From positions 76,247 through 140,246 of the forward strand of contig JAJYIT010000001.1 in the NCBI GenBank assembly GCA_021789975.1: a stretch of DNA of 64,000 nt, in the 5' to 3' direction. Under the pieces are notes generated by a model that was not told where the DNA came from, ran no database searches, and worked only from the letters and a program-made list of their open reading frames with translations. This document shows, in pieces, positions 1 through 64,000 of this stretch. This DNA is from Bacteroidota bacterium. GTDB taxonomy: Bacteria; Bacteroidota; Ignavibacteria; Kryptoniales; JAKASW01. The translations under genes and the position numbers were made by a program. Numbering within the stretch: position 1 is the first letter of the stretch; the number at the start of each line of letters is the position of its first letter.

Positions 1-1
1 G

Positions 2-121
2 CGTAACCTTCCGATCAAGGAGATGCTTGCGAAGATTGATGCGGGTGTTAGAAAGTTTGTCGGGAATGCACCGCAACACGACGACATGACGATGGTGGTT
101 ATCAAAGTCAAGGGTACTTAG
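2..121 (+). CDS. PP2C/SpoIIE-type serine/threonine phosphatase, C-terminal end only
   Basis: Only the last 39 codons are inside the window; the gene runs in from the left. The end reads QHDDMTMVVIKVKG, which matches the final beta strands of SpoIIE/RsbU-type PP2C phosphatases, where the paired Asp (DD) binds metal and is followed by T-x-V-V. Such enzymes dephosphorylate anti-sigma-factor antagonists or similar partners. Upstream sensor domains cannot be seen. It ends 137 bp before the convergent IMPase-family gene, and I see no clear terminator between the two. Confidence 0.72.
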   Translation, partial: RNLPIKEMLAKIDAGVRKFVGNAPQHDDMTMVVIKVKGT

Positions 122-258
122 CAGGCGCGTTTGTGACGTGCTCTCTGCCTCTAGTGTTGAATCTGGACGGGATCCAAATGGTGAAAATAATCAGCGGCGT
201 GGGAGGATTGTTGAAACCGGATAGTCGGAACTTTGAATGTCGAAGGGTGATGAGAATC

Positions 259-1068
259 TTATCGTGCCAATTTCTTCAAAATGGTCTCGTGTAAGAATCC
301 ATTGGATGCGAGCCCCGTCCGTCCATATATGGTAGAATTTCCTTCGAAATCACTGAAAGCACCGCCAGCTTCTTCAATTATGGGCTTTATCGCGGCAACA
401 TCCCATGGGCTGACGATCGGATCTAACATCACCTCTGCCTGGCCATCCGCAACAAAAGTGTAACCGAAGCAGTCGCCGAAACCGCGATCGTGGTACGATG
501 ATTTTACTATGTCCACGAAGCCGCTCTCGTGCTTCGAGCCGACAAAATGGCTCAGCCCCCCAAAGACTACGGTAGATTTGTCCAATTCACCGATTCTACT
601 TACCCGGATTCTCTTGCCGTTACAGAACGCTCCATGTCTTCTCGTAGCGTAATAGATCTTCTTCAAAGCGGGTAGCGACATTACGCCCAACACCATCTCT
701 CCGTAGTGTTCAAGTCCGCATAATGTCCCCCAATAGGGTAAACCGCGCGTAAAGTTTCGCGTACCATCGATCGGGTCGATGATCCAGCGATCTACGGCAT
801 GCTGCTCATGTCCCGAAGTCATGTCTTGAGGATTACTGCTTTTCCCGAGTCTCTCTCCGAATTCTTCTCCGAAAAAACCATGATCCGGAAATCTCTTGGA
901 AAGTTCGGTAACAAGAAACTTCTCGCAATTTCTGTCTGCGATAGTAACCGGACTAAGGTCGGCTTTTAAATCGATTCGAAACTTAGTGCCGAAATATTTG
1001 AGGGTTATGCGTTCGGATGCCTTCACGAGCCTGATGGCAATCTCAAGTTCCTTAAGGAATGATTTCAA
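259..1068 (-). CDS. hisN: Inositol-monophosphatase family phosphatase, probably histidinol-phosphatase
   Basis: A 269-residue Mg2+-dependent phosphatase of the IMPase superfamily. Visible metal-site motifs are GEE (residues 67-69), DPIDGT (98-103) and WDVAA (222-226), in the usual order and spacing. The stretch DGTRNFTRGLPYWGTL is closer to HisN-type histidinol-phosphatases (PIDGT-x-x-F-x-x-G-x-P-x-WGTL) than to inositol phosphatases (PLDGT-x-NF-x-HG), so I infer the last-but-one step of histidine synthesis, L-histidinol phosphate to L-histidinol. No other his gene is nearby, so an inositol or nucleotide phosphatase role stays possible. Length is normal for the family. Confidence 0.75.
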   Translation of the reverse strand: MKSFLKELEIAIRLVKASERITLKYFGTKFRIDLKADLSPVTIADRNCEKFLVTELSKRFPDHGFFGEEFGERLGKSSNPQDMTSGHEQHAVDRWIIDPIDGTRNFTRGLPYWGTLCGLEHYGEMVLGVMSLPALKKIYYATRRHGAFCNGKRIRVSRIGELDKSTVVFGGLSHFVGSKHESGFVDIVKSSYHDRGFGDCFGYTFVADGQAEVMLDPIVSPWDVAAIKPIIEEAGGAFSDFEGNSTIYGRTGLASNGFLHETILKKLAR

Positions 1069-1121
1069 CTATCCCCTGACAATCCGGGTGAAACTGATTC
1101 CCCTTTTTCTCAGGACGAAGT

Positions 1122-1241
1122 TCAGCGAGTGGCTCCAGACCTGGTCTCGGCTGCCTTTGTCCTACGCGCCCTTACCTGTGCTTTTATTGCCTTGACTCTC
1201 TTGTGGTGCTTCTTCTTGGCTACTTTCGTCTTCTTGTTCAA
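1122..1241 (-). CDS. Possible small, very basic protein (39 aa)
   Basis: A short frame between clpC and hisN. It starts with TTG, preceded by a good ribosome-binding site (AAAGGGAGAAG), and encodes 39 residues, about half Lys/Arg/His (NKKTKVAKKKHHKRVKAIKA then RRTKAAETR). It lies after the clpC terminator and 53 bp before hisN on the same strand, so it could be the first gene of a two-gene transcript. Composition resembles small ribosome-associated basic proteins, but I do not recognise the family. The frame stays open upstream without a better start. It could equally be a chance frame. Confidence 0.4.
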   Translation of the reverse strand: MNKKTKVAKKKHHKRVKAIKAQVRARRTKAAETRSGATR

Positions 1242-1296
1242 TTCTTCTCCCTTTTTAGTAATTTTAACACCGGCAGAGCGAAAATTCAATTCTGGA

Positions 1297-1338
1297 GAAA
1301 AACAAAAAAGCGCTGGACGGTGCCCAACCGTTCAGCGC
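1297..1338 (-). terminator. Rho-independent terminator of clpC
   Basis: Read on the minus strand, an 11-bp stem (GCGCTGAACGG with CCGTCCAGCGC, one G-T pair) with a 7-nt loop is followed directly by TTTTTTGTTTTT. It begins about 24 bp after the clpC stop codon. Confidence 0.85.
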
Positions 1339-1361
1339 GCTTTGCAGTGAAAATCTCTTTC

Positions 1362-3872
1362 TCAACTTGTACTGACATCCGACAGATTCGGATCTTTCGT
1401 CTGGCTCTTCTCCTTCATCTCCGTGAATTTCAACTCACCGCTTCTCTTATCGACTTTTACCTTCACCACCATGCCTTCAGTGAATGTTCCTTTCAGCATC
1501 TCTTCGGCGAGTGGGTCCTCCAGGTATCGCTGGACCGCTCTCTGAAGCGGACGGGCACCATATGCGGGATCAAATCCTTTCTCCGAAAGGAACTCTTTCG
1601 CCGGTTTCGTCAGATCGAGTTTTACACCGAGAACATTTAGTCTTTTCCGAAGGCTCTCGGTGTGAATATCTATGATCTTCTTTATGCCACTGGTCTCCAG
1701 TGAGTGGAATATGATGACATCGTCAATTCTGTTCATGAACTCGGGATTAAACAGACGTTTCATCGCCTCTTCGATGATGCCCTTCATGGAGCTATACTTG
1801 TCTTCGGAAGTTGACTGTCCGAAACCAAAGGAACCCGCAGGCTTAATGTCCCGGGTTCCGATATTTGTTGTCATAATCAATATGGCATTCTTGAAATCTA
1901 CTCTGCGTCCGAGACTGTCGGTTAATATGCCGTCGTCGAGTACCTGGAGGAGGATATTGAAGACGTCAGGATGTGCCTTTTCTATTTCGTCAAGCAGGAC
2001 AACGCTGTATGGCTTCCGTCGCACTTTTTCAGTGAGCTGGCCGCCTTCTTCGTAGCCGACATATCCGGGAGGTGCTCCAACCAGACGACTGACGTTGAAT
2101 TTCTCCATGTATTCCGACATATCGATTCTCACCAGCGCGTCGTCGGAGTCGAAAAGGTATCGTGCGAGCGCCTTTGCCAACTCGGTCTTTCCTACTCCGG
2201 TTGGTCCTGCGAATATGAAGGATCCGATCGGGCGCCGAGGATCTTTAAGTCCAGCCCGTGCCCGCCTGATCGCTTTGCTCATCTTTATGACCGCTTCGTC
2301 CTGACCGACGACTACCTTCTTCAACTCGTCGGCCATCTTCAGCAGCTTCGCAGACTCGCTCTCCGCAATCTTGTTTACCGGAATCCCGGTCATCATTGCC
2401 ACAACATCCGCGACGTGTTCTTGAGTGACATCGTGTACAGTCGTCTCGGCCTTCAGTTCCCATTCGCGCTTGGCAATCTCCAGATCAGATAAGAGCTTCT
2501 TTTCGAGGTCCCTCAGCCTCGCCGCCTCCTCGAAATCCTGGGTCTTCACAACCTTATTCTTTTGTAGCTTTACCTTCTCAATCTCTTCTTCGAGATCCAC
2601 TATTTCTTTCGGAGCAATAATATTTGCGAGATGGATTCTCGATCCCGCCTCGTCCATAACGTCTATCGCTTTGTCCGGGAGGAATCTATCTGTCATATAC
2701 CTGTCGCTCAGCTTTACCGCAGAATCGATTGCCGCGTCGGTATAACGCACGTTATGATGCTCTTCGTATTTCTGTTTAATATTGTTCAATATCTGTATGG
2801 TCTCATCGACCGTGGTCGGTTCTACCATTATTTTTTGGAATCTTCTATCGAGTGCGCCGTCTTTCTCGATGTACTGTCTGTAATCGTCAAGCGTCGTTGC
2901 GCCAATGCATTGAATTTCGCCGCGGGCGAGGGCAGGCTTAAACATGTTCGAAGCATCAAGCGAACCTGAAGCACCGCCTGCACCGACAATCGTATGAAGC
3001 TCGTCAATGAAAAGGATTACATCTTTTGCCTTTTCCAGCTCGTTGAGAACCGCTTTCATCCTTTCTTCAAATTGACCGCGGTACTTCGTGCCGGCGACCA
3101 GGGCAGCAAGGTCAAGAGTGACCACGCGCTTGTTGTGAAGAACTCGAGACACTTTCTTTTGGACTATGCGAAGTGCAAGTCCCTCAGCGATAGCCGTTTT
3201 TCCTACCCCCGGTTCGCCTATCAGGACGGGGTTGTTTTTCTTCCTCCGTGCCAGTACCTGTGCGACCCGCTCGATTTCCTTCTCTCTCCCGATGATCGGA
3301 TCGAGCTTGTCTTCCATTGCAAGCTTGGTGAGGTCTCTTCCGAAATTATCAAGCACAGGTGTCTTTGATTTCTCACCCTTGCGTTGCTCACCTGGTGCTG
3401 CGTGCTGGGCCGTCTGCGAAGCAGCCTGGGAAGGTCTCCCATTTATGATGTTATCAAGTTCCTGTCGGACACTGTCGTAGGTGACGTTGAATTGATGAAG
3501 AATCTGAGACGCCACGTTGTCATCATCTCGCAGAAGTGAAAGGAGGAGGTGCTCCGTTCCAATTACGTCGGACTTGTAAAGCTTGGCCTCGAGGTAAGTA
3601 ATCTTGAGAACCTTCTCCGCCTGCTTGGTTAGAGGGATATTGCCGATAGTGAGCGTGCCGCCCGAAGTGCGGACAGTGTCTTCTACTGCTTTCTTAAGCT
3701 TATAAAGGTCGACGCCGAGATTGCGAAGGATCTTTACAGCTATTCCTTCGCCCTCCCGAATAATCCCAAGCAGAAGGTGCTCGGTTCCGATGAAATCGTG
3801 GCCCAGCCTCAGAGCCTCTTCGCGACTGAGCCTTATGACATCCTGCACTCGGTTGGAGAAATTTCCTTCCAT
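1362..3872 (-). CDS. clpC: ATP-dependent Clp protease ATP-binding subunit ClpC
   Basis: An 836-residue Hsp100 unfoldase that feeds substrates to ClpP in the cytoplasm. Domains in order: two Clp-N repeats (about 1-70 and 80-145, each with GTEHLLL), a Gln/Ala-rich linker, AAA+ domain 1 with Walker A GEPGVGKT (219-226) and Walker B VILFIDE, a UVR-type coiled coil in the middle region (the feature that separates ClpC from ClpB), and AAA+ domain 2 with Walker A GPTGVGKT (about 555) and the [13 protein letters not shown] segment. Length is typical. No mcsA, mcsB or ctsR gene is adjacent, unlike Firmicutes. A perfect inverted repeat lies 47 bp upstream. Confidence 0.97.
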
Positions 3873-4383
3873 TTCAAACCTGGTATTTTAGTTTCGATAT
3901 TTATTTGAACATCCGCCCGTGAAATTCAGTTTCACAGCATGGATGTCATTCATCACACCCAGCTTCAATGCTTTCAGAACTCAATTTAAAGCGGATCGTG
4001 GGCATTATCCACACACCTTCGCACCTCAGAATCTTGAGGTTGCCTTCCTTAATTTCGGAAATCTTCAGTTAAAATCAAGTCAATTATCTCGACAGGAAAA
4101 CAAGCAGAATTGCCGGAAAACGACCAAAGAAACGGGAGCGATGCGATTTCCGGTAGTGTCTTAATTTGAATCTCACTTCAAAGAAGAAAAGTAAATGAAC
4201 CGCAATGATCGTAAGGATCGCGAAGTTCTGTATCGCTAAAAGATCCTTAGCGTGCCTTAACGATCTCCGCGGTTTGAGAAAAACATAAATTAGCACACCA
4301 CTGATTCCTTTGAAAAGTGGGCATCGTTTTTTAATTTCACTAAGCTTCGCATTTGATTAACCAATCGGGTTTGTGGCATTGCA
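3873..4383. other. Intergenic region between divergent clpC and the DUF47 gene
   Basis: About 510 bp with no convincing gene on either strand. It must hold the promoters for clpC (minus) and for the phosphate-uptake pair (plus). The only clear structures are the GTGAAA/TTTCAC repeat at 3919-3935 and a short CCTCA/TGAGG stem near 4024-4039. Frames of 70-81 codons here lack ribosome-binding sites and resemble no protein I know. I looked for tRNA, tmRNA or RNase P RNA signatures and found none. Confidence 0.6.
3919..3935 (-). promoter_or_regulatory. Inverted repeat upstream of clpC (possible operator)
   Basis: GTGAAA-N5-TTTCAC is a perfect 6-bp inverted repeat centred about 55 bp upstream of the clpC start codon. 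Its place suits a repressor or activator site in the promoter region. It is not the HrcA CIRCE element or a CtsR heptad, so the factor is unknown. Confidence 0.35.
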
Positions 4384-5028
4384 GTGAAAATTGACAGACT
4401 GATCCAAGTTCTGCTTCCGCACGACCAGAAGTTTTACAATCTCTTTGAGGAATCAACCAGACTACTATCAAAAGCTTCGGTCAGACTCAAGAAAATTGCC
4501 GATGCAGACGCGCCAGAGACGCGGGCACTTGCAAAAGAAATTGAGGACCTTGAACACCAGGCAGATGAGGTAACACACGAAATCTTCGGCGAGCTGAACG
4601 CGACTTTCGTGACTCCCTTCGACAGGGAGGATATCCATGAGCTCGCCTCCTCTCTAGATGACATCGTGGACTTCATAAACGGGAGCGCGTCTCGTTTTGT
4701 CCTTTACGATGTCCAACGAAGAACTCAGTTCATGCGGCAACTGATGGATATTATTGTTCGTTCAGTAGAGGCTGTCGGAAAAGGGGTTTCATGCCTGAGA
4801 GATTTCAGAAATTCTGCGAGTCTTCAGAAGGTCCTTCGTGATGTCAACAGCTACGAGAACGAAGCGGACGCCGTTTTTGAACAGGCGATCGGCGAACTCT
4901 TCGAGAATGAAAAAAACGTGATTGAACTCATCAAGTTGAAAGAGATTTATGTCGGACTCGAAACGGCAACGGACAGATGTGAAGACGCGGCAAATGTTCT
5001 TGAATCTATATTGATTAAGCATGCCTGA
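4384..5028 (+). CDS. DUF47 / PhoU-like accessory protein of the PiT transporter
   Basis: A 214-residue all-helical protein of the DUF47 (TIGR00153) family, distantly related to PhoU. These proteins are nearly always encoded beside PiT-type phosphate transporters and are thought to control them. The family pattern of Asp/Glu-rich helices is visible: LEHQADEVTHEIF near residues 58-70, TPFDREDIHELASSLDDIVDFI near 77-98, and a matching second half with YENEADAVFEQAI and ETATDRCEDAANVLE. It starts with GTG; no ATG start fits. The PiT gene follows 12 bp later, so the two are surely one transcript. Confidence 0.9.
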   Translation: MKIDRLIQVLLPHDQKFYNLFEESTRLLSKASVRLKKIADADAPETRALAKEIEDLEHQADEVTHEIFGELNATFVTPFDREDIHELASSLDDIVDFINGSASRFVLYDVQRRTQFMRQLMDIIVRSVEAVGKGVSCLRDFRNSASLQKVLRDVNSYENEADAVFEQAIGELFENEKNVIELIKLKEIYVGLETATDRCEDAANVLESILIKHA

Positions 5029-5040
5029 CGTTCTTCGAGT

Positions 5041-6033
5041 TTGATGCTTACGCTCGTTATTGTCATTATCCTGGTTGCGCTGGTCTTCGATTTCCTGAAC
5101 GGGTTTCATGACTCCGCGAATTCCATTGCTACTGTAGTGTCAACTCGGGTGCTTACTCCGAGGAAAGCAGTTGCCTGGGCGGCCTTCTTCAATTTTATCG
5201 CGGCATTCTTCTTCGGACTTAAGGTGGCCGACACGCTCGGGAAAGGTCTGGTGGAGTTAAGTGTAGTTAATCAATATGTGATCCTAAGCGGATTGATCGG
5301 TGCCATAGCATGGGACATCATAACATGGTACTATGGTCTTCCAACGAGTTCGTCCCATGCCCTGATGGGTGGATACGCAGGAGCCGCGATCGCCAAAGCT
5401 GGTTTTTCTGCCATCCTCTATAGTGGTTGGACCGGCACAGTCGCTTTCATAGTTGTCGCACCGATAATGGGGCTGTCAGTGGCGTTTCTGCTAATGCTGG
5501 TTGTGGTCTGGGTATTCCACAGGAGGTCATCGGAAAGGGTAAACAAGGCATTCAGGAAACTTCAGCTCGTATCGGCTGCCTTCCTCAGCCTCGGCCATGG
5601 CACAAACGATGCTCAGAAGACTATGGGGGTGATAACCGGACTTTTGGTTACTTCCGGCTTCCTGAAGTCTTTCCATGTACCATTCTGGGTAATCATTTTG
5701 TGCAACTTCACAATCGCAATGGGAACGCTTTTTGGCGGATGGAGAATTGTAAAGACGATGGGTCAGAAGATTACTCGTTTGCGACCTGTTGATGGTTTCT
5801 GTGCAGAAACAGCGGGCGGAATCACATTGCTAGTGGCCACATTTTTCGGGATTCCTGTCAGCACAACACATACAATCAACGGGGGGATAATGGGTGTGGG
5901 CGCAACTAAGCGCGTTTCGGCCGTAAGGTGGGGGGTTGCCGGCAATATCGTCCTCGCCTGGATTCTTACAATACCGATGGCTGCATTAGTTGGTGCCGGT
6001 GCCTTTAAGATAGTAGAGATTTTTGTAAAATGA
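5041..6033 (+). CDS. pit: PiT-family inorganic phosphate transporter
   Basis: A 330-residue inner-membrane protein that couples phosphate (as metal phosphate) uptake to protons or Na+. The two PiT signatures are present: FDFLNGFHDSANSIATVVST near the N terminus and the inverted-repeat copy HGTNDAQKTMGVITG near residues 184-198. About ten hydrophobic segments follow the family layout. The start could be TTG at 5041 or ATG at 5044; neither has a strong ribosome-binding site, which fits translational coupling to the DUF47 gene 12 bp upstream. Low-affinity uptake by this system complements the PstS proteins near 50-52 kb. Confidence 0.95.
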   Translation: MMLTLVIVIILVALVFDFLNGFHDSANSIATVVSTRVLTPRKAVAWAAFFNFIAAFFFGLKVADTLGKGLVELSVVNQYVILSGLIGAIAWDIITWYYGLPTSSSHALMGGYAGAAIAKAGFSAILYSGWTGTVAFIVVAPIMGLSVAFLLMLVVVWVFHRRSSERVNKAFRKLQLVSAAFLSLGHGTNDAQKTMGVITGLLVTSGFLKSFHVPFWVIILCNFTIAMGTLFGGWRIVKTMGQKITRLRPVDGFCAETAGGITLLVATFFGIPVSTTHTINGGIMGVGATKRVSAVRWGVAGNIVLAWILTIPMAALVGAGAFKIVEIFVK

Positions 6034-6291
6034 GATTTCCCGGATCGAGCGTAATCCGCCGACGTGTTCCTTCAAATGATGTGTTCCCACTGGAGCGCCG
6101 AGGTACCTTGGAGACGGATCGGTCAATCCGACGAGCAGCGAGACGACCCCTGATTCTTTCGTTGACTTTTGAAAATATATGGTTTAACTTCTCTTCAGTT
6201 GGCAAGGTTTGGGAACATTTGTTAGACACCGCATCCGAATCCATTGTTGCGGTTTCCTGAATTTCACTCGGTTTAAAGGGGAGAGCAGAGA

Positions 6292-6519
6292 GTGGCTGGA
6301 GAACAAAAAGTACCAAAAAGGCTGGCTTCCAACATCCTTAAAGTCGAAGTCATTTTACTCGTGGGTATGCTCATTGAAGCCTACGGCTATTTTTATAACC
6401 GGGGTGTGATCCTATACGCCGGCCTAATGATTACCCTAGTCGGTGCAATCCTTGGTGTTTTCTTCATGTCTGCATCGGTACGTGCAGTTGGGATCGCTCG
6501 ACCCAGCAACCCGAGTTGA
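6292..6519 (+). CDS. Small two-span membrane protein of unknown function
   Basis: A 75-residue protein starting with GTG after a good ribosome-binding site (AAAGGGGAG). Hydrophobic segments at about 15-33 and 38-60 suggest two membrane spans with a short Asn-Arg-Gly loop; the N terminus is basic (KVPKRLASN). I do not recognise the family. It stands alone, 258 bp after pit and 235 bp before the next gene. Start site, ribosome-binding site and hydrophobic pattern together support a real gene. Confidence 0.6.
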   Translation: MAGEQKVPKRLASNILKVEVILLVGMLIEAYGYFYNRGVILYAGLMITLVGAILGVFFMSASVRAVGIARPSNPS

Positions 6520-6754
6520 GATTTCTTTTTATCCTGCTTATACGTTGTTCATCTATACCTGAGATTGCTTCTCGTCCCATCGCGTGGGCGTAGGAATTCA
6601 GACCTATGACCTGACAATTCACTGATAGGTTTGCGCTAAAGTTAGTGAGCGCCCCGGACAAGAATAGAACTTTGTTCGTGAAATAGCGTCTAACTTGGTG
6701 ATTTGACATTTGTTCTGGATTTGTTTAAAATTCCAACAGAACGCGGAGGATACG

Positions 6755-7243
6755 ATGAAGAAGATTGCAGGTTTAGTTGCCCTTTCACTCTTGTTGTGCT
6801 CTACGAGTTATGCCCAATTCAGGAACCAGGTGAGTCAGCCAAGCGTAGATCATTCGCTGTTTCGATCTAATGAAGGAGGCGGACTTCTTTTGGGTTTGTT
6901 TAACCCTGCCAATTTCTCGATGAGGCAATCAGTGTCGATGAGCTACATGACCATGGGTCGTGAGGGAATGTCGCTGGCGATGTATACAAACAGCATGAGT
7001 TACAGGATAAGCCAGCCTCTAACACTAAGTGCAGATGTGAGCGTTATGAATTCACCCTTTAATTCTTTCGGAAAAAACTTCACTAACAGCATAAACGGTA
7101 TATATTTAACTAGGGCAGATCTCAATTATCATCCGTCTCAGAACTTTCAGGTCGATCTGCAATTTAACCAGGACCCGCTTTATAGATACAATCCGTACTA
7201 CGGCTACTACAACCCGTGGGGATACTACGCATTCCCGAGGTGA
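6755..7243 (+). CDS. Secreted or outer-membrane-associated hypothetical protein
   Basis: A 162-residue protein starting at ATG 6755 after GCGGAGGA; the frame stays open upstream, but only this start gives a clean signal peptide (MKKIAGLVALSLLLCSTSYA, cleavage before QFRNQ). The mature part is rich in Ser, Met and Asn with alternating polar and hydrophobic residues (LTLSADVSVMN, FQVDLQFNQDPLY), a pattern seen in small beta-rich envelope proteins. It ends in a Tyr/Asn/Pro-rich tail with repeated NPYYGYYNPWGYY. Function unknown. It has no tight operon partner: the next gene starts 111 bp later. Confidence 0.7.
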   Translation: MKKIAGLVALSLLLCSTSYAQFRNQVSQPSVDHSLFRSNEGGGLLLGLFNPANFSMRQSVSMSYMTMGREGMSLAMYTNSMSYRISQPLTLSADVSVMNSPFNSFGKNFTNSINGIYLTRADLNYHPSQNFQVDLQFNQDPLYRYNPYYGYYNPWGYYAFPR

Positions 7244-7354
7244 GTTTTTGCGGGCATTTTGTCGGCCCGTTGTTTTATATGGGGAGTGCAGGGGGATTCT
7301 TGCCGCTTCCAAGTCGTCGGTTAGTTGCCACGGAGGCCTGCCAATAAATCATTG

Positions 7355-7861
7355 ATGAAAAGACTTAGAGGTAAGAAGAATCCCTCACCGAATGTCCGTT
7401 CCCGTAAACGCTCGGGGAGGTTCTTTACCGTTGCGTACCAGTCTTTCGTCGTGAGCCTTGCGATAATCCTTGTGGGGTCATTGATAGATCATTTCATAAT
7501 TAATCCCACAGTCTCCTCGCTGAGGATGGAAACGACCTCTCCCACCAAAGTAGAAAAGCATATCCAGGTGAGTGTTCGAAACGAGTGTGGTGTGAGCAAT
7601 ATCGCTATGGATTACACGGATTTTCTCAGGAAAAGGGGCTTTGATGTTGTAGAGACGGACAATGGTTCGGGCTTCGACAGAAAAACGACTACCGTCGTCG
7701 ATGCCACCGGGAATTATCAAAACGCATTGAAAGTAGCGGAGGTCCTCGGGGTACAAAAAAGGAATGTTGTAACGAGGATAGATCCGCACGCGTACGTCGA
7801 TGTGGAAGTCTTGATAGGAAGCGATTACGTAAATCTTAAACCAAAAGAAGGTATTGAGTAA
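7355..7861 (+). CDS. LytR C-terminal (LytR_C) domain membrane protein
   Basis: About 168 residues: a Lys/Arg-rich cytoplasmic N terminus, one membrane span (about 27-45), then a periplasmic LytR_C domain, recognised by VSVRNECGVSNIAMDYTDFL, the segment KRGFDVVETDN and the typical YVDVEVLIGSDY ending. In Gram-positives this domain follows the LytR/CpsA/Psr wall-polymer transferase; stand-alone copies with one membrane anchor are common in Bacteroidota relatives and have no proven role. The frame also allows a TTG start at 7325; GGAGG at 7332-7336 is oddly placed for either start. It overlaps the TTG-initiated form of rsfS, so both are cotranscribed. Confidence 0.75.
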   Translation: MKRLRGKKNPSPNVRSRKRSGRFFTVAYQSFVVSLAIILVGSLIDHFIINPTVSSLRMETTSPTKVEKHIQVSVRNECGVSNIAMDYTDFLRKRGFDVVETDNGSGFDRKTTTVVDATGNYQNALKVAEVLGVQKRNVVTRIDPHAYVDVEVLIGSDYVNLKPKEGIE

Positions 7862-7862
7862 T

Positions 7863-8321
7863 ATGGCAAAGCGAAAGAGTCTCCACAGCCAAATCGCCGA
7901 GATCGCCCTTTCGAAAAAGGCGAACAATGTTGTAGTTCTCGATTTGAGGAAGCTGACTTCAATGACCGACTACTTTGTGGTTTGCAGCGGAGACTCGGAG
8001 ACTCATGTGAAGGCAATAGCGGAGGCAATTCTCTCGGACATGGAAGCGGTGGGAGAGAGAGCATGGCATTCAGAAGGTCAGCACAACCTCCAGTGGGTAA
8101 TCCTGGACTATGTCGATGTAGTGGTACATGTCTTCCACAAGGATGCACGTCAGTTCTACGGTCTTGAAAAGCTTTGGGGCGATGCCCGCATCCAACGCGT
8201 TGAAGATGCGAGGACTCAGGTAGCCGCAGCTGTGAGAAGTGCACCTGTCAAAAACCGACGTGATCAAATCACCAAAGCGGCGAAGTCTAAGAAGCGGAAA
8301 GCAGGTCGAGCAGAAGAATGA
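7863..8321 (+). CDS. rsfS: Ribosomal silencing factor RsfS
   Basis: A 152-residue protein of the RsfS/Iojap family, which binds ribosomal protein uL14 and blocks joining of 30S and 50S subunits when nutrients run short. The family core is clear: NNVVVLDLRKLTSMTDYFVV near residues 22-41, the CSGDSETHVKAIAEAI helix, WVILDYVDVVVHVF, and the YGLEKLWGDA segment. A basic tail of about 35 residues extends beyond the usual end. I chose ATG at 7863, one base after the previous stop; a TTG nine bases earlier is possible. It overlaps argS by 4 bp (ATGA). Confidence 0.95.
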   Translation: MAKRKSLHSQIAEIALSKKANNVVVLDLRKLTSMTDYFVVCSGDSETHVKAIAEAILSDMEAVGERAWHSEGQHNLQWVILDYVDVVVHVFHKDARQFYGLEKLWGDARIQRVEDARTQVAAAVRSAPVKNRRDQITKAAKSKKRKAGRAEE

Positions 8322-9970
8322 AAGAATATTTGAGATCGAAAATTCTGGAAGCGCTCGGGAGATCTAATTTAGCTGCCGCTTCACCGATCGTATTTGAGAA
8401 GCCAAAGACCGAATCGCACGGAGATCTTTCGACAAACTTTGCCCTGCTTGCCGCCAAAGAACTGAGGATGAAGCCTCGCGAACTCGCAGAAAGAATTGTG
8501 GATCTTCTGGAAATCGACAGCTCTATCCTGGAGCAGCCCCAAGTTGCAGGACCGGGATTCATCAATTTCAAATTTTCAGACAAATATTACCTTTCATCGA
8601 TAAAGGAAGTATTTGAGAAGGGTGTCGAATACGGGAAATCCTCGACGGGCGGTGGGAAAAAGACTCAGGTGGAATTTGTTAGCGCCAACCCTACCGGTCC
8701 CCTTACCGTGGGACACGGAAGAAACGCGGTATTCGGAGACACCGTCGCGAATTTGCTGCAATGGACCGGTCATGAGGTTACACGCGAGTACTACTTCAAC
8801 AACGCTGGAAGGCAGATGCGTGTGCTCGGCGATTCCGTCCGGCTTAGATACAAAGAAATAATTGGTGATCCTATTGATTTTCCCGAGGACCATTACCAGG
8901 GAGGTTACATACGCGACATTGCGCAGCACATCTACGATGATCGTGGAGGTAGCCTCGTTGATGAACCGGCGGAAGGATTGTTCAAAGAGAGAGCTGAAAA
9001 AGATATATTCGAGGACATCAAGCAGACACTTCTGAGGCTTGGCATAAAGTTCGACGTGTATTTCAACGAAAACAGTCTCTATGAAACCGGAAAGATCAAA
9101 GAGGTCATCGGCGCGCTGGAGACAGCCGGTCTCACCTATGACAAAGAGGGAGCGAAATGGTTCAAGGCAACGGCAGTGGGGGGCGATCAGGACAAAGTAA
9201 TCGTGAAGAGCACAGGTGAACCCACTTATCGATTGCCGGATATCGCCTACCACATTGAAAAATTCAGGAGAGGTTTCGAACTGGTGATCGATATCTTCGG
9301 TGCCGACCACATTGCCACGTACCCCGATGTCCTTCTCGCGTTGAAGTCCCTTGGCTATGATACCGGCAGGGTCAAAGTCTTGATACACCAGTTTGTGACG
9401 GTACTTCAGAACGGCGAAGTAGTCAAGATGTCGACACGGAAGGCAAATTTCATTACGCTTGATGAGTTGACAGATTGGGTAGGCGTCGATGCGGTACGCT
9501 TCTTTTTCCTGATGAGAAGCATCGGTACCCATCTGAATTTCGATGTAGACCTTGCAAAGAAACAGAGCGAAGAAAACCCGGTGTTCTATTTGCAATATGC
9601 TTACGCCAGGATCGCCAGCATAATCAGGTTTGCCGATAGCGAGGGGATCAATGTAGATGGACTGTTGGTAAACGGGAAAAGTAACTTTGATGTCTCCTTG
9701 CTGAAGGAAAAAGAAGAGATTGAGCTTGCCAAAAAGCTTGGAGGATTTCCAGAATCGGTCGAGGCCGCCGCAGCTACTTTTGAGCCTCACAGAATCATAA
9801 ACTACCTTCAGGAAGTAGCCGAGACCTTCCACAGATTTTATCATGTGCACCGGGTCGTAATACCCGATAGGGGACTAGCAGAAGCAAGGTTAGCACTGTG
9901 CGCCGCCGCCAAGACGGTTCTATCCAACGGCTTCATGATTCTCGGCATCAGTGCGCCCGAGAAGATGTAG
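8318..9970 (+). CDS. argS: Arginyl-tRNA synthetase
   Basis: A 550-residue class I synthetase that charges tRNA-Arg. Visible landmarks: an N-terminal Add-1 domain (to about residue 110), the HIGH-type signature TGPLTVGHGRNAVFGD near 127-142, a Rossmann catalytic core with IFGADHIATYPDVLLAL, the KMSKS-type loop VVKMSTRKANFITLDEL near 370, and a helical DALR anticodon-binding domain ending in VLSNGFMILGI. Length is standard. It starts in the stop codon of rsfS. A stem-loop with a short T run lies about 80 bp after its stop. Confidence 0.97.
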   Translation: MKEYLRSKILEALGRSNLAAASPIVFEKPKTESHGDLSTNFALLAAKELRMKPRELAERIVDLLEIDSSILEQPQVAGPGFINFKFSDKYYLSSIKEVFEKGVEYGKSSTGGGKKTQVEFVSANPTGPLTVGHGRNAVFGDTVANLLQWTGHEVTREYYFNNAGRQMRVLGDSVRLRYKEIIGDPIDFPEDHYQGGYIRDIAQHIYDDRGGSLVDEPAEGLFKERAEKDIFEDIKQTLLRLGIKFDVYFNENSLYETGKIKEVIGALETAGLTYDKEGAKWFKATAVGGDQDKVIVKSTGEPTYRLPDIAYHIEKFRRGFELVIDIFGADHIATYPDVLLALKSLGYDTGRVKVLIHQFVTVLQNGEVVKMSTRKANFITLDELTDWVGVDAVRFFFLMRSIGTHLNFDVDLAKKQSEENPVFYLQYAYARIASIIRFADSEGINVDGLLVNGKSNFDVSLLKEKEEIELAKKLGGFPESVEAAAATFEPHRIINYLQEVAETFHRFYHVHRVVIPDRGLAEARLALCAAAKTVLSNGFMILGISAPEKM

Positions 9971-10051
9971 GAATCTTTTAGCGTGGCTAGAGGAGACTGA
10001 GTTTGCACCGATGTAGACGCCGCCGATCCGGGGTTTCCTACGGGGGAGAGC

Positions 10052-10097
10052 TTGAAAGTAGGCAAAGCAATATTGCCTTTCAAAAGAGACGGATTTT
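10052..10097 (+). terminator. Probable terminator after argS
   Basis: TTGAAA and GGCAA pair with TTGCC and TTTCAA across a 7-nt loop, with a 3-nt bulge, giving 11 bp of stem. ATTTTT follows nine bases later. Position fits the end of the argS transcript. It could instead be an operator ahead of the TPR gene. Confidence 0.4.
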
Positions 10098-10152
10098 TCC
10101 TAAATTTTTCTCCGTTAATAGATCTTACTGCATTGCGTAAAGGGAAAATTGC

Positions 10153-10845
10153 ATGTTAAAGCCAAGGAAGAAGATTACCAAGAAAGAGCTAAAACAGGAC
10201 AAGCTCGTCACCGGTTATTTCAAGACGGTGGATTTCTTGAGAAATAACAGGAAAATCGTCAGCGGGACCATCACCGGTCTGGTAATTGCGACAATAGTTG
10301 TAATTGCTTACATGAACAATATGCGATCAAGCAATACCAAAGCTGCTACTGAACTCTCCCAGGTCCTAAATCTTTTTGACGGCGGTGCCTATCAGGTTGC
10401 AATCAATGGCGACCCGACTCAGAATATTCCAGGTTTGAAGTCCATCGTCGAAAATTACGGGGGTTCGGAAAGCGGTCAGCAGGCAAAAATCTATCTGGCT
10501 GATTGCTATTACTACCTTGGGAATTATGCTGAGGCATTGAAATATTTCAAAGACTATGGTGGAGGTGACAAGTTTCTGCAGGCGAGTGCGTACGCGGGTG
10601 AAGCTGAGATTTATGGGTTGCGAAACGACTATACAAAAGCAGCTGACTACTACGATCGCGCGGCTTCGCGAGATTCAAAGAATTTTCTTACTCCACAATA
10701 CCTTCTCGGGGCAGCGCGCAATTATATTAAAATAGGGAAGAAAGACAGGGCGCTTGCTCTCCTTGATCGGGCCAAGAAGGATTTCCCCAACTCGCCTTAC
10801 GCCAGCAACCTGGATTACTATATTGCGCAGGCAAAGATCGAGTAG
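10153..10845 (+). CDS. Single-span membrane protein with periplasmic TPR repeats
   Basis: A 230-residue protein: basic cytoplasmic start (KPRKKITKKELKQDK), one membrane span at about 38-57, then tetratricopeptide repeats. The clearest repeats are AKIYLADCYYYLGNYAEALKY, the segment AYAGEAEIYGLRNDYTKAADYYDRA and LLGAARNYIKIGKKDRALALL. The layout resembles YfgM/UPF0070-type proteins, which sit at the Sec translocon and help periplasmic chaperone traffic; Bacteroidota carry similar proteins. The exact role is inferred only from layout. It ends 18 bp before the convergent hydrogenase protease gene. Confidence 0.8.
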   Translation: MLKPRKKITKKELKQDKLVTGYFKTVDFLRNNRKIVSGTITGLVIATIVVIAYMNNMRSSNTKAATELSQVLNLFDGGAYQVAINGDPTQNIPGLKSIVENYGGSESGQQAKIYLADCYYYLGNYAEALKYFKDYGGGDKFLQASAYAGEAEIYGLRNDYTKAADYYDRAASRDSKNFLTPQYLLGAARNYIKIGKKDRALALLDRAKKDFPNSPYASNLDYYIAQAKIE

Positions 10846-10863
10846 CGTTTCATAAATTCTATT

Positions 10864-11328
10864 CTACGTCCCCTCAATTAAGCTGTCTATCTCTTCAGAT
10901 ACCTTCTCGACGACGGTGTCGACTGATTTTGTAACCTCGGGTGAAACATCCGTTCCGCTGCTGAAGTTTTTTCCGGCGATTCCATAGATGATTACTCTTT
11001 GCGGAAGTACGCCGATCATCTTGGCTATTCGCAGTACGTATGATGTACCGTAGCCGTGAGTCGAGTTTCCGTCGAACGTAAGTGGTATCTCCCCATTCGT
11101 TGAGTCTATGCGGACAAATGAACCTGGCTGCCCGTCGGAGTGAACTGCGTCGATAATGATTACCACATCCGTTGAATTCATGTGATCCAGGATTGCCGAC
11201 TGATCTCCCTCCAGGTCAACAATTGTCACCTCAACGCCCCATCGATTGGATGCTCTTTGTTGAAGCAAGCTCACAGCCTTCAGACCGGCGCAATCGTCCG
11301 AACGAAATCTATTTCCTGTCCCTACCAC
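10864..11328 (-). CDS. [NiFe]-hydrogenase maturation endopeptidase (HyaD/HycI family)
   Basis: A 154-residue peptidase that removes the C-terminal peptide of the hydrogenase large subunit after Ni insertion. It begins VVGTGNRFRSDDCAGL, matching the family start (GIGN-x-x-x-x-D-x-G, the Asp being a Ni-sensing ligand), and contains DVVIIDAVHSD (second conserved Asp) and the STHGYGTSYVL segment with the conserved His. Start is GTG at 11328; the longer frame is closed upstream by a stop. It lies 137 bp after the large-subunit gene and is last in the hydrogenase operon, next to its only obvious substrate. Confidence 0.88.
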   Translation of the reverse strand: MVGTGNRFRSDDCAGLKAVSLLQQRASNRWGVEVTIVDLEGDQSAILDHMNSTDVVIIIDAVHSDGQPGSFVRIDSTNGEIPLTFDGNSTHGYGTSYVLRIAKMIGVLPQRVIIYGIAGKNFSSGTDVSPEVTKSVDTVVEKVSEEIDSLIEGT

Positions 11329-11465
11329 CGTTATCTGATTAACCTTTTTTGACAGGGGAGCCCTCCCGCATTTTCTTGTGAGAGAATTTCTGATCTGTTT
11401 CTCGAAAACTTCTGCCTAAAGATGCACTGATTGGACGCGTGACGGAGCCAGGAAGTTCCGAGCGA

Positions 11466-12761
11466 CTATGCCCTCAGATCTTCGGATTCAAGTTTTAGGA
11501 AATGAGTAGCACAAGAGATGCATGGATCATAGTTACGTACTACCTGTTCACACCTGAGTGTCAGCTCCGGTTTCGGCAAGCCGACGTTTGCTTTTACGTA
11601 CTCTCGCAAGTCGCTTTCAATCATCTTCTGATTTTGTGCGGTTGGCGGGACTATTTTGGCGTCTCTGATGAGTCCGTCTTCACCGACCAGGTAGCGATGA
11701 TACAAGAAGCCGCGCGGAGCTTCGGTGCATCCAAATCCGAAACCGGGTCTGATTTCGAAATCGACTGCAGGAGTTGGCGGTCGGTCGTAGTTTTCAATTA
11801 TTCGAATTGCCTCGTCACAGGCGAAGAGCGTCTCGATTGATCTGGCAATTATACTCTTAAACTGATTCTTCAACGGCGGATCTGCGTGGATTTCTCCCGC
11901 AGCTTGTTTCGCATTTTCGGACAGTTTGTCGAAGTTTAGATTGTATCTTGCGAGAGGGCCGACTAGATACGAGTCCCGGCCTTTCAGTGTGGACTGGAGC
12001 GCATTAGAATGCGCTACGTGACTTTCGTGAAACAGCAGCTCGTAATCCCGGATGTTTACGTCCAGACCTTTATTTGAAATCAGTTTACCTTCATTCATGG
12101 GGTATTCTGAAGGATGGCTCAATGACACGAACTCATAATCCTGTTGGAAATCTGGAAAGGGAAGCGTTGCGGCCCACAGGACTGTCCGGTATGATTCATC
12201 ACGCGCAGTCTTGAGCCTTTCCAAAATGTCCTTGAATTCCTCCTTACGAGGCACCCTGTAAAACCCACCCACTCTGACATTTACAGGGTGTATTTCTCTT
12301 CCGGCAAGGATGCGTACCAGGTCATTGCCGGTCTTCTTGATCCTCAATCCACGCTGGATTGCTTCGGGGTGATCCTTGGCGAGCTGAATTGCGTCCTCAT
12401 AGCCAAGGAAGTCGGGAGCGTGGAGCATGTAGATGTGGAGTGCGTGACTTTCAATCCATTCGCCGCAGTAGAGAAGTCGTCTTAGCTCGCGCAATTGTCC
12501 GGCTACTTTTACTCCCGCAAGATTCTCCATTGCATGGACGGAACTCATCTGGTATGCGACCGGACAAATGCCGCATATTCTAGCCGTGATATCGGGCGCT
12601 TCAGAAAATGATCTCCCCCTTAAGAAAGCTTCGAAGAAACGGGGCGGCTCGAAGATTTTGAACTTAACGTCCTCGACCATTCCGTTCCTGGTTTTTATGT
12701 AAACCGATCCCTCTCCCTCTACGCGGGAGAGGTAATCGACTTTGATTGAATTACTTTTCAT
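11466..12761 (-). CDS. Group 3b-type [NiFe]-hydrogenase large (alpha) subunit
   Basis: A 431-residue catalytic subunit carrying the NiFe(CN)2CO site. The L1 motif RICGICP is at 61-67 (Cys63, Cys66) and the L2 motif DPCISCATH at 412-420 (Cys414, Cys417). The 11 residues after His420 are the expected peptide removed by the maturation protease encoded next door. Short length, lack of a membrane anchor partner and the beta-gamma-delta subunits upstream point to the cytoplasmic bidirectional group 3b enzyme (H2:NADP+ oxidoreductase, also called sulfhydrogenase). The start overlaps the end of the small-subunit gene by 11 bp. Confidence 0.93.
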
Positions 12762-13539
12762 GACTTTCGCTCTCTCTGCGAAATGGTTCGGCGTAGGCGT
12801 TGAAGTTTCGGAATGCTAGCAGAATCTCGTGTTGTGTTAGTCCGAGCTCGAGGAACCGACTGGACAGTGAAGAAGTATTCGGGGTCTCCATCGGCCCGTA
12901 GCAGCCGTAGCAGCCGCGGTTGAAGGATGGGCAGATGGCACCACATCCGGTTTGCGTCACAGGTCCAAGACAGGGTATCCCACGGGCGACTAAGACGCAA
13001 GTGGTTCCTTTTTCTTTACATGTAACACAAACACTGTGCGTCGGGATCTGCGGTTTCCTGCCGTTAAGAAGAGAACTTATGAGTTCAACGAGCTGGTATT
13101 TGTTTATCGGGCAGCCGCGAAGCTCGTGGTCGACGTGGACGAAAGAGCCGATGGGCATAGAGCGGTCGAGAGTTGAAATGTATTCCGGCGATGCATAAAC
13201 GATGTGCACGAAGTCTTTGATATCCTTCCAATTCCTGAGAGACTGAATTCCTCCCGCCGTCGCGCAAGCTCCGATGGTGGCCAGGATACCGCAAGATTTG
13301 CGAATGTCTCTTATGTGTTCGACATCGTGGGGAGTTGTTATGCTTCCCTCGACAATTCCTAAGTCGTATGGACCCTTCAGCATTCGACGGCTCACCTCAG
13401 GGAAGAACGCGATTTGAATGGAGTCGGTCACTTCGAGAAGCTCGTCCTCAGCATCGAGGAGGGAGAGCTGGCAGCCGTCGCATGATGCAAACTTGAAAAC
13501 TGCCACTTTCGGCTTCTTGATTTTTGATGAACCAGACAT
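12751..13539 (-). CDS. [NiFe]-hydrogenase small (delta) subunit
   Basis: A 262-residue electron-transfer subunit with Fe-S clusters. CDGC at residues 20-23 and GACAT near 90-94 give the proximal cluster ligands; later Cys residues in [15 protein letters not shown] and [19 protein letters not shown] supply the remaining clusters. There is no twin-arginine signal peptide, so the enzyme is cytoplasmic. I chose ATG 13539 because AAGGAGGTGTG lies just ahead of it; the frame extends 36 codons further upstream but that part overlaps the gamma gene and looks non-native. Start and gamma stop are one base apart, so translation is coupled. Confidence 0.92.
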
Positions 13540-13540
13540 T

Positions 13541-14404
13541 TCACACCTCCTTCTTTTCAAGGAGGTGACTGACATCAGAGAGCTGGAAAACAGGTCCGTC
13601 CTTGCAGATAAACTTCGGCCCGAGCTGGCAGTGTCCACAGAGGCCAATCCCGCATTTCATATTTCTCTCCAGCGATAAGAATATCTGATCGTTCTCAAAT
13701 CCTCTTCTTTGGAGTTCTTCAACGGTAAACTTCATCATTATTTCGGGACCGCAAACCATTGCGATTGTGTCTTGTGATTCGACCTTGACGTACGAAAACA
13801 GATTCGTGACAACGCCGATATGTCCCTTCCAGCTTGAGTCTCCACGGTCCACGGTGACGATCACCTCGACGTTCGGAACTTTGCTCCACGCCTCAAGCTC
13901 TACCCGGTATAGCAGGTCTAGCGGACTTCTCGCACCGTACAGGATTATGATTCTGCCGAACTCGGCCCTTCTTTTGATGAGCGAATAGATAGCTGGCCTG
14001 AGAGGAGCGATCCCGATGCCTCCGGTGACTATGCAAACATCTTTTCCGACAGCACGATCAATCGGCCAGCCAGCTCCGAACGGTCCTCTTATTCCGATCA
14101 TATCACCGCGCCGAAGACTAGACAAGGAAGTCGTAACTGTGCCAACTTTGTGAATGGTGTGTGCAATCACCGATGGCCTTGAAGGATCTGAGCTGATCGA
14201 AATTGCGGACTCCCCGCTTCCGAAAGCATAAACCATATTGAACTGTCCCGGCCTGAAAGAGAACAACCGGCCGTTGATGGCGGGAGAATCTACGAAAAGA
14301 GTGAATGTGTCATCGGTTTCCCAGATAACCCTCTTGATGAAAGCGAAGGTGGGGAGCAGTGGATCCGCAACTTTCTCCTCAGCCTCAATCAATGTTTCGG
14401 TCAT
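13541..14404 (-). CDS. Hydrogenase gamma subunit, FAD/NAD(P)-binding with [2Fe-2S] cluster
   Basis: A 287-residue flavoprotein of the ferredoxin-NADP+ reductase family, like PyrK/dihydroorotate dehydrogenase electron-transfer subunits. FAD-binding segment [12 protein letters not shown] (51-62), the NAD(P) nucleotide-binding stretch [18 protein letters not shown] (about 125-142), and a C-terminal [2Fe-2S] site with Cys251, Cys256, Cys259 and Cys267. In group 3b enzymes this subunit passes electrons between the Fe-S relay and NADP(H). It lies between the cNMP-binding gene (32 bp) and the small subunit. Confidence 0.92.
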
Positions 14405-14436
14405 TCAGTCAGCCCTCTGACGCGATTTGTGTCTTT

Positions 14437-14925
14437 TTAGAATTTTTCGCTCTTTTCGCCGCGCGATGTTCCATATACGTCGAGGAGCTGCAAGCGGGTG
14501 GCTTCGAGTCGTCTTTCAAGGACTTCAGAGAACCTTCTCAGCATTTCGTATCCGAAATGCCAGTCGGTCTCGGATTTTTCCCGAAGGCAGGTCGCATCGA
14601 TAGCAAAAGCGTGTACCTGCTCAACTGCGTATGCATCGAAGTGCCAGCGGTACGGTGCAATGAGCCACGACCAGCCTAGCACTTCGCCGGGGCCGAGGGT
14701 TTGTATCCTGATCTGCCCGCGTTCACTGGCGCCCGCTTCAAGAGCGACCCTGCCTGCGCGCAGCAGGTAAAATGTCTTAGCATCTTCGCCTTCGTGGAAC
14801 AAGTACCTGCCTTCTAAAAAAACCACGTTAGATGCGCAAGACGTGAGTGTACTTATCAACTCCTGGTCCATGTCCTTAAGAAAAGGATGGTTGTGCAGAG
14901 ATCCGGTTAGGTCATGTGATTGCAT
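14437..14925 (-). CDS. Single-domain cyclic-nucleotide-binding (Crp-type effector) protein in the hydrogenase operon
   Basis: A 162-residue protein made of one cNMP-binding beta-barrel: FLEGRYLFHEGEDAKTFYLL near the start, an RAGRVALEA turn, and the phosphate-binding-cassette region LGPGEVLGWSWLIAPYRWHFDAYAVE. It ends in a helix (YEMLRRFSEVLERRLEATRL) with no helix-turn-helix, so it is not a DNA-binding regulator by itself. The cassette departs from the cAMP-binding RxA consensus (YRWHFDAYA), so ligand binding is uncertain. It sits between beta and gamma with gaps of 14 and 32 bp, so it probably acts on the enzyme. Start ATG 14925 chosen because longer forms run into the beta gene. Confidence 0.85.
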   Translation of the reverse strand: MQSHDLTGSLHNHPFLKDMDQELISTLTSCASNVVFLEGRYLFHEGEDAKTFYLLRAGRVALEAGASERGQIRIQTLGPGEVLGWSWLIAPYRWHFDAYAVEQVHAFAIDATCLREKSETDWHFGYEMLRRFSEVLERRLEATRLQLLDVYGTSRGEKSEKF

Positions 14926-14939
14926 TCTCTTCTCTCTTT

Positions 14940-16085
14940 CTATGTCTCTGTGATTTTTTGAACTTCCGAAATAATGTCGATGCCTACCGGGCACCATGTG
15001 ATGCATCTGCCACACCCGACACACCCAAGAGTTCCGAACTGCTCCACCCAAGTTGATAGCTTATGTGTGACCCATTGCCTGTAACGGGACCTCGATGTCA
15101 TACGAAAATTCCCTCCGGCAACTTTTGCGAAATCAAGAGTGAAACAAGAATCCCATTTTCTTCGTCTCGTCGCGAATGATCCGATGAGATCCGTCGTGTC
15201 CTCTACTGTTGAACAGAAACAAGTCGGACATACCAGAGTGCAGTTGCCGCAGGTTAAACATTTTTTCGCTACTACGTTCCATTCGGGGTGGTCCAGCCTG
15301 GCCGATAATAATTCCGGCGTTCGATCGATTTCGATTCTTCTGGTTTGTTTCCCGGCTCTTTCAATCAAGTCGCCCGCAACATTCATCTCTGCTTCCGATG
15401 CCTCTGTCGCATTTAAGCCGCGAACGAAAGACGCGCCTAATTCATTTCCATGTTCAACCAGGAAATAATGTTCGCTGGGCGCGATCACTTCGGTTAATGA
15501 CAGGTCAAAATGCCTTTTCGCCATTGGTCCGGTCTTCATTGAGGCGCAGAAACAGTCGTCTCCTGAAGATGTGCAATTCACCGCCACAATGAACAAGCCA
15601 TGCCTGATACCAGAATAGGATTCATCCTTATACTCTGTAGAGGTGAAAACCCTGTCCTGAATAGAAATCGCTTTGAGTTCGCAAGGGCGCACCCCGATGA
15701 AGGCGTATTTTAGAGAACTTTCCCGATTCTCACTCGGTGATTGGACTCTGCTGTCTCGCCTGACTCTGAAGAGTTCTCTCTCGGACGGATAGAGAAACTT
15801 CTTCCACGACTGTGCTGGTACATTAAATCCGAAATAGGCGTCGTCATTTCGTTTGACAAGCCTGTAAGATGCCGGTCCCTGTTCATCAGTCCAACCCCGC
15901 GGGAGATCGCCGACAGTAGAGATTTCGTCGTATACGATTGCTTCGTCTTTTATGATCGGACCGAGCGTCCGGTATCCATTTTGCCGAAGTGCATCGAGAA
16001 GTCGCTGCATTTCATCCGATTGAATCTTGAAGACCGGTTGTTCAAATCCATTGTTCGCCATTTGAGAAGAGTAAATTTCTGTCAA
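14940..16085 (-). CDS. Hydrogenase beta subunit, 4Fe-4S dicluster protein
   Basis: A 381-residue sulfhydrogenase beta-type subunit. Cys-rich sites are CLTCGNCTLVCPTCFC (Cys276, 279, 282, 286, 289, 291) and CVGCGRCITWCP (Cys355, 358, 361, 365), enough for two [4Fe-4S] clusters. The N-terminal two thirds match the family fold that includes YAFIGVRPCELKAISIQDRVF. In Pyrococcus-type enzymes this subunit carries clusters linked to S0/polysulfide or NADP reduction. It is first in the operon. Start TTG at 16085 or ATG at 16061; neither has a good ribosome-binding site. A promoter-like pair lies 76 bp upstream. Confidence 0.9.
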   Translation of the reverse strand: MTEIYSSQMANNGFEQPVFKIQSDEMQRLLDALRQNGYRTLGPIIKDEAIVYDEISTVGDLPRGWTDEQGPASYRLVKRNDDAYFGFNVPAQSWKKFLYPSERELFRVRRDSRVQSPSENRESSLKYAFIGVRPCELKAISIQDRVFTSTEYKDESYSGIRHGLFIVAVNCTSSGDDCFCASMKTGPMAKRHFDLSLTEVIAPSEHYFLVEHGNELGASFVRGLNATEASEAEMNVAGDLIERAGKQTRRIEIDRTPELLSARLDHPEWNVVAKKCLTCGNCTLVCPTCFCSTVEDTTDLIGSFATRRRKWDSCFTLDFAKVAGGNFRMTSRSRYRQWVTHKLSTWVEQFGTLGCVGCGRCITWCPVGIDIISEVQKITET

Positions 16086-16160
16086 CTGATTTGCTGCAAC
16101 GAGTATGCCGGTAGAAAATTGTAGATTTGCCAGAAAACAGGCTTGTCACTTGATGGGAAA

Positions 16161-16189
16161 TTTATATCATGGGACAAAAGGAGACTCAA
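16161..16189 (-). promoter_or_regulatory. Probable promoter of the hydrogenase operon
   Basis: On the minus strand TTGAGT is followed after 17 bp by TATAAA, close to the general -35/-10 consensus, ending 76 bp before the beta-subunit start. I see no FNR or sigma-54 site around it. Confidence 0.4.
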
Positions 16190-16474
16190 GCCCTTTTTTG
16201 ACCGCAGGCTTATTCTACAAGACACCCAGCAAGGGCTGTAAGAATTATCCACGGATGGATGGGCGAGACTAATGTGTGCTGCCATGTATCATCAAAACTT
16301 CAGTCAAACTCGCCGGTGCGCCACTCAAAATGTTCGGAGATTTCAGCGACAACAACTTGATAATAGATGAGGTAGCGTTCATGTCGGAAGGATTGCAACG
16401 CTCAGACACATCCCCGTGAATTCATCTTGCGGAGCCAACTGTTTTGAAAGAGCTGGATCGACCCAGAAGTGGTT

Positions 16475-16498
16475 CCGGTTTCCCGAACTAGAAACCGG
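16475..16498 (-). terminator. Stem-loop at the end of the GNAT fusion gene
   Basis: CCGGTTTC and GAAACCGG form a perfect 8-bp stem with an 8-nt loop, 24 bp after the stop codon. No T tract follows on the minus strand, so it is either a hairpin that protects the 3' end or an unusual terminator. Confidence 0.45.
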
Positions 16499-16521
16499 GC
16501 GGCGCTGTCATATCTGATACC

Positions 16522-18966
16522 TCATCTCTTTCCAAATCTGAAAGCGAGTTCTACATTGCTGAGGACTGGTACTTCCGCCTCGTTCATCCGGACGACTGAT
16601 TCCATCCCTACAAGCCACGGCAATTCTTCGACGAGCTGTGAAATTCTGCCGAGAAATTCCTCGCACTTTGACGATTCATTCCATCCGACACTCGTCAACA
16701 TAGATTTCGCATCACGATCCGTCAGCGGCGTGATTCTCTGAATTGTGGGTTTGCCTGGCAAAGCTATGGCAATCAGGGGACCGAAATGAGGATCAGATTT
16801 TATTTGGATCCGACATTGATCTTTTGCGTTCTCTTTGCCCGCAGGATTATCGACTTTCAGACCGAAGCAGACAAGAACCTCCTCCGCTATTTTTCCGCTG
16901 AGGCTGACCGGCTCATCTTCGTTCCGGGTACGCTCCATTATTTCATCAAGTTTCCTTCTGGCTCTAACCAGGTCTACATCATCGAACCACAGAAGACGTC
17001 CCCGGGGCTGTTTCCGATTTGCAGCGTACTCCGTCACCCTTGCAAGGGCAAGTGCGGCAGATTCGGGAAAACGGTAAGATGGAAACACCGTACGGCCCTG
17101 CTGTCGTTCGTTCGTACTGGACCGCGATCTTTCATTTTGAAATGCAGCCGAACTTGCAACCTGTATTGCCTTGGCGGTACCCATCAGGCAGAGGAGTACA
17201 GGCTTCCTAGTGCGAGCATCTTTTTCTGAAAAGAGTGCGCCGCGCCGTATTGCTCTTCCTACCGGATCAGGATCGCATCCGCCGATGCAAGCAAATATCG
17301 CAATGAGTGAATCCACGTCGTCGCGCTTAAGAAGTTCGGTAACGGCACGTTCGTAGTCGACCGCGGTGGCGAGAGCTCCAAGGTTCAACATCTTATCAGC
17401 GGTAACTGAGAGGCCGTTCGCGTCACACGCGTCTGCACATATGGTAAGTCCGCCCGCCGCGTTGCTTAAGACGGCTACTCTGTTCCCGTTCGGCATCGGT
17501 TGGTGAGCGAGAAGCATGGCTACATCGAACATCTCTTCCAGTGTCTCTGCCCTGATTACGCCTGTTTGCTGGAAGAGTGCATCGACTTCGGTGTCCCCCT
17601 CAGAACCGTTGACATGGACTTCTCCTCTCTCTTGACCTGCTTTACTCCTTCCGCTTTTCACGCAAAGAACAGGCTTCTTCTGTGAAACTCTTCTGGCTAC
17701 TCTCGCGAATCGCCGAGGATTTCCGAACCTCTCCAGGTAGAGTACGACAACGTCGGTTTCAGGATCTTCTTCCCAGTATTCAAGGAGATCGTTCCCCGAT
17801 ACGTCACCGCGGTTTCCGCCGGACACAAAAGTTGAAAACCCGATTCCTCTTTCCGCCGCGTAGTCAAGGATGACGACGCCGAGCGCTCCGGTGTGCGAAT
17901 AGAAACCGACTTTCCCTGAAGGCGGCATCAATTCCGCCAGGCTCGCATTCAATCGAATCTCGTTTTGAGTGTTGATTATGCCGAGGCAATTCGGTCCGAT
18001 GAGGCGCATGCCGTTTGACCTGACAATTTCCACCAGCTTGTTTTGTAAGGCGAGGCCGTCTTCTCCAGTTTCTGCAAACCCTGCGCTTATGACAATTATA
18101 CCCCTTGCTCCCCTCGATGCTGAGTCGGTCACCACATCCAAGACGTTCGGCGCGGGAACGGCTATTATCACAAGGTCCGGTCGCTCCGGGAGGTTGGTTA
18201 CGGAAGAATACGCTCGGACGCCGCGGATCGATGATGCCTGATTGTTTACCGGGTAAACAGTTCCACTGAAATCTGATTCGACAATGTGCCGGAACACAAG
18301 ACTCCCGGCAGCTTTTGGGTCCCTCGATGCTCCGACGACTGCAATGCACGACGGCTTCAGAAGAGAGATCAGTGAGTTGGCAGCAGCGATTCGGTCTCTG
18401 AGTTCGGCCCGCTCGCGCACGGCGGCATTTCCGCCTACCGGGAATTCTATATGAACAGTGCTGCCTCCGATCGCTTTCACAGTCTCGAAGCCGGCATCCC
18501 TGAACACCGTTGACATTTTCTCGTTGTCGTACAGCATCTCCGCTTCGAAGCCCACGAAACCGTTCGCCGCGGCTATACCGGCAAGGCGCTCGAGCAAGAG
18601 CGTGCCGATACCCCTGCCATGATATTCATCGTCAACCAGGAACGACACTTCGGCGGCGTTCCTCACGGTCATTCCGGCGTAGTTGCCCATGCCGACAATC
18701 TTTCCTGTTGGATTGCCGCCCAGCACTGCAAGCAAACTGGCTTTATCACGAGGTTCGTTGGCGCACAAATCTTCAAGAATTGATCTCGAAACATAGCTGA
18801 CGCCGCCCATGAACCTGAAATATCTGCTCTCTTCGGAGACATGCTTTATCAGCTCCTCGACGACGGGCACATCATTCTGAGTCGCAAGTCGCACTGTAAT
18901 ACTCGTACCGTCGCGGAGCAGAACATGCTCCCGGTAGCCTTCCCAATCTTTGATTATCCTGAACAT
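16522..18966 (-). CDS. GNAT acetyltransferase fused to an ADP-forming acyl-CoA synthetase-like module (Pat-like)
   Basis: An 814-residue protein. Order: GNAT domain (about 20-175, acetyl-CoA loop HGRGIGT at 116-122), CoA-binding Rossmann domain (205-300, IAVVGASRDP, GPNCLGI at 324-330), succinyl-CoA-ligase-like domain (345-480, with SHTGALG at 357-363 where related proteins have SQSGALG), a second flavodoxin-like lobe (490-610), and a remnant of the ATP-grasp domain. Proteins of this make-up (bacterial Pat) acetylate lysines, classically of acetyl-CoA synthetase, which is encoded divergently next door. The ATP-grasp part jumps from GLKVDNPAGKENAKD to SDPHFGPLI, so the ATP-binding lobe is missing and ligase activity is unlikely. 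GNAT is at the N terminus, not the C terminus as in Salmonella Pat. Confidence 0.85.
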   Translation of the reverse strand: MFRIIKDWEGYREHVLLRDGTSITVRLATQNDVPVVEELIKHVSEESRYFRFMGGVSYVSRSILEDLCANEPRDKASLLAVLGGNPTGKIVGMGNYAGMTVRNAAEVSFLVDDEYHGRGIGTLLLERLAGIAAANGFVGFEAEMLYDNEKMSTVFRDAGFETVKAIGGSTVHIEFPVGGNAAVRERAELRDRIAAANSLISLLKPSCIAVVGASRDPKAAGSLVFRHIVESDFSGTVYPVNNQASSIRGVRAYSSVTNLPERPDLVIIAVPAPNVLDVVTDSASRGARGIIVISAGFAETGEDGLALQNKLVEIVRSNGMRLIGPNCLGIINTQNEIRLNASLAELMPPSGKVGFYSHTGALGVVILDYAAERGIGFSTFVSGGNRGDVSGNDLLEYWEEDPETDVVVLYLERFGNPRRFARVARRVSQKKPVLCVKSGRSKAGQERGEVHVNGSEGDTEVDALFQQTGVIRAETLEEMFDVAMLLAHQPMPNGNRVAVLSNAAGGLTICADACDANGLSVTADKMLNLGALATAVDYERAVTELLKRDDVDSLIAIFACIGGCDPDPVGRAIRRGALFSEKDARTRKPVLLCLMGTAKAIQVASSAAFQNERSRSSTNERQQGRTVFPSYRFPESAALALARVTEYAANRKQPRGRLLWFDDVDLVRARRKLDEIMERTRNEDEPVSLSGKIAEEVLVCFGLKVDNPAGKENAKDQCRIQIKSDPHFGPLIAIALPGKPTIQRITPLTDRDAKSMLTSVGWNESSKCEEFLGRISQLVEELPWLVGMESVVRMNEAEVPVLSNVELAFRFGKR

Positions 18967-19224
18967 CGCTTGACCCTTTCCGAGACGAATTTAACTTTCG
19001 GAGGTGCATCTTAAAAGCTCAGACCCCGGAATAATATTCTTTCAAATAGATTGTTTATATTCTTGAAAACAAGTGATGCACCCCTGAACCGGTTGAAAAC
19101 TTTTTTGACCCCAAATTAGTTGAAAGTAATGATGCCGTCCGGAAAGTGTGGATTGGTTTGACGACTTCCTGCGTTTGAACCTTCCGGCGGAGATTCTTTG
19201 AACATTTAAAAGGAGACACAACCC
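18967..19224. other. Divergent promoter region between the GNAT fusion gene and acs
   Basis: 258 bp with no gene. A tentative acs promoter is TTGACC (19105-19110), 16 bp, TAATGA (19127-19132). Promoter for the minus-strand gene not resolved. No CRP-type palindrome seen. Confidence 0.35.
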
Positions 19225-21324
19225 ATGGCTGACAGGAATACCACCGAGGTAAGCGAAGCCCAAATTGCGGCCCACTGGAAAGAAGAAGAGTATTACTACC
19301 CCTCCGCGAAATTCATCTCCCAGGCAAATCTGGTCGATGCCGATATAGACAAGAAATTTGGCCTCGACAATTTTCCCGAGTCTTTCAAGGAGTACGCCGA
19401 TCTTCTCGATTGGTACAAATACTGGCATGCCACACTTGATTCGAGCAATCCACCATTCTGGAAATGGTTTGCCGGCGGCCAGCTCAATGTCAGTCACAAT
19501 TGCATCGACAGGCATCTCGACAAAAACAAAGGCAAGGCTGCCATAATATTCGTTCCGGAGCTGGAGGAAGAGCAGCCGGTTGCCGTCACCTACCAGGAAC
19601 TGTATGTCAGGGTAAACGAAACTGCGGCACTTCTCAGAGACTATGCAGGATTGAAAAAGGGCGACAGGGTGACGATCCACATGCCGATGACGCCTGAACT
19701 TCCCGTAACGATGCTTGCCTGTGCACGACTTGGTGTCATTCACTCCGTTGTGTTCGGTGGATTCAGCGGAATGGCATGCGGCGACAGGATAGCCGACTCG
19801 GGAAGCAGGGTGCTCATCACATCGGATGGCTACTACAGGAACGGTCAGATCCAGAACCATAAGGAGAAAGCCGACATTGCAGTAAAGAGAGCAAAGGAGC
19901 TCGGTGCACAGGTCGACAAAGTCCTTGTGTGGCGGCGTCATCCAGGGAAATACATCTCATCCACTCCGATGGTGAACGGAAGAGACTATTTCATGGACGA
20001 GTTACTGAAAGATTACAGGGGCAAACGAGTAGCTCCCGTCCCTGTGGCCGCAGAAGATCCGTTGTTCCTCATGTACACCAGCGGCACGACAGGAAAGCCG
20101 AAGGGGATTCAGCACAGCACCGGCGGCTACCTGGCTTACGTGGCAGGAACTGCGAAGAACATTTTGGATATTCATCCAGAAGACATTTACTGGTGCATGG
20201 CAGACATCGGGTGGATCACCGGACATTCATATATAGTCTATGGACCACTAGCACTCGGTACGACGAGCGTCATCTACGAAGGTGTACCGACATATCCGGA
20301 TGCGGGGAGACCATGGCGTATCGCCCAGCAGCTTGATGTTAATATTTTTCATACGGCACCGACATCGATACGCCAGCTAAGGAAGTTAGGTCCTGAGGAA
20401 CCCCGCAAGTACGATTATCATTTCAAGCTGATGGTAACGGTTGGCGAGCCGATCGAGCCGGACGTATGGAGATGGTACTACAACGAAGTCGGAAAGAAAG
20501 AAGCGGTGATCGTCGATACATGGTGGCAGACCGAGAACGGCGGTTTCCTCTGCAGCACAAAACCTGCCTTGAACCCGATGAAGCCGGGAAGTGCGGGACC
20601 AGGCGTGCCGGGGATTCATCCTGTTATTTACGATGAAAACGGGGACGAGCTTCCGCCCGGGACTCAGAAGGCCGGTAACATATGCATCAGAAATCCATGG
20701 CCGGGGATTATGCAGACTATCTGGGGTGATCCCGATCGGTTCGTCGCAACCTACTATGCGAAGTACTGCAAGAACCGTCAGAGCAAGAACTGGCGGGATT
20801 GGCCGTACTTTGCAGGCGACGGCGCTCTCTATGCTGCCGACGGATATATCAGGATTCTCGGAAGAGTCGACGATGTGATTAATGTTGCAGGACACAGACT
20901 CGGCACGAAAGAACTGGAGTCCGCATGTCTTACAGTACCCGAAGTTGCTGAAGCGGCAGTCGTTCCCGTGGTTGATCAGATAAAAGGAAGAATCCCGGAA
21001 GTCTATATTGCGCTCAAGCCGGGAGTGACATTAGATCATGGAGAAGTCCAGAAGAAAGTTGTCGGCGCAATCGAGAACATAATCGGGAAGATTGCCAGAC
21101 CGTCTCACGTCTGGGTCGCGGAGGATATGCCGAAGACAAGGTCCGGGAAGATCATGAGAAGGGTATTGGCGGCCGTTTCCAACAACATGGATGTCGGAGA
21201 TGTAACCACCCTGGCGAATCCGGATATAGTGGAACACATAAAGATAATGGTACAGTCGCGGGCGAAACGCGAAGCGAGCACGGGTACACCCGACGACATA
21301 AAGCGTTTTGGCCAGAATGAATAG
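19225..21324 (+). CDS. acs: Acetyl-CoA synthetase (AMP-forming)
   Basis: A 699-residue enzyme that turns acetate, ATP and CoA into acetyl-CoA, AMP and PPi. The ANL-family P-loop YTSGTTGKPKG is at 284-294, WWQTENGG marks the adenylate-binding A5 motif, YFAGDGALYAADGYIRILGRVDD the hinge, and PKTRSGKIMRR (636-646) the A10 motif whose Lys642 is the catalytic residue that Pat-type enzymes acetylate. Slightly longer than typical (about 650). Start ATG after AAAAGGAGACACAACCC. The putative acetyltransferase lies divergently upstream and the acetate transporter follows 54 bp downstream. Confidence 0.96.
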   Translation: MADRNTTEVSEAQIAAHWKEEEYYYPSAKFISQANLVDADIDKKFGLDNFPESFKEYADLLDWYKYWHATLDSSNPPFWKWFAGGQLNVSHNCIDRHLDKNKGKAAIIFVPELEEEQPVAVTYQELYVRVNETAALLRDYAGLKKGDRVTIHMPMTPELPVTMLACARLGVIHSVVFGGFSGMACGDRIADSGSRVLITSDGYYRNGQIQNHKEKADIAVKRAKELGAQVDKVLVWRRHPGKYISSTPMVNGRDYFMDELLKDYRGKRVAPVPVAAEDPLFLMYTSGTTGKPKGIQHSTGGYLAYVAGTAKNILDIHPEDIYWCMADIGWITGHSYIVYGPLALGTTSVIYEGVPTYPDAGRPWRIAQQLDVNIFHTAPTSIRQLRKLGPEEPRKYDYHFKLMVTVGEPIEPDVWRWYYNEVGKKEAVIVDTWWQTENGGFLCSTKPALNPMKPGSAGPGVPGIHPVIYDENGDELPPGTQKAGNICIRNPWPGIMQTIWGDPDRFVATYYAKYCKNRQSKNWRDWPYFAGDGALYAADGYIRILGRVDDVINVAGHRLGTKELESACLTVPEVAEAAVVPVVDQIKGRIPEVYIALKPGVTLDHGEVQKKVVGAIENIIGKIARPSHVWVAEDMPKTRSGKIMRRVLAAVSNNMDVGDVTTLANPDIVEHIKIMVQSRAKREASTGTPDDIKRFGQNE

Positions 21325-21378
21325 AGGGTTGACCTGCCTATTTAGTCCGTCATTTGTCTAAAAGAGGAGCGATAAAAG

Positions 21379-21936
21379 ATGGATCAATTGAAACTGTCAA
21401 ATCCTGCCCCGTTGGGATTGATGGGGTTCGGCCTCACGACCGTCCTTTTGAATCTGGCAAACACCGGTGTCTTTCCCGTCAATAGCGCGATCCTTGCCAT
21501 GGGAGTATTCTACGGCGGCCTTGGGCAGGTAATTGCCGGCGTAGCCGAATTTAAAACCGGCAACACTTTCGGGATGACGACCTTTACCTCTTACGGCTTC
21601 TTCTGGCTGACCCTCGTCGCGATAATCATAACTCCGAAATTGGGGTGGAGTGATCCGCCGTCCGCCGGATTTATGGGATGGTATTTGTTCGGTTCGGGAG
21701 TCTTCACTTTCATGATGTGGATAGCAATAGTCGGGAATGGGGGAAAAGGTCTTCAGTTCATATTTCTGACACTCTGGATACTCTTCTTCCTTCTCGCTTT
21801 GAATGCATGGACCGGAGTTGATGCAATTGGGAAAATCGCAGGCTGGGAAGGTTTGATATGCGGACTTTCGGCCGTGTATGTTGCGATGGGAACGGTCATC
21901 AACGGACAAAGAGCAAAGACCGTGCTGCCCATTTGA
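21379..21936 (+). CDS. satP: Acetate/succinate transporter, GPR1/FUN34/YaaH family
   Basis: A 185-residue inner-membrane protein with six hydrophobic segments. The family signature NPAPLGL is at residues 8-14, and the FKTGNTFGMTTFTSYGFFW stretch matches the central family motif. SatP-type channels move acetate and succinate with protons. It has a ribosome-binding site (AAGAGGAG) and follows acs by 54 bp, so uptake and activation of acetate are probably one transcript. Confidence 0.94.
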   Translation: MDQLKLSNPAPLGLMGFGLTTVLLNLANTGVFPVNSAILAMGVFYGGLGQVIAGVAEFKTGNTFGMTTFTSYGFFWLTLVAIIITPKLGWSDPPSAGFMGWYLFGSGVFTFMMWIAIVGNGGKGLQFIFLTLWILFFLLALNAWTGVDAIGKIAGWEGLICGLSAVYVAMGTVINGQRAKTVLPI

Positions 21937-22033
21937 ACGGGGAGAGTCACGATGTTTTTGATCCGGCTTCAAGGAGACAGAAGTAGTGAACTTGCAATCT
22001 CTTTCCATCGTGTCCAGAATGTAAGTCGACCCT

Positions 22034-22049
22034 GGCCTGCCAGCAGGCC
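22034..22049. terminator. Stem-loop between convergent satP and cstA
   Basis: GGCCTG pairs with CAGGCC over a 4-nt loop. It lies in the 142-bp gap between two gene ends. No T run on either side, so terminator function is a guess. Confidence 0.3.
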
Positions 22050-22078
22050 GCTGGTCTGGTTGGCTTACCGGCTCAAAT

Positions 22079-23911
22079 CTACTTCGCGACGTCTTCGACA
22101 AACAGCGGCCGTGTGCCTCTCACTGTCTGGTACCACTTGGGGATAGCGTCCACCAATATGATTGCGGCACTTGCCATTATCACAGCTGTCAATATGAAGT
22201 TCAGGTAACCGGGGACTTCCATCCCGGGTTTAGAAAGCATCGGATAGTAAATGTTTTTCATATTCATCCAACCCGCGGTCAGTGTCGTCGTACCTACAAA
22301 AAGCATCGGTACAAGTGTAACCCACGCGTACTTGGCTCTTCCTCGGTTAATTATGTAAGTGGTTCCTATTGCCAGGGCAATGGTCGCCAGAAGCTGGTTT
22401 GCTGCACCGAACATCGGCCAGATCGTAGATATTGTACCAGTATAGATGAAGTAAGCCCAGCCGAAAACAACCAAGGCGCTTGTAATTATCGTACCCGGCA
22501 TCCACTTCGTTTGACCAAAAGGTCTGTAGATCTTTCCGAGACCTTCCTGGAGCACAAACCTTCCGATCCTCGTGCCGGCATCGATCGTCGTCAATATGAA
22601 CAGTGCCTCGAACATGATGGCAAAATGGTACCAGTAGGCCATGAGGCTTCGGAGCCCGGGAATCGAAGAGAAAATCTGTGCCATCCCGACTGCGAGCGAT
22701 ACTGCACCACCGGTTCTTCCGGCAAGCTGTTCTCCGACTTCCTTCGAGAGAGCGACAAGGTTCGAAGCAGTGAACCCCATTATCCTGAGCTGACCTGCCA
22801 TTGCAGCGAACTGCTTGACCGGCACATTTATTTGAAAGTAGTCATGAGGGTAAAGGCTCGCCGCGGCGATAAGCGCCAGTATCCCCACGAACCCTTCCGC
22901 CAGCATGGCTGTAAATCCGATTGTCCGGATATGCGATTCCTTCGATACCATTTTCGGAGATGTGCCCGAACTTACCAGTGCATGGAAACCCGATATCGCA
23001 CCGCAAGCAATAGTTATGAAAAGGTAAGGGAATAGTTTGCCGGGAATTATTGGCCCACCACCGTTCGTATACATCGTGAATGCCGGCATTTTGAGTACCG
23101 GTGCCACGATGATCACTCCTATGGCGAGAAAAGCCACGACCCCAAGTTTCATGAAGGAGCTTAGGTAATCGCGCGGCGAAAGGAGTATCCAAACAGGAAG
23201 GACAGACGCGAAGAATCCGTACACCGCCATTAGTATCGTCAAAGTCTCTTTGTTAAATGTGAAATACGGGGCAAGAGCCGAAGTGGGAATGTCCTTGCCG
23301 AATACGACTGCGAGTGTCATCAAAATTACGCCGACGATAGTAGCCTCAACAGTCTTTCCCTTTCTGAATTTGAACATCCACAGTCCCATAAAGATGGCTA
23401 TGGGTATGGTCATGCCGATTGCGAAGGTCCCCCACGAACTCTCTGCAAGCGCATTCACCACCACGATACCGAGACCTGCGAGTGCAACAACAATAATTAT
23501 CAGAATCGCGATCGACGCAACTGCACCACTGAGCGGACTGATTTCAGATCTTGCGATCTCGGCAAGCGACATCCCATCGTGTCGGACGGACGCTGCGAAT
23601 ATAATAAAGTCCTGGACTGCTCCTGCAATCACAACCCCGAGAAGAAGCCACAGGAATCCCGGAAGAAATCCGAATTGTGCAGCAAGCACTGGACCGACAA
23701 GAGGACCGGCACCGGCTATGGCCGCGAAGTGATGGCCGAAAAGCACCCACTTGCTCATCGGATAATAGTTATGCCCGTCATAAAGTCTGTTGGCCGGGGT
23801 AGTCCGCGAATCATCGAGCACCGCGACTTTAGCGGCGATGAAACTGTAGTAGAACTTGTACACAATCACGAAGACCGCAAGCGTAAGCAATATCAGTGGC
23901 ATCGCGTTCAT
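22079..23911 (-). CDS. cstA: Carbon starvation protein CstA, peptide/pyruvate transporter
   Basis: A 610-residue inner-membrane protein with many hydrophobic segments. Family landmarks: [42 protein letters not shown] is present near residues 40-80 (given here only as the recognised region with its [11 protein letters not shown] core), followed by [15 protein letters not shown] and [13 protein letters not shown]. CstA homologues take up pyruvate or peptides during carbon limitation. I chose ATG 23911 because AGGAGG sits eight bases ahead; the frame extends 8 codons further to TTG. Located beside acetate uptake genes, which fits a starvation-response block. Confidence 0.93.
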
Positions 23912-24064
23912 GGCAACAGCCTCCTTTCTTGCCAATGAGTATGTGGAAATCCAAGTTTAGCCCGGGCCGGACTCTCGGGATTTTTAGACACCATCCTATT
24001 AAGACTAATTTGTTCGATGTAATTCATATGGCTGCCCGCTCGCGTCCGCTACAAGTGTACCAGC

Positions 24065-24691
24065 TTATTTTGTTCTTCGGAAAGTCAAGACGACTTCTCC
24101 AGCGATGAAAAACTGTTTATCATCGGGCAAAAAACTCAAAACCTGGTACGATTTTGTCGAGGGCTTGAGGTTGATCTTGCCGTTTAAGAATTCGTACACT
24201 CTCACTATCAACACGCCGGCGGCACTTCCGAGTACAAGCGAGTCTTGGTCGAAAGTGGTGACTCTCCTGCAGATCACGTAATCGCCTTTGAATAGTCCAT
24301 ACGAATTCATGGCTTCATCCGATACCCTCACTGCAAACAATTCGCCGTCAGGGAGAAGCTTTGCATCGAAGTGGAGTACGTCAACTATGTTTGAAAAGAT
24401 AATATCTTTCGATTCGATTCTGGAGACAACGGGAATGGTTCGAACCGAGCTCGGGAGCGTGGAATTTGACAGTTCATTCTTCGGGAGGTTAATTCCTCGT
24501 GATCTGCCTGCTTCACGCTCAATAAACCCTTTCTTCTCGAGAGCTTTCAGCAAGTCACTTACGGCCCGAGTGGAACTAATCCCCATTTGTTCCCCCAGTT
24601 CACGGAATGTCGGAGGTTTGGAGCGTTCTTTCATGTACTTTCGAATGAATTCGAGCGCTTCACCCTGTCTTTTTGTCAACCCTCTAGCCAT
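24065..24691 (-). CDS. LexA-family repressor lacking the autoproteolysis residues
   Basis: A 208-residue protein with LexA layout. N-terminal winged helix (LTKRQGEALEFIRKYM, PPTFRELGEQMGISSTRAV, ALEKKGFIERE) and a C-terminal S24-like domain (LFAVRVSDEAMNSYGLFKGD, ending FIAGEVVLTFR). Against E. coli LexA, the catalytic Ser (G-x-SM) is Ala127 (DEAM), the catalytic Lys (VKR) is Val163 (IVR), and the Ala-Gly cleavage bond is Ser94-Lys95 (RIESKD). It therefore should not cleave itself on RecA contact. Start ATG 24691 fits LexA homologues (MARGLTKRQ); there is no ribosome-binding site. It may regulate something other than the SOS response, as LexA of Synechocystis does. Confidence 0.88.
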   Translation of the reverse strand: MARGLTKRQGEALEFIRKYMKERSKPPTFRELGEQMGISSTRAVSDLLKALEKKGFIEREAGRSRGINLPKNELSNSTLPSSVRTIPVVSRIESKDIIFSNIVDVLHFDAKLLPDGELFAVRVSDEAMNSYGLFKGDYVICRRVTTFDQDSLVLGSAAGVLIVRVYEFLNGKINLKPSTKSYQVLSFLPDDKQFFIAGEVVLTFRRTK

Positions 24692-24695
24692 GGCA

Positions 24696-24708
24696 GTGTA
24701 AATTACAC
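24696..24708. promoter_or_regulatory. Palindrome at the start of the lexA-like gene, likely autoregulatory operator
   Basis: GTGTAA-A-TTACAC is a perfect 13-bp palindrome lying 4 bp upstream of the repressor start codon. Read on the minus strand it contains TAATTTAC, close to the Bacteroidetes -10 element TAnnTTTG, with TTG 20 bp upstream. A repressor bound here would cover the promoter. Confidence 0.55.
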
Positions 24709-24857
24709 AACACAAGTTTAGGGGTCAAGAAGAACCGGTAGGTGAAAGGGGGACTGTTTAGCAAAGAGATTATAACAGCAAATGGATAATCGAAGAATTC
24801 GAATCGCTAATAAAAAACGAGCAATTCCTAAATTAGGAATAAAGTGATTATTTTCGC

Positions 24858-24887
24858 TTGACTTCTGGGCAATATTGGTTAAATTTG
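24858..24887 (+). promoter_or_regulatory. Promoter of the dcw cluster (Bacteroidetes type)
   Basis: TTGACT at 24858-24863 and TAAATTTG at 24880-24887. TTG-N19-TAnnTTTG is an exact match to the primary sigma factor consensus known from Bacteroidetes, and the -35 also fits general sigma-70. It lies about 95 bp ahead of the mraZ start. Confidence 0.65.
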
Positions 24888-24894
24888 CAACGTA

Positions 24895-24911
24895 GTGGGG
24901 AGAAGTGGGGA
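24895..24911 (+). promoter_or_regulatory. MraZ-binding repeats
   Basis: Two direct repeats GTGGGGA at 24895-24901 and 24905-24911, 10 bp apart, just downstream of the -10. E. coli MraZ binds TGGGN repeats spaced by 5 bp at the same place, so this is probably the autoregulatory site of the mraZ product. Confidence 0.65.
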
Positions 24912-24981
24912 ACCCGCTCACTCCTCCCACCAGTACTAAAAAAATGTGTCTAGTGATAACTCCTTAGAAGTCAGGAGGACA

Positions 24982-25440
24982 ATGTCGTCATTCAAAGGAA
25001 GATATGAATACGTCTTGGACTCGAAAGGTCGTCTGAGTATTCCTGCTAAGCTCAGAAAAAATCTTTCGTCCGAGGCAAGGGATACCTTTGTCGTGACTCG
25101 CGGAGACGAGAAGTGTCTCTACCTGTACCCTCTTGACGAGTGGAACAAACTCGAAGAAAAACTGCACTCACTTAACCAGTTCAAAGAGAAGCACAGGTAT
25201 TTTACCAGAGCCCTCCTCGCCTGGACTTCCGAGGAAATAATTCTGGACTCACAATCTCGGATCAGTGTCCCGAAAAATTTGCTGGAGTTTGCAGAGATCG
25301 AAAAGGAAATCGTGATAATAGGTGCGCTGGAAAGAATCGAAGTCTGGAATCCCAAGAACCTTAACGAATATTTGAATGCACAACCTGAAAATTATGCGGC
25401 GATCGTGGAACAAGTTATGGCGGCGAGTATAGACAAGTAA
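24982..25440 (+). CDS. mraZ: Transcriptional regulator MraZ
   Basis: A 152-residue SpoVT/AbrB-fold DNA-binding protein, first gene of the dcw cluster. Two DxxxR-containing halves are clear: YEYVLDSKGRLSIPAKLRK near the start and EEIILDSQSRISVPKNLLEF in the second half. MraZ represses its own cluster. I chose ATG 24982 behind TCAGGAGGACA; the frame extends 12 codons to a GTG that lies in the leader and would give an unusual N terminus. Its stop codon TAA shares its last base with the rsmH ATG. Confidence 0.95.
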   Translation: MSSFKGRYEYVLDSKGRLSIPAKLRKNLSSEARDTFVVTRGDEKCLYLYPLDEWNKLEEKLHSLNQFKEKHRYFTRALLAWTSEEIILDSQSRISVPKNLLEFAEIEKEIVIIGALERIEVWNPKNLNEYLNAQPENYAAIVEQVMAASIDK

Positions 25441-26357
25441 TGATGGTTTACCACCAACCTGTGTTGCTGAAAGAGAGTGTGGATTTCTTGGTCACTGATC
25501 TGGGTGGGACTTACATAGACGCAACCTTCGGAGGCGGAGGTCACACGAGGGAACTGCTGGCTAGAATCAGTGCGGGATCCCGCGTATTTGCGTTCGACGT
25601 CGATGAAAACTCGGAGACCATTGCGAACGGTCTTGCTTTGCGTGAAAACAGGCTGCATTTCGTTCGGGACAACTTCGCAAACCTACGCGAAGTCTTACAG
25701 CAAAAAGGCATAAGCTCCATTAACGGCGCTCTGTTCGACCTCGGCGTTTCATCCCATCAGTTTGATTATGAGCCGGGATTCAGCTACAGGCGTGAGGAGA
25801 GACTGGACCTTCGTATGGACAGGCGTTTACGGGTATCAGCCTACGACATTGTAAATACATACGACACTGAGCGACTCGCAGATGTCTTCTTCAAGTATGG
25901 AGAAGAGCCGAGATCGCGATCTCTGGCAAACGCGATAGTCAAACAGAGGGCGAAGGGAAAATTCGATACAACTATACAGCTTGCCGATTTGGTGAATAGG
26001 ATATGCGGCCACTCTGTCAAAAGTCTGTCCAGGATTTTTCAGGCAATAAGAATCGAAGTGAACGGCGAACTCCAGTCGCTTTCCGACGGACTTGACGCAG
26101 CGATAAACCTGCTCCTGCGCGGCGGGAGGATAGTAGTACTAACGTACCACTCGCTTGAAGACCGCATAGTCAAAGAAAAGTTCAAGTACGAGTCTGCTTC
26201 CTGCGTCTGTCCACCGAGCTCTATTATATGTACATGTGGTAAGGTTGCAAGGATTAAAGTCATAACTCGGAAGCCGGTCGTCCCGACGGCAAAAGAAGCC
26301 ATAGAGAATCGAAGATCCAGGAGTGCCAAGCTTAGGGTCGCGGAAAAAGTTGTATGA
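25440..26357 (+). CDS. rsmH: 16S rRNA (cytosine1402-N4)-methyltransferase RsmH
   Basis: A 305-residue SAM-dependent methyltransferase (MraW). VYHQPVLLKESVDFLV at the start, the SAM-binding DATFGGGGHTRELLAR near 30-45, the GALFDLGVSSHQFD segment near 99-112, and RGGRIVVLTYHSLEDRIVK all match the family. The C-terminal Cys-rich SASCVCPPSSIICTCGK replaces the usual short PxxLPxC segment, a small oddity. Starts in the mraZ stop (TAATG) and overlaps ftsL by 4 bp. Confidence 0.97.
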   Translation: MMVYHQPVLLKESVDFLVTDLGGTYIDATFGGGGHTRELLARISAGSRVFAFDVDENSETIANGLALRENRLHFVRDNFANLREVLQQKGISSINGALFDLGVSSHQFDYEPGFSYRREERLDLRMDRRLRVSAYDIVNTYDTERLADVFFKYGEEPRSRSLANAIVKQRAKGKFDTTIQLADLVNRICGHSVKSLSRIFQAIRIEVNGELQSLSDGLDAAINLLLRGGRIVVLTYHSLEDRIVKEKFKYESASCVCPPSSIICTCGKVARIKVITRKPVVPTAKEAIENRRSRSAKLRVAEKVV

Positions 26358-26725
26358 CTGCAAAGAAGGAGCCTCTGCAGGGAAAGTCCGCAACCGTTAA
26401 GCGAACACCGTTATCGGTTTCGAAGTTTATTCTGCTCCTTGCAGGCGTTGTCGCGGTGCTTCTGCTCATCGTTAACGACAGCGTCACCGTCGAGAGACTT
26501 GTGACGGAGATAAGTTCGTTGGATTCAACATATAGCAGAACGAAAATCGCAAACGATTCTCTCCAGGCAGAGTTGAAGAAATTGTCAAGTGCTGAACGAA
26601 TAACGCGCATTGCATCTGATAGATTGGGAATGGTATTCAGTGGGCAGACTCTGGACGAAATAGCGATCAACAAGAATAGGTTGGAACGAGCGGAAAGGCA
26701 GGATGCGAGAGACTCGACGAAATAA
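26354..26725 (+). CDS. ftsL: FtsL-like cell division protein
   Basis: A 123-residue single-span protein: basic N terminus, membrane segment at about 24-41, then a coiled coil (SLDSTYSRTKIANDSLQAEL) ending in the RITRIASDRLGMVF motif typical of FtsL-type proteins. It should form the periplasmic FtsQ-FtsL-FtsB complex that activates FtsW-FtsI. Sequence similarity within this family is low, so the call rests on topology and place between rsmH and ftsI. Overlaps both neighbours (4 and 23 bp). Confidence 0.82.
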   Translation: MTAKKEPLQGKSATVKRTPLSVSKFILLLAGVVAVLLLIVNDSVTVERLVTEISSLDSTYSRTKIANDSLQAELKKLSSAERITRIASDRLGMVFSGQTLDEIAINKNRLERAERQDARDSTK

Positions 26726-29006
26726 TCCGGACCGTTTTCAGCGTGGACTTCCGTGGACTACGTCTCGCTCCGATGATGCAGCTATTGAGGAGAAAAAGCC
26801 CGACCTTGAAATGAAACGGGCCGTCAACTACAAGGGACGCCTTGGATTCCTTCGGGCATTGTTTGTAATACTTGCCGCTGCGGTAGTTGCAAGACTTTTT
26901 GTGGTTCAAGTTGTAGAAGGCCATCACTACCATGTGGTCGCACAGGATCAATACCAAAGTCGGGTAACCCTGAAAGCTTCGCGCGGGATGATCTTTGACA
27001 GGAACGGAAGCCTGATGGTTTCCAACATATACGGTTACTCTTATGCCGCCGATCCGCAGCTCCTAAACACAGCAAGCAAGACACTCATAGCAGGGAAATT
27101 TTCCGGGGCATTTGGAATCCCTGAGTCGTTCTTCCTAAGAAAGCTCAATGAGAAATCACAGTTTGTGTGGCTTGAGAGGGACATTGAACCGGGCCAGGCG
27201 GCAGCTCTTCAGAACCTTAATGTTTACGGACTCATCAGGCTCCAGGATCAGCAGAGGCTTTACCCATATGGTCAGGTAGCAGGTCAGGTGCTTGGGTTCA
27301 CAAATGTGGACGGTAGGGGAGCAAGCGGAGTAGAAATGGAGTTCGACACCCTTCTCGCCGGCAAAAACGGTTACGAGGTAATGCAACTCGATGGAGCCGG
27401 CAGGCGAATGCCGTCTGTCGATTATCCAAGGGTCAGGCCGGTGCCCGGCGACAACGTCCGATTAACCTTGGATCTAAGCATCCAGCAAATCGTCGAGCAG
27501 GAACTTGCTGCAGGTGTGGCGAAGGCGCAGGCAAAAGATGGAACGGCGGTTTTCATCAATCCGAACACCGGAGAGATACTCGCTATGGCAGATTATCCGC
27601 CATTCGATCCGGGAAACTACGACCAGTACCCAATCGCCGACTCGCGAAACAGGGCTATCACAGATGTGTTTGAACCGGGTTCCACCTTCAAGGTGGTAAC
27701 CGCCTCTGCTGCTCTTGAAGAAGGAATCGAAACCCCTTCTGATATGATTTACACGGACAATGGCAGGTACCCGTTGTACGGCAGAATCATTCAAGACTAT
27801 ATGCCGCAGGGATGGATAAGCTTCCGGCGTGCAATTGAGACATCGAGCGACATTGCCTTCTCGAAAATAGGTCAGAAGATCGGGGCCGATAGGTACTACA
27901 GATATGCAAGAGACTTCGGTTTTGGTGAACCGACAGGTATAGCATTGCCGGGTGAAGTACCGGGAGTGCTATACAAGCCTTATCAGTGGTCGAAGCTCTC
28001 GCTGCCTTTCATGGCATTCGGCTACGGCGTCATGGTAACGACACTTCAGATGGCGCAGGCTTACGGCGCAATTGCCAATGGCGGGACACTCATGATGCCT
28101 TACATAATTGACGAAATCACCGCCCCCGACGGAAAAGTCATTTTTCAGAATCGGCCGACACCTATACGCCGCGTAGTCACAAAAGACGTTTCTCAGACCT
28201 TGAGCGGGCTTTTGGTTGATGTTGTGGAACATGGTACGGGTGTCTATGCGAAGCTGCCGAATTTGTTAATAGCGGGAAAAACCGGGACTGCTGAGAAGCT
28301 CGTTGATGGAAAGTATTCGAAGAAGTTCTATCACGCATCATTTGCCGGCTTCTTCCCAGTACCGAATCCCCAGATCGTAGGCTATATAATGATCGACTCG
28401 CCAACCAACGGGTACACGGGCGGCATGGTCGCAGCACCTGTCTTCAAAAGAATTGCCGAGCGCATTTACGGTATCATACAGCGGAGGACAACTCAAAATT
28501 CGCTGAACAATCTTGAGCTGGCATCCGATGATGAGGCCCATGTGAAGTCCTCCACTGTTTCTAACGTTTCCGCAGGAACTGAAGTCGGGTCACCCTCCAA
28601 CGAGAGCGTGCATACTCCTATTAGAGTCCCTGATGTGTTGTTTCTCGATCGTGGTTCCGCCGAGACAATTCTTAATGAGTTTGGATTTAATGCGTCGGGA
28701 GACGGGGGCAAGGGTTTCATAGTGACAAGTGAGAAACCAACTGTCGGTTCTTTGTTATCAAAAGGCGAAACCGTGCATCTGACCATGCAGGATGCAAAGC
28801 TGATAACCCGGATGCCGGATTTCAGGGGAGGAAGTGTTCGTAAGGCTACGAGCTTCCTGCTTTCAGCCGGAATCCCATTCCAGATATCGGGTAGCGGGCG
28901 CATAGTCAGCCAGATTCCGAACCCGGGGGATCCTGTAGATAAGAAGGCGACTGTAAAAATAACCTGTTCAGGCGGCGAAGTTAATTTGTCGGAGCTCTAT
29001 AAATGA
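26703..29006 (+). CDS. ftsI: Division-specific penicillin-binding protein (PBP3/FtsI) with PASTA repeats
   Basis: A 767-residue transpeptidase that crosslinks septal peptidoglycan. Membrane span near 47-66, dimerisation/pedestal domain with ASRGMIFDRNG near 90-101, then transpeptidase motifs STFK (Ser327 catalytic, Lys330), SSD (381-383) and KTG (526-528). Two PASTA repeats fill the last 130 residues (starting near RVPDVLFLDRGSAETIL and RMPDFRGGSVRKATSFL). E. coli FtsI has none; PASTA tails on this protein are common in Bacteroidota relatives and Gram-positives. Longer than E. coli FtsI (588) for that reason. Ends within the ATGA overlap with murE. Confidence 0.95.
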   Translation: MRETRRNNPDRFQRGLPWTTSRSDDAAIEEKKPDLEMKRAVNYKGRLGFLRALFVILAAAVVARLFVVQVVEGHHYHVVAQDQYQSRVTLKASRGMIFDRNGSLMVSNIYGYSYAADPQLLNTASKTLIAGKFSGAFGIPESFFLRKLNEKSQFVWLERDIEPGQAAALQNLNVYGLIRLQDQQRLYPYGQVAGQVLGFTNVDGRGASGVEMEFDTLLAGKNGYEVMQLDGAGRRMPSVDYPRVRPVPGDNVRLTLDLSIQQIVEQELAAGVAKAQAKDGTAVFINPNTGEILAMADYPPFDPGNYDQYPIADSRNRAITDVFEPGSTFKVVTASAALEEGIETPSDMIYTDNGRYPLYGRIIQDYMPQGWISFRRAIETSSDIAFSKIGQKIGADRYYRYARDFGFGEPTGIALPGEVPGVLYKPYQWSKLSLPFMAFGYGVMVTTLQMAQAYGAIANGGTLMMPYIIDEITAPDGKVIFQNRPTPIRRVVTKDVSQTLSGLLVDVVEHGTGVYAKLPNLLIAGKTGTAEKLVDGKYSKKFYHASFAGFFPVPNPQIVGYIMIDSPTNGYTGGMVAAPVFKRIAERIYGIIQRRTTQNSLNNLELASDDEAHVKSSTVSNVSAGTEVGSPSNESVHTPIRVPDVLFLDRGSAETILNEFGFNASGDGGKGFIVTSEKPTVGSLLSKGETVHLTMQDAKLITRMPDFRGGSVRKATSFLLSAGIPFQISGSGRIVSQIPNPGDPVDKKATVKITCSGGEVNLSELYK

Positions 29007-30496
29007 AACTCGCCGATATTTTGAAAGATATTCCCGCGGTGGATATTCTGGGTGATGTCGACAGAGAAATTACTGAGGTTGTTTATGATTCCCGGAAGGT
29101 AAAAGATAATTCGTTGTTCGTGGCGCTGAGTGGAACGCAGCTCGATGGGCACCGCTTCATTATTGACGCGATAGGGAGCGGCGCGGGGGCGGTCGCTCTG
29201 GAAGATGATAGCATAGTTCCCGATGAATATTTCACATCGCACAACACAACCAAGCTCCATTTTCAAAGTACAAGGCGCGCAATGGCGCTGATGGCTGCGA
29301 ATTTGTTCGGCCATCCGTCGGAACACATGAAGCTCGTCGGGATCACGGGGACCAATGGTAAAACAACCAGTACGTATCTCGTCAAATCGGTTTTGGAGTC
29401 AGGAGGCGGCAAGGTTCTCCTGATCGGCACTATCGAGTACATCCTGGGTGACACGGTGCTTCAGACAGCGACTCATACTACACCGGAGTCTCTCGATCTT
29501 CAAAGACTAATGGCCTCTGCCTTGGCGGATGGCGCCAGCTCTACCGTGATGGAGGTTTCCTCTCACGCGCTCGCCATGAACAGGGTCTACGGCATACCTT
29601 TCAAGGCGGCGGTTTTCACGAATCTTACGCAGGATCATCTCGATTTCCATTTGACGATGGAAGAATATTTCAAGGCGAAGAAGATACTTTTTGATTCACT
29701 CTCTCCCGAAAGCTTTGCGATTGTAAACATAGATGACGAGTATGGCAAACGAATTGTCGCTGACACCAGGGCAAAAAAGGTCTACTACGGCTTCAGGGAC
29801 GACGCAGAGTTTAGGGTTGTCCGTTCAATATCTACGGATCAGGGCACACTTTTAGACATCAGATACGGTGGGAATGACTTCCGCGTGGATTCGGCGCTTG
29901 TCGGGAAGTTCAACGCCTACAATCTGACGGGAAGCTTCGCCGTAGGCGTCATGCTGGGATGCGATCCGGCCGTTGCTGCTGAGTCACTGGGGCGAGTGAA
30001 AAACATAAAGGGACGGTTCGAGAGACTAGATTCGGGAAAAGGCTTCCTGGTCATTATCGATTATGCGCACAGTCCTGACTCACTCCAGAAAACCCTGCAA
30101 GCAGCACGAGAGTTGCTCTATGAGTCAGGGAAAGGAGGAAGACTGATTAACGTCTTCGGGTGCGGCGGGAACCGCGACAAGACTAAGAGACCCAGAATGG
30201 GGAAAATATCCGAGGATCTGAGCGATCTGACCATAGTCACTTCAGACAATCCACGCTTTGAGGACCCTGCAGCGATAGTAGATGAAATAATGAAAGGTAT
30301 GACACTACAACCTGACAAAGTCTTCCGCATCGTAGACAGGCGTGAAGCGATAGTCGCCGGGCTTAAACTTGCCCGACCGGACGACATTGTCGTTATCGCG
30401 GGAAAAGGACATGAGAATTACCAGGACATAAAAGGAGTCAGGCGCCATTTCGATGATCGCGAAGAAGTAGAGAAGGAACTCGGGCTGAAAAATTGA
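29003..30496 (+). CDS. murE: UDP-MurNAc-L-Ala-D-Glu:meso-diaminopimelate ligase
   Basis: A 497-residue cytoplasmic Mur ligase adding the third residue of the stem peptide. ATP-binding loop GITGTNGKTTS near 112-122, NLTQDHLDFH in the central domain, IIDYAHSPDSL, and the specificity motif DNPR at 415-418. DNPR binds meso-diaminopimelate, so the wall is DAP type; lysine-adding MurE has a different motif. Length normal. Overlaps ftsI by ATGA and murF by TTGA. Confidence 0.97.
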   Translation: MKLADILKDIPAVDILGDVDREITEVVYDSRKVKDNSLFVALSGTQLDGHRFIIDAIGSGAGAVALEDDSIVPDEYFTSHNTTKLHFQSTRRAMALMAANLFGHPSEHMKLVGITGTNGKTTSTYLVKSVLESGGGKVLLIGTIEYILGDTVLQTATHTTPESLDLQRLMASALADGASSTVMEVSSHALAMNRVYGIPFKAAVFTNLTQDHLDFHLTMEEYFKAKKILFDSLSPESFAIVNIDDEYGKRIVADTRAKKVYYGFRDDAEFRVVRSISTDQGTLLDIRYGGNDFRVDSALVGKFNAYNLTGSFAVGVMLGCDPAVAAESLGRVKNIKGRFERLDSGKGFLVIIDYAHSPDSLQKTLQAARELLYESGKGGRLINVFGCGGNRDKTKRPRMGKISEDLSDLTIVTSDNPRFEDPAAIVDEIMKGMTLQPDKVFRIVDRREAIVAGLKLARPDDIVVIAGKGHENYQDIKGVRRHFDDREEVEKELGLKN

Positions 30497-31896
30497 TAAC
30501 GATTGACCAGATACGAGCCGTGAAGGATGCCGAATTCCTAAACCTCAGGTTTACATCCGCAAGAAGTGTGTGCACGGATTCGAGACGAGTCTCGCGAGGT
30601 CAGATCTTTTTTGCACTGAGGGGAGAAAGATATGACGGTCATAGTTTTGTCGCCGAAGCGATTCAGAAAGGTGCAGCTTGCGCGGTCGTTGATCGGAAAT
30701 GGCGAAGGGAGAACAAGGCTGTTACGGAGGTATTCCCCCTGATCGTAGTCCATGATACAACTTATGCTCTTGGAGAGCTTGGACGGATCTATCGGCAAAC
30801 GTTCGACATACCTGTGATCGCGGTCGGTGGGTCAAATGGAAAGACTACAACGAAAGAGATGATCGCGAAGGTACTCAGCAAAAAGCTTAGAGTCTTGAAA
30901 ACCGCCGGCAATTTCAACAACCAGATTGGAGTTCCGCTTACACTGTTTCAGTTGAGAGAGCAGACTGAGGCTGCAGTCATCGAGATAGGTACCAATCACT
31001 TTGGCGAGATACGTCGCCTCTGCGAAGTTGCCCAACCGACCGCCGGAGTTATAACGAACATAGGAAGCGAGCACCTTGCGTTCTTTAGGAGCATTTCGGG
31101 AGTTGAAAAAGAAGAGGGAGATCTCTTTGAGTATCTGAGAAAGCACCGGGGAACCGCGTTTGTTAATACCGATGATCCGAATGTTTTGTACAGGGGGAAA
31201 TCGTTAAAGAGAAAATTCAGCTATGGTTTCGGAGCCGGCAGGTCTTCCCGGAAAGGCCTGTTCGGAAAGATCCTTGGATTTGACTCCCATGGTTGTGCGG
31301 TCTTTGAGCTGGAGTTCGACGGTGAGAAAGAGACAGTGCACTTGAGGGTGCCGGGAATTCACGGCGCGTGGAATGCACTGGCCGCTGCGGCAGTCGGATT
31401 CCATTTCGGGCTTTCTCAGCGGCAGGTGAAGAAGGGGCTAGAGTCTTATCGGTCTTTCGAAAAAAGAATGCAGATCGTACAGGCAGGCGGAGTGAAAATC
31501 TTAAACGATACATATAACTCAAATCCGGAATCCACAATCGCGGCGCTTCGATGGTTATCTACCGTACGCTCTTCTGGCAGAAAGATTGCAGTCCTGGCAG
31601 ACATGCTCGAGCTTGGAAGATCATCCGAGAGGGAACATCGCCGGGTTGGAAAGGAAATTGATCGACGAAAGGTAGACAATCTTTTTACCTTTGGAAAACT
31701 TGCATCTGAGTTTGTTAAAGGTGCCGACAGCGATGTGAATTCTCAGTCATTCCAGAATAAAGAGGACCTTTGCGATGTGCTTGTGAATACAGTTGCTGCC
31801 GGAGATGTCGTGTTGGTAAAGGGATCTCGCGGCATGAAAATGGAGGAGGTTGTCAGTGAGCTGGCACGAAGACTTGAAGCGAAAGAGATCGGCTGA
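30493..31896 (+). CDS. murF: UDP-MurNAc-tripeptide:D-Ala-D-Ala ligase
   Basis: A 467-residue Mur ligase that completes the pentapeptide. Visible: VCTDSRRVSRGQIFFALRGERYDGHSF-type N-terminal domain, ATP-binding GGSNGKTTTKEMI near 115-127, EIGTNHFGEI, NDTYNSNPESTIAAL and LADMLELG. The start is TTG inside the murE stop codon (TTGA); no ATG or GTG gives a full-length N-terminal domain, so coupling to murE translation probably sets its level. Confidence 0.95.
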   Translation: MITIDQIRAVKDAEFLNLRFTSARSVCTDSRRVSRGQIFFALRGERYDGHSFVAEAIQKGAACAVVDRKWRRENKAVTEVFPLIVVHDTTYALGELGRIYRQTFDIPVIAVGGSNGKTTTKEMIAKVLSKKLRVLKTAGNFNNQIGVPLTLFQLREQTEAAVIEIGTNHFGEIRRLCEVAQPTAGVITNIGSEHLAFFRSISGVEKEEGDLFEYLRKHRGTAFVNTDDPNVLYRGKSLKRKFSYGFGAGRSSRKGLFGKILGFDSHGCAVFELEFDGEKETVHLRVPGIHGAWNALAAAAVGFHFGLSQRQVKKGLESYRSFEKRMQIVQAGGVKILNDTYNSNPESTIAALRWLSTVRSSGRKIAVLADMLELGRSSEREHRRVGKEIDRRKVDNLFTFGKLASEFVKGADSDVNSQSFQNKEDLCDVLVNTVAAGDVVLVKGSRGMKMEEVVSELARRLEAKEIG

Positions 31897-33005
31897 TGCT
31901 GTACTATCTTTTTGATCTGATGGAAAGGTTATATCATCCGCCGGGGTTCGGAGTTTTTAGGTATATCACGTTCCGGTCTGCGCTTGCCGCTCTTACCGCG
32001 CTCTTCATCAGCTTCGTAATCGGGCCGCTGGTCATCAAACAGCTTCATAAGCACCAGATCGGCGAGCAGGCTAAAGTCGAAGGGCCAAAGTCGCATCTTA
32101 CAAAAGCAGGCACACCGACGATGGGTGGCCTCATCGTACTGGGGGCAATTCTTATCCCGATGCTTCTTTGGGGGGACATGACAAACCCGTATGTCCTTCT
32201 AATGCTTCTACTCACGGTTTGGCTTGGAGCGCTCGGATTCTTGGACGATTATTTGAAGGTTATCAAGAAGAAGAGGAAAGGTCTCATTGCCCGTTACAAG
32301 TTGATCGGACAAATCGGGATTGGCCTCATTGTCGGAGGTACTCTTTATTTCTTGCCCGAGCTGCGTCCCTTCAACTCTCTGACTACAGTACCTTTTATCA
32401 AGAATGTGAATTTCGATTATTCCTATTTCTACATACCTGTTGTGATTTTCGTGATTACGGCAACATCAAATGCGGTGAACCTGACAGACGGTCTTGACGG
32501 CCTCGCAATCGGGACAGTCGGAATCACTGCCCTCGCGCTGGGGATCATGAGTTACATAACCGGGAACATCGATTTCAGCAGGTACTTGGATATTGTTTAC
32601 CTGAGAGGCACGGGTGAGCTATCCGTCTATTGTACGGCTCTTCTAGGTGCCTCGCTCGGGTTTCTTTGGTACAATGCTTATCCAGCGCAGGTGTTTATGG
32701 GCGATACCGGCTCGCTTGCACTCGGTGGTGCAATCGCGGGTATTTCACTCATGATCAAGAAGGAGCTGGTACTGCCGATTCTCGGCGGTATATTCCTGGC
32801 TGAAGAACTTTCGGTCATAGTTCAAGTTCTCTATTTCAAGTACACCAAAAAGAAGTATGGTGAAGGCAAACGTTTGTTCAGGATGGCGCCGCTCCATCAT
32901 CACTTTGAACTTGACGGGATACCTGAGCCAAAAATAGTCGCTCGATTTTATATCGTAGGGATTCTTCTCGCAATCTTAAGTCTGACTACTTTCAAGGTGA
33001 GATGA
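31896..33005 (+). CDS. mraY: Phospho-MurNAc-pentapeptide transferase MraY
   Basis: A 369-residue polytopic enzyme that makes lipid I from UDP-MurNAc-pentapeptide and undecaprenyl phosphate. Family motifs: KAGTPTMGGL near 69-78, LGFLDDYLK near 110-118 (catalytic Asp pair), NAVNLTDGLDGLAIG near 196-210, FMGDTGSLALGG near 267-278 and MAPLHHHFEL near 329-338. Ten hydrophobic segments. Start overlaps the murF stop (TGATG). Confidence 0.97.
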   Translation: MLYYLFDLMERLYHPPGFGVFRYITFRSALAALTALFISFVIGPLVIKQLHKHQIGEQAKVEGPKSHLTKAGTPTMGGLIVLGAILIPMLLWGDMTNPYVLLMLLLTVWLGALGFLDDYLKVIKKKRKGLIARYKLIGQIGIGLIVGGTLYFLPELRPFNSLTTVPFIKNVNFDYSYFYIPVVIFVITATSNAVNLTDGLDGLAIGTVGITALALGIMSYITGNIDFSRYLDIVYLRGTGELSVYCTALLGASLGFLWYNAYPAQVFMGDTGSLALGGAIAGISLMIKKELVLPILGGIFLAEELSVIVQVLYFKYTKKKYGEGKRLFRMAPLHHHFELDGIPEPKIVARFYIVGILLAILSLTTFKVR

Positions 33006-33009
33006 TTTG

Positions 33010-34362
33010 ATGGTCCCGGTGAAGATAGAATCGGCAAGGATATCGATCCTCGGCGCGGCGCGGAGCGGGATAGCCGCGGCCGGGCTGTTGAAATCCAAAG
33101 GAGCAGTTGTATTTGTCAGCGACAATAAGCGTCGCGAGGAAGCGGCAGACGAGATTTCTGCACTCGAAAAACTTGGCGTCCCGTTCGAATTCGGCGCACA
33201 CAGTGACCGTGTTTTCGATGCAGACTTTATTGTGATAAGCCCCGGAGTCCCGTCAAGTTCGGCAGTTGTCTTGCATGCCGTAAAACTTGGGTTGAGTATT
33301 TATAGCGAAGTTGAAGTTGCATCCTGGTTCTGTCGCGCACCGATAGTTGCAATCACAGGTTCCAACGGCAAGACCACCACGACTACACTTATCGGAAAGA
33401 TCTTACAGAATGCCGGAAGAAGGACTATTGTGGCAGGGAACATCGGGCCCCCGATATCTGACTTCGTGCTCGATGCAGACAAGGCTTCCGTAGTTGTCGC
33501 CGAGGTGTCAAGTTTTCAGCTTGACTATATTGACACATTTAAACCAACGGTTGCAGTTCTTCTGAATATTACTCCGGACCATTTGGACCGATACGGGACC
33601 TTCGAAGCCTACATGGATTCGAAGTTCAGAATTTTCATGAACCAGGATCCGGATGATTGCGCAGTTTACAATTTTGATGACGAAGCGGTGAATTCATACT
33701 GCAGAGGACTGAAATCGGAGCTTCTTCCTTTCAGTGTCAAGAACAGGATGGGTGCAGGTGCGTTTGCCGAAGGTGGAAAAGTCTACCTCGTAGAAAACGG
33801 TGCACCGGTTTTTCTAATAGATTCGAAAGACATAAGAATTCCCGGAGTACACAATCTCTACAATTCACTTGCTGCATCGCTTGCAGCATGGCGGCTCGGA
33901 GTGGGCAAGGAAGTGATAGCCGAAACTCTTCGCGAATTTCCAGGCGTCGAGCATCGACTTGAACCGGTCCGCGAGTTGAACAGTGTAAGATATGTCAATG
34001 ATTCGAAAGCCACCAACGTCGATGCAGTCTGGTATGCCCTCGGCAGTTTTGACAGTCAGGTTGTTTTGATTGCAGGGGGAAAAGACAAGGGCAATGATTA
34101 CACTTCATTGTTTGAGCTGGTGCGGAAGAAGGTACGTGCGATGGTTCTGATCGGGCAGGCTGCACCCAAAATGCTTCGGGAGTTCTCCGACAAAACCAAA
34201 TGCGTGATGGCTACAAGTCTGGACGATGCGGTGGTGAAAGCCAGAGATGAGGCATTGCCTGGAGATGTTGTCTTGCTTTCTCCGGCGTGTGCGAGTTTTG
34301 ATATGTTTAAGAACTACGAACATCGCGGAAAAGAATTCAAAAGGCTGGTGATGGCGCTTTGA
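33010..34362 (+). CDS. murD: UDP-MurNAc-L-Ala:D-Glu ligase
   Basis: About 450 residues; adds D-glutamate to UDP-MurNAc-L-alanine. N-terminal nucleotide-binding ISILGAARSGIAAAGLL, SPGVPSSSAVV, ATP loop AITGSNGKTTTTTLI near 114-128, NITPDHLDRYGTFEAY and VNDSKATNVDAVWYAL, all standard for MurD. ATG 33010 preferred over TTG 33007. It lies 4 bp after mraY and overlaps ftsW by TTGA. Confidence 0.96.
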   Translation: MVPVKIESARISILGAARSGIAAAGLLKSKGAVVFVSDNKRREEAADEISALEKLGVPFEFGAHSDRVFDADFIVISPGVPSSSAVVLHAVKLGLSIYSEVEVASWFCRAPIVAITGSNGKTTTTTLIGKILQNAGRRTIVAGNIGPPISDFVLDADKASVVVAEVSSFQLDYIDTFKPTVAVLLNITPDHLDRYGTFEAYMDSKFRIFMNQDPDDCAVYNFDDEAVNSYCRGLKSELLPFSVKNRMGAGAFAEGGKVYLVENGAPVFLIDSKDIRIPGVHNLYNSLAASLAAWRLGVGKEVIAETLREFPGVEHRLEPVRELNSVRYVNDSKATNVDAVWYALGSFDSQVVLIAGGKDKGNDYTSLFELVRKKVRAMVLIGQAAPKMLREFSDKTKCVMATSLDDAVVKARDEALPGDVVLLSPACASFDMFKNYEHRGKEFKRLVMAL

Positions 34363-35585
34363 GTGAAGCGACTGCAAATACAGAGATAACTCTATCATCC
34401 GATTCCGATGCTTCGGTTCCCCAGTCCCGGCCCGCCGACAAGATGTTGTTGTTCGCAGTCCTTTCACTGATGTTCATGAGCCTGGTGGTCGTATACAGTG
34501 CGAGTGCTTTCTGGTCCGAGCTGAAATTCCAGAACCCTGCTTATCTTCTCAGGAGCCATCTTTTCAAAGTACTCGTTGGAGTCATCCTCATATTTATACT
34601 GGCGAAAATAGACTATCATAAGTACCAAAGATATTCTCTAATTTTATTGGAGATTTCAGGTGCGCTTCTATTAATCGCAATAGGAGAGCATGTCGTAATA
34701 AAGGGTGCTGCAAGATGGATCCATGCCGGCCCTTTCAGCTTCGAACCGTCTGAGTTTGCAAAGGTTGCAGTATTGATCTTTGTTGCCGCATACCTTGCGG
34801 AGAACGGGGAGAAACTCGGAGATTACCGGAGCCTTTACCGGCCGTTGGCGTGGACGGCGATCATCGCCGCCATCATAATCAAGCAGCCGAACTACTCCAC
34901 GGCATTGATGATCGTCGCTGTAGTAGGTCTACTCTTTTTCCTCGGTGGAGTGAGGAAGAGTCATTTGGCAATATTGGTACTGCTTGCCATTGTGGTTGGA
35001 GCGGCGGTACTCATGATCGAATCATACCGCGTCGCCCGAATGCAGGCATGGCTTCATCACGGAGCGGGAGATTACCAGGTTAGGCAATCCATAATTGGAT
35101 TCGGCAATGGGGGAATATTCGGAGTCGGTCCGGGAAACAGCAAGCAGAGGAACCTCTTTCTCCCGGAGCCATACGGCGATTTCATTTATTCCATCATCGG
35201 CGAAGAATACGGTCTGTGGGGGGCGGTGCTCATCATGCTCATCTTCCTGCTTATCGCCTTCCGCGGTACTGCAATTGCGAAACGGGCGCCGGACAGGTTT
35301 GGATTCTTGATAGCGGGCGGAATAACCAGCATGATCTCGCTGTACGCCTTCATCAACGCCGGAGTGGCGCTGGGCATATTTCCGACCACCGGCCTTCCTA
35401 TGCCGTTTATCAGCTATGGTGGTACGGCAATGATTGTGAATTCAATCTGCATCGGGATCCTTCTCAATATCTCGAAGCAAATCCCGGAGACTGTCTATGC
35501 GCGAGTGCCGAAAGCCGACCGTCAGAAGCTTCTCAAGAAAAAGGGGAAGCGAAGCGATCCTGTTGTCGGGAGGGTATACAACTGA
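34359..35585 (+). CDS. ftsW: Septal peptidoglycan polymerase FtsW
   Basis: A 408-residue SEDS glycosyltransferase working with FtsI. After a polar N-terminal tail of about 28 residues come ten hydrophobic segments. Signature regions: ARWIHAGPFSFEPSEFAKVAVL (includes the conserved PSE), KQPNYSTALMI, AWLHHGAGDYQVRQSIIGFGNGGIFG as two family stretches, and GLPMPFISYGGTAMI near the end. Starts with TTG inside the murD stop (TTGA); the next ATG would lose only the polar tail. Ends within the murG start (TGATG). Confidence 0.95.
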   Translation: MSEATANTEITLSSDSDASVPQSRPADKMLLFAVLSLMFMSLVVVYSASAFWSELKFQNPAYLLRSHLFKVLVGVILIFILAKIDYHKYQRYSLILLEISGALLLIAIGEHVVIKGAARWIHAGPFSFEPSEFAKVAVLIFVAAYLAENGEKLGDYRSLYRPLAWTAIIAAIIIKQPNYSTALMIVAVVGLLFFLGGVRKSHLAILVLLAIVVGAAVLMIESYRVARMQAWLHHGAGDYQVRQSIIGFGNGGIFGVGPGNSKQRNLFLPEPYGDFIYSIIGEEYGLWGAVLIMLIFLLIAFRGTAIAKRAPDRFGFLIAGGITSMISLYAFINAGVALGIFPTTGLPMPFISYGGTAMIVNSICIGILLNISKQIPETVYARVPKADRQKLLKKKGKRSDPVVGRVYN

Positions 35586-36697
35586 TGGTCAGAGTCGTTT
35601 TCGCAGGCGGAGGGACGGGAGGTCATATCTTCCCGGCAATAGCAATTGCCGAAAGGCTTGCTGCAGCTGGCGAAGTCGACATGGTCTTTGTCGGGACGAA
35701 GCACAAAATCGAAGCGAAAGTTGTACCGGAACTTGGTTATAAATTCCGGGCAATTTGGATCGGAGGTTTCTCAAGGAAGTTGAAGATGTCGAACCTGCTA
35801 CTTCCTATAAAAATAATCGCTTCCGTCATCCAATCTTTAAAACTCATTTTCACCTTCAGGCCTCACGTTGTCGTTGGAACCGGAGGATATGTATCCGGTC
35901 CGGTATGCGCCGCCGCTGCCCTGACATTGACGCCAATTGTCCTGCAGGAGCACAACAGCTATCCAGGTGCGATGACGAGGTTGTTTGCGCCGCTCGCACG
36001 CGAGGTACATATCGCGTTCGAAAGTTCCAGGAAATATTTCCGGCGAATTGTTCCGCTCAGTCGTGTACCAGGAAATATTCACCTAACGGGAAGCCCGCTC
36101 AGGAAGATGCCCGAAGTATCCCGCGATGAAGCCTTGAATTTCTTTGGATTGACCGCCGAAAAGCGAACTCTGCTCGTGACAGGAGGAAGTCTTGGCGCTG
36201 TAAAGGTCAATTCAGCAGTGGCACAGATTGTCGGGGAATTGATCGATCACAACTACCAGGTGGTCTGGCAAACAGGATCGGTAGATTTCGAAAATATCAG
36301 GGAGATCGGCAAGCGATTCCCGGAACATTTGCGCGTGGTGGAATTCATTGATCGCATGAACTATGCCTACTCTGCCGCGGATGTTGCCGTGTGCCGCGGT
36401 GGTGCTACGACGATTGCCGAAGTCATTTATTTTAATTTACCGTCCATCGTGATCCCGTATCCATTTGCTGCCGCAAACCACCAGGTTGAGAACGCACGTG
36501 CGCTGGTCGAATCGGGAGGGGCGGTCATGGTGCAGGAATCCGAACTGCCTGAAAAATTCAGTGATGAACTCCTGGGATTGATCGGAAGTCCGGACCGGCT
36601 TGATGCGATGCGGGCAAAGCTGAAATCCCTGCAACATCCCGATGCCGCGGAAATGATTGCAGAATCTGTCCTGAGAATTGCTGGTGCGAATGCGTAA
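35585..36697 (+). CDS. murG: UDP-GlcNAc:lipid I GlcNAc transferase MurG
   Basis: A 370-residue GT-B enzyme on the inner face of the membrane that makes lipid II. VVFAGGGTGGHIFPAIAIAE at residues 4-23 is the first Gly-rich loop; VGTGGYVSGPVCAAA, HNSYPGAMTRL, LVTGGSLGAVKVN and VCRGGATTIAEVIYF follow in family order, ending with FAAANHQVENARALV. ATG 35585 overlaps the ftsW stop; a longer open frame upstream is ftsW read out of frame. Confidence 0.96.
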   Translation: MVRVVFAGGGTGGHIFPAIAIAERLAAAGEVDMVFVGTKHKIEAKVVPELGYKFRAIWIGGFSRKLKMSNLLLPIKIIASVIQSLKLIFTFRPHVVVGTGGYVSGPVCAAAALTLTPIVLQEHNSYPGAMTRLFAPLAREVHIAFESSRKYFRRIVPLSRVPGNIHLTGSPLRKMPEVSRDEALNFFGLTAEKRTLLVTGGSLGAVKVNSAVAQIVGELIDHNYQVVWQTGSVDFENIREIGKRFPEHLRVVEFIDRMNYAYSAADVAVCRGGATTIAEVIYFNLPSIVIPYPFAAANHQVENARALVESGGAVMVQESELPEKFSDELLGLIGSPDRLDAMRAKLKSLQHPDAAEMIAESVLRIAGANA

Positions 36698-37160
36698 GCA
36701 CTTCAGACGCAGATTCGAAGCTTATTACCAATCTGTGGCAGTTTACGCCCTGGCACTGATAACATACGCAGTTATCCGCGGAACATTTTCAGGCAGCGAA
36801 TTCAGGGTTGTTTTCAAAGATCCGGTAGTTTATGTGTTTGTCATAGTTTTGGGTTACTCTGTAATCGATCTTGTATTCAATGTGCTTTACCAAAGGGACA
36901 TTATCATCAGTGACGATGCGGTCATCTTTCAGAACAGGTTCGAAAGTCGAGCTGTCAAGTTCAGTGAAATAAATTGGATCCATGCCGGCAGGGCAAGAAA
37001 AGTGAAAGTACGCGGGAGCTATGGAGTCATTAAAATAATGATCAACAGCCACATGAGAGCGATAAGGATCAACCCTGTTCATTTCCACGGAGAGCGGGAA
37101 ATGATGGAGGCATTCAAAGCGCTCAGTGAGAAAGTCAACAAAGATGTTCAAGTCAGTTAG
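36690..37160 (+). CDS. Two-span membrane protein with PH-like domain, inserted in the dcw cluster
   Basis: A 156-residue protein I do not recognise by name. Arg-rich N terminus (MRKHFRRRFEAYY), two hydrophobic spans at about 15-31 and 46-68, then a beta-rich cytoplasmic domain (70-150) with DIIISDDAVIFQNRFESRAVKF then EINWIHAG, resembling bacterial PH (bPH/YdbT-type) domains and ending in a helix (EREMMEAFKALSEKV). It overlaps murG by 8 bp and murC by 17 bp, so it is made with them. Cytoplasmic lipid- or protein-binding at the site of precursor synthesis is an inference from fold and context. Confidence 0.8.
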   Translation: MRKHFRRRFEAYYQSVAVYALALITYAVIRGTFSGSEFRVVFKDPVVYVFVIVLGYSVIDLVFNVLYQRDIIISDDAVIFQNRFESRAVKFSEINWIHAGRARKVKVRGSYGVIKIMINSHMRAIRINPVHFHGEREMMEAFKALSEKVNKDVQVS

Positions 37161-38520
37161 AAAAGTCCACATGGTCGGGATTGGCGGGATCGGAATGAGC
37201 GGGATAGCCGAAATTCTGCTCGACCAGGGCTTTGAAGTAAGCGGATCAGACAGGCAGCTCACCGAAATAACGGATCGTCTTGAGAAACTCGGTGCAAGGA
37301 TTCATAAGGGACACTCCGCTGGGAATCTTGATGAAGCAGATGTCCTCGTTTACTCGTCTGCGGTACGAATGGACAACCCGGAGCTTGCTGCGGCATCGGA
37401 GAAGAAGATACCGATTATTCGCAGGGCCGAGATGCTAGCGGAACTTATGAGAATGAAATACGGCATTGCGATAGCGGGGACTCACGGCAAAACGACAACG
37501 ACGAGTATGACAAGCCTCGTCCTGATGGAGGGCGGGCTCGATCCGACCGTAATAGTTGGGGGAAAGCTGTCGAGTTTTGGAGGCACGAATGCCAGGCTGG
37601 GTCACGGCGAATACATAGTCGTCGAGGCGGATGAGTTTGACAGGTCTTTCCTCCAGCTAACACCGGTGATCGCCGTAATAACTACTTTGGAGCGCGAGCA
37701 TCTTGACATATATACAGACTTAGAAGACATCAAGCGCGCGTTTGTTGAATTTGCCAACAAGGTGCCCTTCTATGGCTTCGTGATCCTCTGTCTGGATGAG
37801 CCTTCGATACAGGAAATTCTTCCTCTGATTAGAAAGAAGATTATCACCTACGGGCTGAATCCTCAGTCAGATTTGAGGGCAATCAATATTTCCTTCGATG
37901 AAAACCGAAGCAATTTTAATCTCCTTCAAAACGGGAAAGATCTTGGTGAAGTATCGTTAAAAGTCCCCGGTATGCACAATATCAAGAACGCGATTGCCGC
38001 GATTGGAATTGGTCTTGAACTTGGGATTGATTTTGCCGCCATAAAACGAGCTGTCGAGTCCTTCACCGGCGTATATAGGCGTATTGAAGTGAAGGGGGAA
38101 ATCGGAGGGGTGATGGTAGTTGACGATTATGCACACCACCCCACTGAAGTTCATGCCACTCTATCGGCGCTGAAATCAGGCTGGCCGCGAAGAAGAGTCG
38201 TTGCGGTTTTCCAGCCGCACCTGTATTCGAGGACAAGGGACTTCCATGATGATTTTGGAAAGGCCTTTTTGAACGCGGATGTCCTGGTGGTTACTGAAAT
38301 TTATCCGGCACGTGAAGAACCTATCCAGGGAATAACCGGTGAGCTGATCGTAAACGATGCCAAGGCTTATGGACACAAGGAGGCATATTATGTATCCGAC
38401 AAGACTCACCTTCCGGATTTCCTTCTGAAGATGAAAAGGCCGGGCGACATAATAGTAACGTTAGGTGCCGGGGATATTGCGAAATTCGGCGAGGAGTTCA
38501 TTGCGAAGTTGAATGGATAA
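37144..38520 (+). CDS. murC: UDP-N-acetylmuramate:L-alanine ligase
   Basis: A 458-residue Mur ligase that starts the peptide stem. Nucleotide-binding VHMVGIGGIGMSGIAEIL at 8-25, ATP loop AIAGTHGKTTTTSM near 107-120, EADEFDRSFLQL, TTLEREHLDIY, MVVDDYAHHPTEV and VFQPHLYSRTRDF all match. ATG 37144 (MFKSVRK) chosen; a GTG 18 bases earlier is in frame but adds nothing conserved. The murB gene that often follows is absent; ftsQ comes next, overlapping by 8 bp. Confidence 0.96.
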   Translation: MFKSVRKVHMVGIGGIGMSGIAEILLDQGFEVSGSDRQLTEITDRLEKLGARIHKGHSAGNLDEADVLVYSSAVRMDNPELAAASEKKIPIIRRAEMLAELMRMKYGIAIAGTHGKTTTTSMTSLVLMEGGLDPTVIVGGKLSSFGGTNARLGHGEYIVVEADEFDRSFLQLTPVIAVITTLEREHLDIYTDLEDIKRAFVEFANKVPFYGFVILCLDEPSIQEILPLIRKKIITYGLNPQSDLRAINISFDENRSNFNLLQNGKDLGEVSLKVPGMHNIKNAIAAIGIGLELGIDFAAIKRAVESFTGVYRRIEVKGEIGGVMVVDDYAHHPTEVHATLSALKSGWPRRRVVAVFQPHLYSRTRDFHDDFGKAFLNADVLVVTEIYPAREEPIQGITGELIVNDAKAYGHKEAYYVSDKTHLPDFLLKMKRPGDIIVTLGAGDIAKFGEEFIAKLNG

Positions 38521-39319
38521 GACAGGGAAGACATTCATATACTTCAGCGTTGCCGTGTCGATCGCGGCGGCACTCTATTTTATTTCCCAAAACTGGAAGA
38601 ACCAGCTTGTTCTACGGCATGTAAGAGTCTACGACGCCAGAATATTGACAGACCAGGAAGTGAAGACAATTGCAGATGTAAGAAGGGGGAGTCCACTCTT
38701 CAAACTCAGCCTCGCAAAAATTTCCAGACGTGTGGAGCAGAACCCCTTCATCAAAGAGGCCGTCGTGGTCAGGGCGCTTCCCTATGATCTCACGATAACA
38801 GTGCGCGAGCGGAATCCAATTGCCCTTGTCGCCACATCTGCTTCGATCCTTTCGGTGGACGGCAGTGGAATAATACTTCCCGTTCCGTTGACGCGGAAGA
38901 GTAATTTGCCGTTGATAACCGGGGCCATAGGAACATTGTCTGCAGGAGACTCCGCTAAGGGGGCTCTCTTGCAAGCCGTACAATTCCTACTCGACGCAGA
39001 GAAGATGGGACCCTCTTTGAGCGCCAACATCGCAGAAGTCAGAATTGACAGCGGCGGTCTGGTGGCGTATACCACGGCGCTATCCTTACCTGTTCTGGTT
39101 GGCAGCGGTGATTTCCATAGGAAGCTGGTCTACCTCAAGAAATTCTTAACTGACCTGGCTCCTACCGACGGCTCCCAGTGCAGGTATGTGGACTTGAGAT
39201 TTAACGGACAGATCGTACTTGGGCTTCATGATGCCGGAAATGATTTGAATGGTCAGAATGCTTCGTACCACGCTCCGAGAATGTTTCCTGCGACGGAGAA
39301 ATCGGGGAAAGTAAACTGA
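38513..39319 (+). CDS. ftsQ: Cell division protein FtsQ
   Basis: A 268-residue bitopic protein: short cytoplasmic tail, membrane span at about 7-24, then a POTRA domain (LRHVRVYDARILTDQEVKTI, SPLFKLSLAKISRRVEQNPF, VVRALPYDLTITVRERNPIA) and the beta domain (LSVDGSGIILP, LPLITGA, YVDLRFNGQIVLG). It recruits FtsL/FtsB to the septum. The C-terminal 30 residues are polar and not conserved. It lies 9 bp ahead of ftsA. Confidence 0.92.
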   Translation: MDKTGKTFIYFSVAVSIAAALYFISQNWKNQLVLRHVRVYDARILTDQEVKTIADVRRGSPLFKLSLAKISRRVEQNPFIKEAVVVRALPYDLTITVRERNPIALVATSASILSVDGSGIILPVPLTRKSNLPLITGAIGTLSAGDSAKGALLQAVQFLLDAEKMGPSLSANIAEVRIDSGGLVAYTTALSLPVLVGSGDFHRKLVYLKKFLTDLAPTDGSQCRYVDLRFNGQIVLGLHDAGNDLNGQNASYHAPRMFPATEKSGKVN

Positions 39320-39328
39320 GGAATTGAG

Positions 39329-40642
39329 ATGAGTAATAACATGTTAGTAGCACTTGATATTGGCACGACGAAAGTATGCGCCCTCGTTGTAGAAGTTGAT
39401 TCTAATGGGAAGATGAATGTCCTCGGAGTGGGCACCAGCAAATCCGGCGGTGTGAACAGGGGAGTCGTTGCAAACATCGAACGCACCGTTAAATCAATCC
39501 AGGAAGCGGTACAGATTGCCGAATCCAAACCGGGCATGAAGATCAAAAGCGCGATTGTAGGAATTGCCGGGGAACATATAGAGAGTTTCAAGACGAACAG
39601 CATAATAACTATAAGCAATGCCGATCACGAAATAACTGAGAGCGATATAGACCGCCTCATTGACGATTCGAGACGAGTCCATCTTTCTCGCGACCGTGAA
39701 ATTATCCACATCATTCCCCAGGAGTTCATCATCGACGGGCAGACCGTCACGCACGATCCGATCGGGATGGCAGGCGTCAGAGTCGAAGCGTCGATGCATG
39801 TAGTTACGGGTCTCGTCACCGCGGCGCAAAACATTCATAAGTGTGTTGAAAGAGCGGGCCTAAAAGTGGACGAGCTGGTCCTTCAGCCGCTGGCATCAAG
39901 CTACTCCGTACTCACGGAAGATGAAAAAGAAGTAGGCGTTGCGTTATTGGACATAGGTGGTGGGACAACCGATCTGGCTGTGTTTGAGGATAGGACGATC
40001 CGACACACTGCAGTTATACCTATCGCCGGAGATCACATTACGACGGATATCAGAAAGGGGCTCGGCATTTTGCCGGAACAGGCAGAAGAGCTGAAAGTCA
40101 ATCACGGGTACGCTATGGTGTCCGAAGTTGTTGATGACGAACCGATACTGATACCGGGCATTGGCGGCCGGAAACCGATAGAGATCAATAAGAAATTACT
40201 CGCGCAAATAATACAACCGCGCGTCGAAGAACTTCTCGATATAGTGGCGATGGAGGTAAAGAGGTCTGGATACTCGCGGCATCTTTCCGCCGGGATCGTT
40301 TTAACCGGTGGAGGAGCTTTGCTCAGAGGAATGCCGGAGCTTGTCGAATACGTCCTTGGAGTTCCATCGAAGATTGGAATTCCGCAGACTTTTGACGGCG
40401 GCTTTGCGCGTGAGGTTGAGAATCCTATGTATGCCACCGCAGTCGGGCTTATCCAATACGGCTTGAAGCGTGGGACAGGGAAGTCGACGATTGAGTTCAT
40501 CGAATCGGTCCGCGAAGAATCATCCCCACATAGTGATGGGAACAACGGTGCAGCCCCGGAAAAAGGAAGGGGCAGTGCCAATTTGCTTACAAAAGGAATG
40601 CAGTTCGTGAAAAAGTTTATTAAAAAAGTTGATAATATCTAA
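39329..40642 (+). CDS. ftsA: Cell division actin-like protein FtsA
   Basis: A 437-residue ATPase tethering FtsZ to the membrane. Actin-fold motifs: VALDIGTTKVCALV (phosphate 1), the FtsA-specific 1C/SHS2 region near 85-165, GVALLDIGGGTTDLAVF (phosphate 2) near 204-220, and GIVLTGGGALLRGM (adenosine) near 322-335. The last 20 residues (LLTKGMQFVKKFIKKVDNI) form the amphipathic membrane-targeting helix. A good ribosome-binding site (TGAGGAA) precedes the ATG. Followed by ftsZ after 14 bp. Confidence 0.97.
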   Translation: MSNNMLVALDIGTTKVCALVVEVDSNGKMNVLGVGTSKSGGVNRGVVANIERTVKSIQEAVQIAESKPGMKIKSAIVGIAGEHIESFKTNSIITISNADHEITESDIDRLIDDSRRVHLSRDREIIHIIPQEFIIDGQTVTHDPIGMAGVRVEASMHVVTGLVTAAQNIHKCVERAGLKVDELVLQPLASSYSVLTEDEKEVGVALLDIGGGTTDLAVFEDRTIRHTAVIPIAGDHITTDIRKGLGILPEQAEELKVNHGYAMVSEVVDDEPILIPGIGGRKPIEINKKLLAQIIQPRVEELLDIVAMEVKRSGYSRHLSAGIVLTGGGALLRGMPELVEYVLGVPSKIGIPQTFDGGFAREVENPMYATAVGLIQYGLKRGTGKSTIEFIESVREESSPHSDGNNGAAPEKGRGSANLLTKGMQFVKKFIKKVDNI

Positions 40643-40656
40643 AATGGAGGCCTAAC

Positions 40657-41892
40657 GTGTTCGAACTCGACAACGAAAAACAGGGCCCGCGCATCCGGGT
40701 AGTAGGTATTGGGGGATGCGGCGGGAATGCAGTTAACAGCATAGCTAAACGCGGTATCCACGGCGTCGATCTCATCTCGATGAATACCGACTTGCAGGAC
40801 TTGGAAAGGAGTGTCTCGCCGAATAAAATTCAGATCGGCAAGAACACTACCCGCGGGCTTGGAGCGGGTGCCAATCCGGAGATCGGTCGAAGAGCTGCAC
40901 TCGAAGCGAGGGACGATATATATCGGGCTCTCAAAGACAGCGACATGGTTTTCCTGACGGCGGGCATGGGTGGGGGTACAGGAACGGGCGCAGCCCCCGT
41001 GGTGGCAAGCATACTTAAAGGTGCGGACCGAGACGAAGTGAAGCAGGACGGTCTTGACGAACACACGCCTCTAATCGTTGCTGTGGTAACCAAGCCCTTT
41101 TCAAATGAAGCCAAAGAAAGAATGCACAACGCAGATACCGGGATCGATGAGATGAAGAAGTATGTTGATGCGCTTATCGTCATCCCGAACGAGAAGCTAC
41201 TGGTAATCTCGGACAAATCTGCCGGTTATCTTGCTTCCCTTCAAAAGATCTACGACGTTCTCTACGATTCGATCCGAGGCATCTCTGAAATCATCACCAA
41301 CCCTGGTTTCATCAATGTCGATTTTGCCGACGTCAGGACTGTGCTGGCGTCACGTGGAGATGCAATTATCGGAACCGGTATTGCGAGTGGCGATAGACGT
41401 GCAGCAGAGGCCGCCTCGGCCGCAATTTCAAATCCACTCCTTGAAGAAATAGCCCTGGAACGTGTCGAGGGAATTCTTGTCAGTATAACCGCTGGTCCGA
41501 ATTTCGGCATACATGAATATGACGAAATTGTAAAGACTGTGCGCGGAGTTGCCAAAAACGGGGATGACGACAGCAAGGTAATTGTTGGTGTCTCCATTGA
41601 CGACAAGATCGAGAAAGAGGTAATCGTTACGGTTATTGCAGCAGGATTGAATACTCGTCCGGATCCCCTACCTGTTCCCGACCCCAGAAAAAGAATTACA
41701 CCCAAGGAGAAGGACAAGATCAGAGACCAAACCTGGAGTGTTAAAGACTGGCGTGCATTTGATGAGCCTACTTTTGAACGCAACGGCATAAATATTCACC
41801 TGAACGAAGCTGACGCTGATGGCGAGAGAGTGCAGCCGGACGTCGTCAGGCAAAGCGAAAGACCAGCTTTTTTGAGAAAGGTGATGGACTAA
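40657..41892 (+). CDS. ftsZ: Cell division protein FtsZ
   Basis: A 411-residue tubulin-like GTPase forming the Z ring. IRVVGIGGCGGNAVNSIA near the start, the tubulin signature GGGTGTG at 105-111, NAD-type T7 loop NVDFADVRTVLA, and a disordered linker after about 330. The C-terminal peptide ERPAFLRKVMD is the conserved FtsA/partner-binding tail. Starts with GTG after ATGGAGGCC. Last gene of the dcw cluster. A short acidic insert (DRDEVKQDGLDEHTP) interrupts the region after the signature loop. Confidence 0.97.
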   Translation: MFELDNEKQGPRIRVVGIGGCGGNAVNSIAKRGIHGVDLISMNTDLQDLERSVSPNKIQIGKNTTRGLGAGANPEIGRRAALEARDDIYRALKDSDMVFLTAGMGGGTGTGAAPVVASILKGADRDEVKQDGLDEHTPLIVAVVTKPFSNEAKERMHNADTGIDEMKKYVDALIVIPNEKLLVISDKSAGYLASLQKIYDVLYDSIRGISEIITNPGFINVDFADVRTVLASRGDAIIGTGIASGDRRAAEAASAAISNPLLEEIALERVEGILVSITAGPNFGIHEYDEIVKTVRGVAKNGDDDSKVIVGVSIDDKIEKEVIVTVIAAGLNTRPDPLPVPDPRKRITPKEKDKIRDQTWSVKDWRAFDEPTFERNGINIHLNEADADGERVQPDVVRQSERPAFLRKVMD

Positions 41893-41938
41893 TCTGATTA
41901 AGGTCAAATTCCTTCGCAAACGGCACTTTAACCAGCAG

Positions 41939-41954
41939 CCGGCACCGATGCCGG
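41939..41954 (+). terminator. Stem-loop after ftsZ
   Basis: CCGGCA-CCGA-TGCCGG, a perfect 6-bp stem with a 4-nt loop, 46 bp after the ftsZ stop. No T tract follows, so termination here is uncertain. Confidence 0.35.
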
Positions 41955-42032
41955 AAGTAAGGAAACAGACACGATTGGAAAAATCATGTGGAAGCCTTAA
42001 ACTTTGTTAGCGAAATAAGGAAGCCTGTTGCG

Positions 42033-42722
42033 ATGGAAAAGCGTGATCTGAATATAATGTTGATTGAGGATGATCCCGACATTCCCAAGTTGGCGCAGCT
42101 ATATCTGAAACCGTACAAGGAAACTGAGTTCAACCTTGTTTGGGTGGAGAGCGGGGAAGATGCTCTTAAATTCCTGACCGACAGTCGGAACCTCGACGTG
42201 ATACTGGTTGACTTCCAGCTTCCGGGAATCAACGGGCTTGAGACTACTCGCCTTATCCGGGAACAGGGCATAAGAATCCCAATTGTATTCTTGACAAATG
42301 CGGTTGATTTCAAGCTTGCAATCGAAGCGATGAAACTTGATGTAGAGGATTATCTCCTAAAGGAGGAAGCGATTACATCGGTCCTTCCGAGCATCATTTT
42401 GAACGTTGTCGAGCGCATCAGACTTCGGGACAAGCTTGCAGAGGCCGAGATGAACAAGCTGGCGCAGCGAGAGAGGCTGGACGGGATCAAAAGTCTTATT
42501 GTTACCATTTCCCATGAGCTTAATAATCCGCTTGCCGCTCTCAAATTGGCCATCAACGTGCTTCAAAGGAAACAGGTACCTCCTGATGTCGCCAGCTATC
42601 TTGCCATAATGAAAGAGAACACGGAGCGAATAGAGAGCGTAGTGGCAAAATTGAGGGAGCTTAAGGGAGACAAGGTTACTGCGTATATTGGCAATATAAA
42701 AATGATCGATCTGTCCGAATAA
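42033..42722 (+). CDS. Receiver-HisKA protein without a kinase ATPase domain
   Basis: A 229-residue protein. Receiver domain (about 8-125): acidic pair EDD, phosphoacceptor Asp60 in VILVDFQLPG, Thr in VFLTNA, and the Lys of LLKEEA. A HisKA helical hairpin follows (150-215) with ISHELNNPLAALKLAI, His161 being the phospho-site. The chain then stops; there is no HATPase (N, G1, G2) domain. It may dimerise, accept phosphate on His from another kinase, or pass it between Asp and His like a hybrid relay. ATG 42033 chosen behind AATAAGGAAG; GTG at 41988 is also in frame. The NtrC-type regulator follows 63 bp later. Confidence 0.85.
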   Translation: MEKRDLNIMLIEDDPDIPKLAQLYLKPYKETEFNLVWVESGEDALKFLTDSRNLDVILVDFQLPGINGLETTRLIREQGIRIPIVFLTNAVDFKLAIEAMKLDVEDYLLKEEAITSVLPSIILNVVERIRLRDKLAEAEMNKLAQRERLDGIKSLIVTISHELNNPLAALKLAINVLQRKQVPPDVASYLAIMKENTERIESVVAKLRELKGDKVTAYIGNIKMIDLSE

Positions 42723-42785
42723 CTACACAGCCGTAGCAGCGCGGGACGAATCGGACAGCTAATTGAACTTCGACAGGGACGCACC

Positions 42786-44147
42786 ATGACGCAGACACAA
42801 CAAGTGCAGACACTTGTGGTCGATGATGAGAAGAACGTTACAGACTTGCTCAAGCTTCAGCTTGAAGAAGTCGGCTTTTGGGTCGACATCGCTAACGATG
42901 GGGCTGTGGCGATTAACAAAGTTCAAGGGAAAAAATACGACGTCATACTTCTTGATCTTAAGATGCCGCGGATAAACGGGATCGAAGTCTTGAAGTTTGC
43001 GAAAGAGAATTATCCGGATTCGCAAGTACTCATATTAACCGGGTACGGTGATATCAAGACCGCCGTTGATACCATAAAAATGGGGGCGTTCGATTTCATT
43101 ACTAAGCCGTACAACTTCGAGGAGCTCCTGGTTTCCGTGAAGAACGCGCTCGATATGAAGCGGCTCATGGTCGACAACAAAGTGATGAAGATGCAGCTTC
43201 AGAACGGCCGGTTCGAAATTGTGGGCCAGAGTCCGGCGCTGCAGAGCGTCCTTGAGGTGGCACTGAAAGTGGCTGCAAGCGACGCATCGGTGATGATCAC
43301 GGGTCCCAGCGGTTCTGGAAAAGAATTGATTGCTCATCTTATACACGAAAACAGCGATCGTGCGGCGAAGCCTTTTGTGGCGGTCAACTGTGCCTCAATT
43401 CCCGACACACTTATCGAGAGCGAGCTCTTCGGACATGAGAAGGGCGCTTTCACGGATGCCCACGCACTTAAACAGGGACTTGCCGAGATTGCAGACAGTG
43501 GTACACTGTTCCTGGATGAAGTCGGTGACATAAGTTACCTGGTTCAGCCCAAATTGCTTCGCTTCATAGAGACCGGCACCTTCCGAAGAGTGGGCGGCAC
43601 AGCTGAAATGAGTGTGGACGTACGGATTGTCTCTGCCACGAACAAGGACCTTGAGCATGAAGTGGAAGAACAGAAATTCCGTGAGGATTTGCTTTATCGT
43701 TTGAATGTGGTCCACGTCGAAGTGCCTGCTCTGAATCACCGAAGGGAAGACATTCCGCTTCTCGTCACCCACTTTCTGGAGAAGAAAAGCAAATCGAGAC
43801 GGGTAAAAAGTATTTCACCCGATGCGATGCGGATGCTTGAATATTACGATTGGCCGGGGAACGTTCGCGAATTGGAAAATGTGATAGAGCGCGCTGCGAT
43901 ACTTACAAATGGAGAGGAAATACGGCCCGATTCGATTGCGCTTACATCAAAGGTGAAATCGGCGGACCTGCGCAGAATACCGACCCGTCTCTCGCTAGCC
44001 GAGCTGGAGAGAATTCATATCGAAAATGTACTGAAGGCCAACGCATTCAACAGGAGCAAGTCTGCCCAGGCACTCGGGATAAGTTTGAAGACTCTCTATT
44101 TGAAAATAAAACACTACGGAATAGAGACGCCCGCATTCAAGGGGTAG
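42786..44147 (+). CDS. NtrC-family sigma-54-dependent response regulator
   Basis: A 453-residue activator: receiver domain (Asp57 in VILLDLKMP, Thr in LILTGYGD, Lys in FITKPYN), AAA+ domain (Walker A GPSGSGKE near 178-185, Walker B GTLFLDEVGD), and a Fis-type helix-turn-helix at the end (NRSKSAQALGISLKTLYLKI). The sigma-54 contact loop reads GAFTDA (220-225) instead of GAFTGA; this variant occurs in natural family members, so it may still work with sigma-54. Partner kinase is not adjacent unless it is the truncated HisKA protein upstream. Targets unknown. Confidence 0.92.
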   Translation: MTQTQQVQTLVVDDEKNVTDLLKLQLEEVGFWVDIANDGAVAINKVQGKKYDVILLDLKMPRINGIEVLKFAKENYPDSQVLILTGYGDIKTAVDTIKMGAFDFITKPYNFEELLVSVKNALDMKRLMVDNKVMKMQLQNGRFEIVGQSPALQSVLEVALKVAASDASVMITGPSGSGKELIAHLIHENSDRAAKPFVAVNCASIPDTLIESELFGHEKGAFTDAHALKQGLAEIADSGTLFLDEVGDISYLVQPKLLRFIETGTFRRVGGTAEMSVDVRIVSATNKDLEHEVEEQKFREDLLYRLNVVHVEVPALNHRREDIPLLVTHFLEKKSKSRRVKSISPDAMRMLEYYDWPGNVRELENVIERAAILTNGEEIRPDSIALTSKVKSADLRRIPTRLSLAELERIHIENVLKANAFNRSKSAQALGISLKTLYLKIKHYGIETPAFKG

Positions 44148-44200
44148 CGAGGTGGCTGTTTGAGCTCCAGCCGGATTCCTCGACAGATGGATCCGGCATT

Positions 44201-44218
44201 CGTCCGTCGAGACGGACG
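44201..44218. repeat. Perfect palindromic stem between convergent genes
   Basis: CGTCCGTC-GA-GACGGACG, with a second weaker repeat CCGGAT/ATCCGG at 44171-44196 directly before it. It lies between the ends of the NtrC-type gene and ppk1. No T tract; it may mark transcript ends from both sides. Confidence 0.4.
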
Positions 44219-44345
44219 CCGTCGGACGGAAAAGTATTCGGAGCTTGCCAGTAGGGTTCAAACCGATGGCTTATCTGACTGAACCGGATCCCGTACGGCG
44301 CTATCTATCAGTAGAAGCATCAGGCCGTCAATACTGGATCTTCCG

Positions 44346-46631
44346 TCAAGCAGAAGGTGCTTCACGTGGAATTGGCCGTTTTGTCCCCGCCTCTTTCACA
44401 CGAGAATCCATGATGGCTTGCTGGCTGTCGAAAGGCGTTTCCCCGTCGATCGGCTGGAGCCGGCGATAGCTGGCATCTGAATGCAGCTCACGCGCCCGGC
44501 TCGTGTCCGAAAGTGCAGTATCAAGTACCTCCTTCTTTATCGCCTCTACCATCGCAGGGTCTTCGATGGGAAACATCAGCTCCACTCTGTGATAAAGGTT
44601 GCGGCTCATCAAGTCTGCGCTGCTGAGATACATCCGAGGCTTCCCGGCATTCCCGAAGTAGAATACGCGGCTGTGCTCTAGATAACGTCCCACGATGCTG
44701 ACTACACGCACCGTTTCGCTCAATCCTTTCACTCCCGGTCTCAGAGAGCATATGCCGCGAATGATCATATCTGTCTTAACGCCTGCCTTTGACGCCTCGT
44801 AGAGTTTCTCCATTACTTTTACATCGGTCAGAGAATTCATCTTCAGTATAACTCTGGCGGGCCTGCCCGATTTGGCATGTGCGATCTCATCATCGATAAG
44901 GCTAGTGAGCTTCTGCGTCAACGATACCGGAGCGACCGCGAGTTTTCTGTAGCTGTCTTTGCACGAATACCCGGTCAGGTAATTGAAAACCTCGGTGACG
45001 TCTTCCGTGATGTCGCTATTGCATGTGAAATAATTTAAATCGGTGTAAATGTGCGCCGTGACCATGTTATAATTTCCGGTGCTGAGATGGGCATAGCGCC
45101 GGAGGCTTTCTCTGTGGGTCGAATCATCCATCTGCTCTTTCCTAATCACGAGTGCCATCTTCGCGTGAACCTTGAGTCCGACGAGTCCGTAGACGACGTG
45201 AATCCCCGCCCGCTCAAGTTGTTTGGCCCACTCTATATTGTTCTCTTCATCGAATCGGGCCTTCAATTCAACGAGCACTGCCACTTGCTTACCACTCTCT
45301 GCCGCCTGTATGAGAAGCGGAATCAGCGGCGACTCCTTACCGACCCGGTAGAGAGTTTGTTTGATTGCCAGTACATTCGGATCGTTGACTGCGGCGCGGA
45401 TGAACTGGACCACCGGGCTGAATGAATCATAAGGTGCGTGGAGAATGATATCGTGGTGTCGGATAGACGCGAAAATGTCCTCGCTCTCTTCCTCTATCGA
45501 AATGGAAGTAGGGTGATACGGCGGGTCCTTCAACTCCGGACGCTGGAGATTCAGCAGAGAAGCGAGATGGCTGAGCCCCATCGGCGGTCGCAATTCGTAT
45601 ACGCCGTCGTTAAGCACGCCAAGATTTTCGATAAGAATTTCTTTAATACGTGCCGGCATGGTGTTCTCTACAGCGACACGTACCACGGAACCGTACCGGC
45701 GCATTTTCACCAATTCCTGAATGGACTCAATTAGGTCGCCCGCCTCATCTTCCTGTATATCCATATCCGCGTTCCGCGTGACCCGGAAGACATAAGATTC
45801 CTTCACCTTCAATCCGGGAAACAATAGATCGAGATTTTCAGAGATCAAATCTTCAAGCCACACAAAGCGTGTCGCGGGCATCTCACCCGGGATCTGAACC
45901 AATCTTGGAATTACATCAGGGACCTTGACTCTGGCGAATCGTTCATCGCCCTGAGGAGTTACAACGACAACGGCGATGTTGAGACTCAAATTGGAGATAT
46001 ATGGGAAAGGATGGCCCGGATCGAACGCTAACGGAGTGAGAACCGGGAAAATATCTCGCGCGAAAAGCTCAGCGACAGTCTTACGATCATCAGGGTGGAG
46101 CTCACTCATTCTGAGAAGTTGAATTCCGGCGGCCGCAAGGGCAGGGTGCAGATCGTTCCAGAAATACTCCTGCATATCCGTGACCATCTTCGTAACCCTG
46201 TCGTGAATTGCATTAAGCTGCTGCAGCGGGGTCATACCATCGGGAGATAGCTCAACTAAATTTGCGCGCGCCTGCTCCTGGATTCCGGCAACGCGGATCA
46301 TGAAGAACTCATCGAGGTTCGAACCGACGATCGACAGGAATTTCACTCTCTCAAGAAGCGGGTGGCGCTGGTCCCTTGCTTCCTCCAAAACTCGTTCATT
46401 GAACTCCAGCCAACTGAGCTCCCTGTTGATATAGAGTGACGGGTCAAGGGAAAAAGACGCGTTCTGCACCACGGCGGGAAATGGTTTTCGTATGCGCCGC
46501 CCGGTTTCCTTCTTGCGTCGCTGCTTATTCAACGGCGTGATCTGTGAAGAGACTTTATGAGCTGACGTATTGGGGTCGTTCCTTGAGTCGTTTGTGTCCA
46601 CGGGTAAAAGCTGCCCTTCTTTGTCTTTCAC
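44346..46631 (-). CDS. ppk1: Polyphosphate kinase 1
   Basis: A 761-residue enzyme that makes polyphosphate from ATP reversibly. INRELSWLEFNERVLEEA opens the family core near residue 67; LSIVGSNLDEFFMIRVAG, IKQTLYRVGKESP and RYAHLSTGNYN follow. The autophosphorylated His is His515 in the last motif (His435 in E. coli). The first 65 residues are a polar, basic extension (KQRRKKETGRRIRKP) not found in E. coli. Starts with GTG. It is last in a four-gene row with ppx, a CHAD protein and sixA, so synthesis and breakdown of polyphosphate are encoded together. Confidence 0.96.
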   Translation of the reverse strand: MKDKEGQLLPVDTNDSRNDPNTSAHKVSSQITPLNKQRRKKETGRRIRKPFPAVVQNASFSLDPSLYINRELSWLEFNERVLEEARDQRHPLLERVKFLSIVGSNLDEFFMIRVAGIQEQARANLVELSPDGMTPLQQLNAIHDRVTKMVTDMQEYFWNDLHPALAAAGIQLLRMSELHPDDRKTVAELFARDIFPVLTPLAFDPGHPFPYISNLSLNIAVVVVTPQGDERFARVKVPDVIPRLVQIPGEMPATRFVWLEDLISENLDLLFPGLKVKESYVFRVTRNADMDIQEDEAGDLIESIQELVKMRRYGSVVRVAVENTMPARIKEILIENLGVLNDGVYELRPPMGLSHLASLLNLQRPELKDPPYHPTSISIEEESEDIFASIRHHDIILHAPYDSFSPVVQFIRAAVNDPNVLAIKQTLYRVGKESPLIPLLIQAAESGKQVAVLVELKARFDEENNIEWAKQLERAGIHVVYGLVGLKVHAKMALVIRKEQMDDSTHRESLRRYAHLSTGNYNMVTAHIYTDLNYFTCNSDITEDVTEVFNYLTGYSCKDSYRKLAVAPVSLTQKLTSLIDDEIAHAKSGRPARVILKMNSLTDVKVMEKLYEASKAGVKTDMIIRGICSLRPGVKGLSETVRVVSIVGRYLEHSRVFYFGNAGKPRMYLSSADLMSRNLYHRVELMFPIEDPAMVEAIKKEVLDTALSDTSRARELHSDASYRRLQPIDGETPFDSQQAIMDSRVKEAGTKRPIPREAPSA

Positions 46632-46737
46632 TGATATTCAACTTGAAATCTGAGCTAAAGGTTCATCGGATAGCATGGGGGCGAATTGTCGAAAATACTC
46701 CCCAATCGCAGTTCGGGGGGTAAATATCGCTCCAAGC

Positions 46738-47235
46738 TCATAGGAAGAGCTGTGAAGGTCCCATGAGCCATTCTAAAGTCGCACATTTCCCGAGCCGCAG
46801 TTTTTCGACGGACAATTTGCAGATTCCACTCTTTCTTAATTTGATGAAAACATCCTCGCGGCCTGAAATTAGAACGGATATCAGATTTGAAAGATAGGGC
46901 TCGTGTCCGACGAGAAGGATCTGCCCCTTGCCTGAGTATTCTTCGTTGATTTGCTTGACGAGATCGGCAGGACTTCCCGCGATGACAAGGTGGGGAGTCA
47001 ACTTTATGATCGACTTGCATTCAAATGCTTCGCCGACAATTTGGGCGGTGTCCTTCGCCCGCATGTATGGGCTCGAGAGAATAGCATCGAATTCCAATCC
47101 AAGATGGAGCATCGCTTGTGCGATCTTCTTCATTTTCTTTATGCCGTTTTCCGTCAACGGACGATCGGCATCGTGTACACGTTTGAATTTCTCTCGCTCG
47201 ACTGCCTCAGCGTGTCTTAAGATATATAAATCCAT
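46738..47235 (-). CDS. sixA: Phosphohistidine phosphatase SixA family
   Basis: A 165-residue histidine-phosphatase-superfamily enzyme. LYILRHAEA at residues 3-11 carries catalytic His8; ILSSPYMRAKDTAQIV and LLVGHEPYLSNLI give the remaining Arg and His of the site. SixA removes phosphate from phospho-His proteins. It lies 21 bp after the CHAD gene and 106 bp before ppk1. Since Ppk1 works through a phospho-His intermediate and many SixA genes sit near CHAD genes, a link to polyphosphate metabolism is plausible but unproven. Confidence 0.9.
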   Translation of the reverse strand: MDLYILRHAEAVEREKFKRVHDADRPLTENGIKKMKKIAQAMLHLGLEFDAILSSPYMRAKDTAQIVGEAFECKSIIKLTPHLVIAGSPADLVKQINEEYSGKGQILLVGHEPYLSNLISVLISGREDVFIKLRKSGICKLSVEKLRLGKCATLEWLMGPSQLFL

Positions 47236-47256
47236 TTCGTAACTCCGTCTATCATA

Positions 47257-48249
47257 TTAGGTCAAATGCTCCCAGAAGACGTCGAGCTCATCCATCATAG
47301 TCAAAAACCGGTTTGTATGTTCTTCCAGATTTTTCGAAAGGAAGTCACGCAGCCGCGAATATTGCCTGGCTTTGGAATTATGGCGAGAGGCTCCTTTCAC
47401 GTCGGCACTCTTGAGATAAGAATCAAGAGCTGAAATCAGCATAGCCTTGTCATGGATTGCACCGAGACTCCTTTGATATTCGCTCATACGGTTCAAAAGA
47501 GGCTCGGAAACCCTGGGGAAAATTGGCTGCAAGATTTCGACAGAGTACCGAAAACGTTTATATACGAGGCGCAGTTCATGAATCAAATCTATTTTCTGGC
47601 TGTCTGCATTCTGAATTTGTTTTCTCAGTACCGTGGTTCTTATAAAGATCTTAGCCAGCATTCCGCGCAAGATCGAGTATGAATTCTCTCTCATTGGGGC
47701 AATAGATCGGTAAGTGTCTGTTTTTGAGATTATCTTCCCAAGTGATGATTCCATCGATTCCAAGTCCATCTTCACTATTTCCTTGCTCGCCCGCTTGACC
47801 CGGATGGTTTCCTCTCTTTTCAGTAATTTCAGAAAACGGATAAAGTCAGGGTATTCCTTTACCAGAGATTCCACTTCGATAACCTGAACCTGAGTGTCCC
47901 TTAGCGCACTCAGCGACTTCAAATGCGCGTGCAACTCTTTGCGGAGCTTCGAAGTGCCGCTCTTTGGCATTACCATCCTGAGGATATCGAGTGCAGCCAT
48001 CAGCCGCCGGATGGCGACACGAAGGTCATGGACTGATTTCTCTGTAGGTCTTGACCTTACCCTCCGGGTTTGTTTGAGGACGGCCTGCCATCTTTCGCCC
48101 AGTGACCCGGTAACGATTGAGGTCAGGTCAAGCGGGTGGTATTCCTCAACAACCGGAGTACGTCTGGGGTTCAGACCTCCTTCTTGAGTGTCTGTATTCT
48201 CCAGAGGATCAGTCTTCGATGGAGACTTTGACGCCGAAAATATTTTCAA
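47257..48249 (-). CDS. CHAD domain protein (polyphosphate-binding)
   Basis: A 330-residue helical protein with the CHAD domain at about 45-320. Conserved His/Arg/Lys features are visible: VHDLRVAIRRLMAALDILR near the start, LRDTQVQVIEVE, LIHELRLVYKRFRYSVEIL and the final helices. CHAD proteins bind polyphosphate and locate to polyphosphate granules. Starts with TTG behind AAAAGGAGC, overlapping ppx by 41 bp. There is no CYTH domain fused, unlike many homologues. Sits between ppx and sixA. Confidence 0.9.
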   Translation of the reverse strand: MKIFSASKSPSKTDPLENTDTQEGGLNPRRTPVVEEYHPLDLTSIVTGSLGERWQAVLKQTRRVRSRPTEKSVHDLRVAIRRLMAALDILRMVMPKSGTSKLRKELHAHLKSLSALRDTQVQVIEVESLVKEYPDFIRFLKLLKREETIRVKRASKEIVKMDLESMESSLGKIISKTDTYRSIAPMRENSYSILRGMLAKIFIRTTVLRKQIQNADSQKIDLIHELRLVYKRFRYSVEILQPIFPRVSEPLLNRMSEYQRSLGAIHDKAMLISALDSYLKSADVKGASRHNSKARQYSRLRDFLSKNLEEHTNRFLTMMDELDVFWEHLT

Positions 48250-49723
48250 ACAGCTCCTTTTTGTTCATCAACGCCCATTTTTCGAGAAGAAGATCTCCTT
48301 TACCGTGCACGTGGATCATCAGCTTCGGTTTCTTATGCTCTACAGAGAATGAATCCACACGAGATGCGTGTTCATTGTCCATCGCATCCGCGAGTCTGAG
48401 GATGGATGCAAGCTTTGAGACGACCACCCGGTCCTTTGAAGACAGTTCGCGGAAGGAATCATGCTGAACCTTCGGGAAGGATTTTCTATGGTAACGAGCT
48501 ACGTTGGCGACAATTCTCGTCTGATTTTGATTCAATCCGATTATTGGATTTGCCGTCAGTAGATAGAAAGTATGCTTGTGGTGGCCGGTCATGCTTATGA
48601 AACTGCCGATGTCGTGGAGCATTGCAGCCGCTTCAAGCAGAAGCCTGTGTTCCAGCCCCAGGTTGTGAAGCTCCCTGGTTTGGTCAAACAGGTCCACCGC
48701 GTATCGTGCGACACTCGTGCCGTGCTGTTCGTCGAAAGAATATTTTCTTCCTAATTCAAGCGCGGAAGCGAGTATTTGATCGCGATTAAGGTGCTCATGT
48801 TCGCCAAAGACGGTCCGTGCCATGTCGATCATAATGCCTTCTTTCAGTCCCACTCGCGGCACGATGAGCTCATCAATTCCGCCGACCCGCATTATTTCCT
48901 GGAGAATGATCGACGCCGGTACGATAACGTCGGCACGATCCGGACGCAGGCGGAGCTGTTGCATGCGCTCGTCGAACGACAGTGACAGCAGTTTCCTGAG
49001 CATAGCACCAAGTTCCTCAATCGAAAGTGTTCCATCCCGATCTTTTTCCAGAACATCCTTCTTCAGGGCAGCGAGTGCTTCGATGTTTCCTCCGGTGCCG
49101 ACACACAGATCTATCTTTTTTCCTTTGATTTCTTTTTTGAATCTTCCCCGTGTTGCCTCGACATATTCCTGAACAAGCGTGTTGAACTTCTTCTCTCCCT
49201 GTTTCTTTTCTTCAAGAAGCTGAAGCAGTCTGACCGCTCCGAGCCTGTAGCTTTCAGTTGACATTATGCTGCCATCGTAGGTAAGAGTTATTTCCGTGCT
49301 TCCGCCACCAATGTCTATCAATAGGGCAGTCCTGTTTTTGAGGTTTACTTTGGAGGCGATTGCAAGATGGATCAGTCGTGCTTCCTCTTCCGGACTTATG
49401 ACGTCGACATCAATCCCCGACACATGTAAGATCTTGTCGGCGAAGGAGTCTGCATTCGTTGCTTCCCGTAATGCGCTCGTCGCCGCTGCTTTCGTAAACG
49501 TCACGCTATTTCTGTCAATGATCTCTTTGAAGTGTTTGAATACGTCGAGTGCCGCCTCAGTGGTCTCATCCGAAATCATGCGTTTTGCAAAAACGTCACG
49601 ACCGAGGCGGACTGGCTCCCGGAAATTGTCCATAACCGTCAGGCTTTGGTCGTTTTCGATCCGCCCGATTGAAAGTCTTATGGCGTTAGATCCTATATCT
49701 ATTGCGGCGAGTGTTGTCGGCAT
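48209..49723 (-). CDS. ppx: Exopolyphosphatase / pppGpp phosphatase (Ppx/GppA family)
   Basis: A 504-residue enzyme. Actin-like ATPase-fold motifs AAIDIGSNAIRLSIG (6-20), TSALREATNADSF, the LLIDIGGGSTEIT phosphate loop, and VGTGGNIEALA; the C-terminal third is an HD-type domain (AAMLHDIGSF, YHRKSFP). It releases phosphate from polyphosphate ends, or from pppGpp. First gene of the row ppx-CHAD-sixA-ppk1. A Pho-like promoter lies 80-136 bp upstream. Confidence 0.93.
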   Translation of the reverse strand: MPTTLAAIDIGSNAIRLSIGRIENDQSLTVMDNFREPVRLGRDVFAKRMISDETTEAALDVFKHFKEIIDRNSVTFTKAAATSALREATNADSFADKILHVSGIDVDVISPEEEARLIHLAIASKVNLKNRTALLIDIGGGSTEITLTYDGSIMSTESYRLGAVRLLQLLEEKKQGEKKFNTLVQEYVEATRGRFKKEIKGKKIDLCVGTGGNIEALAALKKDVLEKDRDGTLSIEELGAMLRKLLSLSFDERMQQLRLRPDRADVIVPASIILQEIMRVGGIDELIVPRVGLKEGIMIDMARTVFGEHEHLNRDQILASALELGRKYSFDEQHGTSVARYAVDLFDQTRELHNLGLEHRLLLEAAAMLHDIGSFISMTGHHKHTFYLLTANPIIGLNQNQTRIVANVARYHRKSFPKVQHDSFRELSSKDRVVVSKLASILRLADAMDNEHASRVDSFSVEHKKPKLMIHVHGKGDLLLEKWALMNKKELFENIFGVKVSIED

Positions 49724-49803
49724 GTCGAAAGTTATCGCTGCTATGACGGATTGTCAACGGCTGGATGACGGATATGGAGCCAACAGACTCTTCATTGCGA
49801 AAT

Positions 49804-49859
49804 CAAAGATAACATCCGTCTTTTAACATGCGACTAAATTAGCGTTAATATTTCTCAAC
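49804..49859 (-). promoter_or_regulatory. Promoter of ppx with weak Pho-box-like repeats
   Basis: On the minus strand GTTGAG, TTAACG and TTAGTC are spaced by 5 bp each (11-bp period), then 20 bp, then TATCTTTG, an exact TAnnTTTG element. Spacing is identical to the porin and second pstS promoters, though the hexamers are poorer. Confidence 0.45.
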
Positions 49860-49950
49860 TATCTGAAAGTAGGTGAGGAAGCCGGGCGGTATGCTGATTT
49901 GCATGAGAGCGACCGGCTCCACCCGGCGGTAGGTAAAATAGAAGGATATT

Positions 49951-50997
49951 CTATTCGAGAATTGGCTTGCCCTGGTATTCAACCTGTTTAAGCTTTTCAA
50001 GATTGAGCTTCTGGATCTGTTGCGGGAGTGGGGCGTAATCCAGGCCCACAGAATACTTCTGGCCTTCTGTGACAGCCCACCTCATGAACTCTGCGGTCGC
50101 TTTTCCTTTTGCATAGTCTGTCTGCTCTTTGTAGATCAACAGCCATGTCGCGCTGGAAATCGGATAGGACTCTTTTCCGGGAGCGTTTGTGATTGAGAAC
50201 CTGAGGTCCTTTGGAAGTGTCCTTGCCGCGTTTGCGAGAGCCTCTGTAACCCCCGATATCGACGGACGGATGAAGTCGCCGTCCTTGTTTTTCACATTTG
50301 CAAATGGAATTTCGTTCTGAAGAGCGTAAATCAACTCCACATAACCGATTGCTCCGGGCGTCCGCGAGACAATCCCCGAAACGCCGTCATTGCCCTTGCC
50401 CCCAATACCTACGGGCCAATTGAGACTCGTTGACTTTCCAACTTTCTGATTCCACTCTTCGCTCACTTTAGAGAGGTAATCGGCGAAGATATATGTTGTG
50501 CCGCTTCCATCCGCACGGTGTGCGACGAGTATTCTCGTTCCAGGAAGTCGAACCTTCGGGTTGAGTGCCCTTATCGCCGGATCGTCCCACTTAGTTATCT
50601 TGCCCAAATAAATCTTCGCGGTAGTCTCTCCATCAAAGTTGAGCGCTGCTTTTACTCCCGGAATATTGTAGGCAAGAACGACCGCACCAAGTGTCTCGGG
50701 TATATGGATGATGGGGCCACGCGCGGACTCCGCTGTTCTCATCTGTTCATTTGTCAGCGGGGCATCGCTTGCTCCCCATTGAACTGTTCCCTCGATCATT
50801 TGCCTGATTCCACCGCCGCTTCCGATCGCCTGGTAATTGATCTGTACGCCGGGGTTGGTTTTCTGGTACTCGTTCGACCATTTTGATATGAGTGGGTAAG
50901 GAAATGTTGCGCCCGCGCCGTTTATGATAGTTTGGGCGGCAATCGGCCACACGGTTGCCAGCATGGCCGCTATGATTATGATGACTCGCTTGAACAT
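49951..50997 (-). CDS. pstS: Phosphate-binding protein PstS (second copy)
   Basis: A 348-residue periplasmic binding protein. Signal peptide about 1-22 (MFKRVIIIIAAMLATVWPIA). Family motifs: NGAGATFPYPLISKWSNEY, YQAIGSGGGIRQM, WGASDAPLT, VAHRADGSGTTYIF and WPVGIGGKGNDGV, which form the phosphate site. ATG 50997 chosen behind AAAGGAGGGC. A closely similar gene lies upstream with 219 bp between; a terminator and a fresh promoter separate them. No pstC, pstA or pstB in the window, so the permease is elsewhere. Confidence 0.94.
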   Translation of the reverse strand: MFKRVIIIIAAMLATVWPIAAQTIINGAGATFPYPLISKWSNEYQKTNPGVQINYQAIGSGGGIRQMIEGTVQWGASDAPLTNEQMRTAESARGPIIHIPETLGAVVLAYNIPGVKAALNFDGETTAKIYLGKITKWDDPAIRALNPKVRLPGTRILVAHRADGSGTTYIFADYLSKVSEEWNQKVGKSTSLNWPVGIGGKGNDGVSGIVSRTPGAIGYVELIYALQNEIPFANVKNKDGDFIRPSISGVTEALANAARTLPKDLRFSITNAPGKESYPISSATWLLIYKEQTDYAKGKATAEFMRWAVTEGQKYSVGLDYAPLPQQIQKLNLEKLKQVEYQGKPILE

Positions 50998-51080
50998 GGT
51001 TTGCCCTCCTTTGATAGATTTAGATGCGTTCTGACTAAAACGTCGGTCAGGAGCCACAGAAATCGCCTTCTTGCTCAATA

Positions 51081-51136
51081 GCAATATACAAAGGATGTGC
51101 TGTCGATTAGTTAATTACAGGTTAAGAAATGTTGAA
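51081..51136 (-). promoter_or_regulatory. Pho-box promoter of the second pstS
   Basis: Minus strand: TTCAAC, TTAACC and TTAACT, each separated by 5 bp, then exactly 20 bp to TATATTGC. Direct TTAACA-type hexamers with 11-bp period are the form of PhoP boxes in Bacillus; PhoB boxes share the 11-bp period. Ends 84 bp before the start codon. Confidence 0.65.
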
Positions 51137-51147
51137 ATCTTGTCGAC

Positions 51148-51172
51148 AAAAAAAGAGCGGGGCTGCAGCTCT
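51148..51172 (-). terminator. Terminator after the first pstS
   Basis: Minus strand: AGAGC and GCTCT pair across a 9-nt loop and are followed by a run of seven T. A larger GCGGGGC/GCCCCGC pairing overlaps it. It separates the two pstS transcripts. Confidence 0.7.
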
Positions 51173-51216
51173 TAGGCCACATGCCCCGCATCCCCTTGCC
51201 CCGTATGTTGCTTATA

Positions 51217-52269
51217 TTACATCAAACTCTTGCCGTTGTAATTCACTTTGCGCAGGAGGTTGAGTTCCATCTTCTGGATCGGCGCGGGTATCGGCGCATA
51301 GTCCATCGCTGGTTCCATCTTCTGTCCTTCTGTGAGGACCCAGTGGAGGAACGTTACAGTTTCCTTTGCCACTTTGTAATTGGTATATCTACCCTGGTTA
51401 ACATATACGATAAGCCAGGTCGCGCTTGAGATCGGGTAGGAAGTCTTTCCAGGCGCGTTAGTGATGGAGAATCTCAAGTCCTTCGGAACTATCCTTGCGG
51501 CGTTTGCGGCTGCATCGCTGACGCTTTCAATGGTGGGGTGAATGTATTCCCCCGCCGCATTCTTGAGCGAGCCGTAAGGTATGTTGTTTTGCAGAGCGTA
51601 GATGAGAGTGATGTATCCAATGGAGAAGGGAGTCTGCTCAAGCTGTCCGCTGACGCCTTCGTTGCCCTTTGCTCCCAGTCCGACCGGCCAGTTTACGCTG
51701 ACACCTCTGCCTACCTTCTGATTCCATTCCTTTGACACTTTGCACAGGTAATCGACAAAGATGTATGTGTCGCCGCTTCCGTCCGACCTGTGAACAACGA
51801 TGATGGGCCTGTTTGGAAGATTCACTCCCGGGTTGAGCGCCGTGAGCTGTGGATCGTTCCATTTCGTGATATTACCAAGAAATATGTCAGCCAGAACCGG
51901 TCCTGTGAATTTCAAGGTTGTAGATATTCCCGGTATGTGGTAAGAGACCGCTACTGCACCCATTGCTTCGGGGAGGTGGATTACCGGGCCATGTGCCTTG
52001 TTGCACGTCGCGATCTGCTCGTCGTTCAACGGGGCGTCGCTCGCACCGATTTCGACCGTACCCGCAGTCAACTGGTTGATCCCGCCGCCGCTGCCGATAG
52101 CCTGGTAGTTGAACTCGATATTCGGGTGGATTTTGTGGTAAACGTTTTCCCACTTCGAAAACATGGGATAAATGAAAGTCGACCCCGCTGCGTTGATGAG
52201 CGTCTGCGCATCAAGCATAGCAGTCGTGACGAGAACCGCAACCGCCGTGGCCAAGAGTTTCTTTGACAT
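51217..52269 (-). CDS. pstS: Phosphate-binding protein PstS (first copy)
   Basis: A 350-residue periplasmic protein with signal peptide (about 1-21, ending MLDAQ). NAAGSTFIYPMFSKWENVY, YQAIGSGGGINQL, IGASDAPLN, VVHRSDGSGDTYIF and WPVGLGAKGNEGV mirror the second copy closely, so the pair arose by duplication. ATG 52269 chosen behind GGAGC; a GTG lies just before it. It follows the porin gene by 69 bp with no terminator between, so both probably share the porin promoter. Confidence 0.94.
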   Translation of the reverse strand: MSKKLLATAVAVLVTTAMLDAQTLINAAGSTFIYPMFSKWENVYHKIHPNIEFNYQAIGSGGGINQLTAGTVEIGASDAPLNDEQIATCNKAHGPVIHLPEAMGAVAVSYHIPGISTTLKFTGPVLADIFLGNITKWNDPQLTALNPGVNLPNRPIIVVHRSDGSGDTYIFVDYLCKVSKEWNQKVGRGVSVNWPVGLGAKGNEGVSGQLEQTPFSIGYITLIYALQNNIPYGSLKNAAGEYIHPTIESVSDAAANAARIVPKDLRFSITNAPGKTSYPISSATWLIVYVNQGRYTNYKVAKETVTFLHWVLTEGQKMEPAMDYAPIPAPIQKMELNLLRKVNYNGKSLM

Positions 52270-52338
52270 CACTTTGCTCCTATTCTTGTATTATGGTTAT
52301 TTGAGTCTGCACATGATTCGACGAATCAGCCGTCATCA

Positions 52339-53418
52339 TTAAAAACTTATATAGAATGTCGCCCGTGCCAACAAATCTGCCGTCGAACCTGAAAGACCAT
52401 ATGATACATATTCAACGTTTGGCATGAGGTGAACGTTCTTCCTGACACTCCAATCCAGTGCTCCAAGCAAGAGATTCTGAACACTGTTTCCGTATGAGGT
52501 GTTCTTCGAGTCGGAGTTCGGTGTGTACATATCATATCTGGCAACCAGCCTCAATTTGTCAACCAGTTTGACCCATCCGTTCAGGCTCAATCCGTTCCTC
52601 TTCATGGTACCGCCGTCGGCCAGCCCGTTGTTTATCCCGTTAAGGAAATATTGACCGCCGATGCTGAAGTCCTTAGTGCCATAGTTTACAATTAAATCAA
52701 CAATTTTGTTATACTCGACATGATTAGTGCCGCCAATCACCTGCAATTGGGTGTTGTACTGGCCGTTAAGCAGTATGGTCAACTCCCTCACCGGATTGTA
52801 CTGGAGGTAGAGGTAGGATGCCTTGTACTTGTTCGAGGGGACGCTGTTACCGCTGTTGTTTCCCACGAGTAAACCGGCCTTGAACTGGTTGGAGAACTTC
52901 TGGTTGAAAGAGACCCCGAGATCTCTGGATTGAGAGACACCGTGGAGATCCTCAATGGTCTTCTCAAGAGGTCTGTATCCGAATATTCCCTCGGCCATGT
53001 TGATCTGCGGAGTTCCCTGCAAACCGATGATGATGTCTCCGCCGTCCGTTACGTTCTTCCAGTCTATGAAAGCATCTTTTATCATCGTGGACAACTTCCC
53101 GTTTGGAAGGCTCGAGGCGCTCGGGTCCGACTCCAAACGAAATTGGGCAGTAAAATCAGGCGCTAAGTCATAAGCAGCCGTCAGGTAGATCCGTCTATAA
53201 TCAAACGCCTGCAAATTCTTCTGCAAAGCGCCACTGACCCCATAAACCGAAGTGGGGTTCACAGGGTTCGCATTGTCATGTTGCAGAACGTAGTAATAGT
53301 CGCCAAAAAAAAGTCCGGAAAATTTCGGAAGGTTCTGTGCGAAAGACGCTCCTGCCGCGACAAGATCAATTAGAAGAAACGAGAGGAGAGCCGCAAGTGA
53401 GTATTTTGTTCGCTTCAA
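52339..53418 (-). CDS. Outer-membrane porin, probably for phosphate or polyphosphate
   Basis: A 359-residue beta-barrel protein. Signal peptide about 1-28 (KRTKYSLAALLSFLLIDLV, then AAGASFAQ). The mature part alternates polar and hydrophobic residues (FDYRRIYLTAAYDLAPDFTA, KASYLYLQYNPVRELTILL, LRLVARYDMYTPNSDS) and ends with aromatic Phe (ATFYISF), as outer-membrane proteins do. The RLESD and GYRPLEKTIED regions recall OprP/OprO-type porins. TTG 53418 is the likely start because AAGGAGAT lies just ahead of it; the longer form starts inside the Shine-Dalgarno. Phosphate specificity is inferred from the pstS neighbour and Pho-type promoter. Confidence 0.85.
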   Translation of the reverse strand: MKRTKYSLAALLSFLLIDLVAAGASFAQNLPKFSGLFFGDYYYVLQHDNANPVNPTSVYGVSGALQKNLQAFDYRRIYLTAAYDLAPDFTAQFRLESDPSASSLPNGKLSTMIKDAFIDWKNVTDGGDIIIGLQGTPQINMAEGIFGYRPLEKTIEDLHGVSQSRDLGVSFNQKFSNQFKAGLLVGNNSGNSVPSNKYKASYLYLQYNPVRELTILLNGQYNTQLQVIGGTNHVEYNKIVDLIVNYGTKDFSIGGQYFLNGINNGLADGGTMKRNGLSLNGWVKLVDKLRLVARYDMYTPNSDSKNTSYGNSVQNLLLGALDWSVRKNVHLMPNVEYVSYGLSGSTADLLARATFYISF

Positions 53419-53440
53419 ATCATATCTCCTTTTTAGAAGC

Positions 53441-53494
53441 AATCTACCACCGGGCAGTAACTAAGTTGTTAAAAGTGTGTTAAGGATTTGTGAA
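53441..53494 (-). promoter_or_regulatory. Pho-box promoter of the porin-pstS operon
   Basis: Minus strand: TTCACA, TTAACA, TTAACA and a weaker GTTACT, every spacer exactly 5 bp (11-bp period). The third hexamer is 20 bp upstream of TAGATTGC (53446-53439), the likely -10. The start codon is about 20 bp downstream, so the leader is very short. Confidence 0.7.
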
Positions 53495-53751
53495 TCGGAG
53501 TTGAAAGGAGACATCTTTCTTAAGGGTGTCAGACGGATCGTCTACACAAATGAAAGGGTAAAGTATTGGAGTGATGCAAGATGAAGTGCTGAGAAAGAGT
53601 CGGCGATGTCAGATCGAAGAAGATAGAAGAGAAAAACGGAGCCGCAAGGATGTCGGCGCAGCAGAGAACAGGGTTTATCCCCTCAGGACTTGATCTGACG
53701 CCCGGTAATGAATGCCTCGATTTCTGGGGCTTGAACCTGAAATCAACCGCA

Positions 53752-53823
53752 TCAGAAAGCGGTGAAGAAGGTTTCCTCCATCATCGCGTGGCCGAAGGTG
53801 AAGGAAACCTTAACTTCAGGCAT
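53752..53823 (-). CDS. Possible 23-residue peptide next to the radical SAM gene
   Basis: ATG follows the radical SAM stop codon directly (TGAATG), and 23 codons run to TGA. The peptide is acidic-hydrophobic, with KVSFTFGH then AMMEETFFTAF. No strong ribosome-binding site, but reinitiation is possible. It lacks the Cys, leader and core pattern of known radical SAM-modified peptides, and its codons also form the inverted repeat, so it may be chance. Confidence 0.2.
   Translation of the reverse strand: MPEVKVSFTFGHAMMEETFFTAF
53768..53811. repeat. 10-bp perfect inverted repeat after the radical SAM gene
   Basis: AAGGTTTCCT and AGGAAACCTT separated by 24 bp. A second small stem ACCGC/GCGGT lies beside it (53746-53763). 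No T tract. May be a transcript-end structure. Confidence 0.45.
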
Positions 53824-55128
53824 TCATTTCACCATCTCTCTTTCGGCTTCCTGCTCTATTTCCACTTCGTTCTTCGGCACCATTCTCAGGAAGTCTCCGT
53901 ATTTCATCGGCTCTTCTAGCCTGCAGGACCAAACAAGCTGCTCACGGCCCTTGTCGTCCTTCCAGTAGGTAATGTCGGGGCAGCCGTCGCACATGCTTTG
54001 ATCGCCGTTGGGCATGAGGTCAACAGGCTGTATCATCATTATCGACTGCATGTGCACTTTCTTGAAGATGCGAAACGGATTCAGGGCAAGATATTTGAGA
54101 TATTTACCCGCGGCTTTTCGGATGCCCTTATCGAGTCCCCAACCCGCAAGAAGCGTCGTCCGACCGAGACCCAGCGACTTAGGAGACGCATACGAAATAT
54201 ACCTGTCGTGCTTGAAGTGATAAACATTCATGACCAGTTCCATGAACCGCTTTCCTGCGTAGCCAAAAATCGTGTCTTTTGTCCCGACTCTCTCGGAGAG
54301 AAGCCACTTGTAGTGATCAGGTCTATATGTGCCGTTCAAGAATGCCGCAGGCATGAAGTCTGGATATCGCTTGCGGATCTCGTTGACCACGTCCGGCGCC
54401 ATTATGTTTGTCACCTCGCTGTGGTCCGAATGGTAGTGTATGTCGTCGAAGTATATTTGTTTGTCTCCGGCATAGAAATTATACGGTGTATCCGGTGTGA
54501 TATATCTGAAGAGGATGAACACCATCGTGTGGACAATGTCAATGTGCTTTTGTGCCCATTCCACGAGGTCGGGAACGTAATGAAGCGTGTCTTCGTAGAC
54601 CGTTGAGTTGAATGAGCAAGCGATTCCGCCCTTATCCGCGAGCATCTGGGCGTAATGCAGTCTGAGCTCGTTTAGTTCGATCTCATTCTTTCCCATCCAT
54701 TCCTTCTCTCGACCTCTCCCTTGTTTGCTGTCGATATGGAAGGTGAACCCGAAGATCCCGGCTCCTTTAAGCTGGTGAAGCAACTCCTTTGTCAGGGCGA
54801 TACCGTTGGTGTTTATGATCGGCTTGAGTCCACGGCGCTTAATGTCCGCGACGAGTTCGACGATGTTCGGATACAATAACGGGTCGCCGCCTGCAATGGA
54901 AATGCAATCCGTTTTTCTCATCGATTGAAAGAAGTCCAACTCGTGTTTTACTTCTTCTAGAGGCTTGTGCGAGTTCTTCACGTTCTTCCTGTAGCACCCG
55001 TAGCAATTCAGGTTGCATTGTGAAGTAGGCTCGAGCCATGTTATGCCGTTGTCGGGCATCGTCCATGGAAGTCGATATAACGAGTCAATACTGAAAAATG
55101 GTTTCTCGGAAATAGACTGTTCAGACAT
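53824..55128 (-). CDS. Radical SAM protein of unknown specificity
   Basis: A 434-residue enzyme. The SAM-cluster motif CNLNCYGC (Cys38, Cys42, Cys45) is in the usual place, followed by the GGDP motif (SIAGGDPLLYPN near 78-89) and INTNGIALT, as in MoaA/PqqE-like members. A C-terminal Cys group (MCDGCPD and later WSCRLEEP, about 385-415) could bind a second cluster, like a short SPASM region. I cannot name the substrate. It stands alone with a good ribosome-binding site (AAAGGTGG). Flanks hold lipid and envelope genes, which gives only a weak hint. Confidence 0.85.
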   Translation of the reverse strand: MSEQSISEKPFFSIDSLYRLPWTMPDNGITWLEPTSQCNLNCYGCYRKNVKNSHKPLEEVKHELDFFQSMRKTDCISIAGGDPLLYPNIVELVADIKRRGLKPIINTNGIALTKELLHQLKGAGIFGFTFHIDSKQGRGREKEWMGKNEIELNELRLHYAQMLADKGGIACSFNSTVYEDTLHYVPDLVEWAQKHIDIVHTMVFILFRYITPDTPYNFYAGDKQIYFDDIHYHSDHSEVTNIMAPDVVNEIRKRYPDFMPAAFLNGTYRPDHYKWLLSERVGTKDTIFGYAGKRFMELVMNVYHFKHDRYISYASPKSLGLGRTTLLAGWGLDKGIRKAAGKYLKYLALNPFRIFKKVHMQSIMMIQPVDLMPNGDQSMCDGCPDITYWKDDKGREQLVWSCRLEEPMKYGDFLRMVPKNEVEIEQEAEREMVK

Positions 55129-55655
55129 ATTCCACCTTTTCTATCTAGTTGAACTTCGCCCGTAATCCGCCAGCACTGTCTCAAACGATTTGAAAGAGAC
55201 ACGTCAGCTTACCATAACCGCATCTGGAATCTATATGGAAAAGGCGGAACCTATACCGCCACAATTGAAAGAGTTTACTAACGTGGTAGTGAATAATCAA
55301 GATGGTCCTGAGGTCCGCAGCGTAGCCCATAACTTGCGACGTTGAGGGGGCATTGGCTGAGAAGAACGGCTGCAAAAACCGATAATCTGCTGACGGCCGC
55401 AGACTCCGTCGGAATCCTCGGACTTTGACATGCGATTTGCAGCATCATTTCGCAGGGCATCTGGCAAATGCATGGCGTCGGGCCATCTTCGATCCACCTA
55501 TGTACGCGCTGAGGCGGGCTCCGGTGGACCCGCCCACAGTAGCCAAAAAGCTACATTCGGCAGAGGCAGGCGAGAAGCTCGTATCTGGTTTCCGGTTCAC
55601 CTGCGGCGGAGGAACATGGAGAAGTTCATCCAAGAAATTGGAAGCAGTGGACTGC
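55129..55655. other. Intergenic region between the flippase-like gene and the radical SAM gene
   Basis: About 527 bp. Frames of 60-170 codons on both strands overlap each other and the flippase-like gene, lack ribosome-binding sites and resemble no protein I know. A stem GGCGG/CCGCC with short T run lies at 55238-55260 on the minus strand. Otherwise I see nothing. Confidence 0.5.
55238..55260 (-). terminator. Weak terminator-like stem
   Basis: Minus strand GGCGG-N8-CCGCC followed by TTTTCC. It lies 390 bp after the nearest upstream gene end, so it either ends a long 3' tail or lies in the radical SAM leader. Confidence 0.3.
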
Positions 55656-56705
55656 TTACTGCTGGACTTCGCTCGCAGCTTCTTCCTCGCGTATCAATTT
55701 GCGGAAGGAATTAACTTTGAGCCTTCTAGTGAAGATGAGCGCGAAGATAGAACCGACTATCGTGATAGCGATGTAGCCGAGCAGCTGTGTCAGTGTTGCA
55801 TACGCGAGTGCTTCGGGTCGCGGTACATGTGCTATGATCACGAGAGCTTGCGAAACGAGTGCCCAGTAAACTCCAACTCCGCCGGGACTGGGCACAATCC
55901 AGGCGATTGTAGTCACGAGAATGAGAAGGAAGGCGTCATAGAATGAAAGGTGCATTGCCACACCAAAGGGGAAGGCGAAGAACGGTATGTACATGGTGAG
56001 AACGTACACTATCCATATAAATGCAGTGTATAGAAGCACGATCGAGAATCGTTTCGCCGAGCGGAGAAGCCTGAACGATTCGAGAAAAGAGAGAACCATC
56101 GATTCTGCTTTCGCCGCGGCCTTGGCCGGGAGAACTGCTTCCAGAGTGCGAGTCAACTTGGTTTTGAACTTGTTGGAAACGGAGGCAATGTAGAGTACCA
56201 ACCCTCCCAATAGAGATCCCGCAATCAAAATGATTCCCGCTGTTCGCAGGAACGGAAAGGACTCGATGAGGTTTCCGCTGTACATCAGGAGCGCAATCCC
56301 GAAGAGGAATCCAGCTGACACCATATCGAATAGTCTCTCGAGTACAATTGTTCCAAGCACTCCGCTGACACTTACGTCCTCCAGCCGTCCGGTAGTATAA
56401 GCGCGTACCAGCTCTCCGAGCCGGGGTACGAAGTTGTTAACCATGTATCCGACCATGATGCTGCCCCAGGTGTCGACTACGGAGATTTCATCCTTCAGTT
56501 CTTGAAGGATGACACGCCATCGAAGTGCCCGGAGAACATGGCTGAAGAGGACCACAAGAACAGTGGCAATCAGGATGTAGAAGTTTGCGCCGAGTGCGTC
56601 GTGCAGCAGGGAGTTGAGCGAAATTCCACGGAATGCAAAATAAACAAAGAGAGCCGCTACGACTAGTCCAAGCAGCGTGCGGAAGAGATTACGGTGGGTC
56701 TTCAA
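55656..56705 (-). CDS. Lysylphosphatidylglycerol-synthase-like transmembrane protein (UPF0104/YbhN family)
   Basis: A 349-residue polytopic membrane protein with about eight hydrophobic segments. Family signatures: LRALRWRVILQ near 59-69, NNFVPRLGELVRAY near 89-102, LERLFDMVSAG near 122-132, and WIVPSPGGVGVYWALV in the C-terminal part. Members include flippase-like and AglD-type proteins and act on membrane lipids or glycolipids; the exact role is unknown. Start TTG 56705, no strong ribosome-binding site, 8 bp after lolA, so it is likely translated by coupling. The C-terminal tail is acidic. Confidence 0.85.
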   Translation of the reverse strand: MKTHRNLFRTLLGLVVAALFVYFAFRGISLNSLLHDALGANFYILIATVLVVLFSHVLRALRWRVILQELKDEISVVDTWGSIMVGYMVNNFVPRLGELVRAYTTGRLEDVSVSGVLGTIVLERLFDMVSAGFLFGIALLMYSGNLIESFPFLRTAGIILIAGSLLGGLVLYIASVSNKFKTKLTRTLEAVLPAKAAAKAESMVLSFLESFRLLRSAKRFSIVLLYTAFIWIVYVLTMYIPFFAFPFGVAMHLSFYDAFLLILVTTIAWIVPSPGGVGVYWALVSQALVIIAHVPRPEALAYATLTQLLGYIAITIVGSIFALIFTRRLKVNSFRKLIREEEAASEVQQ

Positions 56706-56713
56706 ATGAACAA

Positions 56714-57397
56714 CTATTTGTTTCTCAGATCGACTACCTGAGCTCCCTTTGGAGGCACAAATTCAAATTTGGAGTCGGGTATTCCGGTATTCAATTCTGT
56801 GCTATTCACCTTGTATATATATTTGGTATCATTCATGTCGGAAACATCTGCGCTCTTGATAGTCCAGTTACTGTTTACCACAATCGTTATACTGCGTATG
56901 AACGAATTGTCGCTCTTTGGGGTGAGCCGCAGAGTATAAGTTGTTTCACCACCGGTTTTGTCGGTAGACAAGAGAACCGCGAAATAGTTTGCCGGTACGT
57001 CGAGAAGGAATTGATTTGGGGTCACTGTGTTCTTGTCGTCGCGGAATTTATCAATGATAACCTGGTTTGAAGTGGGTATATATATCCACGAAGTCTTACC
57101 GTCAGTATCGATGACCTTGTCACCGGTGTCTATCCTGTACATGTTACCTTTCTTGAGATACAAAGTCCCGGTTATGGTCCTCGAAAGCTTGGATAACGGA
57201 TACGTCACCGTCTGAGCAAACTTTATGACTGCATCGTTGGTCCTCTTGTAGTTCTCCTGGACATTCTTGACTATGTCGGAGGCCGTAGGTGTACCTGCGA
57301 GGGCGAGGGAAGAGGCAAGAAAGCAAGTGAAGAAGAGCAAGAAGCAGGTTGCTAAAACGTAGTTTAAAATTTTGAATCTTGAATCTTGAATTCCCAT
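56714..57397 (-). CDS. lolA: Outer-membrane lipoprotein carrier LolA family
   Basis: About 227 residues. Signal peptide about 12-36 (FLLFFTCFLASSLALAG) then the LolA fold: TASDIVKNVQENYKRTNDAV, KLSRTITGTLYLKKGNMYRI, KTSWIYIPTSNQVIID, and the C-terminal SKFEFVPPKGAQVVDLR, the usual end (F-x-F-x-x-P-x-G-x-x-V). LolA carries lipoproteins across the periplasm. The ATG overlaps the ftsK stop (TGATG). The N-terminal codons lie in a tandem TTGAATC repeat, which gives an odd extra segment (IQDSRFKILN) ahead of the hydrophobic core. Gene pair ftsK-lolA is also seen in other bacteria. Confidence 0.88.
   Translation of the reverse strand: MGIQDSRFKILNYVLATCFLLFFTCFLASSLALAGTPTASDIVKNVQENYKRTNDAVIKFAQTVTYPLSKLSRTITGTLYLKKGNMYRIDTGDKVIDTDGKTSWIYIPTSNQVIIDKFRDDKNTVTPNQFLLDVPANYFAVLLSTDKTGGETTYTLRLTPKSDNSFIRSITIVVNSNWTIKSADVSDMNDTKYIYKVNSTELNTGIPDSKFEFVPPKGAQVVDLRNK
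57372..57392. repeat. Tandem 7-bp repeat at the lolA start
   Basis: Three adjacent copies of TTGAATC (last one TTGAATT), within the first codons of lolA. Such AT-rich heptamers usually occur between genes; here one has entered the coding start. Confidence 0.6.
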
Positions 57398-59862
57398 CAC
57401 ATCCCCATTTCTCTGAGTTTTGCGTCCAAAGCATCTTCGTCTTCTATCAACACTTCGCGTCCCTTGCTCCCCTCAAACGGCCCGATGATTCCGGCTGCTT
57501 CGAGTTCGTCGATCACGCGAGCCGCCCTCCCGTACCCAAGTTTCAGTCTTCTCTGCAGGAAAGAGGTCGATGCCTGCTGGTGACGAACAACGAGGATAGC
57601 GGCTTCCTCAAACATCGGGTCCACTTCGCCGGCTCCGTTGGCGCCCTCTTTCTTCTTCATCAACACAGAAGGAAGCTGGTACGGCCTTGAGTACCCCTTC
57701 TGCGAAGAAATGAAGTCGACAACTCTTTCTGTTTCCTCAGTGCTCAAGAACGAGTTCTGTATGCGTTCGGGCTTCGAGCTACCGGCAGCGAGATAGAGCA
57801 TGTCGCCGTTTCCCAGAAGCTGTTCGGCTCCGTTTTGATCCAATATTGTCCGCGAATCTATTCGCGACGCGACCTGGTAAGCGACACGCGCAGGGAAGTT
57901 CGCTTTAATCAAACCGGTAATGACGTCTACTGAGGGACGTTGTGTTGCAAGGACGAGGTGGATTCCGACTGCCCGTGCAAGCTGTGCCAGTCGCGTGATT
58001 GGATCCTCGACATCGTGTGCCGCTGTGAGCATGAGATCCGCGAGCTCATCGATGAAGATTACGATGTATGGCAGTTTGCTGAACCTGGTCTCCTCGTCGC
58101 TCTTGAGCTTGCCTTCCGCCAGTTTCTTGTTGTAATCCTGTATGTTCCTGACTCCGGCTTTTGCGAGTACGGAGTAGCGCCTGTCCATTTCAGCTTCGGC
58201 GCATTGAAGTGCAAGCACTGCATTCGAGGACTCTGTAATTATGTCCTCATCCACGTCAGGCGATGAAGCCAGGAAGTGTTTGCTCAGTTTCTTGTATAAT
58301 GAGAGCTCAATCTTCTTCGGGTCTATGATCAGAAACTTTATTTCCCAGGGCATGAGCTTGTAAATCATGCTCATCATGATCGTGTTTATACCAACGCTTT
58401 TCCCGGAACCGGTAGCGCCGGCTATCAAAAGGTGCGGCATGCGCGATAGGTCGTCGACAAAGATGTCCCCAGAAATAGTCTTTCCCATCGCTATCGGCAA
58501 ATTGTAGCGGAGGTCCTGGAACTTCGATGATGAAACGACACTTCTGAAATTGACTAGTTGGGGTTTTCGGTTAGGTATCTCAACCCCGACTGCACCTTTG
58601 CCTGGAATGGGCGCAATTATCCTGATTCCTCTTGCTTGAAGTGCGAGCGCAAGATCATCTTCAAGACTTGTTATCCGGCTTATTTTTACTCCGCTTGCCG
58701 GGACAAGTTCGTAAAGAGTGACAACGGGGCCGGGTATGACGCTGACGCTTTCGATCTGGATATCGAAGACCTCCAGCTTCGATCGCAGGAGTTCGGCATT
58801 TGCGCGGAGCTCTTCGTCGGGAATCTTGTCGACCTGTATCGGAATGTCCAGCAGGTCGAGCGGTGGTGGAGTGTATTCTATCTCCTGGTCTTCGTTCTGA
58901 CCTTCTTCAATTCCCCCGCCTGTCAGCTCCTTGAATCGCGGTTCAGCTCTTCGAGCGTTATTTTCTGCCTCATCTTCTTCGGAGTCGTTTTCATCTCCAG
59001 CCTGTGACGAATCCTCACGAAGTTCGGGCTTTACTGCTGCCTTTCTCGCGACGACTTCAGATTCTTCCCGCATACCCTGCTGTGGGATGCGAGTCTCTTC
59101 GCGAACTATCTTAACAGGCTCACCAGACCGCGCATCGGCATTTTTCTTCGACCTGTCCATGATGACGGTTCCGCGAGATTGCCTGGGTGACGGTTCTCTT
59201 CTGAAGAGGCCTCCTACCAAAGACATAGTCCAGGAGAACGCTCCGCTTACTGCTCCAAGTATCTCTTTTGGGGAGATCTTCATAGTGAACACGACCAATG
59301 CGAATATCACTAAAAAGATTATCGCTCCGCCGCCGACGTTTCCAAATGCTCGCGTGAGTGCAGTAGCCGATTGTATGCCCATTGTTCCGTACCATTGCGT
59401 CCCGTACTGGTCCGATCCGATAAGCGTCTTCAAATATCCTGAAGATATCGAGGCGAGAAGGGCCGCGAGCAGCACGACCGTACTGACAGCCGCTGCTTTC
59501 TTGAAGTCACGTTTCTGCAGAGCAGTCCAACTGAAGGTAAGAAGAATTATCGGGAATGCAATCGAGAAGTATCCAAGCGTGTAATTGACAAAGAAGTTTG
59601 CAATGTACGCCCCGAAAATTCCCAGCCAGTTGTGTATAGTGTCGGCTCTTGATCGAACCGCCTCATCACCGAGAAATAGCCTGAAAGTATCGAAGAACTT
59701 GATTTCGGAGTTCGCATCATCGGCCGGTGAGAAAGTGAGAATACTCATGCCGACGAGTATCGATATCACAATGAGTGAAAAGTTCACCACTTCGGAACGA
59801 AGCGACTTCTTCGGTTTCTTGCGCCTTTCGGATTTCTCAGGTATCTCTTTTGTCTCAGCCAT
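57397..59862 (-). CDS. ftsK: DNA translocase FtsK/SpoIIIE
   Basis: An 821-residue motor that clears chromosome ends from the closing septum. Four or five membrane spans (about 25-200), a polar linker rich in Glu/Arg (210-330), then the alpha-beta motor with Walker A GATGSGKSVGIN (about 480), Walker B-like IVIFIDELADLM, and a winged-helix gamma domain at the end (TSFLQRRLKLGYGRAARVID) that reads KOPS-type sites. Length is intermediate between B. subtilis SpoIIIE and E. coli FtsK. Its start overlaps the comB end by 8 bp. Confidence 0.96.
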   Translation of the reverse strand: MAETKEIPEKSERRKKPKKSLRSEVVNFSLIVISILVGMSILTFSPADDANSEIKFFDTFRLFLGDEAVRSRADTIHNWLGIFGAYIANFFVNYTLGYFSIAFPIILLTFSWTALQKRDFKKAAAVSTVVLLAALLASISSGYLKTLIGSDQYGTQWYGTMGIQSATALTRAFGNVGGGAIIFLVIFALVVFTMKISPKEILGAVSGAFSWTMSLVGGLFRREPSPRQSRGTVIMDRSKKNADARSGEPVKIVREETRIPQQGMREESEVVARKAAVKPELREDSSQAGDENDSEEDEAENNARRAEPRFKELTGGGIEEGQNEDQEIEYTPPPLDLLDIPIQVDKIPDEELRANAELLRSKLEVFDIQIESVSVIPGPVVTLYELVPASGVKISRITSLEDDLALALQARGIRIIAPIPGKGAVGVEIPNRKPQLVNFRSVVSSSKFQDLRYNLPIAMGKTISGDIFVDDLSRMPHLLIAGATGSGKSVGINTIMMSMIYKLMPWEIKFLIIDPKKIELSLYKKLSKHFLASSPDVDEDIITESSNAVLALQCAEAEMDRRYSVLAKAGVRNIQDYNKKLAEGKLKSDEETRFSKLPYIVIFIDELADLMLTAAHDVEDPITRLAQLARAVGIHLVLATQRPSVDVITGLIKANFPARVAYQVASRIDSRTILDQNGAEQLLGNGDMLYLAAGSSKPERIQNSFLSTEETERVVDFISSQKGYSRPYQLPSVLMKKKEGANGAGEVDPMFEEAAILVVRHQQASTSFLQRRLKLGYGRAARVIDELEAAGIIGPFEGSKGREVLIEDEDALDAKLREMGM

Positions 59863-60607
59863 TTACCACTAAATTATTTTGGTTAAGCTTTATCCCGGAA
59901 CCATCTACGCCGGGTACCACTGGTACGCTGTCTACGGAAGCGCATACTTCCAAATCGTGGGCGAAGCCGATCGATATCAAGTACCGGCCATGTTCCGACC
60001 GCTTGAGGATATTCAGGATGTTGCCTCTGAAACTCCTGAATAGAACCACTGCGGTCTTTCCCGCATCGTCCGTTTCCAGGTCAGATGCGTCTCTTGCTTT
60101 CTGTATGATCATTCCGGCGCACGCGGCATCTTCCATTGAGAACGAACCCTGTCTTCCCGAACAGAGGATTGTCCAGCTACCGCCGATATTTACCATGGTT
60201 TGAACGACCGCTGACAGGTTGACAAATGTGCCGATCAAAGCGTTCGAAGCGTATCGGCATTTGTAAACTGTGCCAGCACCGTTGGTTGTCGTGAAGACTA
60301 TGGTTTTGCCTCCGACTTTTTCAGGGGTATACTCAGTCGGAGAATTTCCAAGATTGAACCCGTCGATCATTTTTCCGGCCCGCTCGCCTCCAAGCAACCG
60401 CGAATCGGGACTAAGGTTCGACCAGATCTTCGTCGCGTTTTCAATATCAGCCGTAGGTATAATCTCGCGAGCACCGTTCTGAAGTGCCGTGCATATAGTC
60501 GTCGATGCACGGAGCACGTCTATTATGACGACGTTCTTTCCCCGCATTCCGAGTTCGTCCACGCTCGTGGGTGAAAATATCGTTTCGATCTTGATCAGTT
60601 TGTCCAT
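59855..60607 (-). CDS. comB: 2-phosphosulfolactate phosphatase family protein ComB
   Basis: A 250-residue protein of the ComB family. IIDVLRASTTICTAL near 28-42, LLGGERAGKMIDGFNLGNSPTEY-type segment near 72-94 (GGER and GFNLGNSP), FTTTNGAGT near 105-113 and SFSMEDAACAG match. In methanogens ComB makes sulfolactate for coenzyme M; bacterial homologues are widespread and their substrate is not always known, so the biological role here is open. Start ATG 60607 behind AAAGG. Follows gcvT by 8 bp. Confidence 0.88.
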   Translation of the reverse strand: MDKLIKIETIFSPTSVDELGMRGKNVVIIDVLRASTTICTALQNGAREIIPTADIENATKIWSNLSPDSRLLGGERAGKMIDGFNLGNSPTEYTPEKVGGKTIVFTTTNGAGTVYKCRYASNALIGTFVNLSAVVQTMVNIGGSWTILCSGRQGSFSMEDAACAGMIIQKARDASDLETDDAGKTAVVLFRSFRGNILNILKRSEHGRYLISIGFAHDLEVCASVDSVPVVPGVDGSGIKLNQNNLVVNG

Positions 60608-60615
60608 CCTTTGTT

Positions 60616-61728
60616 CTACTTTGTGCTCATCTCGTTGCGTGCCCGGCTCTGTACAAATGGTAGTTTAACGACACGTCCTTCCGCTCTTTTTCCTCTTATG
60701 TCCAGAGACAGCAAAGCATTTTCGAAAGCTAGCGACGAATCCACATATCCCATCCCAATTCCGGTTTCGAGGGATGGAGAGAACGTACCGCTGGTGACTT
60801 TCCCCACCGGCTTGCCGTCGAAATATATGTCGTAACCGTGCCGGGGGATAATTCCTTTGTCAGACTTGAACCCAACAAGCTTGCGCGTCAATTGCTGTTT
60901 GGCTTTGACGATAGCAGGCTTGCCGACAAAGTCACCTTTGTCGATTTTGGTTATCCACCCCAGTCCGGCTTCTATAGGGTTGGTCGTCTCATCGATGTCG
61001 TTTCCGTAAAGGCAATATCCCATCTCCAGCCTAAGTGTATCCCTTGCACCAAGGCCGATTGGCGCAATGCCGAATTCTTTTCCGGCGTCGAAGATCGCGT
61101 TCCACATCCCAACCTGCGCATCTCCCTTCGGCTCGAAAAAGATTTCGAATCCAAGTTCTCCGGTATAGCCCGTGCGGGAAATAATGGAATCAATTCCGGA
61201 TATTTTCCCCTTTGTGGAATGGTAATAAGGAATTTTACTGAGATCCGAGTCGGTCAGCTTCTTGAGAGTCTCGTAGGATTTTGGGCCCTGCACGGAGAGG
61301 AGTGCAGTCCGATCACTTGCGTTGTCGAGTCTCACATTTCCTTTTGCCCGCGACGAAAACGCGCTGAAGTCTTTTTCGATGTTGGAGGCATTTGCGACGA
61401 TCATATATTCATTATCATCGGAAAGTTTATACACGATCAGGTCGTCCAACAACTTACCTTCTTGGTTCACCAGAGCAGTGTACTGCGCCGCGCCAGTCGA
61501 GAGTTTGCTGATATCGTTTATCGTGTTCTCTTGAAGAAATCTGCCCGCAACGGTTCCCGTGACATAGAATTCACCCATGTGGGAAACGTCGAAGACGCCG
61601 ACTGTTTCCCGAACCCGCTTATGCTCTGCAACGATACTGCTGTACTGGATCGGCATCTCGAAGCCCGCGAACTCAACCATCTTCGCGCCGAGCTTCTTGT
61701 GAATTTCGTTGAACGGAGTAGTCTTCAT
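60616..61728 (-). CDS. gcvT: Glycine cleavage system T protein (aminomethyltransferase)
   Basis: A 370-residue tetrahydrofolate-dependent enzyme releasing ammonia and methylene-THF from the aminomethyl-lipoyl H protein. MVEFAGFEMPIQY near 17-29, FDVSHMGEFYVTG near 45-57, SRTGYTGELGFEIFFE near 159-174 and the IGLGARDTLRLEMGYCLYGND stretch (with the conserved Asp/Arg that bind folate) near 197-217. Length normal. gcvH and gcvP are not in the window. First of the gcvT-comB-ftsK-lolA run. Confidence 0.95.
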   Translation of the reverse strand: MKTTPFNEIHKKLGAKMVEFAGFEMPIQYSSIVAEHKRVRETVGVFDVSHMGEFYVTGTVAGRFLQENTINDISKLSTGAAQYTALVNQEGKLLDDLIVYKLSDDNEYMIVANASNIEKDFSAFSSRAKGNVRLDNASDRTALLSVQGPKSYETLKKLTDSDLSKIPYYHSTKGKISGIDSIISRTGYTGELGFEIFFEPKGDAQVGMWNAIFDAGKEFGIAPIGLGARDTLRLEMGYCLYGNDIDETTNPIEAGLGWITKIDKGDFVGKPAIVKAKQQLTRKLVGFKSDKGIIPRHGYDIYFDGKPVGKVTSGTFSPSLETGIGMGYVDSSLAFENALLSLDIRGKRAEGRVVKLPFVQSRARNEMSTK

Positions 61729-61813
61729 TTTTTCTCTTCTTTCTCCTGCTGCGTGCGATAGGACAAGCTATTCGGATTTTATCCTCATATGGCTAACAAC
61801 GAGGGCTCTATTC

Positions 61814-62467
61814 TTATTTAACAGACGCCTTCTTCCAATCCGACAAGAATTTCTCCAGACCGATGTCTGTGAGAGGGTGCTTTGCCAACTGCTCGATCAC
61901 TTTGAAGGGCATAGTGGCGATGTCTGCTCCCATAAGGGCTGCCTGAACGACGTGCATCGGATGACGTATGCTTGCGACGAGTACCTCCGTCTGGTAGTTG
62001 TAGTTGTCATAGATGGTTATGATTTGCTCGACGATCTCCATCCCGTCATGGCTGATATCGTCGAGCCTACCGACAAACGGACTGATGTAAGATGCACCCG
62101 CCTTGGCTGCAAGCAATGCCTGCGTGGGAGAAAAGCAGAGCGTAACGTTAGTCTTTATACCTTCATCACTGAGTCGCTTTACGGCTTTGAGGCCCTCTTT
62201 TATCAATGGGATTTTTATAACGACGTTATCTGCGATCTTGACAAGTTCTTTTGCTTCTTTGAGCATGCCATCCATGTCCGTGGAAACAACCTCTGCGTTC
62301 ACAGGGCCAGGGACAATTTTGCATATTTGCGATATCAGTTCCCTGAACGGAATACTGTACTTCTCTTTTGCGACCAGGCTCGGATTCGTCGTGACGCCAT
62401 CCAACACCCCCAGCTCCGCCGCTTCTTTGATTTCGTCGAGATTTGCCGTGTCTATGAAAAACTTCAT
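61814..62467 (-). CDS. tal: Small transaldolase / fructose-6-phosphate aldolase type
   Basis: A 217-residue class I aldolase. [16 protein letters not shown] opens the family, [13 protein letters not shown] is the substrate-binding segment, and catalytic Lys85 lies in [34 protein letters not shown] follows. Size fits the short TalC/FSA group, where most bacterial members act as transaldolase in the pentose phosphate pathway. Phe or Tyr at the position that separates both activities cannot be judged with certainty here. Good ribosome-binding site (AAGGAG). Confidence 0.93.
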
Positions 62468-62779
62468 GACTTGCTCCTTAAGATTTGATTGTCAAAAACT
62501 CAAACAAAAATATCACTGTTATGGTTTGGGAAAAATAGTAACCTCCGTCGGATGTTAAAATATTAGCTAAAGGAGGGGAAAAATGAAAGGGAGGGTTCCT
62601 GAAGTTGGCGGAACTTTGGAGTCGCCCTTCGCTATAAAATCCCGAAAAAGATGCCGGCAGAAAATCAGATGAATATTCTGGGGCAAAAAAACCGTTGAAT
62701 CCTTTCTTCCTTGAAAGAATTACGTGACGGTGCGGATCGGCCGCTGAACACTAACGTGGAAATTGTGTCTCGAAACTAC
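62468..62779. other. Intergenic region between pyrG and the transaldolase gene
   Basis: 312 bp. A 29-codon plus-strand frame at 62583-62672 has a strong ribosome-binding sequence (AAAGGAGGGG) but no coding character. Minus-strand CTTTC/GAAAG stem near 62705-62720 is followed ten bases later by seven T and may end pyrG transcripts. Nothing else seen. Confidence 0.4.
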
Positions 62780-64000
62780 TCAGTCCTTCTTATTTTCCAG
62801 TGCCGCTTTCACGAACTCCCTGAACAGCGGGTGAGCCTTCGTGGCGCGCGACTTCAGCTCCGGGTGAAACTGGCATCCTACGAACCAAGGATGGTCCGGC
62901 AGTTCCATCATCTCGACCAATTCGCCATCGGGGGAAAGACCGCTGAACTTCATTCCAGCATCAGCGAGTCTCCGCCTGAACTTATTGTTCACTTCAAATC
63001 TATGCCTGTGTCTTTCACTGATCACCTCGGCGCCGTAAGCCTGGTGCGATTTTGTACCCTTCTGGAGCATGCAAATATAAGCTCCGACCCGCATCGTGCC
63101 GCCTTTCTCCTTGATGTTCTTCTGGCCCGGCATTATATCGATAACGTTGTGCACGGTTTTCTTGAACTCAGTTGAGTTCGCATCTTTCCAACCAAGAACA
63201 TGTCTGGCGTATTCAATAATCGCCGTCTGCATTCCGAGACAAATCCCAAAGTAGGGAAGCTTGTTTTCGCGAGCATACTGGATAGCTGTGATCATTCCTT
63301 CTATCCCGCGTTCTCCGAACCCTCCCGGTACCAGCAGGCCATCGATGTCCGATAAGGTGGACTGCGGTCCGTCCTTTTCAACCTGTTCGGCGGCGATCCA
63401 TTTTAGCTCCACGCTCGCATTGTTTTCGGCACCTGCATGGATGAATGCTTCGCGTATACTTTTGTACGCGTCGAGAAGTTCGGTGTACTTTCCGCAGATT
63501 CCAATATTCACAGCGTGCTCTGGATTCTTCACTCGTTCCACCATCTCCTGCCACTCGGCAAGGTCCGGTTCCTTTGCCTGCAGGTTCAGTTTCTGGAGCA
63601 CAATATCGTCGAGCCGCTGCTTCTTCAATATCAGAGGCATCTCGTAAATTGTCTCGACATCCCGCCCTTCGATAACCGAGTCCGCTTCGATGTTTGTGAA
63701 CATGGCGATCTTTTCTTTTACTTCTCGCGTTATCCTTTTAGAAGTTCGGCAAATAAGTACCTCGGGTTGAACTCCGATCTCCAGAAGGCTCTTGACGCTA
63801 TGCTGTGTCGGCTTGGTTTTGATCTCACCTGCAGCTTCTATGTATGGAACGAGAGTGACGTGAATATTGAGCGCGTTCTTCTTCCCTCTCTTGAGCATGA
63901 ATTGTCTCATCGCTTCGAGGAAAGGCAGCCCTTCGATGTCGCCAACAGTACCGCCGATCTCAGTGATTACAATATCGAAGTTGCCGTTTTCATAGGCAGC
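62780..64000 (-). CDS. pyrG: CTP synthase, N-terminal part beyond the window
   Basis: 406 codons are present; the first roughly 130 residues lie beyond the right end. The enzyme aminates UTP to CTP with glutamine. Synthase-domain end: [18 protein letters not shown] in the first visible codons and [19 protein letters not shown]. Glutaminase domain: [22 protein letters not shown], catalytic Cys in [10 protein letters not shown], and the His-Glu pair in [11 protein letters not shown]. The reading frame is open to the window edge, so the gene is cut, not broken. Confidence 0.96.

Follow-up and report, generated by a model that had tools for sequence, protein, structure and literature searches.

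The window analysed here, a stretch of 64,000 nucleotides from a Bacteroidota bacterium of the order Kryptoniales, encodes a relative of the SOS repressor LexA that lacks the means of self-cleavage, which raises the question of what such a protein controls and how it would be released. The gene (24065..24691, minus strand, ATG at 24691) encodes 208 amino acids with two LexA domains, delimited by Pfam and TIGR profiles, alignment and an AlphaFold2 model: a winged-helix DNA-binding domain (aa 3-66) and a non-catalytic S24-fold domain (about aa 83-206). The profile search gave 75.9 bits for PF01726, 39.1 bits for PF00717 (with profile positions 1-15 unmatched) and 120 bits for TIGR00498 lexA, for which the curated cut-off is 111. 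With its domains (PF01726 and PF00717, or TIGR00498) over the curated cut-offs, the protein, hereafter dead LexA, is a LexA-family member. The closest solved structures in the PDB to its model (mean pLDDT 87) are those of LexA, the S119A mutant among them (Z 15-17), in agreement with the LexA winged helix and S24-type fold recognised in an earlier sequence-only reading of this DNA. No RNA families were matched in the window.

The cleavage determinants were located by aligning the protein to E. coli LexA and to two intact LexAs from the same genome, and a phmmer comparison with PDB LexA placed dead LexA in the identical register. Catalytic Ser119 of E. coli LexA corresponds to Ala127 (codon GCC, 24311..24313, minus strand, numbered from the start codon), and the scissile Ala84-Gly85 bond to Ser94-Lys95 (codons 24407..24412, minus strand), both as the sequence-only reading had stated. 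That reading was also right that the catalytic lysine is lost, but not in naming Val163 (codon 24203-24205, minus strand) as its replacement: Lys156 aligns with the following residue, Arg164 (codon AGA, 24200..24202, minus strand), an arginine that is invariant in two family alignments. The protein has neither the Ser-Lys dyad nor the Ala-Gly (or Cys-Gly) bond of a functional SOS repressor. Since all three determinants are lost, RecA filaments should elicit no response. A check by alignment, as had been proposed, revealed no Ser/Lys dyad elsewhere in the S24 domain. A pseudogene or a sequencing error was ruled out by 12 orthologues from the genus and by low dN/dS; all 12 have Arg at the Lys site and lack the bond, and the Ser site is Ala in 11 and Gly in one (L019).

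A search of the window genome for a second, intact lexA, also proposed earlier, returned two. One (C35:41190), with a G-L-S-M serine motif, the lysine and Ala-Gly, adjoins dinB; the other (C70:2725) has G-D-S-M, the lysine and Ala-Gly. The canonical lexA has GTAGA-N6-TCTAC as its candidate box, and the promoter of the third LexA (L003, on C70) contains the near-perfect palindrome CCGTAC-ATTT-GTACGG, so that the three paralogues have three different putative operators. In the sister family f2, dead LexA is the sole Peptidase_S24 match in five genomes (G013-G017, 93-98% complete), in which no canonical LexA was found, while an intact LexA, with a UmuD-like neighbour, is retained in two others (G018 and G019). 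It is likewise the sole match in four genomes of family f26 (G067, G100, G107 and G200).

Orthologues of dead LexA are present in 12 of 12 other genomes of the genus (79-88% identity) and in all seven genomes of f2 (34-40% identity), a family to whose kind the named Kryptonia records L103, L104 and L118 belong. Further members were found in f5 (MAGs labelled Chlorobiota), Kapaibacterium (L117), two Rhodothermales-type MAGs (L106 and L111) and families f8, f16, f26, f45 and f47. None of the family members examined has a Ser/Lys dyad at the catalytic columns; in every one the serine is replaced by A or G and the lysine by Arg, and Ala-Gly is missing. The window protein carries the same signature (a D-[DE]-[AG]-[ML] motif, Arg in place of Lys, Ala-Gly missing) and falls within the single clade: in a tree from which the three catalytic segments had been removed beforehand, a single branch divided the 27 dead rows from the 45 other LexAs (ultrafast bootstrap 100, SH-aLRT 99). 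Mean identity within the genus is about 88% for dead LexA, as a length-weighted mean of three segments, versus 77% for canonical LexA. The median dN/dS of dead LexA is 0.033 over 17 pairs with unsaturated dS, a rough figure given that most pairs are saturated. One bin (G002) with 5% contamination contains two dead-lexA copies (C26 and C51), possibly a strain mixture.

These comparisons indicate that dead LexA is an old family of several Bacteroidota lineages (Kryptonia, Rhodothermales and Kapabacteria-like), under strong purifying selection, and not the product of a local event. The core of the earlier proposal, a RecA-deaf and re-purposed LexA homologue, gains support from the loss of dyad and bond across a clade under purifying selection and from the canonical LexA beside dinB. 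Outside this clade, two LexA-like proteins of Planctomycetota (L145 and L154) have Ser-like motifs (IKDDSL and VLDQSL), a residue other than Lys at the catalytic position and an altered Ala-Gly, and are perhaps an independent non-cleavable LexA branch judging by their sequences; a LexA-like protein of a Clostridia MAG (L125) keeps Ser but has Arg for Lys and Pro-Gly for Ala-Gly.

The divergent partner of dead lexA in the window is mraZ (24982..25440, plus strand; PF02381, 108 bits), the first gene of the dcw cluster, which is followed in the ORF list by rsmH, an ftsL-like gene, ftsI, murE and murF. A predicted mraZ promoter (TTGACT, 17 bp, AAATTT; 24858..24886, plus strand) is conserved in the genus alignment, and a direct repeat resembling MraZ boxes (two TGGGG copies with a 10-bp repeat; 24896..24910, plus strand) is conserved both there and in other lineages. 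The divergent arrangement is found in the window and in the 10 genus loci with enough flank (L008-L016 and L018), the contigs of L017 and L019 ending too early for the mraZ side. It is also found at 7 of 7 f2 loci, at 10 Rhodothermia-type loci (L106, L111, L228-L230, L234, L237, L244, L245 and L249) and at L224, with mraZ followed at these loci by rsmH and then, where flanks reach, by ftsI and murE. The neighbour on the other side varies, being cstA in the window and L019 and an acs-like gene in L015 and L018. The adjacency persists between dead LexAs that are only 33-40% identical. Within the flanks examined, mraZ is absent from the f5 loci, L117 and L223, and the Kapabacteria-like members are not next to it.

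On its own side, dead lexA has a predicted -35 box TTGACC (24723..24728, minus strand; from the sequence and the genus alignment) and a predicted -10 box TAATTT (24700..24705, minus strand), the latter conserved in position in 12 of the 13 genus genomes, with L018 having it further upstream. The 17-bp spacer contains the predicted operator AAAC-TTGT-GTTG (24708..24719, minus strand), whose Kryptonia-family counterpart is GAAC-AAAT-GTTC. The promoter reads TTGACA-GCTAAACTTGTGTTGTG-TAATTT in the genus and TTGATT-TTTGAACAAATGTTCAG-TATATT in f2; f1 and f2 promoters alike have a 17-bp spacer containing [AG]AAC-N4-GTT, the f1 operator being weakly palindromic. Two further features were noticed. The predicted -10 box stops 8 nt short of the ATG (window 24689-24705), so that the dead-lexA mRNA of the genus may be leaderless. 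A GC[C]GTTAT-like element, conserved in f1 and f2, occupies part of the interval that separates the mraZ promoter from the dead-lexA operator (window 24768-24781).

Many relatives have a second copy of the putative operator. In seven genus genomes (L008-L011, L014, L016 and L017) another [AG]AAC-N4-GTT-like site lies exactly 31 bp upstream. Two palindromes resembling TGAAA-N4-TTTCA lie 32 bp apart in L228-L230, L234, L237, L245 and L106, 22 bp apart in L244 and L249 and 41 bp apart in L224, and the spacings of the operator pairs correspond to 2, 3 or 4 helical turns. The window's own promoter has one promoter-proximal copy, and no tandem second site was found in it. Operator-like sites exceeded those in shuffled sequences (24 versus 3.4 in the genus, 10 versus 2.4 in f2 and 16 versus 1.1 at eight Rhodothermia-type loci), with rows related within each set and counts that are therefore not independent. 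The operators are predicted from conservation and symmetry within a promoter that is itself conserved, among closely related sequences in the case of the genus. The scanned Rhodothermia intergenic regions contained no operator-like site at the mraZ promoter, and the loci of the Kapabacteria-like members have no such operator motif.

Genome-wide scans bear on how far dead LexA might act beyond this locus. In the window genus, the three genomes among the matches listed have an exact match to TAAACTNGTGTTNNGTAA at the dead-lexA promoter only, and in G013 and G017 the genome's single exact GAACANNTGTTC likewise lies in the dead-lexA promoter. The notion that dead LexA is still an SOS repressor on LexA-type boxes, relieved after damage by another route such as a housekeeping protease, draws on the f2 operator GAACAAATGTTC, which has the half-sites of the Bacillus-type SOS box, and on the five f2 genomes that have no other LexA. 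However, in most genomes exact f2 boxes do not clearly outnumber the reversed-pattern control, and no SOS gene was recognised behind those inspected, in a search for operators upstream of recA, uvr or polymerase genes that fell short of a weight-matrix scan of every SOS promoter. The window genus, moreover, retains a canonical LexA beside dinB. RecA-independent variants do exist, as IrvR autocleaves without RecA, but IrvR depends on its Ser-Lys dyad (PMC7101444). Continued SOS control by dead LexA is thus improbable.

Still less probable, to the point of being remote, is a broad regulator that reaches metabolic genes through degenerate sites. The precedent is LexA of Synechocystis sp. PCC 6803, in which Ser is replaced by Asp and Ala-Gly by Gly-Gly, loss of Lys not being reported, and which regulates many genes outside an SOS role (PMC3091678, PMC7567884); a LexA with neither Ser nor Ala-Gly can govern diverse genes (PMC7567884). 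Against this, the palindrome with up to two mismatches gave 20 distinct sites in seven related genomes, of which 14 are the two copies at the dead-lexA locus; the remaining 6, from Rhodothermia genomes, all have two mismatches, and 3 of 5 inspected lie inside ORFs. In the window genus, matches to TAAACTNGTGTTNNGTAA with up to three mismatches showed no excess over the reversed control. Degenerate targets far from the locus may nonetheless exist. The analogy with Synechocystis drawn in the sequence-only reading is accordingly loose: loss of Ser and Ala-Gly is shared, whereas dead LexA has Ala or Gly for Ser and Arg for Lys, forms a clade of several lineages and has a motif essentially confined to a single locus beside mraZ.

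We hypothesize that dead LexA is a RecA-deaf, autoregulating repressor dedicated to the divergent lexA-like/mraZ locus, with a probability of roughly 0.6. In the absence of self-cleavage it would not be expected to respond to RecA filaments. A dimer formed through the S24-fold domain would bind the operator in the spacer between the -35 and -10 boxes, joined in many relatives by another dimer at the second operator, 22-41 bp upstream; the two dimers would perhaps bind cooperatively on the same face of the helix, and the protein's own gene would be repressed. A ligand, partner protein, modification or dilution, and not autoproteolysis, would then bring about release. Since scans of related genomes found the motif almost nowhere else and mraZ is usually divergent, the likely job of the protein is to set expression at this divergent locus alone: that of its own gene, if the predicted operators work, and perhaps mraZ/dcw output jointly with MraZ.

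The two parts of this proposal differ in strength. Autoregulation is well supported in silico, while control of mraZ/dcw, suggested by the conserved neighbourhood, has about even odds or below. As no operator-like site was found at the mraZ promoter, dcw control would need action at a distance. Dead LexA may instead be a local autorepressor only, next to mraZ as a gene-order relic without regulatory meaning: its operator-like sites are all at its own promoter and none at that of mraZ, dcw gene order is generally stable so that a neighbour can hitch-hike, and the Kapabacteria-like members are unlinked to mraZ. We consider this unlikely, as the adjacency survives at 33-40% protein identity with different genes (cstA or an acs-like gene within the genus) occupying the opposite flank, and self-repression alone would hardly explain a dN/dS of 0.03. 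The widest version of the hypothesis, in which an ancient pseudo-protease branch of LexA, freed from RecA, controls mraZ/dcw in several Bacteroidota lineages and senses its signal via the former protease domain, is put forward tentatively, at somewhat short of even chances.

Compared with LexA of the SOS system (TIGR00498), dead LexA shares the two-domain architecture, fold, length, DNA-binding domain and a predicted autoregulatory promoter operator, but has neither the Ser/Lys dyad nor Ala-Gly, no SOS targets seen, and a recognition helix that reads S-T-R-A-V-S-D in place of S-P-N-A-A-E-E. The CI-type LexA of Bacteroidetes has a phage CI-like HTH and an intact dyad and Ala-Gly, controls SOS genes and is autoregulated via palindromes, in a report with no mention of Rhodothermus, Salinibacter or mraZ (PMC8565304). 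Both are S24-family repressors of the same phylum with palindrome autoregulation (predicted for dead LexA), but dead LexA has the LexA-type winged helix PF01726 and has lost the dyad. Leptospira LexA2, also a second and divergent LexA, is 28% identical to LexA1 and binds its own promoter, but its dyad (Ser130/Lys166) is intact and, with a probable Cys-Gly bond, it is thought to be self-cleaved after UV (PMC3789691). In E. coli and M. genitalium, MraZ acts as a repressor of its own operon, and in the latter its motif is confined to its own promoter (PMC8475190). It shares with dead LexA the divergent locus and autorepression (predicted for dead LexA), but belongs to the unrelated family PF02381 and has a separate TGGGG-repeat box on the mraZ side. 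A literature search limited to open-licence papers, and hence weak evidence of absence, found no description of a dead-LexA clade or a LexA-mraZ pairing.

For annotation these results carry a warning: the window protein passes the lexA equivalog cut-off, yet its presence should not be read as a sign of an SOS response, and the warning is strongest where dead LexA is the genome's only LexA-like protein. Documented cases of lost self-cleavage in LexA concern single lineages, Synechocystis for one, whereas here the loss defines a whole clade. Strongly selected and linked through its gene order with the division genes, this clade offers a clean system in which to study what an S24 domain does once it is no longer a protease.
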